32,696 nt of DNA from contig PMMM01000051.1 in NCBI GenBank assembly GCA_003162245.1, positions 1 through 32,696 of the forward strand, read 5' to 3'. The notes beneath the pieces were generated by a model, which was not told where the DNA came from, made no database searches, and saw only the letters and a program-made list of their open reading frames with translations. Position numbers and translations under genes: made by a program. Source of the stretch: Phycisphaerales bacterium (GTDB taxonomy: Bacteria > Planctomycetota > Phycisphaerae > UBA1845 > Fen-1342). Positions 1-32,696 of the stretch are shown here, in pieces (position 1 is the first letter of the stretch; each line of letters starts with the position of its first letter).

Positions 1-431
1 AGTGTGCCAAGGTGTGTACCCCCCCCCTTGGCACACTTGATTATCCGGACGTTCGTGAAGCTCTCAGCCATCAGCTTTCAGCTCTCAGCCGGAGGTGCGG
101 ACAGAAGAGAACATGGCGCAGACCTTCTGCGGGCGGCGCGGAACATCCGCGCGGATGGGGTAAGTATTCATCAGGAAGGGGCGGAAAGCACGTGGAGTTG
201 GCGCGGTTGTTAGAGTCTGGCGGGTTTGGGCGGAAATTGGCGGAAAAACAACAGGGGCACCGAGGCGAGGAGAAGATCGGATTGGGGTTCGGGGTCAAGG
301 AGCGCGGGGTTGCCGACGGACGCGGGAAACGGGCGGTCCGCAAATTACGCGGACTGACGCAGATTCGGGGCGGGCGAACGGGAATGGCGAATAGCGAATG
401 GCGAATTAGAGAACACGGCGGCGGTCGGCGT
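1..431. repeat. gene-free mosaic of short interspersed repeats
   Basis: No convincing coding sequence. Modules seen: a hairpin with arms 1-12 and 26-37 around a C-rich loop, followed by ATTATCCGGACGTT (40-53); a reiterated TCAGCT(T/C)TCAGC tract (about 62-101); a CATCCGCGCGGAT...GGGGTAAGTATTCATCA module (about 144-173); and a duplicated ATGGCGAAT/AGCGAATGGCGAAT tract (about 383-406). The first three modules recur in the same order at 18153-18410. Short open frames here overlap each other in several frames and have no family resemblance, so I treat the stretch as non-coding. Confidence 0.6.
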
Positions 432-1472
432 TCAGTGGTGCTCCGTCGTCGCTTCCGCGCGATGCGTCTTCCGCGCTCCAAGAGGGCTGAGCCCGGCGAC
501 GATCCGGCGCGCGCCGCGCCGCCAGAGGGCGAGCATGATCAGGGCGCCCGGCAGCGTCAGCCACAGCGGACGGAAGACGAAGCGTCCTGAGCCCACGGGA
601 AGGTGGTCGCGGACGGATCGGAAGGGGGCGGATTCTGCCGGTGCGGGGCGCCAGGTGCCGTCGAACATCGCCTTGCGGCGGCAGACCGCAAACTCAGCTT
701 CGGAACGCACATCGGGTGCGCTCGAGTCGACACCGTGGTCGGCGAGTATCGCCAACAACGCATCCGCGTCGAATGGGCGCTCGACGTGCAGGGGGCCACC
801 CGGCGCGTCCTCGAGCGAGTATCCGGAGTCGCCGGGGTCAATCCGCAGGCGAACAAGAGGGCCGGCGCGCGTGCAAGCGTCCAGGCGTATGCTGAAGAAC
901 GCTGGCCGGCGTGGATTGTGCGTACCAAGCGGTACGAGCAGTGCCGCGGCCCAATCGTGGCGCGGTACGATGTACCAGATTTCCGAGAGCGCCACGCCGG
1001 TGCTGCTGGACTCGATGAAACGCTCGAACGACGCGGCGTGTGCGAGCCTGTGACTGGTCGTGTAATCGCGGTAACCCGGGAGCGCAACGAATTCGAGTCC
1101 GGCGAGCAGGCCCACGCACAGAATGGTCCAGCACGCCAGCGCTCGCCGTCGACCAGCCCGGTACGCGCGCAAGTCGGCCACGTCGCGCTCCGCACAAGGC
1201 GCCGCGCCGCACTCGGGGCACGCCGACGTTTCGAGCGCGAGGCCGTGAAGGGAGTAGCCGCAACGCGCGCACCAGGGACCGTGGCCGGCCTCCACGCCGG
1301 AGGCTTCGTACGGCAGGCGAGACCTCGCAGTTAACAGGACGGCGGTCCACACGACGATCAAGACGGTGAACGCACAGGCAACCGCGAGCGTGTAGGGGTC
1401 CGGATACACGGTCGTGCATTGTAGTCTGGCGCGGGGGCGAGGGCGGGGCGGAGGCGGGGGTACATCGGCCAC
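432..1472 (-). CDS. zinc-ribbon membrane protein, unknown function
   Basis: A 346-residue protein of unknown function. Seen: a proline/arginine-rich N-terminus, a membrane segment at about 29-48, a four-cysteine zinc ribbon (C68, C71, C85, C88, in the form CARCGY...CPECG), a second membrane segment at about 110-131, a long soluble region, and a last membrane segment near 303-322 followed by a basic tail. The CxxCGYxLxGL...CPECG ribbon next to membrane helices is, as I recall, common in Planctomycetota proteins of unknown role. The start is uncertain: the first 21 residues are low complexity, and a GTG at 1409 would give a protein beginning just before the first membrane segment. It lies downstream of the polyprenyl synthase on the same strand, separated by a repeat-like hairpin, so co-transcription is doubtful. 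Confidence 0.65.
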   Translation of the reverse strand: MADVPPPPPRPRPRARLQCTTVYPDPYTLAVACAFTVLIVVWTAVLLTARSRLPYEASGVEAGHGPWCARCGYSLHGLALETSACPECGAAPCAERDVADLRAYRAGRRRALACWTILCVGLLAGLEFVALPGYRDYTTSHRLAHAASFERFIESSSTGVALSEIWYIVPRHDWAAALLVPLGTHNPRRPAFFSIRLDACTRAGPLVRLRIDPGDSGYSLEDAPGGPLHVERPFDADALLAILADHGVDSSAPDVRSEAEFAVCRRKAMFDGTWRPAPAESAPFRSVRDHLPVGSGRFVFRPLWLTLPGALIMLALWRRGARRIVAGLSPLGARKTHRAEATTEHH

Positions 1473-1502
1473 GGGGGGGGCCGGCGCTACACGAGGGGAC
1501 GC

Positions 1503-1524
1503 CGTCAGCCACGGAGGGCTGACG
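1503..1524. repeat. REP-like hairpin after polyprenyl synthase
   Basis: Arms 1503-1510 (cgtcagcc) and 1517-1524 (ggctgacg) form a perfect 8-bp stem around a 6-base loop. It directly abuts the stop codon of the minus-strand polyprenyl synthase at 1525. There is no T-run, so it may be a transcription barrier or mRNA-stabilising REP element rather than a classical terminator. A second weaker stem lies at 1466-1470/1479-1483. Confidence 0.5.
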
Positions 1525-2601
1525 CTACTGGCGGCGGGCGAGGACGAAGTCGGCCATCGCGCTCAGACGGTCGCGGGCGGGGGAGGGGGGGAGGTCGGCG
1601 AGGGCGGATTTCGCGGTCTCGACGTGGTCGCGGGCGACGGATTCGGCGTAGGCGAGGCTGTCGGACTCGCGCAGCAGCGCGGCGATTTGGCGGTAACGCC
1701 GGGGGTCGGAGGCGCTTCGTGCACCTGTCAAAGCCGTGCTGGTTCGACCCTCCGCCAGCCCCTCCCGGGGAGGGAGGGGGGTTGTGTCAGGCTGCCCCAG
1801 CAAGGTCGTCAGGCGCGTACGCTCGCCGGGGGACGCCGTGCGCAGGGCGTGGATCACGGGGAGCGTCAGCTCGCCCTCGTAGACGTCGCGGCCAAGGGAT
1901 TTGCCGACTTCGGCCTCCTGGCCGGTGAGGTCGAGGAGGTCGTCGACGATCTGGAAGGCGAGGCCGAGGGCGTGGCCGAAGTCGCGGAGGCGGCGGACGG
2001 TGGCTTCATCGGCGGCGGCGTACTGGGCGCCGAGGTGGCAGCAGGTTTCGACGAGGGCCGCGGTCTTGCGGGCGATGATGTCCATGTACTCGCGCTCGGT
2101 GAGGGCGAGGTTGCCGCGGCTGGCGACCTGCATCATCTCGCCTTCGCACATGGTGATGGCGGTCTGGCCGACGACGCGGGCGGCGTACTGCGACTGGAGG
2201 CTGCTGCAGAGGTGGAAGGCGTGGCTGTAGAGGAAATCGCCCATGAGGACGGCGTGCTGGTTGCCCCAGAGGCGGTTGACGGTGGCGGCGCGGCGGCGGA
2301 TGTCGGCCTCGTCGAGGACGTCGTCGTGGACGAGCGTGGCGAGGTGGACGAGCTCGACGACCGCAGCCAGCACGGGGTGCTCGGGGCGCACGCCGCCGGC
2401 GGCCTGGGCGGCGAGAAGCAGGAGGGCGGGGCGGAGCATTTTGCCGTGGAACTGGCCGACGTGGCGGCACAGGTCGCTGGTGAAGGCGTGGTCGGAGATG
2501 AGCTCGTCGGCGAGCAGGCGCCGGGCGTGCTGGAGGTCGGCGGCGATGGGCGCGTAGAGGTCGGCGAGGCTGAGGGTTTCGGGTTGCCCGTCGATGCGCA
2601 C
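1525..2601 (-). CDS. polyprenyl diphosphate synthase
   Basis: Trans-type isoprenyl diphosphate synthase (358 residues) that condenses isopentenyl diphosphate onto an allylic diphosphate to make the long-chain tail of quinones or related lipids; cytoplasmic. Seen: the first aspartate-rich motif in VHDDVLDEADIRR, the GNxxAVLxGDFL segment, and the second aspartate motif in FQIVDDLLDLTG. The C-terminus ends in the usual arginine-rich helix. Length is slightly above that of octaprenyl/heptaprenyl synthases because an in-frame repeat-like segment of about 25 residues (PLPPREGLAEGR and flanks) sits between the LPVIHAL helix and the final helices. The start is a GTG at 2601 with GGAG about 10 bases upstream. 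Chain length (IspB/HepS-like) cannot be read from sequence by eye, so no symbol is given. Confidence 0.92.
   Translation of the reverse strand: MRIDGQPETLSLADLYAPIAADLQHARRLLADELISDHAFTSDLCRHVGQFHGKMLRPALLLLAAQAAGGVRPEHPVLAAVVELVHLATLVHDDVLDEADIRRRAATVNRLWGNQHAVLMGDFLYSHAFHLCSSLQSQYAARVVGQTAITMCEGEMMQVASRGNLALTEREYMDIIARKTAALVETCCHLGAQYAAADEATVRRLRDFGHALGLAFQIVDDLLDLTGQEAEVGKSLGRDVYEGELTLPVIHALRTASPGERTRLTTLLGQPDTTPLPPREGLAEGRTSTALTGARSASDPRRYRQIAALLRESDSLAYAESVARDHVETAKSALADLPPSPARDRLSAMADFVLARRQ
1711..1790. repeat. palindromic repeat inserted in polyprenyl synthase gene
   Basis: Within the synthase gene the sequence contains a perfect 7-bp stem, 1760-1766 (ccctccc) with 1768-1774 (gggaggg), flanked by C/G-rich runs. 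The translated segment (PLPPREGLAEGR) is low-complexity and unlike the family. This is the type of short palindromic element often dispersed in GC-rich genomes. Boundaries are approximate. Confidence 0.5.
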
Positions 2602-2667
2602 GGCGTTTGATCTCCGTGTAGCCTGAAGCGGCGATTGAGTGTCTGCGCGGGGGCGGGGAATGTCCAG

Positions 2668-2696
2668 ATTGTGTGGAATGTTTCAGAACGATTGAA
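2668..2696 (-). promoter_or_regulatory. candidate promoter of polyprenyl synthase
   Basis: Reading on the minus strand, TTCAAT (2696-2691) and CACAAT (2673-2668) are separated by 17 bases, upstream of the GTG at 2601. Both boxes match the sigma-70 consensus only partly. Confidence 0.25.
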
Positions 2697-2746
2697 AATT
2701 GGGCGGTGCGGGCAAACGAGGACGGTGGCGGAGAGCGCGGTAGCGG

Positions 2747-3790
2747 TCATTCGAGGTCGGAGAGGCGTTCGACAGGAGGGGGCGGCAAGGGGCTCAGCCA
2801 GGCGCGGAGGAGCAGGTCGACCTCGTCGCGCGTCGCGAACTTCCGCGCGGATTCGACGCCGTCCGTGACGAAGACCTGCCGTGACTGGCCATACCAGCGC
2901 ACGGCAAACAGCACGCTCCTGGTGCGCTCAAACAGGTGCAGATTCCAGCGCTTCTGGAACGCCCCGGCCTTCCGGCGCACCATGCCGCCGGGGACAATGA
3001 ACCACTGCTCCGCCACTTGGCCGCGCACGGGGCCGAGGAACAGGGCGCCGAAGAGGAGGGCCGTCCAAAACACCGCGCCCAGCGTGACCCTCTGTCGCAG
3101 TAGAGCCTCTCCGACATTGAAAGCCCACAGCGGGACAAAGATGAGTGTGGGCCACCAACCCCCTTTCCGGCGAACATTTCGGCGGACTACGCGCGCGAGG
3201 TCGGAGTGGCCGAGGCTGGTCATCCGGCCGGCCGCGCGCGTTGCGTCGGCGGCACCGGATGGGTCGACCAGCAGCGAGGAGTAGGCCTCGTCCAGCGGCT
3301 GGGGCTCGATCGGCCAAATCAGCGGCTCGATGGTGCGGGCTTCTTCCGACTTGCCGATGCGTAAAGTCAGCCCCTGGTGGCCAGCGCTTAGCAGCGTCCG
3401 CAACGCGCTGTCACAGCCGTCTGCGGCGGACCAGCCGCGCACGGCTCCGCAAAAGGTCGCCAGGGCAGGGCCGATTCCGTCGCGTGCGACCGCAACGGCG
3501 ATCGCTTGGCCGCGCCGCTTGTTACGCGCGCGCAGGGCAACCCCGACCCCGAACAGAATCGCGAACATGGCGACAGCCAGCGCAAGCGAAGGCGCCATCC
3601 TGGCGGCCGGTGTGAACGAAGGCAGCAGCGTGCTTGCGGCCACCGCGCAGATCGCGCTCAGGATCATGGCGAGCACTATGACCAGGAAGGTCTGAGTGGC
3701 GGAGTGTCCGAGCGGATGCGGGAAGCGAACGTCGATGAGAGCGCCCGGTTGGGGCGCGGGATTCGAATTGGCGGGCGGCGGCGACTCCAT
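2747..3790 (-). CDS. four-helix membrane protein, unknown function
   Basis: A 347-residue protein I do not recognise. Seen: proline-rich N-terminus, membrane segments at about 33-55 and 66-86, a soluble region of about 120 residues, then membrane segments at about 211-230 and 237-255, and a C-terminal soluble domain of about 90 residues. That last part alternates short hydrophobic strands and ends in a helix (FATRDEVDLLLRAWL), a layout that could be PH-like, but this is only an impression. Its ATG lies one base after the stop of the YhbY-like gene, so the two are probably one transcript with translational coupling. The C-terminus is proline-rich. Confidence 0.65.
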   Translation of the reverse strand: MESPPPANSNPAPQPGALIDVRFPHPLGHSATQTFLVIVLAMILSAICAVAASTLLPSFTPAARMAPSLALAVAMFAILFGVGVALRARNKRRGQAIAVAVARDGIGPALATFCGAVRGWSAADGCDSALRTLLSAGHQGLTLRIGKSEEARTIEPLIWPIEPQPLDEAYSSLLVDPSGAADATRAAGRMTSLGHSDLARVVRRNVRRKGGWWPTLIFVPLWAFNVGEALLRQRVTLGAVFWTALLFGALFLGPVRGQVAEQWFIVPGGMVRRKAGAFQKRWNLHLFERTRSVLFAVRWYGQSRQVFVTDGVESARKFATRDEVDLLLRAWLSPLPPPPVERLSDLE

Positions 3791-3791
3791 C

Positions 3792-4085
3792 CTACTGGAC
3801 CTCGACAGCTTCCGTTGCGTCGGGCGGGCGGTGGAGGATCAGGACGTGGCCGACGCGTTTGACGAGGTCGCAGGGGACGCGGGCGGCGAGGTCGGCGGCA
3901 ACGGCGTCGCAGGCGGCGGCGTGGTCGGCGTTCACGCGGACCTTGAGGAGCGTGCGGCCGGTGAAGGCGGCGCGGACCTGGGCGACGACGTCGTCGGAAA
4001 GGTTGTCGGGGGAGATCGTGACGAGCGGTTTGAGCGGGTGGCTGGCGGCCAGGAGTTCGCGGCGTTGTTTGGCGGTCAGACTCAT
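3792..4085 (-). CDS. YhbY/CRS1-like RNA-binding protein
   Basis: Small (97-residue) CRM-domain protein of the YhbY family, which associates with pre-50S ribosomes in other bacteria. Seen: the N-terminal LTAKQRRELLAASHPLKPLVTI segment typical of the family (K-R-L-A...LKP), then a helix and the TLLKVRVN strand. The usual GxxG loop (G-[KS]-N-G-L in YhbY) reads SPDNL here, so the RNA-contacting loop appears degenerate. The start was chosen at the ATG at 4085 (MSLTAKQ), preceded by GAGGG on the minus strand; an ATG at 4106 would add seven basic residues not typical of the family. Divergent from the topoisomerase gene. Confidence 0.8.
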   Translation of the reverse strand: MSLTAKQRRELLAASHPLKPLVTISPDNLSDDVVAQVRAAFTGRTLLKVRVNADHAAACDAVAADLAARVPCDLVKRVGHVLILHRPPDATEAVEVQ

Positions 4086-4224
4086 GCGGCGCCCTCGTGT
4101 GCCCACAAGGCACTGTACAGGTGTTCGTCCGTCGCTACCATAGCTTGTACCAGGGAGGCTCGGAAGGCGGCCCGGACGGTTTCGCCGGCTACGCCGCGGT
4201 CCGGGCGGCTCGATGGAGCCAAGG

Positions 4225-6369
4225 ATGGCCGTGCAGTCTGAACCGACAGCGCGCCGAATGGAGACGCCCAGCCTGTTTGACCCGCCGCCGGTGCGCGCGA
4301 TTCCGGTGGGGACGGTCAGTCAGCCGCTGTGGGACGCGGGGACGGACGACGAGGCCGATGAGAAGGAAAGCATAGCCACGCCCAGGGTCGCCACGGCGGC
4401 AAAAGCTGCGACCGACGAGAGAAAACCGGCGCGCACGGTGCGCGAGCGTGCTCCTGCGACGCCGAAACCGGCGCGGAAGGTGACGAAGCCGGGGCGGGCA
4501 CCGAAGGCGAAGAAGGAACGGGACCAAGAGAAGCCGGCCGTTGAAGATCGCCAGCCGGGGCACGACGTGCCGGCGACGCAAGGTGACGCGGAGCGTGCGG
4601 AGGCGGCTGAGGCGGCGGACGAGTCCGCGCCGGTGACGACGGCCGCGGAGACGAAGCGTCCGAAGCGGACGCGGACGGTGACGGCGGAGACGCTGGCGGC
4701 GCAGCAGCGCGACATCTCGGTGTCCGAGTTCTTTGCGAAGAACCGCCACCTGCTGGGGTTCGACAACAAGCGGAAGGCGCTGCTGACGACGGTCAAGGAG
4801 GCGGTGGACAACAGTCTGGACGCGTGCGAGGAAGCCGGCATCCTGCCCGAGCTGTGGATCACGATCGACCAGCTCGCCGAGGAGCGGTTTCGCGTCACGG
4901 TGCGCGACAATGGGCCGGGGATCGTGCGGGCCCAGATCCCGAACATCTTCGGGAAGCTGCTGTACGGTTCGAAGTTTCACCGCCTGAAGATGGCTCGCGG
5001 GCAGCAGGGGATCGGCATCTCCGCGGCCGGGATGTACGGGTTGCTGACGACCGGGAAGAGCGTGCACATTACGTCGCGGACGAGCCCGAAGAAGGAAGGC
5101 CACCACTTCCAGATTCAGATGGACACCGCCAAGAACAAGGCGGACGTGGTGCTGGAGGACACGGCCGACGTGCCGTGGGAACAGGGCACGGAGGTCAGCA
5201 TCGAGCTGGTCGCGAGCTTCTCGAAGGGCCGGCAGTCGGTGGACGAGTACGTCGAGCAGACGGCGATCGCGAACCCGCACGCGGTGATTCACTACATTTC
5301 GCCGGCGCCTGAGCACCGCGAGTTTCCGCGCGGGACGGAGGACTTGCCGGCCGAGACGCGCGCGATCAAGCCGCATCCGCACGGGATCGAGCTGGGCGTG
5401 CTGATGAAGATGCTCAAGGAGGCCAAGGGCGTGAAGCTGGCGGGCTTCCTGCAGCGCGAGTTCTGCCGGGTGTCGGCGAGCGGCGCCCAGGCGATTTGCG
5501 AGCAGGCGGGGTTGAGCCCGAAGTCGCCGCCGAACCAGATTGGGACGCACGAGGTCGAGAAGCTGTACGCGGCGATGCAGGGCGTGAAGTTCATGGCCCC
5601 GCCGACGGACTGTCTGGCGCCGATCGGCATGCGGAACCTGCTGGCGGGGCTGCTCAAGGAAGTGAAGGCGGAGTTCTTCACGGCGACGACGCGCGACCCG
5701 GCGGTTTATCGCGGCAATCCGTTTCAGATCGAGATTGCGCTGGCCTACGGCGGCAACCTGCCGGCCGACCAGCCCGCGCGGGTGATTCGATTCGCCAACC
5801 GCGTGCCGCTGATGTACCAGCAGTCCGCGTGTGCGGCGTACAAGAGCGTGCTGGACGTGGACTGGCGGAATTACGGGGTGTCGCAGCCGTCGGGCAGCCT
5901 GCCGGTGGGGCCGTTGGTCGTCATGGTGCACATGGCGAGCGTGTGGGTGCCGTTCACGAGCGAGAGCAAGGAGGCGATCGCGGACTACGACGAGATCCGC
6001 AAGGAGATGAAGCTCGCGCTGCAGGAGTCCGGGCGGAAGCTCAACGCGTACGTTCGCCGCCGGCGCCGGCAGCGAATGGAGAGCGAGCGGCGGAACATCT
6101 TCGGGCGCTACATCCCGGACGTGGCGGAGGCGCTGGCGAGCCTGTCGGGACAAAGCGAAGACCGGCTGCTGCGGGACCTTCAAGCGATCGCCAAACGCCG
6201 GACAGCGGAAGCCGACGTCGAGCTGGATGAGGACGGGAAGCCGATCGCGCAGGGGGACGCTGCGAACAATGGCGGGGCGACCGACGACGAGCTTGCGGGC
6301 GACGGCAGCACGGTGGTCGTGCCGGAGAACGAAGCGCCGGCCGCGCCGACGGAGTTGTTTGGGCAGTAG
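4225..6369 (+). CDS. top6B: DNA topoisomerase VI subunit B
   Basis: ATPase subunit of the type IIB topoisomerase, which with the Spo11-like A subunit passes one duplex through another. Seen (numbered from 4213): about 165 residues of Ala/Lys/Glu/Pro-rich, probably disordered N-terminal tail; then a GHKL ATPase with the Asn box (KEAVDNSLDACEEAG, from about 195), VRDNGPGI (from about 230) and GQQGIGISAAGMYG (from about 263); an H2TH-like region; and the transducer domain with the switch-lysine segment SESKEAI (about 584-588). An acidic C-terminal tail follows. Start: ATG 4225 has GGAG six bases upstream; ATG 4213 has none. Well known from archaea and plants, scattered in bacteria. No A-subunit gene lies in this window. 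Confidence 0.93.
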   Translation: MAVQSEPTARRMETPSLFDPPPVRAIPVGTVSQPLWDAGTDDEADEKESIATPRVATAAKAATDERKPARTVRERAPATPKPARKVTKPGRAPKAKKERDQEKPAVEDRQPGHDVPATQGDAERAEAAEAADESAPVTTAAETKRPKRTRTVTAETLAAQQRDISVSEFFAKNRHLLGFDNKRKALLTTVKEAVDNSLDACEEAGILPELWITIDQLAEERFRVTVRDNGPGIVRAQIPNIFGKLLYGSKFHRLKMARGQQGIGISAAGMYGLLTTGKSVHITSRTSPKKEGHHFQIQMDTAKNKADVVLEDTADVPWEQGTEVSIELVASFSKGRQSVDEYVEQTAIANPHAVIHYISPAPEHREFPRGTEDLPAETRAIKPHPHGIELGVLMKMLKEAKGVKLAGFLQREFCRVSASGAQAICEQAGLSPKSPPNQIGTHEVEKLYAAMQGVKFMAPPTDCLAPIGMRNLLAGLLKEVKAEFFTATTRDPAVYRGNPFQIEIALAYGGNLPADQPARVIRFANRVPLMYQQSACAAYKSVLDVDWRNYGVSQPSGSLPVGPLVVMVHMASVWVPFTSESKEAIADYDEIRKEMKLALQESGRKLNAYVRRRRRQRMESERRNIFGRYIPDVAEALASLSGQSEDRLLRDLQAIAKRRTAEADVELDEDGKPIAQGDAANNGGATDDELAGDGSTVVVPENEAPAAPTELFGQ

Positions 6370-6425
6370 GAGCGTGCGGGGCGGAGCGTGCGAAGCGCGG
6401 CGGTGGGCTGGCAGCGAGAGCGGAC

Positions 6426-8348
6426 ATGAAGCTTTTCGTCCCGGGGCGTATCTGCCTGTTTGGCGAGCATTCGGACTGGGCGGGCGCGCACCGGCGCACG
6501 AACGCGGAGCTCGGCAAGGGCTACACGATCCTCTGCGGCACGAACCAGGGCCTGTACGCCGAGGTTAAGGCGCATCCGTCCAAGCTCATCGTGCGGGCGA
6601 CACTGGACGACGGCCGCACCGAGGGGCCGCGCGAGCTGCCGATGCAGCGCGAGGCGCTGCTGGCGGAGGCCGAGACGGGCGGGTTCTTCTCGTACGCCGC
6701 CGGCGTCGCGTACCAGGTGCTGACGCAGTACCGGGTGGGCGGGCTGGAGATCGACAACTACCGGACGACGCTGCCGATCAAGAAGGGGTTGTCGTCGTCG
6801 GCGGCGATCTGCGTGCTGGTGGCGCGGGCGTTCAATCGCGTGTACGACCTGAAGCTGACGACCCGCGGGGAGATGGAGTACGCGTACCTGGGCGAGATCA
6901 CTACGCCGTCGCGGTGCGGGCGGATGGACCAGGGGTGCGCGTACGGGGACCGGCCGATCCTGATGACGTTTGACGGCGACCGGATCGACATCGCAGAGCT
7001 GAAGGTGCCGCGCGACCTGCACCTGGTGATCGTCGACCTGCACGCCGGCAAGGACACGAAGGAGATTCTCGCCCGGCTCAACGGCTGCTATCCGTTCGCC
7101 GAGAATGATCTGCACCGCGCCGTGCAGGAGTACCTCGGCCCGATCAACGGCCGGATTGTGCAGGCGGCGGCCGGCGCGATCCGCGCGGGCGACGCGGAAC
7201 AGGTCGGCTACCTGATGACGGAAGCGCAGCGCGAATTCGACGCCCACCTGCGGCCGGCGTGTCCCGCGCAGCTCACCGCGCCCGTGCTGCACAAAGTCCT
7301 TGCGTATGAGCCGATTCGACCCTTCATCCTCGGCGGCAAGGGCGTCGGCTCGCAGGGCGACGGTTCGGCGCAGTTCGTGGTCAAAGACTCCGCCGCCCAG
7401 CAGAAAGTGATCGAGATTCTCGAACGCGACCTGGGCTTGACCGGGCTGACACTCACCATCGCCGCGGCGCGGCGGGTGCGCAAGGCGGTCATTCCCGCGG
7501 CGGGGTTCGGGACGCGGCTGTTTCCGGCCAGCAAGGCGATGAAGAAAGAGCTGTTCCCGATCGTCGGGCGCGACGGCCGCGCCAAGCCCGTGATTCTCGC
7601 GATCATCGAAGAGGCGCTCGCGGCCGGCATCGAGGAGATCTGCATCATCATTCAGCCGCAGGACCGGCCGTACTTCGAGGAGTTCTTCGGGATGCCGCCA
7701 CCGGTCGAGCTACTCCACAAGCTGTCGCGCGAAGACCAACAGTACGTGCAGTACCTGTTGGACGTGGCCCGGCGGATCACCTGGGTGCCGCAGTCGAGCC
7801 AGGAGGGCTTCGGACACGCGGTTTACTGCGCCCGCGCGTGGGTTGGCGACGAGCCGTTCCTGCTGATGCTCGGTGACCACCTGTATGCGTCGGACAACGA
7901 CGTGCCGTGCGCCCGGCAACTGCTCGACGTCTTCGAGCGCGTTGGACACAGCGTGGTCGGGTTGAAGGTCACGCCCGTGGAGGAGATACACAACTTCGGC
8001 TGTGTCGGCGGAACGTGGGTCGAGCCCGGTTCGTTGCTCGCGATCACCGAGTTCTACGAGAAGCCCGACGCCGCGTACGCGCGCGAGCACCTGCACGTCG
8101 ACGGGATGGACGACGGGCAATTCCTGACAGTTTTCGGGCAATACGTGCTCACGCCGCAGGTTTTTCAGTACCTCGACGAGCACATCGCGCACAACGTGCG
8201 GGAGCGTGGCGAGTTTCAGTTGACGTCGTGCCTGGAGCACCTGCGGCAAGAGGACGGCGTCGCGGGTTACGTCGTGAAGGGTCGCCGCTTCGACATCGGC
8301 CTGCCCGATGCGTACCGGCAGGCGATGATCGACTTTCGGACCGCGTAG
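6426..8348 (+). CDS. GHMP sugar kinase fused to GalU-like nucleotidyltransferase
   Basis: A 640-residue two-domain enzyme. Residues 1 to about 350 form a GHMP kinase: N-terminal PGRICLFGEHSDWAG resembles the galactokinase/mevalonate-kinase substrate motif, GLSSSAA at about 121-127 is the phosphate-binding loop, and GGKGVGSQGDGSA near 310 is the third motif. Residues 353-640 form a nucleotidyltransferase with AAGFGTRLFPASK...KELFPI at its start, GDHLY at the metal site and a GEFQLT...KGRRFDIG end, all as in UTP-glucose-1-phosphate uridylyltransferase. The fusion would convert a free sugar to sugar-1-phosphate and then to an NDP-sugar, a salvage logic like FKP (fucokinase/GDP-fucose pyrophosphorylase) but in reverse domain order. 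The sugar and nucleotide are not evident from sequence. It follows top6B by 56 bases and may share its transcript. Confidence 0.88.
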   Translation: MKLFVPGRICLFGEHSDWAGAHRRTNAELGKGYTILCGTNQGLYAEVKAHPSKLIVRATLDDGRTEGPRELPMQREALLAEAETGGFFSYAAGVAYQVLTQYRVGGLEIDNYRTTLPIKKGLSSSAAICVLVARAFNRVYDLKLTTRGEMEYAYLGEITTPSRCGRMDQGCAYGDRPILMTFDGDRIDIAELKVPRDLHLVIVDLHAGKDTKEILARLNGCYPFAENDLHRAVQEYLGPINGRIVQAAAGAIRAGDAEQVGYLMTEAQREFDAHLRPACPAQLTAPVLHKVLAYEPIRPFILGGKGVGSQGDGSAQFVVKDSAAQQKVIEILERDLGLTGLTLTIAAARRVRKAVIPAAGFGTRLFPASKAMKKELFPIVGRDGRAKPVILAIIEEALAAGIEEICIIIQPQDRPYFEEFFGMPPPVELLHKLSREDQQYVQYLLDVARRITWVPQSSQEGFGHAVYCARAWVGDEPFLLMLGDHLYASDNDVPCARQLLDVFERVGHSVVGLKVTPVEEIHNFGCVGGTWVEPGSLLAITEFYEKPDAAYAREHLHVDGMDDGQFLTVFGQYVLTPQVFQYLDEHIAHNVRERGEFQLTSCLEHLRQEDGVAGYVVKGRRFDIGLPDAYRQAMIDFRTA

Positions 8349-8532
8349 AGCGGGTCGGGGGGTTGCGGGGCCGTTGAGCGAAGCCGGCTCGCTGGTCGGC
8401 GCGGTTGCGCCCGTCATCGCCGCGGGGTTTGTAAAGAAGCGTCAAGCCACGTTTGCGCAACTTTACGCCGGGGCGCGGGACCGGCGCTGCGAATCCAGCG
8501 ATAATGTGGAGCCCGTGCTGCTGGGCGGCAGG

Positions 8533-8561
8533 TGGACTTTCCGCGCCGCGGACGGGATACT
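8533..8561 (+). promoter_or_regulatory. candidate sigma-70-type promoter for LTxxQ gene
   Basis: TGGACT (8533-8538) and GATACT (8556-8561) with a 17-base spacer lie about 65 bases upstream of the ATG at 8628, which is itself preceded by a strong AAGGAG. The remaining spacer from 8349 shows nothing else I can name. Confidence 0.4.
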
Positions 8562-8627
8562 GTCGAAGAGTTCGCAGACCCCAGGTTTCCACACAGCATT
8601 CCGAAGCCATAACACAAGGAGAAGCAG

Positions 8628-9716
8628 ATGAGAACGGGATTGATGATCGTCCTGGTAAGCGTGGTCCTCGTGGTGCCGGCGCTCGCTCAGCCCGAGTCAC
8701 GCCCCAGCCGACCGGAGCGTGCCGGGGGTCCGCCGGGGCGCGGTGCCGGCGGCGGGGCCATGTTCGCGTCGCCGCTCGATGTCGCGCACCGGCTGGCCGA
8801 GACCCTGAGCCTGACGGACGAGCAGCGGACGAAGTACGACGCGCTGATCGAGAAATTCCGGCCGCGGTTCGACGAACAGGCGAAGCAGTCCGAGAAGGCG
8901 CAGGAGCTCATGCGTCAGAGGCGCGACGCCCAGCAGAGCGGCGACGACGCCAAGGTCGAGGAAATCCGGCAGCAGATGGAGGAGATGCGCGCGGCCAGCC
9001 AGCCGCTGCTCAACGACTTCTTCAAAGAGGTCAAAACGCTCCTGACGCCCGAGCAGGTCGTCAAGCTCGACGACTTCCGCGACCGGATGGAACGCGTCCG
9101 CGGCGGCGCGGGCGGTATCGAGCAGCTCATTCAGCGGCTGCCGGAGGGCTTGCAGCTTACGGATGAGCAGCGGGCCAAGTACGAGAAACTGACGACCGAG
9201 TTCCGCGCGCAGCAGCAGGAACTCCTACCGTTGGTACAGGAAATGCGGAAGGCCCGGCAGGAGGGGAACGAGGCGCGGGCCACCGAGCTGGAGAAGCAGA
9301 TCCGGGACAAGCGCGGCGACGACGGCGGCGCGGGCAAGTTCCTGGACCAGGTCGAGCCGATCCTCACGGATGAGCAGAAGGCCAAGCTGCCGGAGCTGTG
9401 GGCCAAGTACACGGGCGGCGGCCCCGAAGATGTGCGCACCGTGCTCCAGGCCGCGTTGCGCCTGGAGCTCAACGCCGACCAGCAGAAGCGTCTGCGCGAG
9501 ATCGCGCGCGACGCGATGCGGGCCAGCCGCGGCGAGGCGACACCGGAGAAGCGGGCCGAGCAGTTCAAGACGACCAAGAGTCAGGTGGTGGCCCTGCTCG
9601 ACGCCAAACAGGCGGCCGAGCTCGAGCGGCTGCTCGAAAGCCGGCAGCGCCCGGACCGCGGTGCGCGCCGCGCGCCCGGAGAGGGTCCGGGCCAGCCCCC
9701 GCCAGGGAGACCGTAA
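8628..9716 (+). CDS. secreted LTxxQ-repeat protein (Spy/CpxP-like)
   Basis: A 362-residue exported, charged, helical protein. Seen: a Sec signal peptide (residues 1-20, hydrophobic core IVLVSVVLVV, cleavage after ALA), then at least three copies of the LTxxQ-type helix motif: LSLTDEQRTKYDAL, LQLTDEQRAKYEKL and LELNADQQKRLREI. Weaker copies appear as LTPEQVVKLDDF, LTDEQKAKLPEL and LLDAKQAAELERL. This motif is the signature of Spy/CpxP periplasmic chaperones and metal-sensing relatives such as CnrX/ZraP, so a periplasmic chaperone or stress role is plausible but not shown. The C-terminus is Arg/Pro/Gly-rich. The start has AAGGAG seven bases upstream. It converges with another LTxxQ protein. Confidence 0.8.
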   Translation: MRTGLMIVLVSVVLVVPALAQPESRPSRPERAGGPPGRGAGGGAMFASPLDVAHRLAETLSLTDEQRTKYDALIEKFRPRFDEQAKQSEKAQELMRQRRDAQQSGDDAKVEEIRQQMEEMRAASQPLLNDFFKEVKTLLTPEQVVKLDDFRDRMERVRGGAGGIEQLIQRLPEGLQLTDEQRAKYEKLTTEFRAQQQELLPLVQEMRKARQEGNEARATELEKQIRDKRGDDGGAGKFLDQVEPILTDEQKAKLPELWAKYTGGGPEDVRTVLQAALRLELNADQQKRLREIARDAMRASRGEATPEKRAEQFKTTKSQVVALLDAKQAAELERLLESRQRPDRGARRAPGEGPGQPPPGRP

Positions 9717-9741
9717 GAGCGGTTGATTAGCAAGCCCCCCC

Positions 9742-9778
9742 AAAAAGCAGCGGCCGCGCGGGCTGAACGCGCGGCCGC
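9742..9778 (-). terminator. intrinsic terminator (minus), possibly bidirectional
   Basis: Perfect 11-bp GC stem, arms 9750-9760 and 9768-9778, seven-base loop. On the minus strand it is followed by TTTTT (9746-9742), so it should end transcription of the lipoprotein gene at 9832-10767; the hairpin alone may also serve the plus-strand gene. Confidence 0.75.
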
Positions 9779-9831
9779 GTCGCATAGTGGCGTGGCGCGC
9801 TGACCGCATGTGCCCGCGCGCCGCGCGGATG

Positions 9832-10767
9832 TTACTGGCCGGTGGACGAAGCCGTTCCCGTTGCCGTCACCGTCTCCGTCTCGGGCTGCTCCATCTGGTC
9901 CAGAATCGCCAGTTGCTCCGGCGTGAGGATTGCGCGGAACTCGTCGCGGGCCTGCTGATGACGGGCCTGGACGGCGGTGCGCAGATCCGTGCGAATCTGC
10001 TCGATCTGCGTCTGCTGGTCGGCGGTCAACTGTAACTGAGCCACCAAGTACTGCGAGAATGGCTCCGATCCGCCGCCGCGCATGCCCAGCTCGCGGCCAT
10101 GCATCCCGAAGCGGTGCGGCGGCGGCATGAGCGGGCCGGAAGGTCCGGATGCGCCCGACGCTCCTGTGGCCCCGGCCGGCTGCGGAAAGAGCTGATTGAG
10201 CTGCGCCTGCTGCGCGGGGGTCAGCACCGCGAGAATCTTGTCGTGGGCGTCTTGCCGTAGCGTCTGAAGGTCGTCGTGCAACCGCTGGGAGATGTCCTGG
10301 GCCTGCTGCACCTGTGCGTCAGTCAGGTTGAGCGGATCAGCGGCCGCGAACCCCGGCGGTTGCGCGAACGGCCCGCCGCAGAAACCGAACCCGCCGAACG
10401 CGGCGTTGGGGTCGCCGTTCCCGATGATGCCGTCGACCTGCGTCGCGAATGCCTGCTGCGTGATCTGGCCGTTGTCCAGTTGGGCCTGCAAGCCCTCGAG
10501 CTGTTGCTGCTGGTCGGACGTCAACTGGACCGGCGCTGCCGCCGTGGAGACCGACCCGAGCTGGTTGGCGTACTGCTGGAACCCGGCCACGAGGTCGCTA
10601 ACGGTCAACTGGTTGAGCGCCGGCACTTGCGCCGCGGTCTGCGCCAACTGCGTGAGCGCCTGGGCGATGGACTGATTCGGGTCCACGTTTCCGGCGCAAC
10701 CACTCACAGCGAGGACGAGCAGACCCCCGGTGAACAATGCCGTCAGGGTTCGGATCTTCCAGATCAT
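9832..10767 (-). CDS. lipoprotein with LTxxQ repeats
   Basis: A 311-residue predicted lipoprotein. Seen: signal peptide with lipobox VSGC, modified Cys at residue 24; a Gln-rich helical body with LTxxQ motifs (QLTSDQQQQLEGL, NLTDAQVQQAQDI, LTPAQQAQL, QLTADQQTQIEQI, LTPEQLAIL). A Gly/Phe/Pro-rich stretch near 115-140 and a Pro/Ser/His-rich linker near 195-230 separate the helical units. The paired pattern LTxxQ...helix...LTPxQ repeats twice. Family resemblance is to Spy/CpxP-like proteins, membrane-anchored here. Shine-Dalgarno GGAGG (minus, 10779-10775) is seven bases before the ATG. Upstream, TATATA near 10872 is a possible -10. It converges with the other LTxxQ gene. Confidence 0.78.
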   Translation of the reverse strand: MIWKIRTLTALFTGGLLVLAVSGCAGNVDPNQSIAQALTQLAQTAAQVPALNQLTVSDLVAGFQQYANQLGSVSTAAAPVQLTSDQQQQLEGLQAQLDNGQITQQAFATQVDGIIGNGDPNAAFGGFGFCGGPFAQPPGFAAADPLNLTDAQVQQAQDISQRLHDDLQTLRQDAHDKILAVLTPAQQAQLNQLFPQPAGATGASGASGPSGPLMPPPHRFGMHGRELGMRGGGSEPFSQYLVAQLQLTADQQTQIEQIRTDLRTAVQARHQQARDEFRAILTPEQLAILDQMEQPETETVTATGTASSTGQ

Positions 10768-11050
10768 GCGCCGACCTCCATTCTAAGCGCGTTGCTGCTC
10801 ACCGTTGTGCAAGCACCCGGTGTCCGGCTACACGCACGGCAACAGCCGTTGTCCGTGCTTCCATGACTCTTATATACAACGAAGACGACAGGCGGTTATT
10901 CCTGTTCGCCCTCCACGCCGAATTATGTCATTAAAGAAAAGCGCCCCTTGAATTGCTCGTGTCTTCAGGGTGCGGCTGCGAATGCCCTGCGGCACAAGGG
11001 CGACCACATTCCCGGCCGCGCGCAATAATTCGTGCCCCCGCGCGGGCCTG

Positions 11051-14000
11051 CTACCCCGCCGTCTTGCGCTCGATGCACTGCCGGACGTGCGCGAGCCAAT
11101 CCCGGTCGAGCGCTCCGTACGGCCGGAATTTCTCCAGCAAGCCGCGCTCTTCACTGAAGAATAGCGCCCTGTAGAGACCCAGCCGGTTGGCTTCCGGCGA
11201 GTCGATGAGGTTGCTCGAGTCCGCCGCGCTCATCTGGAACAGCACCCGGTTGTCGAACTCCCGCTGCGTCTGGCGGTCCAGCGTGCGTTCGAGCGTGGCG
11301 AGCGTGTCGGACCAGACGAGGACGTGCAGACCCAGGGCCGGGCCCTCGCGCAGTACTTCGACAAACTGCCGATCGGTCGCGGGCGCGGCGTCCGCGTCGG
11401 ACGCAGAGAAACTGAAGGTCTCTTCGCGACGCCGCAACACCCGGTAGCGCTGCAAGCCGTAGATCAGGATGTACACGGCGGGCGCATCCTCGGGGCCTTC
11501 CGCCAGGCGCCGCTGGGTTTCGGCCGCGAGGGCCGCGAGCGCGTCGGGCACTTCGCGCCAGTCCACCCACTGGACCGCGTGCGGCAGAAGGGCGACCATG
11601 TCCTGCAATCCGCCGGGCGCGGGGCTGCCGGCGGCCGCGCCGCCGAGGATCACGAAGCGGGCGGTGCCGGGGGCGTGTTGGCTGCCCAGGCAGAGCATGG
11701 CGGCGGCGAGCATCGCGAGGGCGGCGTCGTCACGCTGCCCGACGAAGAGGAGGTTGGCGCCGCTCTGCCGGCGAAAAGCCACGCCGGTCGGGTCCTTGAT
11801 CGCGACCGGTTCGCCGAGCCAGGCGTACGGGGCCGCGACGGACGTTGGCCAGCGGGGCGTCTCGATCAGGCGGGCGAGCAGTCGATTCTGTTGCATGTCG
11901 GCGGGTGCGTTGCCCTCGAAGACGATCGCCGGCTCGCCGCGCCACTCCCGGGCGACGGCCAGCGCGTGGACTTCGTCCAGGTAGGCGCTCTGACGTTCGT
12001 CGGGGAGCCAGGCGACCTGGAAGCTGTTGTTGCCGGCGACGAGGCCGCCGGCATCGTTGTAGATCGCGTCGCCGGGGCGTGAGAGCAGGCGGGCGGCGAC
12101 GTTCGTGTCGTCGAGAATCAGTTGCGAGTCCGCCTCCGAGCACTGGAGTGCGATACGGACCGCCATCTGCCCCATCGTGCTGCGCGCCAGGCCGGCGGTG
12201 CCGGCGAGCGTCTGCGAGCCCAGGAGCACGTGAATGCCGAACGCGCGGCCCTGTCGGACGAGGCGGTCGAGCAGGATCGCCGCGTCCTGCGCGAGCTTGT
12301 CGTCCTCGGTGAAGAAGACCTGGAACTCGTCGACGATGAGCAGCGTGCGCGGCAGCCCCTGGCCGGTGGCCGCGCGGTACGCGGGCAGGTCCTGGACGCC
12401 GGCGGCGCGGAACAGGTCGCCGCGGCGGGTCATTTCCGCGTCGAGGCGTTGCAAGACGCTCACGCCGAACTCGCGGTCGCTCTCGATCGCGATGGCGCGG
12501 GCGTGCGGGAGGGCGTGCGCGACGTAGGTCTTGAACTCCACGCCCTTCTTGAAGTCGACCAGGTACAGCTCGACCTCCTCCGGACGGTACGAGAGCGCCA
12601 GGTTCGTGATGATCACGTGCAGCAGCGTGGATTTTCCGGAGCCCGTTTTCCCGGCGACCAGCACGTGCTGCGCGAGACCCCGTCCCAGGCGGAAATGCTG
12701 GAGCCGCACCGCGCCGGCCAGCCCGATCGGGATGGTCAGCTCCGTGGCGGCGTCGCGCGTCCAGCGCTGATCCGCACGCGGCACGATGTTGTCGAAGGGC
12801 ACTTCGACGCGCAGCGCGTCCTTCGCGCCGCGCCCCACCACCTGCATGATGCGGGTCAGAACCTCTTCCGGCGGGGGCACGTCCAGCGTCAACGGGAACT
12901 GGCGGAGCAGCTCGTCCTGGGCGACGAACCGCTCGCCGTCGTGCACGAGGTGCAGGCTCCCACCCGCCAGGTCCTCCAGGGGCAACTCGACGGGCAGACT
13001 AAGCCGGTTGTCGTGCATGATGAGCGTGAAGACGCCGCAGCGCGCACCGCTGCTGATAATGCTGCTCAGCCGGCGGGCGGCGCCCTCGGTGAAGTTGGTG
13101 GGGAAATCCGCCACGACGAGGAAGCGATAGGGCTCCGCGAGCTGGCCGGCCTGCCGGTTGTAGGCGTCGATCGTCGCAAACTCGTTGCGAAGGTATTTCT
13201 GGATGACGTTTTCCATGTGGCTGGTCAGCTCGGTGAGCCGGGCTTCGATCTGCTCGCTGTCGGTCCAGATGCGTCCGCCGACGAGCGCTTCCTCGTAATC
13301 GACCAGGTGCATGAAGCCCGCGAAGCTCTCGCCCAGCCCGACGGGGTCGATGATCGTGAAGCGCACGCGCCCCGGGGGCAGCGCGGTCAGCAGACGCAGC
13401 ATGACCACGCGCAACGTGTCGATGGCCTGCGATCGCCCGGCGCGCTCCGTCTGCAACAGGAGCGAGCACCGTCCCGGTACCGCCAGCAGCGCCGGCGTCG
13501 CCGCGGCCGGCGGCCGCTCGTCCAGAAACCCCGCCAGCGCACGCACGCTGGCCGCGAGCTGCGTCAAATCCACGCCCCAGCGGCCAAACGCGATGAGCGC
13601 GGCGAACTCGTCGGCGGACGACGGCTTCTCCAACTCACCGCTCTCCCAGCGCGCACCGGTCGGGATACGGAGTTGGTCGCCCGCCGCGAGGAAGCGCTGG
13701 ATGCGCTCCAGGCCCGCTTGCCAGGCGGTGCGCTGCGCCGCTCGCTCGGCCTCGTACTGCGCGCGGCTCGCATCCATGCCCTGCCGATGCGCCTTGCGGA
13801 CGGTCGCCAAACCATGCTCGTGCCGCTCCCGCAGGTGGCGGCGCCGTTTCTCGATCTGCGCGGACAACTCCCGCAGCGCGACCGCGCGGCGGTGCTCGAT
13901 CTCGGCCCGCTGCTGCTGGTCGACCTCCTGGAGCCTGGCACGTGCTTCGGCGTCGCGCCGCTCGACTTCAGCCAGCAGCCCTTCGAAATGCCGCCGGACG

Positions 14001-15070
14001 GCCGCCTTCTCGGAGTTGTGCCGATCGGCGCCGGTCGCCCGGGGCCCCTGCCGCTGATAGCGTTCCTGCGCGAGGGCCAGATGGTGGTCCAGCGCCCGCC
14101 CGCCAGCCGCCACGGCCCGTGCGAGCGGCCCATAGAGCGTCTGGATGCGGGCCTGTCCGCTGTGCCGGATCACCCAACCGATGAACAGCGAGACCAACCC
14201 AGTTACCGCCAGCGCGACCGGCCCGCTCACGGCGAACGGCGGCGCGCCAGGCAGATCGAAACGGCTGAGCGCCCACGCGCCGCCGACCGCCAGGGCGCTG
14301 AGCAGCGTGGGCCACACGTACAGCCGCGCGCCGCCGAGCAGGCGCGGGCCCCACAGGCGCTCGATGGCGTTCAGGTGCTCGAGCGCAATCTGCGCCTGGT
14401 GGTAGTACGCGGCCCAAGCGTCGCCCGGCGGCGCGCTCGGTTTCGGTGGCGCCGCGCCGGCCGGCGGGATGCTGATGCCGTACCGGCTCAGCACGGACTG
14501 CGCACGTCCGTGGAGTGCGTCCAGACGCCGGCGGCCATCGGTCACTTGTTGCTCGACGGCCCCGAACTCGCGCTCCATGCGTTCGTGGTCGGCCTGGGCA
14601 ACCGTGTCCGCCAGCAACAGCTTGTCTTCCATCTGGCGGTCAAGCTCGGCTTCCGTCTCGTGTGCTTGCGCGGCGATGCGCTCCAGCGCGGCCCGCGTCT
14701 TGTCCGCGTGCTCCGCCCGGAGCGCGGCGTAATCGGCTTCGATCCGCGCCGTCTGCTCGGCCTGGGTCTTCTCCGCCGCGGCCAGCTTCTCGTTCAGCAC
14801 CGCCTCGGTCTCGCCGAGCGCCGCATGCAGCGTTTGCTCGGCGGATTCGCAGGCGTGCCGGTAGCGTTCCTCGATGCCCGACTCGGTCGGCGTGACCGCG
14901 ACGGCCGACAGCGTGAGCAGCTCGTGCAGCCCGGCCCGCTGTAGTTCCAGGAAACCCACCCCCGCATCGGTGCTCACCGGCGCTGCGTTAAGGTCGGATC
15001 GGTCCGGCATCGCGTCTGGCGACTCCGTACGCACACCCACTTTCGCCGGCTTGCCCGGGTTGATCGGCAT
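11051..15070 (-). CDS. FtsK/SpoIIIE-type ATPase, type VII-like (EccC-like)
   Basis: A 1339-residue membrane ATPase, the motor candidate of this locus. Seen in order: N-terminal coiled coil (about 60-200, Glu/Ala/Arg-rich), two membrane segments (about 248-268 and 280-302), a second coiled coil (about 340-465), a degenerate first ATPase-like domain (about 480-760, no P-loop), a canonical FtsK domain with Walker A GKTGSGKST (about 806-813) and Walker B TLLIVDEFQ (about 909-917), and a degenerate third domain in which the P-loop position reads VGQRDDAAL. EccC of type VII secretion also carries three FtsK-like domains. The long coiled coils replace the EccC N-terminus. It starts five bases after the stop of the 70-aa WXG-like gene, so the four genes 11051-16664 form one operon. 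Confidence 0.85.
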   Translation of the reverse strand: MPINPGKPAKVGVRTESPDAMPDRSDLNAAPVSTDAGVGFLELQRAGLHELLTLSAVAVTPTESGIEERYRHACESAEQTLHAALGETEAVLNEKLAAAEKTQAEQTARIEADYAALRAEHADKTRAALERIAAQAHETEAELDRQMEDKLLLADTVAQADHERMEREFGAVEQQVTDGRRRLDALHGRAQSVLSRYGISIPPAGAAPPKPSAPPGDAWAAYYHQAQIALEHLNAIERLWGPRLLGGARLYVWPTLLSALAVGGAWALSRFDLPGAPPFAVSGPVALAVTGLVSLFIGWVIRHSGQARIQTLYGPLARAVAAGGRALDHHLALAQERYQRQGPRATGADRHNSEKAAVRRHFEGLLAEVERRDAEARARLQEVDQQQRAEIEHRRAVALRELSAQIEKRRRHLRERHEHGLATVRKAHRQGMDASRAQYEAERAAQRTAWQAGLERIQRFLAAGDQLRIPTGARWESGELEKPSSADEFAALIAFGRWGVDLTQLAASVRALAGFLDERPPAAATPALLAVPGRCSLLLQTERAGRSQAIDTLRVVMLRLLTALPPGRVRFTIIDPVGLGESFAGFMHLVDYEEALVGGRIWTDSEQIEARLTELTSHMENVIQKYLRNEFATIDAYNRQAGQLAEPYRFLVVADFPTNFTEGAARRLSSIISSGARCGVFTLIMHDNRLSLPVELPLEDLAGGSLHLVHDGERFVAQDELLRQFPLTLDVPPPEEVLTRIMQVVGRGAKDALRVEVPFDNIVPRADQRWTRDAATELTIPIGLAGAVRLQHFRLGRGLAQHVLVAGKTGSGKSTLLHVIITNLALSYRPEEVELYLVDFKKGVEFKTYVAHALPHARAIAIESDREFGVSVLQRLDAEMTRRGDLFRAAGVQDLPAYRAATGQGLPRTLLIVDEFQVFFTEDDKLAQDAAILLDRLVRQGRAFGIHVLLGSQTLAGTAGLARSTMGQMAVRIALQCSEADSQLILDDTNVAARLLSRPGDAIYNDAGGLVAGNNSFQVAWLPDERQSAYLDEVHALAVAREWRGEPAIVFEGNAPADMQQNRLLARLIETPRWPTSVAAPYAWLGEPVAIKDPTGVAFRRQSGANLLFVGQRDDAALAMLAAAMLCLGSQHAPGTARFVILGGAAAGSPAPGGLQDMVALLPHAVQWVDWREVPDALAALAAETQRRLAEGPEDAPAVYILIYGLQRYRVLRRREETFSFSASDADAAPATDRQFVEVLREGPALGLHVLVWSDTLATLERTLDRQTQREFDNRVLFQMSAADSSNLIDSPEANRLGLYRALFFSEERGLLEKFRPYGALDRDWLAHVRQCIERKTAG

Positions 15071-15074
15071 GGGC

Positions 15075-15287
15075 TCATTCGCAGTCGTGGCGCACTTCCT
15101 GTAGCACGACCGTCATGTGGGCCAGCAGCAACTCCACCTTGCGCACGCGGGCGAGCAGCGGCGTGACGTAGGTTTCCTCGAACCGGCGGGCGTTCTCGTC
15201 GTGCCAGGCGGCCCGCGCCTCGTCCCACTGTGCCCGCAGGTCCTTCGCCGCCTGCTTCAGCTTGCCGAGTCCGGCACCCGTGCTCAT
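15075..15287 (-). CDS. 70-aa WXG-like helical protein
   Basis: A small helical protein in the type VII-like operon. Seen: two predicted helices around W28-x-D30, in the context AWHDENARRFEETYV. This shares the pattern W-x-D-x3-R-x-F-x-E with the first gene of the operon (TWRDQEQRKFTEEF), so the two are probably distant paralogues of the WXG100/Esx fold with Asp in place of Gly. The start was taken at the ATG at 15287 (MSTGAGLGKL); a longer frame would begin inside the end of the upstream gene. It may be a secreted substrate or a pairing partner; this is inferred from position and motif. Confidence 0.7.
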   Translation of the reverse strand: MSTGAGLGKLKQAAKDLRAQWDEARAAWHDENARRFEETYVTPLLARVRKVELLLAHMTVVLQEVRHDCE

Positions 15288-15329
15288 CGAGGCTTCCAAC
15301 GGCCAGCGGGTCGCGCTGGCCGGCCACAC

Positions 15330-16382
15330 TCACGACGGCCCGACGTTCGCGGCGGACCAGAGCCGCTTGTTCTCCGCGTCGAACACCGCCTCCAACCTGG
15401 CTCCGTCCAGGACGACCAGGCAACCGGGCGGCAACTCCAGCAGCGACGCGAGATCGGGTCGCGCCGCGAGCATATCCGCCACACGCACCGCGTCATACCC
15501 CGGCGGCGCAACGTTGTCCACGCTCCCGATATACCAGCCGCTGTCCCCGGCGCCGCACCCGGCCAGACGCTCCAGGTAGATTCGCGCCGGCTGCCCGGCG
15601 CCGCGGGCCACCACGAGGCGATCTTCGGCCGCGATCGGCACGCGCGCGAGTCCCAGCCGTGCGAACTCCGCGGGCCAGGTTGGCACCGAACCGTCCGCAC
15701 GCCGCCAACCGGCGTCCAATTCCGCCCGCGGAGCCGCGTCCCGCACGGCCGCCGGCGGCGTCTGCGCGCGCAAGCGCCGGTAGGCCTCGACGTCCGCTGG
15801 CGCGGGCGGAGCCGCACGGGCCATCGAGCTAAACTCGGCGCCGGCGCCTGGCTCCGCACCCAGCCCCGCCGCTGACGAGACGCTCTGCGCCGGCGGCGTC
15901 GGGGTATCGGCGTACGCCTCCAGCGCCGTCAGCATGTTGTCCAGTTGTGCCAGGGCGTTGGGTATGTCCGCGGCCAGGGCCTCGCTGAGCCCGCCGGCGA
16001 CGGCCAGATACGAGTAGGTTTCCTCGTCCAGCCGGCGGCTCCAGCGGCGAACGTTGGCCATCTTCCGCCGGGCCTCCTCCACGCGGCGTGTCGCCAGCGC
16101 CACTTCCTGCTCTTCCTCGACGCACGACGGCCGGCCGCCGAGCGCGGTCGGCTGCAGCTTCTTGCGCGTGAGCGCGCTCTTGGCCCGCGTCAGCAACTCG
16201 GCCCGTCGCTCCCCTTCCCGCTTCCAGTAACTGCTCTGCTCCGCTTTGACCCAGGTGTTGGTGCGCTGCAACTCCGCCTCGGCCTCGTCCAGACCCGCGC
16301 CCGCCGTCTCCGCGAACCGGCACATCGCCGTCCGCAGCCGCTTAAGGGCCTGGAAGGACTCGATCGAGGCGTATCCGCCCAT
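15330..16382 (-). CDS. helical type VII-locus protein with Imm33/DUF2185-like C-terminus
   Basis: A 350-residue protein in three parts. Residues 1-160: long charged helices with tryptophans (TNTWVKAEQ, SSYWKREGERR), resembling LXG/WXG-type helical modules. Residues about 165-225: Ala/Pro-rich linker. Residues about 235-350: a compact domain containing DSGWYIGSVDN (near 280), a spaced P-D-x-x-S-L-L segment and LEAVFDAEN near the end. This pattern (ER...DSGW...P-x-L-xx-LL-x-xPxG) resembles the Imm33/DUF2185 immunity family as I remember it. If correct, an immunity-like domain is covalently joined to a secretion-type helical domain. It sits between two WXG-like genes and ahead of the ATPase, 10 bases after the first gene. 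Confidence 0.65.
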   Translation of the reverse strand: MGGYASIESFQALKRLRTAMCRFAETAGAGLDEAEAELQRTNTWVKAEQSSYWKREGERRAELLTRAKSALTRKKLQPTALGGRPSCVEEEQEVALATRRVEEARRKMANVRRWSRRLDEETYSYLAVAGGLSEALAADIPNALAQLDNMLTALEAYADTPTPPAQSVSSAAGLGAEPGAGAEFSSMARAAPPAPADVEAYRRLRAQTPPAAVRDAAPRAELDAGWRRADGSVPTWPAEFARLGLARVPIAAEDRLVVARGAGQPARIYLERLAGCGAGDSGWYIGSVDNVAPPGYDAVRVADMLAARPDLASLLELPPGCLVVLDGARLEAVFDAENKRLWSAANVGPS

Positions 16383-16391
16383 GCGCGCTCC

Positions 16392-16664
16392 CTAGTGTTG
16401 CTGGAGGTAGTCCTCGATGTGGCCGGCCCGCTGTTGGAGGAAGCCGACGTGCCGGTCCGCCGCCTCGGTGAACCGCGCCAGCGTCTTGATGGTCTGCTCG
16501 AACTCTTCGGTGAATTTCCGCTGCTCCTGGTCGCGCCAGGTCTTCTCCAGCTCCCTCATGCGCGAGTTGAGGCCGCTCATCAGGGCCTGGAGATCGTGGC
16601 TGAAACGCGCCAGCTCGCGCGCGAAGCGACGCAATTCCGCAGGATCGACGTGCGCCTTGGGCAT
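16392..16664 (-). CDS. WXG100-family protein
   Basis: A 90-residue two-helix protein of WXG100/Esx size. Seen: helix 1 (about 8-40), turn with W43-R-D45, helix 2 (about 46-88). The turn has Asp in place of the usual Gly, a known variation. No clear YxxxD/E export signal is present at the C-terminus (it ends HIEDYLQQH). The start at ATG 16664 is supported by GGAGG five bases upstream; the frame extends further but that part is Pro/Gly-rich and unlike the family. First gene of the operon leading to the FtsK-like ATPase; presumably a homodimer or a partner of the 70-aa paralogue. Confidence 0.82.
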   Translation of the reverse strand: MPKAHVDPAELRRFARELARFSHDLQALMSGLNSRMRELEKTWRDQEQRKFTEEFEQTIKTLARFTEAADRHVGFLQQRAGHIEDYLQQH

Positions 16665-16837
16665 CGACACCTCCGCTCGGCCGAACCCACCTTCCCCCGC
16701 CGGCGGCAGTCCCATTCGCCGCGGCGAGCGCGGGGGCGGCCTGGCTCCGCCGGACCACCCGGCGGCACCGCCGTCTACCGTAATCATAGTCGATGGCCGA
16801 CGCCGGTGTCCGGTGGTTCAGCGGGGCGACCTGTCGC

Positions 16838-16852
16838 GCCCTGATTCAGGGC
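16838..16852. promoter_or_regulatory. inverted repeat between DUF962 gene and type VII-like operon
   Basis: Perfect 7-bp arms, gccctga (16838-16844) and tcagggc (16846-16852), with one central base. It lies 26 bases past the DUF962 stop and about 170 bases before the WXG100 start, so it could be a weak terminator or an operator for the operon. TATGAT on the minus strand (16788-16783) is a possible -10. Confidence 0.35.
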
Positions 16853-16877
16853 CCTGGGCCTCGAACGCGGGATTGGG

Positions 16878-17216
16878 TTACCTGCCCGCCGGTCCGGCAA
16901 CCCCTCGCTCGCGCTCGGGGCTCTGGTAACGCAGCGAGACCGCGCAGTACGGCCGGCCGAGCAGCTTCTTGACGAGGATCACCTCGCCCACGTCGTTGCC
17001 CTCGATCCGGTGGCCGATGTACTGGAGCAGGTAGCCGACCAGCAGCAGTACCACCGGCCGCCACCACAGGTCCCAACGCCACTGGACCAGTTGGACGAGC
17101 GCGAGGAGGAGGGCCGCGACCGCGAGCGGGATGCCGACGTAGTGCAACCCGCGCGACACGGGGTGCTGGTGCCGTGCGAGCCAGTTCTGGAGCCACCGCG
17201 GACGCCGCTCATTCAT
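16878..17216 (-). CDS. DUF962 (Mpo1-like) membrane protein
   Basis: A 112-residue membrane protein. Seen: RHQHPVSRGLHYVGIPLAV near the N-terminus, a long hydrophobic stretch (two membrane segments about 27-45 and 50-66), then QYIGHRIEGNDVGEVILVKKLLGRPY. The HP...LHxxGIP and QxxGHxxEGN pair is the signature of DUF962, whose yeast member Mpo1 is a 2-hydroxy fatty acid dioxygenase; the conserved histidines of that activity are present. The last 12 or so residues (SPERERGVAGPAGR) derive from a repeat-like GC palindrome and are probably not part of the ancestral protein. Start at 17216 or, four codons earlier, 17228. Confidence 0.82.
   Translation of the reverse strand: MNERRPRWLQNWLARHQHPVSRGLHYVGIPLAVAALLLALVQLVQWRWDLWWRPVVLLLVGYLLQYIGHRIEGNDVGEVILVKKLLGRPYCAVSLRYQSPERERGVAGPAGR
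16901..16920. repeat. GC-rich near-palindrome forming the DUF962 C-terminus
   Basis: Sequence of C4-TCGCTCGCGCT-CG4 type, nearly self-complementary, translated on the minus strand as SPERERG. I recall the same phrase scattered through planctomycete proteins and intergenic regions, which suggests a dispersed short repeat. Confidence 0.35.
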
Positions 17217-17426
17217 CGCGCGGATCATACCCGCGGCGCTGCGGTCGGCAACATTTGCGCGACCCGCCGCAAGCGATCGAGGGGTGAGGTGGCTAGGCGA
17301 TAAGGGCGTGCGGGCGGGGATGGTCATCAGTTTAGCGCCTGATCGCGTGGTCGCCGGGCCGTGCGGTGCTAGAAACCCCCGGCTGGGATCGGTTCCAGGC
17401 CGATAAGAGACGCACGGAGACACACC

Positions 17427-18068
17427 ATGATCGTCACGCTCGATGCCCGACGTCTGGACATGTCCTTCGACCCGAACTGCACCCTCGAGACGCTCATCGA
17501 GCAGGTGCGGGCGGCGCATGATCGCCGTCTGATCGTCTCGGTTGCGGTGGACGGCCGGCCGCTGACCGAAGACGACTTGCAGCAGGCCCTGGGCGAGCCG
17601 CTGGGGGCCGACACGCAGGTCGATCTGCAGACCGGCGATGCCCGCGCGCTCGTCGGCGACGCACTGCGCGCGCTGGCCCGGCAGTTCGAGGAGGCCAGCC
17701 GGCAACACGCCGGGCTCGCGGAGCGGCTGACCACGGGCGACTCCGGCGAGGCGCTGCGGGAGATCGGGGCGCACATGACGCTGTGGCAGACGTGCCACCA
17801 GGCGCTGATTCAGTGCAGCGGGCTGCTGCACGACAGCCTGGCCGGCTATCGGCACGAGGGCCGCAGCGTCCAGGAGTGGTCCGAAGACGTGATCGGCAAG
17901 CTGGTCGAGATCCGCGGGGCGCTCGAGGCGCGCGACCTCGTGCTGCTATCCGACCTCATCCGCTACGAGCTGCCGCCGCTGTGCGAGACGTGGCACGGGC
18001 TGCTCGACGGCCTCGCCGAGCAAGTGCGGTCCGGGGCGGCGTGCGGAACAACCGCCGAGACGGCATGA
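17427..18068 (+). CDS. unknown protein with possible beta-grasp N-terminus
   Basis: A 213-residue soluble protein I do not recognise. Residues 1-72 alternate strands and one helix (MIVTLDARRL / TLETLIEQVRAAH / RLIVSVAVDGRPL / ADTQVDLQTGD), a layout compatible with a ubiquitin-like beta-grasp fold. Residues 73-200 are helical with clustered Trp, His and Cys (LWQTCHQALIQCSGLL). Type VII systems often include a ubiquitin-like component (YukD/EsaB), and this gene lies next to a type VII-like operon, though on the other strand and with a DUF962 gene between, so a link is speculative. GGAG lies nine bases before the ATG. The stop is followed within 20 bases by a small hairpin. Confidence 0.65.
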   Translation: MIVTLDARRLDMSFDPNCTLETLIEQVRAAHDRRLIVSVAVDGRPLTEDDLQQALGEPLGADTQVDLQTGDARALVGDALRALARQFEEASRQHAGLAERLTTGDSGEALREIGAHMTLWQTCHQALIQCSGLLHDSLAGYRHEGRSVQEWSEDVIGKLVEIRGALEARDLVLLSDLIRYELPPLCETWHGLLDGLAEQVRSGAACGTTAETA

Positions 18069-18087
18069 GCGCCAAGACCGCCAAGAG

Positions 18088-18117
18088 TGCCAAGCGGTTG
18101 GCATAGTTCCGGATAAA
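18088..18117. repeat. small hairpin element, third copy (short form)
   Basis: Stem tgccaa (18088-18093) and ttggca (18098-18103) with a 4-base loop, followed by TAGTTCCGGATAAA. It keeps the TGCCAA/TTGGCA arms and the TCCGGA tail of the two longer copies at 1-53 and 18153-18205. Confidence 0.5.
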
Positions 18118-18152
18118 AAGGCCGCTGGGGCTGCGGGAAGGGGAAGAATGCC

Positions 18153-18205
18153 AAGTGTGCCAAGGGAGTGCCCCCCCGGTTGGCACACTTCATTATCCGG
18201 ACGTT
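18153..18205. repeat. hairpin element with conserved tail, second copy
   Basis: Stem aagtgtgccaa (18153-18163) and ttggcacactt (18180-18190) around a C-rich loop, followed by CATTATCCGGACGTT. Arms, C-run in the loop and tail match positions 1-53 almost exactly. Confidence 0.65.
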
Positions 18206-18831
18206 GGACAAGGCAACCGCGGAGGCGCGGAGAGCGCCGAGGACGCGGAGCGGATGGGCTGGTCGGGGGCGGGTTCATAGAAAAGCTATCAGCTCTCAGT
18301 TGTCAGCGGTCAGCTCAGAACCCCGCAGTCGCGTTTGGGGCTCTGATCGGCGCGGGCGCGGGGCATCCGCGCGGGGACGGGATAAATATGCACCACAAAA
18401 GGGCGGGCGGGGCGGGGCGTGACGAGATTGGCGGAGATTAGCGACGGGTGCGCGATTTTGTGCGTTCTTGGCGGCAGGTGACGGATTTTGCGGGGGAATA
18501 ACGGGTTTTGGCGCGCAGCCGGGGGCGGCAGGCGGAGCTTGGTTAGCCGTGGCGGGGACGCGCTGCGGATTGCCGACGATGGCGCTGGGGGGCACGGGGT
18601 TGGAAACAGCATCGGCCCCGACCTCAGGGACGACGCCGGAAAACCCCCCGAAGGCATCGGCATAGACGCCACCGGCGACACCACCTACTGGCCCCCGAAA
18701 CCCCCACCGTACCAGGACGCTTCGTCCCTCCTCGACCAACCGACGAGCAAGCCTGTTTCGAAGGAGCCGTAGATACCGGCGCGCCGCTCACAGGCGCGCA
18801 CGGGCTCGCGCCGACATCCGCGCACGCACGA

Positions 18832-18860
18832 TTGGGCGGCAGAGAGCCGCGCGTTACACT
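18832..18860 (+). promoter_or_regulatory. candidate promoter of Clp-N gene
   Basis: TTGGGC (18832-18837), 17-base spacer, TACACT (18855-18860). Only nine bases separate the -10 box from the ATG at 18870 and no Shine-Dalgarno is visible, so the mRNA may be leaderless. Confidence 0.4.
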
Positions 18861-18869
18861 GCACGTACG

Positions 18870-20126
18870 ATGCCCTACGACCCCTTGCAGGACGTGAAGT
18901 CCGTAATCCGCCACGCCGAGTGCGAGACCCGCCGCCTCCACCACGCCTGTCTCGACACCCCGCACATCCTGCTTGGCGTCTGGCGACGCCGCGAATTCGG
19001 CAAGATCGCCCTCGCTGCGTTCGGCGTCCGAGAGCGTGCCCTGCGCACCGCAGCCTCCCGGCACATCGCGGCCGTTCCCCCCGACCCGCCCGCGCCCGCC
19101 GCCCCGCAATTCGGACAGACCCTGCCGCTTACCGCTCGCGCCGCTCATCTGTTGCAGGCCGTGGCTGAGTTCGCCGATCAACATGAACGCGACGCCGTCT
19201 TTGAAACCGACCTTCTGTACGTCGGCGCCGGCGCGCCGGAGTATGGCCTCGTGCCGATTCTCGCGGATCTTGCCGTCGAGGTGCAGCAACTGCGCTGGGA
19301 ACTGCGCCCGTCCGACGCTCCACAGTACGGCACCCCACACCTCGACGCGTTTTTCAAGTCATACCTCCGCGGCCCGCTCGGCTGGTGGCGCCGCCTGTTT
19401 AGCTACCACTACAGCGACGCGCGTATCCCGCGTCGTAGCGTCGAGCCTCGCCCAACGGACCCCCGCATGCTGCTGCTGAACATCGCCGACCAGACCCTCC
19501 GCCGCGAGGAAAGCGAGTTCACCATCTCCGCCGCGGACTTCCCCGCCTGGGTGAACGACGAAGTCCGTCAAACGCCCGGTTTCGATCCGCAGGCCGGATT
19601 CCGCGGCGTGCTCGACCTCCTGACAGAGCACAAGTACAGCTTCCGCTTCGGCGGCCTCGTCCACGACTGGCCCGATCCGGCCACCTGCCGCGGCGGCAAG
19701 GTGTTCGGCCGGAAGGAGGGCGAGATCATACACATCCGCGTCGCCGACCGTCGAACGCACGCGATCGCCCCGGCCCAGGACGACCCCTGTCTCCTGGTCT
19801 ACGACATCGCGGAGACCGTCCGCCAACATGGCAAGTGGCCGGAAACGATCACTCGCGCGCAGCTTCGCGATTACCTGCCCGCCCAGCTAGTTCAACACCC
19901 CGAATTCGACGCCGACGCGTGCTTCGACGCGCTGATCGCGCAACTCGACCAGCCGCAGGACTGGAAGCGCCTGGCCGGCCCGATTTGCTGCTGCGGCCGT
20001 CCGCCGCTCTGGGTCTATACCGACGGCCGCCAAATCCACGTCGCCCGCTGGCTCGCCCCCTGGACCCAGCGACAACTCCTCCGCTCCGGCCGCCGCAAAC
20101 GCGATGCCACGCTGCGCACCGACTAG
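18870..20126 (+). CDS. Clp-N-domain protein without AAA+ ATPase
   Basis: A 418-residue protein. Residues 1 to about 150 look like a double Clp N-terminal repeat: an H-A-E...R-x-x-x-x-x-C-LDTPHILLGVW segment (about 14-38) and a second LTARAAHLLQAVAEFADQHERDAVFETDLLYVG segment (about 85-118). These match the ClpA/B/C N-domain consensus (helix...xTxHLLLGL). No Walker A or B motif follows; instead about 270 residues of unrecognised sequence with two similar parts (DEVRQTPGFDPQAGFRGVLDLL and AQLVQHPEFDADACFDALIAQL), suggesting an internal duplication of roughly 100 residues. It may be a substrate-recognition or adaptor protein; this is inference. It stands alone in its direction between repeat-rich spacers. 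Confidence 0.65.
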   Translation: MPYDPLQDVKSVIRHAECETRRLHHACLDTPHILLGVWRRREFGKIALAAFGVRERALRTAASRHIAAVPPDPPAPAAPQFGQTLPLTARAAHLLQAVAEFADQHERDAVFETDLLYVGAGAPEYGLVPILADLAVEVQQLRWELRPSDAPQYGTPHLDAFFKSYLRGPLGWWRRLFSYHYSDARIPRRSVEPRPTDPRMLLLNIADQTLRREESEFTISAADFPAWVNDEVRQTPGFDPQAGFRGVLDLLTEHKYSFRFGGLVHDWPDPATCRGGKVFGRKEGEIIHIRVADRRTHAIAPAQDDPCLLVYDIAETVRQHGKWPETITRAQLRDYLPAQLVQHPEFDADACFDALIAQLDQPQDWKRLAGPICCCGRPPLWVYTDGRQIHVARWLAPWTQRQLLRSGRRKRDATLRTD

Positions 20127-20197
20127 CGCACTCAGAAGCCCCCTCCGCCGAGCCTGCCCTTCGCCCCTTTCGCATCCTGCGGCACGTCTTGCGGCGC

Positions 20198-20227
20198 CGT
20201 ATATCCGGGACACGTATATCCGGGACA
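20198..20227. repeat. tandem 15-bp repeat (two perfect copies)
   Basis: cgtatatccgggaca occurs at 20198-20212 and again directly at 20213-20227. It lies in the 480-base spacer between the Clp-N gene and the methyltransferase. It could be a dispersed repeat target or a protein-binding site; sequence alone does not decide. Confidence 0.6.
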
Positions 20228-20431
20228 GGCGACATTTCTTTTCGACCGGGCCGGACAAGGCGGAGTGAGTGATGTGGCCGCGCTTCGCGCGAGCGCGGAG
20301 TGTCGTTCGTTTCCCCGGGACGCTCGATTTGCGAGACATGGCAGCAGCGTACAACGCGCTGTGAGGGTGAGTTTGGTCAATGTGCGGGGGGAAGATGGGG
20401 CGCGAGCAGACGCGGGCGGCGCGGCGTTCCT

Positions 20432-20550
20432 GCGCCCCTTCGGGGCGCCAAGAAGAGGAGGAGAGAGGCGTCCTGCTCCCACGGGTTCCGCGACGGCCAA
20501 GGCGGCGTCGCTCCACCCGTGGCTACAACCCATCGCCCCGTTCGGGGCGA
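20432..20550. repeat. symmetric palindromic element (MITE/REP-like)
   Basis: Three stems arranged symmetrically: gcgcccc/ggggcgc palindrome at 20432-20448; ccacgggt (20479-20486) pairing with acccgtgg (20515-20522); and tcgcccc/ggggcga palindrome at 20533-20550. The outer palindromes share the core CGCCCC-TTC-GGGGCG with small changes. No transposase is near. The rest of 20127-20606 shows no gene. Confidence 0.55.
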
Positions 20551-20606
20551 AAACAAGGTAGCACTGCAGCAGGTCCCCGTCGTAGCGTCGTCAGGGTGTT
20601 ACTCGG

Positions 20607-21731
20607 TCACTTGTACCACCCTACTCGCCGCGCCTCGTCGAGGAGCCAGCGATAGGTGTCGAACGTCACCCCCGGCGGAATGGAATGGTCGGAATGGTAC
20701 ATGTAGCCGCGGTACGGCATCGCCGCCGCCAGCTTGGAGTGCAGCTCCGCCCGGATTCGCTCGCGGTCGTTGGTCGCCAGCACCGTCACGTCGATGTTGC
20801 CGCAGAAGCCGAGGCGGTCGCCGTACTGCGGGGCCAGCGCGCGCACGTCCATGCTCGCCTTCGCCTCCAGCGGCTGGATCATGTCCACGCCGGCGTCGAG
20901 GAAGTGCGGGATCAGCAGCCGGATGTCGCCGTCGGAGTGGAAGATTACCGGCATCTTCCGTCGGTGGAACTCGTCGAACAGCCGCTTGTGGCACGGGTAC
21001 ACGAACTCGCGGTAATGCCGCGGCGACATGAACGGGCCGTTCTTGTACGCGATGTCGCCATAGATGAACGCGCCGTCGCAGACCAGGCCCTCGGCCTCGA
21101 GCAGGTGGAACATGTCGATCTCGAACTGCGTGTAGGTCGCGAAGACGTCGCGGAGCCAGTCCGGCTGCTTGAGCAAGGCCCGGCACATCATCTCGTGTCC
21201 GAGCGAGTCCTTGGTCGACTCGATCACCTCGACGCCGGCGAAGCAGATGAACCGCCCCGCCGCCTTCGCCCGCTCGTACCGCGGCCGGAACTCGTCCCAG
21301 CGGATGCGCTCGCGCGACGCCGTCAGCGACGGCTTGGCCTTGAACCACTTCTCCGGCGTGTCGATCCCGAAGCGCACGTGCTCCGGCGTCCCCATCTTGT
21401 GCTTCCACCACCGCAGCACCGCGTCGTTCCCGTCCCGTCGCAGCACCCACTCGTCGCTCTCGTCGAGGACTTCGGGCTCGACGAGCCGCAGCCGCTGGTT
21501 CGGCCAGCCGACTTGCAGGAGGTCGAAGTCGAAGTACTCCGGCAGCGTCAGCCGGTCGGGCCGCGGCTCGGCGGCGAAAGCCTCGATGCCGCAGCCGTAG
21601 CGCGGGTCGGCAATCTCGCGGACGAAGGCGTCCTCGGTCTCGCGCCAGAAGCCGTCGTAGAGCGGCACGCGGTCATGCGGCCGGCGTGCGAGGCAACGTG
21701 CGACACGCTCGCGGGAAGTCAGTTCCGTCAT
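20607..21731 (-). CDS. URO-D/MtaA-family methyltransferase
   Basis: A 374-residue TIM-barrel protein of the uroporphyrinogen decarboxylase superfamily, most likely a corrinoid-dependent methyltransferase rather than a heme enzyme because a corrinoid protein is encoded just upstream. Seen: N-terminal TSRERVARCLARRPHDRVPL, typical of the MtaA/CmuA-type branch; IYGDIAYKNGPFMSP; VIFHSDGDIRLLIPHFLDAGVDMIQPLE; and GFCGNIDV. The zinc-site motif of methylcobalamin:CoM methyltransferases (HxC) reads HSDG here, so zinc-thiolate chemistry may differ. It starts ten bases after the corrinoid gene stop and without an obvious Shine-Dalgarno, consistent with translational coupling. Substrate unknown. Confidence 0.85.
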   Translation of the reverse strand: MTELTSRERVARCLARRPHDRVPLYDGFWRETEDAFVREIADPRYGCGIEAFAAEPRPDRLTLPEYFDFDLLQVGWPNQRLRLVEPEVLDESDEWVLRRDGNDAVLRWWKHKMGTPEHVRFGIDTPEKWFKAKPSLTASRERIRWDEFRPRYERAKAAGRFICFAGVEVIESTKDSLGHEMMCRALLKQPDWLRDVFATYTQFEIDMFHLLEAEGLVCDGAFIYGDIAYKNGPFMSPRHYREFVYPCHKRLFDEFHRRKMPVIFHSDGDIRLLIPHFLDAGVDMIQPLEAKASMDVRALAPQYGDRLGFCGNIDVTVLATNDRERIRAELHSKLAAAMPYRGYMYHSDHSIPPGVTFDTYRWLLDEARRVGWYK

Positions 21732-21741
21732 CGCGGTTCGC

Positions 21742-22383
21742 TCAGTTTCGCCCGAGCCGGCAGAGCTGCTTGGCGAGTTCCGCCCCCGTCGCGGCGTCGC
21801 GGCCGTAGCCGTCGGCGCCGATCTTCGCGGCGTATTCGTCCGTCACCGGCGCACCGCCGATCATCAGCTTGGGCGGCGGCTGGAGTTGGGCGCGGAGCAG
21901 CTTGATCGTCTCCGCCATCATCGGCATGGTCGTGGTTAGCAGGGCGCTCATGCCGACCACGTGCACCGGGCGCTGGCGACAAGCGTCCACAAACTTCTCC
22001 GGCGACACGTCGACGCCCAGGTCGATGACCTCGAAGCCCGCGCCTTCGAGCATGGTCGCGACGAGGTTCTTGCCGATGTCGTGCAGGTCGCCGCGGACGG
22101 TGCCGATGACTGCGGTCGCCGCGGGCTTGACGCCGGCCTTCGCGAGGTGGGGTTTGAGGAGCGTGGTGCCGGCTTTCATGGCTTCGGCGGCGATGAGGAC
22201 TTCGGGGACGAAATACTCGCCCTCGCGGAACCGCCGGCCGACCTCGGTCATGCCCTTGAGCAGCCCCTCGTTGAGGAGGTCTTTGGCGGGCGTGCCGGCG
22301 GCGAGGCCCTGCTCGATCAGCTTGGGCGTGGCGACCTCGTCCCCGTTGATGACCGCTTCGGCGATTTGCGCGAGCACAGACAT
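21742..22383 (-). CDS. corrinoid (cobalamin-binding) methyltransferase protein
   Basis: A 213-residue two-domain protein of the MtaC/MtmC/MetH-like family. Residues 1-85: helical cap domain (EGLLKGMTEVGRRFREGEYFVPEVLIAAEAM). Residues 90-213: Rossmann-like B12-binding domain with the axial-ligand motif GDLHDIGKN (about 96-104), GVDVSPEKF, VGMSALLTTTMPMM and IGGAPVTDEYAAKIGADGY. The protein would hold methyl-cobamide between two methyltransferases. Start at ATG 22383, GGGAG six bases upstream; the open frame extends further but that part is not family-like. It forms an operon with the URO-D-family gene downstream. No reductive activator (RamA/MtvA type) is visible in the window. Confidence 0.92.
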   Translation of the reverse strand: MSVLAQIAEAVINGDEVATPKLIEQGLAAGTPAKDLLNEGLLKGMTEVGRRFREGEYFVPEVLIAAEAMKAGTTLLKPHLAKAGVKPAATAVIGTVRGDLHDIGKNLVATMLEGAGFEVIDLGVDVSPEKFVDACRQRPVHVVGMSALLTTTMPMMAETIKLLRAQLQPPPKLMIGGAPVTDEYAAKIGADGYGRDAATGAELAKQLCRLGRN

Positions 22384-22436
22384 CGTGGACTCCCAGAGCG
22401 GCAGGATGCGATTCGCGGCATCCAAGCGCGATTGGG

Positions 22437-22464
22437 AGTATAGCGGGGCGTGCTCGGAGCGCAA
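22437..22464 (-). promoter_or_regulatory. candidate promoter of corrinoid/URO-D operon
   Basis: On the minus strand TTGCGC (22464-22459), 16-base spacer, TATACT (22442-22437), about 55 bases upstream of the ATG at 22383. The same -35 hexamer appears at selA. Confidence 0.45.
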
Positions 22465-22562
22465 ACTCAGCCTACGGTCGATCGGGGCGGTGGACCTCGT
22501 GAGCCGGTTGCCAGGCCCGTCCCTCTGGATTCTGGCGCGGGCAGGGGGTATGAAACACCGCG

Positions 22563-23159
22563 ATGCCTGAGCTAGCCATTGACGACGGTCTGATCGGCCA
22601 CCGGGTCGCCGTGCCCGACCGGCCGGAGTGGGGTATTGGGACGGTGCTGCGCGTGCTAAGCACAAACGCGGGCGCTCAGCCGGTCCATCGCGTGTCGATC
22701 CAGTTCGCGACCGGACACCGCGTGCTGCTGGTTCCGCCGGCGCGATTGATCGAGCCTCAGCCCGAGCTGGAGCGGGCGGCGGGCTGGCTGGATACGCTGG
22801 CTGGGCGCACGGTGGACGACCGGCTCGTCAGCCTGCCTGCGTCCGTCACGGAATTCCTCGGGACGCCAGCCCAACGCATCAGGGTGCTGGCCGCGCTGTA
22901 CGAGCACACCGAGGAACCTGCGTCGTTGATCCACTGGGCCCGGCGGCAGGCGCACGTCGCCGATCCGCTCAGCCATTGGTCGCGCGACGAGCTGCTGGTG
23001 GCGTACCGGAAGTTCTGCACGGAGCGCGACTCCACGTTGCGCGTGGCGGCCGCTCTGTATAAGCAAGCGGAAGGACCCGAGGCCCTGGCCGCCGTCTTGG
23101 CGTCCTTTCCGGAACCAATCGCAGCGGAGATGCGGGCGGCGCTGCGCCGGCCCATCTAG
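22563..23159 (+). CDS. DUF3553-like protein
   Basis: A 198-residue protein. The first 65 residues look like DUF3553 (IGHRVAVPDRPEWGIGTVLRV...VSIQFATGHRVLLVPPARL), a small SH3-like beta domain found alone or at the ends of helicases and CarD-like proteins. The rest is helical (ADPLSHWSRDELLVAYRKFCTERDS...) and unrecognised. TGGATT (22526-22531), 17-base spacer and TATGAA (22549-22554) sit just before the ATG at 22563, with no Shine-Dalgarno. It is followed by parA after 38 bases containing that gene's own -10-like sequence. Confidence 0.7.
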   Translation: MPELAIDDGLIGHRVAVPDRPEWGIGTVLRVLSTNAGAQPVHRVSIQFATGHRVLLVPPARLIEPQPELERAAGWLDTLAGRTVDDRLVSLPASVTEFLGTPAQRIRVLAALYEHTEEPASLIHWARRQAHVADPLSHWSRDELLVAYRKFCTERDSTLRVAAALYKQAEGPEALAAVLASFPEPIAAEMRAALRRPI

Positions 23160-23172
23160 CGCGTTTTCTTTG

Positions 23173-23191
23173 CGGTTACCGCCGGTATACT
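23173..23191 (+). promoter_or_regulatory. candidate parA promoter and inverted repeat
   Basis: gcggt-t-accgc is an 11-bp perfect inverted repeat ending three bases before TATACT (23186-23191). The ATG of parA follows six bases later at 23198, with no Shine-Dalgarno, so transcription would begin about at the start codon. The inverted repeat overlaps the spacer and could be an operator. The -35 is poor. Confidence 0.4.
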
Positions 23192-23197
23192 GATCCC

Positions 23198-24064
23198 ATG
23201 CGGGTCATCGCGATCATCAACCAGAAGGGCGGCGTGGGGAAGACGACGACCGCGGTCAACGTGGCCGCGGCGCTGGCGCGCGACGGGCAGCACGTGCTGC
23301 TCGTCGACCTCGACCCGCAGGCGCACGCGAGCATCCACTTCGGCATCGAGATCGGTGCGGAGGAAATCAGTGCGTATGACGTGCTGACGCGCGACATGGC
23401 GCTGGCGGATGCTGCCCGCCGCGTGACCGAGCGCTTCGTGCTCGTGCCGTCGCACATCGACCTGGTCGGGGCCGAGTTGGAATTGGCCGAGCGGCCGCAG
23501 CGCGAGACGGTGCTGGCGCGGAAGCTGGCGGCGTATCAGGACGGATTCGACGTGTGCCTGATCGACTGCGCCCCGTCGCTCGGGCTGCTCACGGTGAACG
23601 CGTTGGCCGCCGCGGAGGAGATCATCATCCCGCTTCAGCCGCATTTCCTGGCCCTGCAAGGTCTGGGGCGCCTGCTCCAGACGGTGACGCTCGTGCGGCA
23701 GGCGCTGAACCCGCGGCTGCGCGTGAGCGGGGTGGTGCTGTGCATGCACGAGCGCGGCACAAAGCTCGCGCAGGAAGTGCAGGACGACGTGGCCCGGTTT
23801 CTGGCGCGGGCCGCCCCGGGCGACGCGTGGTTCGGCGCGCGGGTATTCGCGACGACGATCCGGCGGAATATCAAGCTGGCGGAGTGCCCGAGCTTCGGGC
23901 AGACGGTGTTCGACTACGCGCCGAGCAGCCACGGGGCGGAGGACTACGCGGCGCTGGCGCGCGAGATTCTCGCGCTGGCGGCGCCGGCTGCGTCGCCGCA
24001 GGACACATCCGCCGACTTGTCCACGTCCGCGGCCGTGCCGGCCGCCGACGCCGCGCCAGCCTGA
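23198..24064 (+). CDS. ParA/Soj-family ATPase
   Basis: A 288-residue ParA-family ATPase of the chromosome or plasmid partition/positioning class, acting on the nucleoid. Seen: deviant Walker A KGGVGKTT with the preceding IAIINQ, VLLVDLDPQAHAS (A-prime motif), DVCLIDCAPSLGLLTVNAL (Walker B), and the IIPLQPHFLALQGLGRLLQTV helix typical of Soj. Length matches Soj plus a 35-residue Ala/Ser-rich tail. No parB or parS follows: the next gene is nadA. It may therefore serve chromosome partition with a distant ParB or position another cargo. Confidence 0.9.
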   Translation: MRVIAIINQKGGVGKTTTAVNVAAALARDGQHVLLVDLDPQAHASIHFGIEIGAEEISAYDVLTRDMALADAARRVTERFVLVPSHIDLVGAELELAERPQRETVLARKLAAYQDGFDVCLIDCAPSLGLLTVNALAAAEEIIIPLQPHFLALQGLGRLLQTVTLVRQALNPRLRVSGVVLCMHERGTKLAQEVQDDVARFLARAAPGDAWFGARVFATTIRRNIKLAECPSFGQTVFDYAPSSHGAEDYAALAREILALAAPAASPQDTSADLSTSAAVPAADAAPA

Positions 24065-24139
24065 GCACGAAACCGCATGGTTTCAGACGGGGGGCGGCGC
24101 TATCATGTAACAGGGGTGAATGGCTGGCTTGGGAACGGA

Positions 24140-25279
24140 ATGGTCTATCAGGCTCCCCTACCGCCGGAGTACGCGGAACGCAGCGACGAGGAATTGACCG
24201 CGCGCATTGCGGCGGCGCGGCAGCGACTCGGGCCGCGCCTCGTCATTCTCGGGCATCACTACCAGCGCGACGAGGTGATCGCGTTCGCCGACTTCACCGG
24301 CGACAGCCTGAAGCTTTCGCAAATCGCCGCCGAGCAGACGCAGGCGGATTACATCGTGTTCTGCGGCGTGCACTTCATGGCGGAGACGGCGGACATTCTG
24401 ACGGGCCCGCGGCAGCAGGTGATTCTGCCGGACCTGTCCGCCGGTTGCAGCATGGCGGACCTGGCGGACATCGACCAGCTCGAGGAAGCGTGGCGCATCC
24501 TGGAGGAGCACGCGGGGGCGCCCATCACGCCGATCACGTACGTGAACTCGACGGCCGCGATCAAGGCGTTCGTCGGGCGGCACGACGGGGCGTGCTGCAC
24601 GAGCTCGAACGCGAAGATGGTGCTCGAATGGGCGCTGCGCGGCGCGGAGCCGGGCGGCGACCCGCACGCCGGGAATAAAGTGCTGTTCCTGCCCGATCAG
24701 CACCTGGGCCGCAACACCGCGTACGCGCTGGGCTGGCCGCTGGACAGCATGGTGGTGTATGACCCGAACGTCGTGAACGGCGGGCTGCTGCCGGAGGAGC
24801 TGCGTGCGGCGCGCGTCATCCTCTGGGCCGGGCACTGCGCGGTGCACCAGCTTTTTAAGATCGAGCAAATCAAGCCCCTGCGTGCGAGCGGCGAGCCGTG
24901 GAATGTCATCGTGCACCCGGAGTGTACATGGGAGGTGTGCCAGCAGGCGGACTACGTCGGCAGCACGGAGTACATCATCAAGACCGTGCGCGAGGCGCCG
25001 CCGGGGAGCTACTGGGCGATCGGCACGGAGGTGCATCTGGTCGGGCGGCTGATGAAGATGCTGCCGGACAGGCGCATCCGGTCGCTGGCCGGTCCGCAAT
25101 GCTCCTGCGCGACGATGTACCGGATCGACCTGAAGCACCTGTGCTGGGTGCTGGAGAACCTGGCCGCCGGCGAGGTCGTCAACCAGATTGCCGTGGACGA
25201 GGAGACGAAGCGCTGGTCGCGCGTCGCGCTCGAGCGGATGCTGGCACTGCGCCCCGCCCAGCCGGTGTCCGCGAAGTAA
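24140..25279 (+). CDS. nadA: quinolinate synthase
   Basis: NadA condenses iminoaspartate with dihydroxyacetone phosphate to quinolinate, the first pyridine ring of NAD biosynthesis, using a [4Fe-4S] cluster. Seen: LVILGHHYQRDEVIAFADFTGDSLKLS, YIVFCGVHFMAETADIL (first cluster Cys), VNSTAAIKAFV, CCTSSNAK, FLPDQHLGRNTA, HPECTWEVC (second Cys), GTEVHLV and GPQCSCATMY (third Cys). Start at ATG 24140 gives about 379 residues, as in Gram-positive/planctomycete NadA. An ATG at 24077 and a GTG at 24116 are alternatives; TATCAT at 24101-24106 could be a -10 for the GTG. nadB and nadC are not in the window. Confidence 0.95.
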   Translation: MVYQAPLPPEYAERSDEELTARIAAARQRLGPRLVILGHHYQRDEVIAFADFTGDSLKLSQIAAEQTQADYIVFCGVHFMAETADILTGPRQQVILPDLSAGCSMADLADIDQLEEAWRILEEHAGAPITPITYVNSTAAIKAFVGRHDGACCTSSNAKMVLEWALRGAEPGGDPHAGNKVLFLPDQHLGRNTAYALGWPLDSMVVYDPNVVNGGLLPEELRAARVILWAGHCAVHQLFKIEQIKPLRASGEPWNVIVHPECTWEVCQQADYVGSTEYIIKTVREAPPGSYWAIGTEVHLVGRLMKMLPDRRIRSLAGPQCSCATMYRIDLKHLCWVLENLAAGEVVNQIAVDEETKRWSRVALERMLALRPAQPVSAK

Positions 25280-25308
25280 CTGCGGGGCCCCGTTAAGCCT
25301 TGCCACCC

Positions 25309-27360
25309 TTATTGCGCACTTTCTCCCTGCATGGATTTCCAGAGCAGTTCTGCGATATCAAGTTGGCCGACGCCCTCGTGGCCCTGGTCGGCGAGGCCGT
25401 CGCTCAGCATTGTTTTGCAGAACGGACAGGCGGACGTGAGCACGTTGTCCTTCCCGCCGGCCGGTAACGCGGTCAGGAGCTGCCGGACGCGGGTGTGATT
25501 GACGCGGGCGGCCCCCGCCTCCTCTTCTTTCCACATCTGCGCGCCGCCCGCTCCGCAACATAGGCCGCGGTCGCGGCACTGCACCGGCTCGGATAGCCGC
25601 ACGCCGGGGATCGCCGCGAGCACGTCGCGCGGGGGGTCGTAGATTTCGTTGTGCCGCCCAAGGTAGCAGGCGTCGTGGTACGCGACGCGCGCGTCCACGC
25701 GGGTCCGCGGCACGAGCTTGCCGGCCTGCACGAGCTGTGCGAGCAGCTCGCTGTGGTGGATGACCTCGTAGTGCCCGCCGAAGTCGGGGTACTCATGCTT
25801 CAGCGTGTTGAAGCAGTGCGGACAGGTCGTGACGATCTTCCGGACCTTGTAGTTGTTGAGCACCTCGATGTTCTGCTGCGCGAGCGTTTGAAAGAGGAAC
25901 TCGTTGCCCGCCCGGCGGGCCGGGTCGCCGTTGCAGCGCTCCTCGGGGCCGAGGATCGCGAAGCTGACGCCGGCAGTCTTGAGCAGTTGGGCGAACGCCC
26001 GGGCGATCTTGCGCGAGCGATCGTCGAACGATGCGGCACAACCGACCCAGTACAGGTACTCCGCGTCGGACTTCTGGGCCATCAGCGGCACGTCGAGGCC
26101 CTGCGCCCACTCGGCCCGCTGGTCGTTGGGGAAGCTGTACGGGTTGCCGGCGTTCTCCAGCCCTTGGAACATGGTCGCGAGCTGCTCGGGGAACTCGCCG
26201 CGCTCCATCGCCAAGTTCCGCCGCAGGTCCACGATCTTGTCGATGTAGGTGATGAAGACGGGGCACTCGGTCTCGCAGGCGCTGCACGTCGTGCACGCCC
26301 ACAGCACCTCGGGCTTGATCACGTCCGGCACCAACTCGGGGAGTGCCGGCGTTTCAGTGCCTTCGGTTGTGCTGCCGCCGGCGGGTTTCCCGTTCCCCGC
26401 GGTCAGCTCGTCGGCGTGCCGGTACATGAAGTCCCGCAGGCTGATCGTCAGGTGCTTCGGCGAAAGCAGCTTGCCGGTGCTCGTCGCGGGGCAATGATCG
26501 GAGCAGCGGCCGCACTCGGTGCAAGTGTAGAAATCGAGCACGTCCTTCCAACTGAAGTCCGGCACGCGCTTGACGCCCAGCGTCTCTTCGCGCTCCAGCC
26601 GGCCCTCGATGTCGCGGAGCGGGGCGAGCCGGCCGCGGGGCGTCAGGCTGCGGGCGAACACGTTCGGCACGACCGTCAGCACGTGGAAGTGCTTGCCGTA
26701 CGGCAGCAGGTTCAGGAAGAACAGCACGAGGAACGAATGCGTCCAGAAACCGGCCTGCCAAAGCACGTGCTGCGTCGGCCCCGGCAGGCCGCGGAGCAGC
26801 ACCGCGGTCAGCGACGCGAAGGGCATGGCGGCCTGGAAGCGTCCATCGTTCGCGTTGATGATGACGGCCTCGTACACCAGGTCGGCGATCATCATCACGA
26901 AGATGATCAGCAGAATCAGCAGCCCTTCGAGGTTCAGCGTCAGCCGCTTGAGCCGGGCGACGAGCCGGTTGTAGAAGAACGCCAGCGTGCCGACGATCAC
27001 GAGCACGATGAAGAGGTCGCGCAGCACGGCATACGCGATGCCCACCGGGTTGCCCAGGCCGAAGAGGCCCCAGAAGTCGAAGTCCTCCGAGTACCCCCGG
27101 CACCACAGGATGATCGAATTGAGCAGCAGAACGACGAAACCGAAGAAGACGGCGATGTGGGCCCAACCGGCCAGCGGGTAGCGCGGCATGCGCTTCTGGG
27201 CACAGACGTAGGCGAGCACGGTCCCAATCCGGCGGCCGATCTGATCGGCGCGGTTCTCCGGGCGTTTGGCCACCATCATCAGCCGCCAGCGGCGGGTCGC
27301 CGAATAGGCGAAAACGCCCAAGCTGACGACCAGCAGCAACGTCATCGCGATCGGGCTCAT
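25309..27360 (-). CDS. membrane Fe-S oxidoreductase (EtfD/HdrD-like)
   Basis: A 683-residue integral-membrane electron-transfer protein. Seen: about six membrane segments in residues 1-235, including histidines in HIAVFFGF and HSFLVLFFL that could bind heme b (NarI/HdrE-like); two [4Fe-4S] motifs, CTECGRCSDHCP (about 275) and CTTCSACETECP (about 353); then two CCG-type halves (YWVGCAASFDDR...CNGDPARRAGNEF; TTCPHCFNTLKHEYP; YHDACYLGRHN...RGLCCGAGGAQMW; SACPFCKTML). This architecture matches EtfD/EMO, which passes electrons from electron-transfer flavoprotein to menaquinone in fatty-acid oxidation. No etfAB lies in the window. AGGTGA precedes the ATG by four to five bases. Confidence 0.88.
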   Translation of the reverse strand: MSPIAMTLLLVVSLGVFAYSATRRWRLMMVAKRPENRADQIGRRIGTVLAYVCAQKRMPRYPLAGWAHIAVFFGFVVLLLNSIILWCRGYSEDFDFWGLFGLGNPVGIAYAVLRDLFIVLVIVGTLAFFYNRLVARLKRLTLNLEGLLILLIIFVMMIADLVYEAVIINANDGRFQAAMPFASLTAVLLRGLPGPTQHVLWQAGFWTHSFLVLFFLNLLPYGKHFHVLTVVPNVFARSLTPRGRLAPLRDIEGRLEREETLGVKRVPDFSWKDVLDFYTCTECGRCSDHCPATSTGKLLSPKHLTISLRDFMYRHADELTAGNGKPAGGSTTEGTETPALPELVPDVIKPEVLWACTTCSACETECPVFITYIDKIVDLRRNLAMERGEFPEQLATMFQGLENAGNPYSFPNDQRAEWAQGLDVPLMAQKSDAEYLYWVGCAASFDDRSRKIARAFAQLLKTAGVSFAILGPEERCNGDPARRAGNEFLFQTLAQQNIEVLNNYKVRKIVTTCPHCFNTLKHEYPDFGGHYEVIHHSELLAQLVQAGKLVPRTRVDARVAYHDACYLGRHNEIYDPPRDVLAAIPGVRLSEPVQCRDRGLCCGAGGAQMWKEEEAGAARVNHTRVRQLLTALPAGGKDNVLTSACPFCKTMLSDGLADQGHEGVGQLDIAELLWKSMQGESAQ

Positions 27361-27453
27361 GCTTCACCTCTCGCTCGCAAGTCGCAATCGGGCGGTGATT
27401 GTAACGCCCATGATCCGCTTGGCGAGTGCGCGGCGAAGCCTGCCGCCCGCGGC

Positions 27454-28068
27454 CTAACGCCGGCCGGCGTTGTATAGGTCAGTGGCCATGTCCCAGTTCA
27501 CGACATTCCACCAAGCAGCGACGAAGTCCGCCCGGCGGTTCTGATATTTCAGGTAGTAGGCATGCTCCCACACGTCGATTGTCAGGATCGGCGTGTGGCC
27601 CTTCGACAGCGGGGAGTCCTGGTTCATCGTGTCGCAGATCGCCAGCTTGCCGCTCGCATCGAGACACAGCCAGGCCCAGCCGCTGCCGAACCGCCCCAGC
27701 GCGGCCTTCGCGAACTGCTCCTTGAACGCGTCGAAGCCGCCGAAGACCTTCTTGATCTCGTCGGCCAGCGGACCCTTCGGCTGGCCGCCTTTGCCGGGCC
27801 CCAGGATGCGCCAATAGAAGCTGTGGTGGTAATGCCCGCCGCCGTGGTTGATCACGGCCGGCCGGATGTCCGCCGGCACGCGGTCGATCTCGCGCAGAAG
27901 CTGCTCGATGGGCTTGGCGGCGAGGTCGGGGTGCTCGGCGAGCGCCTTGTTGCAGTTGGTCGTGTAGGTCACGTGGTGCTTGTCGTGGTGGATCTCCATC
28001 GTGCGCGCGTCGAGATACGGCTCAAGTGCATCGTACGCGTACGGCAACGGGGGTGTTTCATAAGCCAT
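27454..28068 (-). CDS. sodA: superoxide dismutase, Mn type
   Basis: Dismutates superoxide to oxygen and peroxide; cytoplasmic, no signal peptide from this start. 204 residues, family-typical. Seen: metal ligands H27 (EIHHDKHH), H82 ([11 protein letters not shown]), and Asp and His in [15 protein letters not shown]. The residues GGG in NHGGGH and Gln in MNQDSPL fit the Mn-type pattern, in which the metal-tuning Gln comes from the C-terminal half; cambialistic activity is possible. Start at ATG 28068 with AAGGAG seven bases upstream. Downstream of a sulfotransferase-family gene on the same strand, with about 100 bases between. Confidence 0.95.
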
Positions 28069-28164
28069 CGCATGTCTCCTTCGGCTCAGACTTACATTTG
28101 ACTCGAAACCCGGTTCGGCCCTGCGAACACGCCTCACGCACAACCCAGCGGCCAGTGCGCCGGG

Positions 28165-28752
28165 CTATGATTCCCCACGCTGCCGATACAGCTCCGGCTC
28201 GACGACCTTGCTCATGGCGGCGACGTCGAGCCCCCCGCCCAGAAATGCGTTCACCGCCTGCACCGTCGCAGACGGGTTGGTCAGCGTGTCGTTATAGCTC
28301 ACGTAGAGCACCTTGAAGCTCGGCTGGCGGCCGACCCACGCGTCGAACTCGGCGAGCTGCTGCTCGAACAGCCCGATGAGCTTGTCCTGACTGAGGTTGC
28401 CGCCCTGTCGCCCGCGGCGCGAGAGCATCACGTCCTGCGAGGCGACGACCTCCTCGAGCTTGCGGCGCATGAAGATGATGCGGTACTCACGGCCGGGCGG
28501 CAGGTCGTACAGGAGGCGGTAAACCATCTTGACCGCCCGTCCGCCGGCCTGCGCAAGCCAGGAGGGGTCCTCTTTCGTCTTCTTGACGGGCTCGAATTCG
28601 AAGTACCCGCGCGGGTTGTCCGCGTCCGCCTTGCGGACGTGGTCCGTCAGGGCGGACAGCCCGCCCGCGTCGAGCATCCGCATCATCATCGACGTCCCCG
28701 AACGAGGCAGCCCGGAGACGATGGTCACAATGTTGGCGTCAATCTGGGGCAT
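28165..28752 (-). CDS. sulfotransferase-family protein
   Basis: A 195-residue P-loop protein of the sulfotransferase superfamily. Seen: VSGLPRSGTSMMMRML (5'-phosphosulfate loop) at about 12-27, RGYFEFEPVK, YRIIFMRRKLEEVVASQDVMLSRRG (3'-phosphate-binding segment with the conserved Arg/Ser-like region), and a C-terminal YNDTLTNPSATVQAVNAFLGGGLDVAAM helix typical of the family. It is shorter than most members. Acceptor substrate unknown. The start at 28752 (MPQID) was chosen because the longer frame is cysteine-rich and unlike the family. Confidence 0.85.
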   Translation of the reverse strand: MPQIDANIVTIVSGLPRSGTSMMMRMLDAGGLSALTDHVRKADADNPRGYFEFEPVKKTKEDPSWLAQAGGRAVKMVYRLLYDLPPGREYRIIFMRRKLEEVVASQDVMLSRRGRQGGNLSQDKLIGLFEQQLAEFDAWVGRQPSFKVLYVSYNDTLTNPSATVQAVNAFLGGGLDVAAMSKVVEPELYRQRGES

Positions 28753-28862
28753 GGCGCGCCATAGGCTCCGCTTTCGCTGTTGGCATCCGATGAAACGAGT
28801 GCATTCTAGCGCCCGCACGGCGTCGTGCAAGCACGGGACCCACCGCACGCGCGGTGCCCCGC

Positions 28863-28891
28863 TTGACGCACACGCACCACGCTCGGACAAT
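28863..28891 (+). promoter_or_regulatory. candidate sigma-70-type promoter of HTH gene
   Basis: TTGACG (28863-28868), 17-base spacer, GACAAT (28886-28891). Good -35, fair -10. It directs transcription into the HTH gene. Confidence 0.5.
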
Positions 28892-28947
28892 GCGACCTGA
28901 CCAGTTTCGCACGGCGGGGATCATGGGCCGTGAAGGCAAGGTGTAGC

Positions 28948-29427
28948 GTGAAGGCCTGGGAAGTGCTCAGAGATGCGACCGAGCGCGTCGGCGTCAAGGC
29001 CGTGGCGGCCCGGCTGAATGTCAGCAGCGCCCTCGTTTACAAGTGGTGCCAGGAGCCGCCGTCAGCCGGCAATCCGACCGGCTCGGGGGCGCACAACCCC
29101 CTCGACCGGCTGCGAGTCCTGTTCGACGCGACCGGCGACGCTCGCATCATCAACTGGCTCTGCAACGCCGGCGGCGGCTTCTTCGTGCCCAACCCGCAGG
29201 TGGCCGCGATCGACCGCGACGAGCAACTGCTCGGCACCACGCAGCAAGTCGTCGAGGACTTCGGCCAGTTGCTCTCCGACGTAAGCCGCAGCATCGAGAA
29301 CGACGGCGTGATCACCGGCGAGGAATCCGAACGCATCCGCGGATCCTGGGAGCGCCTCAAAGCCCACGCCGAGCACTTTATCATCGCGTGCGAGCGCGGC
29401 ATTTACGGTCAACCCAAGAAGCGGTAG
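28948..29427 (+). CDS. helix-turn-helix protein (phage-regulator-like)
   Basis: A 159-residue protein with an N-terminal HTH: AWEVLRDATERVGVKAVAARLNVSSALVYKWCQEP (about 3-37), resembling CII/phage CP76-type regulators. A central helix-rich part (NPLDRLRVLFDATGDARIINWLCNAGGGFFVPNP) and a C-terminal helical pair (LLSDVSRSIENDGVITGEESERIRGSWERLKAHAEHF) follow; the last part resembles the C-terminal region of such regulators, consistent with oligomerisation. The start was chosen at GTG 28948 with AAGG six bases upstream; a GTG at 28930 in the same frame is possible. No phage genes surround it. DNA-binding role inferred from the motif. Confidence 0.75.
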   Translation: MKAWEVLRDATERVGVKAVAARLNVSSALVYKWCQEPPSAGNPTGSGAHNPLDRLRVLFDATGDARIINWLCNAGGGFFVPNPQVAAIDRDEQLLGTTQQVVEDFGQLLSDVSRSIENDGVITGEESERIRGSWERLKAHAEHFIIACERGIYGQPKKR

Positions 29428-29456
29428 CCCCGGGGCGGGTAGCGCAAGTCTCATTA

Positions 29457-29472
29457 CGGCGCACACGCGCCG
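29457..29472. terminator. hairpin between convergent genes
   Basis: Stem cggcgc (29457-29462) and gcgccg (29467-29472), 4-base loop, in the 54-base gap between the HTH and selA stops. No T-run, so a weak bidirectional terminator at best. Confidence 0.4.
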
Positions 29473-29481
29473 GGCCCCCGT

Positions 29482-30945
29482 TCAACCCCCCTGCATCTCG
29501 AGCACGACCTCCGCGAGCGCGCCGGGGATCTGCTGCGCCTCATCCGCTTCGAGCGTACGCACGTCGAACAGCAGCGCCTCGTCGTGGATCCGGCAGATAA
29601 TCGGCACCTCACGCTGCCGCAGCTCCGCGGCAACCGTCGCCGCCCGCAGCTTGGCCAGCCGCACGACCACGACCCAGGTCGGGAACGGATACGTCGGCAG
29701 CGAGCCGCCGCCGGCCTCCGAAACGTCCGGCCGGGCCGACACCTCGGCTTCGGGCGCCGCCGCGGTGATCTCGCCGGCCAAGGCCCGCGCCGCCGCCGCC
29801 AACGCCGCCGGCGTCCGCGACAACATGCGATACGCGGGGATGCGGCGGACAATCGCCTCCGGATCGCGATAGATGCGCAGCGTCGCTTCCAGCGCCGCCA
29901 GCGTCAGCTTGCCCGGACGCAATGCGCGGGCCAGCGGATTGCGGCGTAGAGCGGCGATCAGGTCCGCGCGGCCGACGACGATGCCGGCCTGCGGCCCTCC
30001 AAGCAACTTATCGCCGCTGAAAAGCGTCAGGTCCGCGCCAGCGGTGACGCTGGCCCGCACGCCGGGCTCGTCCCACGCCCGCGGTCCGACGGCGCCAGCC
30101 GGCACGCCCTCGTCCGCGGGCCACGGCACGTCGTCCGTCAGCAAGCCGCTGCCGAGGTCGTCGACGACGACCAGGTTGTTACGCCGCGCGAGCGCGACCA
30201 GCTCGGCGAGCGACGCGCTCTCGGTGAACCCCTGGATGCGGTAGTTGCTCGTGTGCGCCCGCAGCAGGACGCTCGTGTTCTCGTTGATGGCCCGTTCGTA
30301 GTCGCTGATGCGCGTCCGGTTCGTCGTGCCGACCTCGACCATCCGGCAATTCGCCGCCGTCATGATGTCCGGCAGGCGGTACGACCCGCCGATCTCGATG
30401 AGCTGCCCGCGCGAGATGACGACTTCACGCCCCGCCGCCAGCGTGTTCAGCACCAGGAACGTCGCCGCGGCGTTGTTGTTCACGACTACCGCATCCGCCG
30501 CCCCGCACAACTCGCGCAGCAAGTCGCGCAGATGATCGTGCCGGCTGCCGCGCTGACCGGTCACGAGATCAAACTCCAAATTGCAGTAGCGGGCGGCCGT
30601 CTCGACGATGGCGTCGATCGCTTCCTCCGCCAGCGGCGCGCGCCCCAGGTTCGTGTGCAGCACGATGCCGGTCGCGTTGATCACCTTCCGCAAACGCGGC
30701 CGGCTGCGCTCGTACAAATGCTGCCGGATCGCGAGCGCCAGCGACGGGAGGTCAATGGCGGCGGACTGGCCGGCTAGCAGCGCCGCCCGGCGGTCCTCCA
30801 GCACCGCGCGTACGGCGAGAAGCACTTCGCCGCGGGGATGGTCTTCGGAGAGGTTGACGATGGCCGGCTGCTTCAGCACGTGGTCGACCGACGGCAGCTC
30901 GCGCAACGCCGCCGGCGCCGGGTTTTCGGGTGCGGGCGTGTCCAT
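29482..30945 (-). CDS. selA: L-seryl-tRNA(Sec) selenium transferase
   Basis: PLP enzyme that converts seryl-tRNA(Sec) to selenocysteyl-tRNA(Sec). Seen: N-terminal RELPSVDHVLKQP; VINATGIVLHTNLGRAPLAEEA; NNNAAATFLVLNTLAAGREVVISRGQLIEIGGSYRLPDIM; VVDDLGSGLL; and the PLP lysine in FSGDKLLGGPQAG (about 308). Length about 487 residues, as for bacterial SelA. The C-terminus ends IICRIHDEALLFDVRTL. Start: ATG 30945 is placed seven bases after a TATCAT/TTGCGC promoter; an ATG at 30954 would overlap that -10. No selB, selD or tRNA-Sec is visible in this window. Confidence 0.94.
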   Translation of the reverse strand: MDTPAPENPAPAALRELPSVDHVLKQPAIVNLSEDHPRGEVLLAVRAVLEDRRAALLAGQSAAIDLPSLALAIRQHLYERSRPRLRKVINATGIVLHTNLGRAPLAEEAIDAIVETAARYCNLEFDLVTGQRGSRHDHLRDLLRELCGAADAVVVNNNAAATFLVLNTLAAGREVVISRGQLIEIGGSYRLPDIMTAANCRMVEVGTTNRTRISDYERAINENTSVLLRAHTSNYRIQGFTESASLAELVALARRNNLVVVDDLGSGLLTDDVPWPADEGVPAGAVGPRAWDEPGVRASVTAGADLTLFSGDKLLGGPQAGIVVGRADLIAALRRNPLARALRPGKLTLAALEATLRIYRDPEAIVRRIPAYRMLSRTPAALAAAARALAGEITAAAPEAEVSARPDVSEAGGGSLPTYPFPTWVVVVRLAKLRAATVAAELRQREVPIICRIHDEALLFDVRTLEADEAQQIPGALAEVVLEMQGG

Positions 30946-30952
30946 ACGCGGC

Positions 30953-30981
30953 ATGATACGAGCGCCGTGCCGCCAGCGCAA
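30953..30981 (-). promoter_or_regulatory. candidate selA promoter, leaderless
   Basis: On the minus strand TTGCGC (30981-30976), 17-base spacer, TATCAT (30958-30953), then seven bases to the ATG at 30945. No Shine-Dalgarno, so mRNA likely begins at or near the start codon. Confidence 0.45.
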
Positions 30982-31124
30982 GAGCGTCCAGAAAGTGACG
31001 ATCTGCGCCCCCTGCCGCCGGGGTCCGCCGCGCCGCCGCCGCTCTCGCGCCGAGAAACGCGCCGATCCGCGACAGGTCAGCGGCTGGGTTGACGCACGAG
31101 CTTCCGCGACGGACGCTATCGCAG

Positions 31125-31649
31125 ATGGACGCGGCGGTCAGCGTGATTCCGGCCCACACGCCCGAACGGCTGGGCGACGTGCGCACCCTCTTCCACGAAT
31201 ACGCCGCCGAAATCCAGGTCGATCTGTGCTTCCAGGGCTTTCAGCGCGAGCTGGACGAGCTGCCCAGCGCCTACGCTCCGCCCGCGGGCCGGCTGCTGAT
31301 CGCACAAGACGCCGGCCAGATCGCCGGCTGCGTCGCGCTGCGGCCGCTGGCCAAGGACGACCGGCTGGAAACCGATCCCGCAGATGACGCGAGGGCAGCG
31401 CCGGTGTGCGAGATGAAGCGGCTGTACGTCCGGCCGGCGTTTCGGGGACGTGGCGTCGGGCGGGTGCTGGCGGTGGCGGTCATCGAGGCGGCCCGCGAGA
31501 TCGGCTATGCGCGGATGCGGCTCGACACGCTGGACACGATGCAGTCGGCGATCGCGTTGTACCGCGCGCTGGGTTTCGCTGACACCCAGCCGTACTGCCA
31601 CAATCCGCTCGCGGGTGCCCGGTTCATGGAGTTGGACCTGCGGGCGTAG
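31125..31649 (+). CDS. GNAT-family N-acetyltransferase
   Basis: A 174-residue acyltransferase of the GNAT fold that transfers an acetyl group from acetyl-CoA; acceptor unknown. Seen: [20 protein letters not shown] (beta4 region), [29 protein letters not shown], whose RGRGVG is the pyrophosphate-binding motif A, and [28 protein letters not shown] (motif B and the usual C-terminal Tyr/Phe). The ATG at 31125 is chosen; a TTG at 31089 would add 12 residues not typical of the family. It is transcribed divergently from selA, with which it shares about 180 bases of upstream DNA. Confidence 0.88.
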
Positions 31650-31707
31650 GGGCGGCGACTACCTCCTGCTCGCTTCGAAGGGGCGAGGGGCTTCCGACGC
31701 CCCGCAC

Positions 31708-32696
31708 CTACCCCAGCCGGCAATGCCGGCACAGGTAGCTCAACGCCCCAAACTCCGTGCCCGGGCTGCCAACCCGAATGTCGCCCAGCCCGATCCACTT
31801 GCGGCAGTTCGTGCAGCGCACCTCCAGCGTCCCCGGCTTGACCTGCAAGCCGATGCTCGCGGGCAGGATCGCCTCCGTCTCGCACAACGCGCGTAGCCCC
31901 TGCACGAGATCGATCCGCAGGTCCGTGATCCCGGCCCAGAATTCGCCCACGACCGTCAGCTTGGGCTTGCACCCCTTGATGAGCCGCTCCACGCCGCGGT
32001 AACCCAGGTGCTCTTTCTTGACGTGGTCGGAATCGTCGTACTCCTCGGGGTCCGGCTCGCTCATGTGGGCCACGAGGATGTCGCATCCGCCCAAATGGTC
32101 TTTGTCGCACAACTCTTTGAAGAACCCGGTATCGCATGTGAACCCCACCGTCGTTGCCGTGGTCCTGTCCTCGTTGAGGCACTCAACCCGCACGCCGACG
32201 GCTTTCAGAACGTCCGCCGAGTGCTTCGCTGCGAAATACCATACGCGAAAGGGCAAATCTGGCAGGTCGCACGGCGTTGGCTCCCAGCCCTTGCGATGCG
32301 CCTGCATGATGTGGGGATCGGGAAAGCGATGGTCCGCCTCCTCCGGATCGAAGCGCCCCGGGCCCGCCGTGTCGGCGTCCCAGAGCAGCACATACCGCCA
32401 CGCCGCCTTCTCCTCGTCGTCTTTGGCCCGCTTGTACATCTCATATCGAATGTCGTCGAAGCTCCGCAGGTCGTCGTTGTGGTCGGTGTGGTTGTGACTG
32501 ACGACCATCGCGTTGATCTCGCGGCAATGAAAGCCGGCTTCGTGCAGGTTCTTGAGGAAATCAAAGCCCGGGTCGATCGCGATGCCCTTTCCGCGCCACT
32601 TGAGCAGGTATCCGCCCCCGCGGCACGCGGCGCCACCCTCCCCCAGCAGTGACACCGCCGAGCCCCAGCCTTTCAAGATCGCCAGCACGACCGCTT
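31708..32696 (-). CDS. metallo-beta-lactamase-fold protein with C-terminal zinc ribbon, partial
   Basis: At least 326 residues, open to the window edge; a GTG at 32688 could be the start. Seen: GSAVSLLGEGGAACRGGGYLLKWRGKGIAIDPG at the N-terminus, VVSHNHTDHNDDL (HxHxDH di-zinc motif), then CDTGFF, VAHMSEPD and a late His-containing segment, as in RNase Z/UlaG-like hydrolases. At the C-terminus is a four-cysteine ribbon, CTNC...CRHC, not standard for the fold. The N-terminal part (GSAxSL) is unlike glyoxalase II. It may be a nuclease or a lactonase; the sequence does not say. Converges with the GNAT gene. Confidence 0.8.
   Translation of the reverse strand, partial: AVVLAILKGWGSAVSLLGEGGAACRGGGYLLKWRGKGIAIDPGFDFLKNLHEAGFHCREINAMVVSHNHTDHNDDLRSFDDIRYEMYKRAKDDEEKAAWRYVLLWDADTAGPGRFDPEEADHRFPDPHIMQAHRKGWEPTPCDLPDLPFRVWYFAAKHSADVLKAVGVRVECLNEDRTTATTVGFTCDTGFFKELCDKDHLGGCDILVAHMSEPDPEEYDDSDHVKKEHLGYRGVERLIKGCKPKLTVVGEFWAGITDLRIDLVQGLRALCETEAILPASIGLQVKPGTLEVRCTNCRKWIGLGDIRVGSPGTEFGALSYLCRHCRLG

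What the first reader, a model, noticed from the sequence alone, without database searches (positions are those of the whole stretch)
15330..16382. Secretion-type helical module fused to an Imm33/DUF2185-like domain
The C-terminal 115 residues contain DSGWYIGSVDN and a late P-D-x-x-S-L-L/PPG pattern that I associate with the Imm33 (DUF2185) immunity family. Immunity proteins are usually separate from the toxins or substrates they counter; here the domain is joined through an Ala/Pro linker to long WXG/LXG-like helices and lies between two WXG-like genes and an FtsK ATPase. Seen: domain layout and motif. Inferred: family assignment and any immunity role. It may be a structural or adaptor use of the fold.
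Basis: partly seen in the sequence, partly recalled or inferred. Interest (0 to 1): 0.62.

Follow-up and report, generated by a model that had tools for sequence, protein, structure and literature searches.

The report
Planctomycete secretion component with borrowed immunity domain
The gene sits inside a compact four-gene cassette found across planctomycete bacteria that looks like a stripped-down type VII (WXG100/EccC-ATPase) protein export system. In one class of the phylum the cassette's long coiled-coil protein carries an extra domain borrowed from an immunity-protein family, apparently reused as an optional part of the machine rather than as an antidote.

Summary
The 350-aa ORF (15330-16382, minus) has a confidently predicted two-helix hairpin (residues 7-76 and 88-159), a disordered Ala/Pro linker and a C-terminal domain matching Pfam PF24719 "Imm33-like" (E 1.6e-11). 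That is a sister family of PF09951 Imm33/DUF2185; the window protein itself has no PF09951 hit. The gene lies in a tight operon: WXG100, this gene, small WxD protein, EccC/EssC-like FtsK ATPase. The cassette recurs in dozens of planctomycetes with unconserved flanks. In a 392-genome phylum sample the WXG100 and the hairpin gene each occur once per genome (60 genomes each, 59 shared), including six where they are unlinked. The hairpin is the fixed part. The Imm33-like domain is optional: 35 of 73 complete copies lack it, the FtsK tree needs 11 state changes (at least 7 forced), and among sampled loci it occurs only in the window's class. Its divergence tracks FtsK, so it was mostly inherited with the cassette and repeatedly lost. 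No toxin partner, toxin swapping or positive selection was seen. Immunity is unsupported; a dedicated secretion component with a repurposed Imm33-like module fits best. Nearest described system: the H. pylori HP0062/HP0066 WXG-FtsK pair.

The parts
16392..16664 (-). gene 1: WXG100 protein (90 aa, WRD in place of WXG)
   Evidence: PF06013 E 8e-10; profile A5 matches H. pylori HP0062 (3fx7) E 1.5e-12 and EsxA/EsxB structures; only PF06013 hit in the genome
15330..16382 (-). gene 2: 350-aa hairpin protein with Imm33-like C-terminal domain (the finding)
   Evidence: starts 9 nt after gene 1 stops
16155..16364 (-). gene 2 helix 1 (residues 7-76), with conserved W44 and W53
   Evidence: AlphaFold2 pLDDT about 98; conservation
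15906..16121 (-). gene 2 helix 2 (residues 88-159), ending in Y157, invariant in the alignments
15678..15905 (-). gene 2 Ala/Pro linker, mostly disordered, with two short helices (residues 160-235)
   Evidence: pLDDT under 50 at 169-190
15348..15677 (-). gene 2 Imm33-like domain (residues 236-345)
   Evidence: PF24719 residues 242-334, E 1.6e-11; predicted alone at pLDDT 86, pTM 0.79
15534..15545 (-). DSGW motif (residues 280-283)
15423..15434 (-). LPPG motif (residues 317-320)
15075..15287 (-). gene 3: small W-x-D helical protein (70 aa; true start at the internal ATG)
   Evidence: 57 homologues at the same place in other cassettes; W-x-D and C-terminal DC conserved
11051..15070 (-). gene 4: EccC/EssC-like FtsK/SpoIIIE ATPase (1339 aa) with two likely TM helices and an intact Walker A in one ATPase domain
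   Evidence: PF01580 E 1.5e-32; TIGR03924 EccCa E 1.7e-33, EssC 3e-29, DNA translocase FtsK only 2.5e-10; TM helices and Walker A GKTGSGKST read by eye

Best explanation
Gene 2 encodes a dedicated, single-copy component of a minimal type VII-like (WXG100/EccC) export module of planctomycetes. Its conserved part is the N-terminal helical hairpin, which most likely bundles with the two small WXG-type proteins encoded on either side and brings them, or is itself brought, to the membrane EccC-like ATPase of gene 4. The Imm33-like domain on the flexible linker is an accessory protein-binding module recruited from the Imm33 superfamily in the window's class, inherited with the cassette and lost many times; it probably tunes what the complex docks to or carries and does not neutralise a toxin. 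Shown by computation: operon, hairpin, family match, co-occurrence, optional C-terminus, co-inheritance. Inferred: the complex, secretion itself, and the binding role of the C-terminal domain.
For: Four-gene order conserved with genes touching or overlapping, while flanking genes are not shared. WXG100 and hairpin gene: 60 genomes each of 392, one copy each, 59 shared, six of these unlinked. ATPase matches EccC/EssC far better than DNA translocase FtsK. WXG100 profile hits HP0062 and EsxA/B structures. Optional domain: 35 short and 38 long forms, 11 changes on the FtsK tree, at least 7 forced by starred branches. Domain divergence follows FtsK divergence (Mantel r 0.64, p 5e-4, non-redundant set). 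Purifying selection in all three parts of gene 2 (dN/dS 0.17, 0.23, 0.42).
Against: No interaction, secretion or localisation data. No multimer prediction was possible. Other T7SS parts (YukC, YukD) are absent from this genome, so the export channel is unknown. The hairpin matches only generic coiled coils in the PDB. The C-terminal dN/dS rests on one pair of genomes.
Confidence: 0.6

Rival explanations
1. Gene 2 is itself the main secreted substrate: an LXG- or PPE-like protein whose hairpin pairs with two small WXG-type partners (as LXG-Lap1-Lap2) and whose C-terminal Imm33-like domain or acidic tail is the cargo delivered outside.
For: Same layout as LXG toxins with two small helical targeting factors that resemble WXG100 (PMC9600955); an invariant Tyr at the end of helix 2, where T7SS export motifs lie; disordered tail after the hairpin.
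Against: C-terminal ends are not polymorphic: only one domain or a disordered tail. One copy per genome. No YxxxD/E after the Tyr (by eye). No LXG Pfam match.
Confidence: 0.22
2. The Imm33-like domain is a working immunity domain, protecting the cell from a toxin that passes through or is met by this system.
For: PF24719 is related to Imm33, which sits in polymorphic toxin immunity loci (PMC3482391); weaker constraint on the C-terminal part (dN/dS 0.42).
Against: No toxin gene recurs beside the cassette and none was recognised among the window genes scanned; about half of the cassettes lack the domain; immunity proteins are usually separate genes.
Confidence: 0.08
3. The cassette is not an exporter: the FtsK-like ATPase and coiled-coil proteins act on DNA or the envelope, for example in chromosome or division functions.
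For: The hairpin resembles SMC-like and other generic coiled coils; single copy per genome; no other T7SS genes found.
Against: EccC/EssC models score far better than DNA-translocase FtsK; WXG100 homology to EsxA, EsxB and HP0062.
Confidence: 0.1

Closest known systems
Helicobacter pylori HP0062 / HP0066 (WXG100 + FtsK, called a minimal type VII set in PMC4978471)
   Same: WXG100 with WRD in the turn, clustered with an FtsK/SpoIIIE protein in a diderm (PMC3397514); our WXG100 profile hits HP0062 at E 1.5e-12.
   Different: Whether HP0063-HP0065 match gene 2 or gene 3 could not be tested; an Imm33-like domain is not reported there.
T7SSb LXG-Lap1-Lap2 presecretion complex (PMC9600955)
   Same: Long helical N-terminal domain, flexible link, folded C-terminal domain, two small WXG100-like partners, EssC ATPase.
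   Different: LXG proteins carry variable toxins and occur in many versions; here there is one copy and one domain or a tail. No LXG, YukC or YukD match.
Mycobacterial T7SSa PE/PPE and Esx with EccC
   Same: Helical hairpin substrates and an EccC-type ATPase (TIGR03924 E 1.7e-33, below the curated cut-off).
   Different: EccB search was inconclusive; other ESX genes were not searched. The ATPase scores far below the equivalog cut-off.
Imm33 (PF09951) and Imm33-like (PF24719) domains
   Same: PF24719 match above the cut-off; shared DSGW and LPxG.
   Different: Here the domain is fused to a secretion-cassette component, not part of an immunity locus.

Membership tests
PF24719 Imm33-like domain | Pfam model score above the curated cut-off | tested here: met
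   44.4 bits against 27, residues 242-334; 27 of 34 long orthologues match at E up to 0.01, none of the short ones
PF09951 Imm33/DUF2185 | Pfam model match | tested here: not met
   no hit for the window protein or in its genome; one orthologue at E 0.0067; the families are related by hhalign
Polymorphic-toxin immunity protein | partner toxin gene next to it | tested here: not met
   no shared flanking gene in 81 loci beyond the four cassette genes
Polymorphic-toxin immunity protein | neutralises a toxin | not testable with these tools
   needs a bench assay
Type VII secretion system (WXG100 + EccC/EssC) | WXG100 substrate gene linked to an FtsK/SpoIIIE-type EccC/EssC ATPase | tested here: met
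   EccC/EssC scores lie under the equivalog cut-offs
T7SSb | EssB/YukC and YukD present | tested here: not met
   no match in the genome, while the B. subtilis control rings
T7SSa | EccB present | tested here: inconclusive
   no match, but no control rang either
LXG effector | PF04740 LXG domain | tested here: not met
   no hit in the genome, B. subtilis control rings
LXG effector | variable C-terminal toxin domains | tested here: not met
   only the Imm33-like domain or a disordered tail
Type VII secretion system (WXG100 + EccC/EssC) | proteins are exported | not testable with these tools
   needs a secretome experiment

The most novel reading that the evidence does not exclude
Planctomycetes carry their own minimal, single-copy type VII-like exporter built of four proteins, whose third helical subunit is a family without a Pfam name, and in which an immunity-derived domain has become a working, optional part of the secretion complex, for example a docking or gating module.
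Probability: 0.45. Interest if true: 0.68.

Novelty: new variant of a known kind. Interest (0 to 1): 0.52.

Why it matters
WXG100/EccC export is studied almost only in Gram-positive bacteria and mycobacteria. A small, single-copy, widely kept four-gene version in a diderm phylum gives a natural minimal system in which to ask what is essential. The Imm33-like fusion would be a clear case of an immunity fold being built into a secretion machine, and its many natural losses provide ready comparisons between cassettes with and without it.

Tried and rejected
PF09951 as the family: no hit for the window protein. PDB fold search of the whole model: only generic coiled coils. PDB fold search of the C-terminal domain alone: no match with Foldseek E up to 0.001 and best Z 3.1, so the fold of the domain could not be tied to a solved protein; this does not show that the fold is new. 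PDB sequence searches with the C-terminal and hairpin profiles gave only weak, unrelated hits. NCBIfam had no family for genes 2 and 3. PADLOC: no defence-system call for gene 2; ATPase hits are generic P-loop matches. Plasmid search: no relatives. Literature searches for WXG100/T7SS with planctomycetes found no paper describing this cassette in the held library.

Full report
What was checked. The ORF at 15330-16382 (minus) encodes 350 aa. Pfam gives PF24719 Imm33-like at residues 242-334, E 1.6e-11, above the curated cut-off. PF09951 (Imm33/DUF2185) gives nothing for this protein or in its genome. The two families are related: four standalone planctomycete proteins hit both models, and a profile of the C-terminal domain aligns with standalone Imm33 proteins over DSGW and LPxG (hhalign P 1.8e-6, probability 90%), while the N-terminal profile does not. 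That comparison used only six Imm33 sequences.

Anatomy. AlphaFold2 with 64 sequences gives mean pLDDT 89: helix 7-76, helix 88-159, low confidence at 169-190, and an alpha/beta domain from about 236. pTM is 0.49, as expected for two parts on a flexible link. The C-terminal domain alone is predicted at pLDDT 86, pTM 0.79. The hairpin has conserved W44 and W53, and a Tyr at 157 that is invariant in the alignments, at the end of helix 2. The hairpin helices are about 70 residues each, longer than those of a WXG100 protein.

Operon. On the minus strand the order is WXG100 (16392-16664), gene 2, a small protein with a W-x-D motif (15075-15287) and a 1339-aa ATPase (11051-15070). The ATPase is best described by EccC and EssC models (E 1.7e-33 and 3e-29), well ahead of DNA translocase FtsK (2.5e-10), though all lie below the equivalog cut-offs. 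Its closest solved relatives are an FtsK/SpoIIIE protein (4nh0) and EccC5. The WXG100 profile matches HP0062 of H. pylori at E 1.5e-12 and EsxB/EsxA structures. HP0062 has WRD in its turn and an FtsK/SpoIIIE neighbour (PMC3397514), and HP0062 and HP0066 are called a minimal type VII set in PMC4978471. The window WXG100 and most of its relatives also have WRD.

Distribution. A genome-collection scan anchored on the WXG100 gave 471 relatives; the best 80 loci, nearly all planctomycete, were kept. Clustering of their ORFs and the window gave four shared genes, in 81, 75, 65 and 57 of 81 loci, and no other gene in more than 10. Some absences are contig ends or gene-calling losses. Gaps between cassette genes are small, often the 4-base ATGA overlap. 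In a sample of 392 genomes of the phylum, the WXG100 occurs in 60 and the hairpin in 60, always once, and 59 genomes have both. In six of these the two genes are far apart or on different contigs, yet both are kept. This is the strongest evidence that the hairpin protein is a partner in the system and not a passenger.

The Imm33-like domain is optional. Of 73 complete gene 2 copies, 35 are short (176-241 aa, ending in a Pro-rich or acidic tail) and 38 long, the window included. Many short forms end in the 4-base overlap with the next gene, so they are not frameshifted long forms. On an FtsK tree of 56 rows the state changes at least 11 times, 7 of them forced by well-supported branches. The short L032 lies between the long window pair and the long L033 with full support. 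Among 27 long forms the domain's divergence follows that of FtsK (Mantel r 0.54; 0.64 on a non-redundant 16; p 5e-4). So the domain was mostly inherited with the cassette and lost repeatedly, although some transfers cannot be excluded. In 30 loci of the phylum sample only four carry it, all in the window's class, so it was probably gained inside that class. The tree was unrooted and built with the quick method; gain and loss are inferred from this distribution.

Immunity. Imm33 sits in polymorphic toxin loci (PMC3482391), but here no toxin gene recurs nearby, none was recognised among the window genes scanned, C-terminal ends are not swapped, there is one copy per genome, and selection between the window and its congener L034 is purifying in all parts: dN/dS 0.17 hairpin, 0.23 linker, 0.42 C-terminal domain, and 0.03 for the WXG100. 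The C-terminal domain is therefore less constrained but still maintained.

Mechanism. By analogy with LXG-Lap1-Lap2 complexes (PMC9600955) and PE/PPE pairs, I infer that the hairpin packs with the two small partners and that this bundle is what the ATPase recognises. The Imm33-like domain, hung on a flexible linker, is then a docking, regulatory or cargo module. None of these steps is shown. YukC, YukD and LXG are absent from this genome with working controls; EccB is undecided. How the proteins would cross two membranes is unknown.

Verdict. The finding is real and a little different from what was first read: not an immunity protein fused to a substrate by accident, but an optional Imm33-superfamily module on a fixed component of a minimal type VII-like cassette. 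It is a new variant of a known kind.

Noticed in passing
4213-6369 (+): Topoisomerase VI B subunit (PF09239, E 9e-60) in a bacterial genome; its A subunit was not looked for.
   Followed up: no
6426-8348 (+): One ORF joins a GHMP kinase domain and a nucleotidyltransferase domain, possibly a bifunctional sugar kinase / nucleotidyltransferase.
   Followed up: no
17427-18068 (+): 213-aa ORF on the opposite strand, upstream of the WXG100 gene, without a clear Pfam family (weak FCD match only).
   Followed up: no
18870-20126 (+): 418-aa ORF with a weak Clp N-terminal match just under the cut-off.
   Followed up: no
8628-9716 (+) and 9832-10767 (-): Two neighbouring LTXXQ / metal-resistance-like proteins on opposite strands.
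   Followed up: no
29482-30981 (-): SelA selenocysteine synthase (E 9e-136), which suggests that the organism may use selenocysteine.
   Followed up: no
genomes G320, G397, G149, G380, G427, G480: The WXG100 and the hairpin gene are unlinked but both kept in single copy; where their ATPase and third gene lie was not checked.
   Followed up: partly
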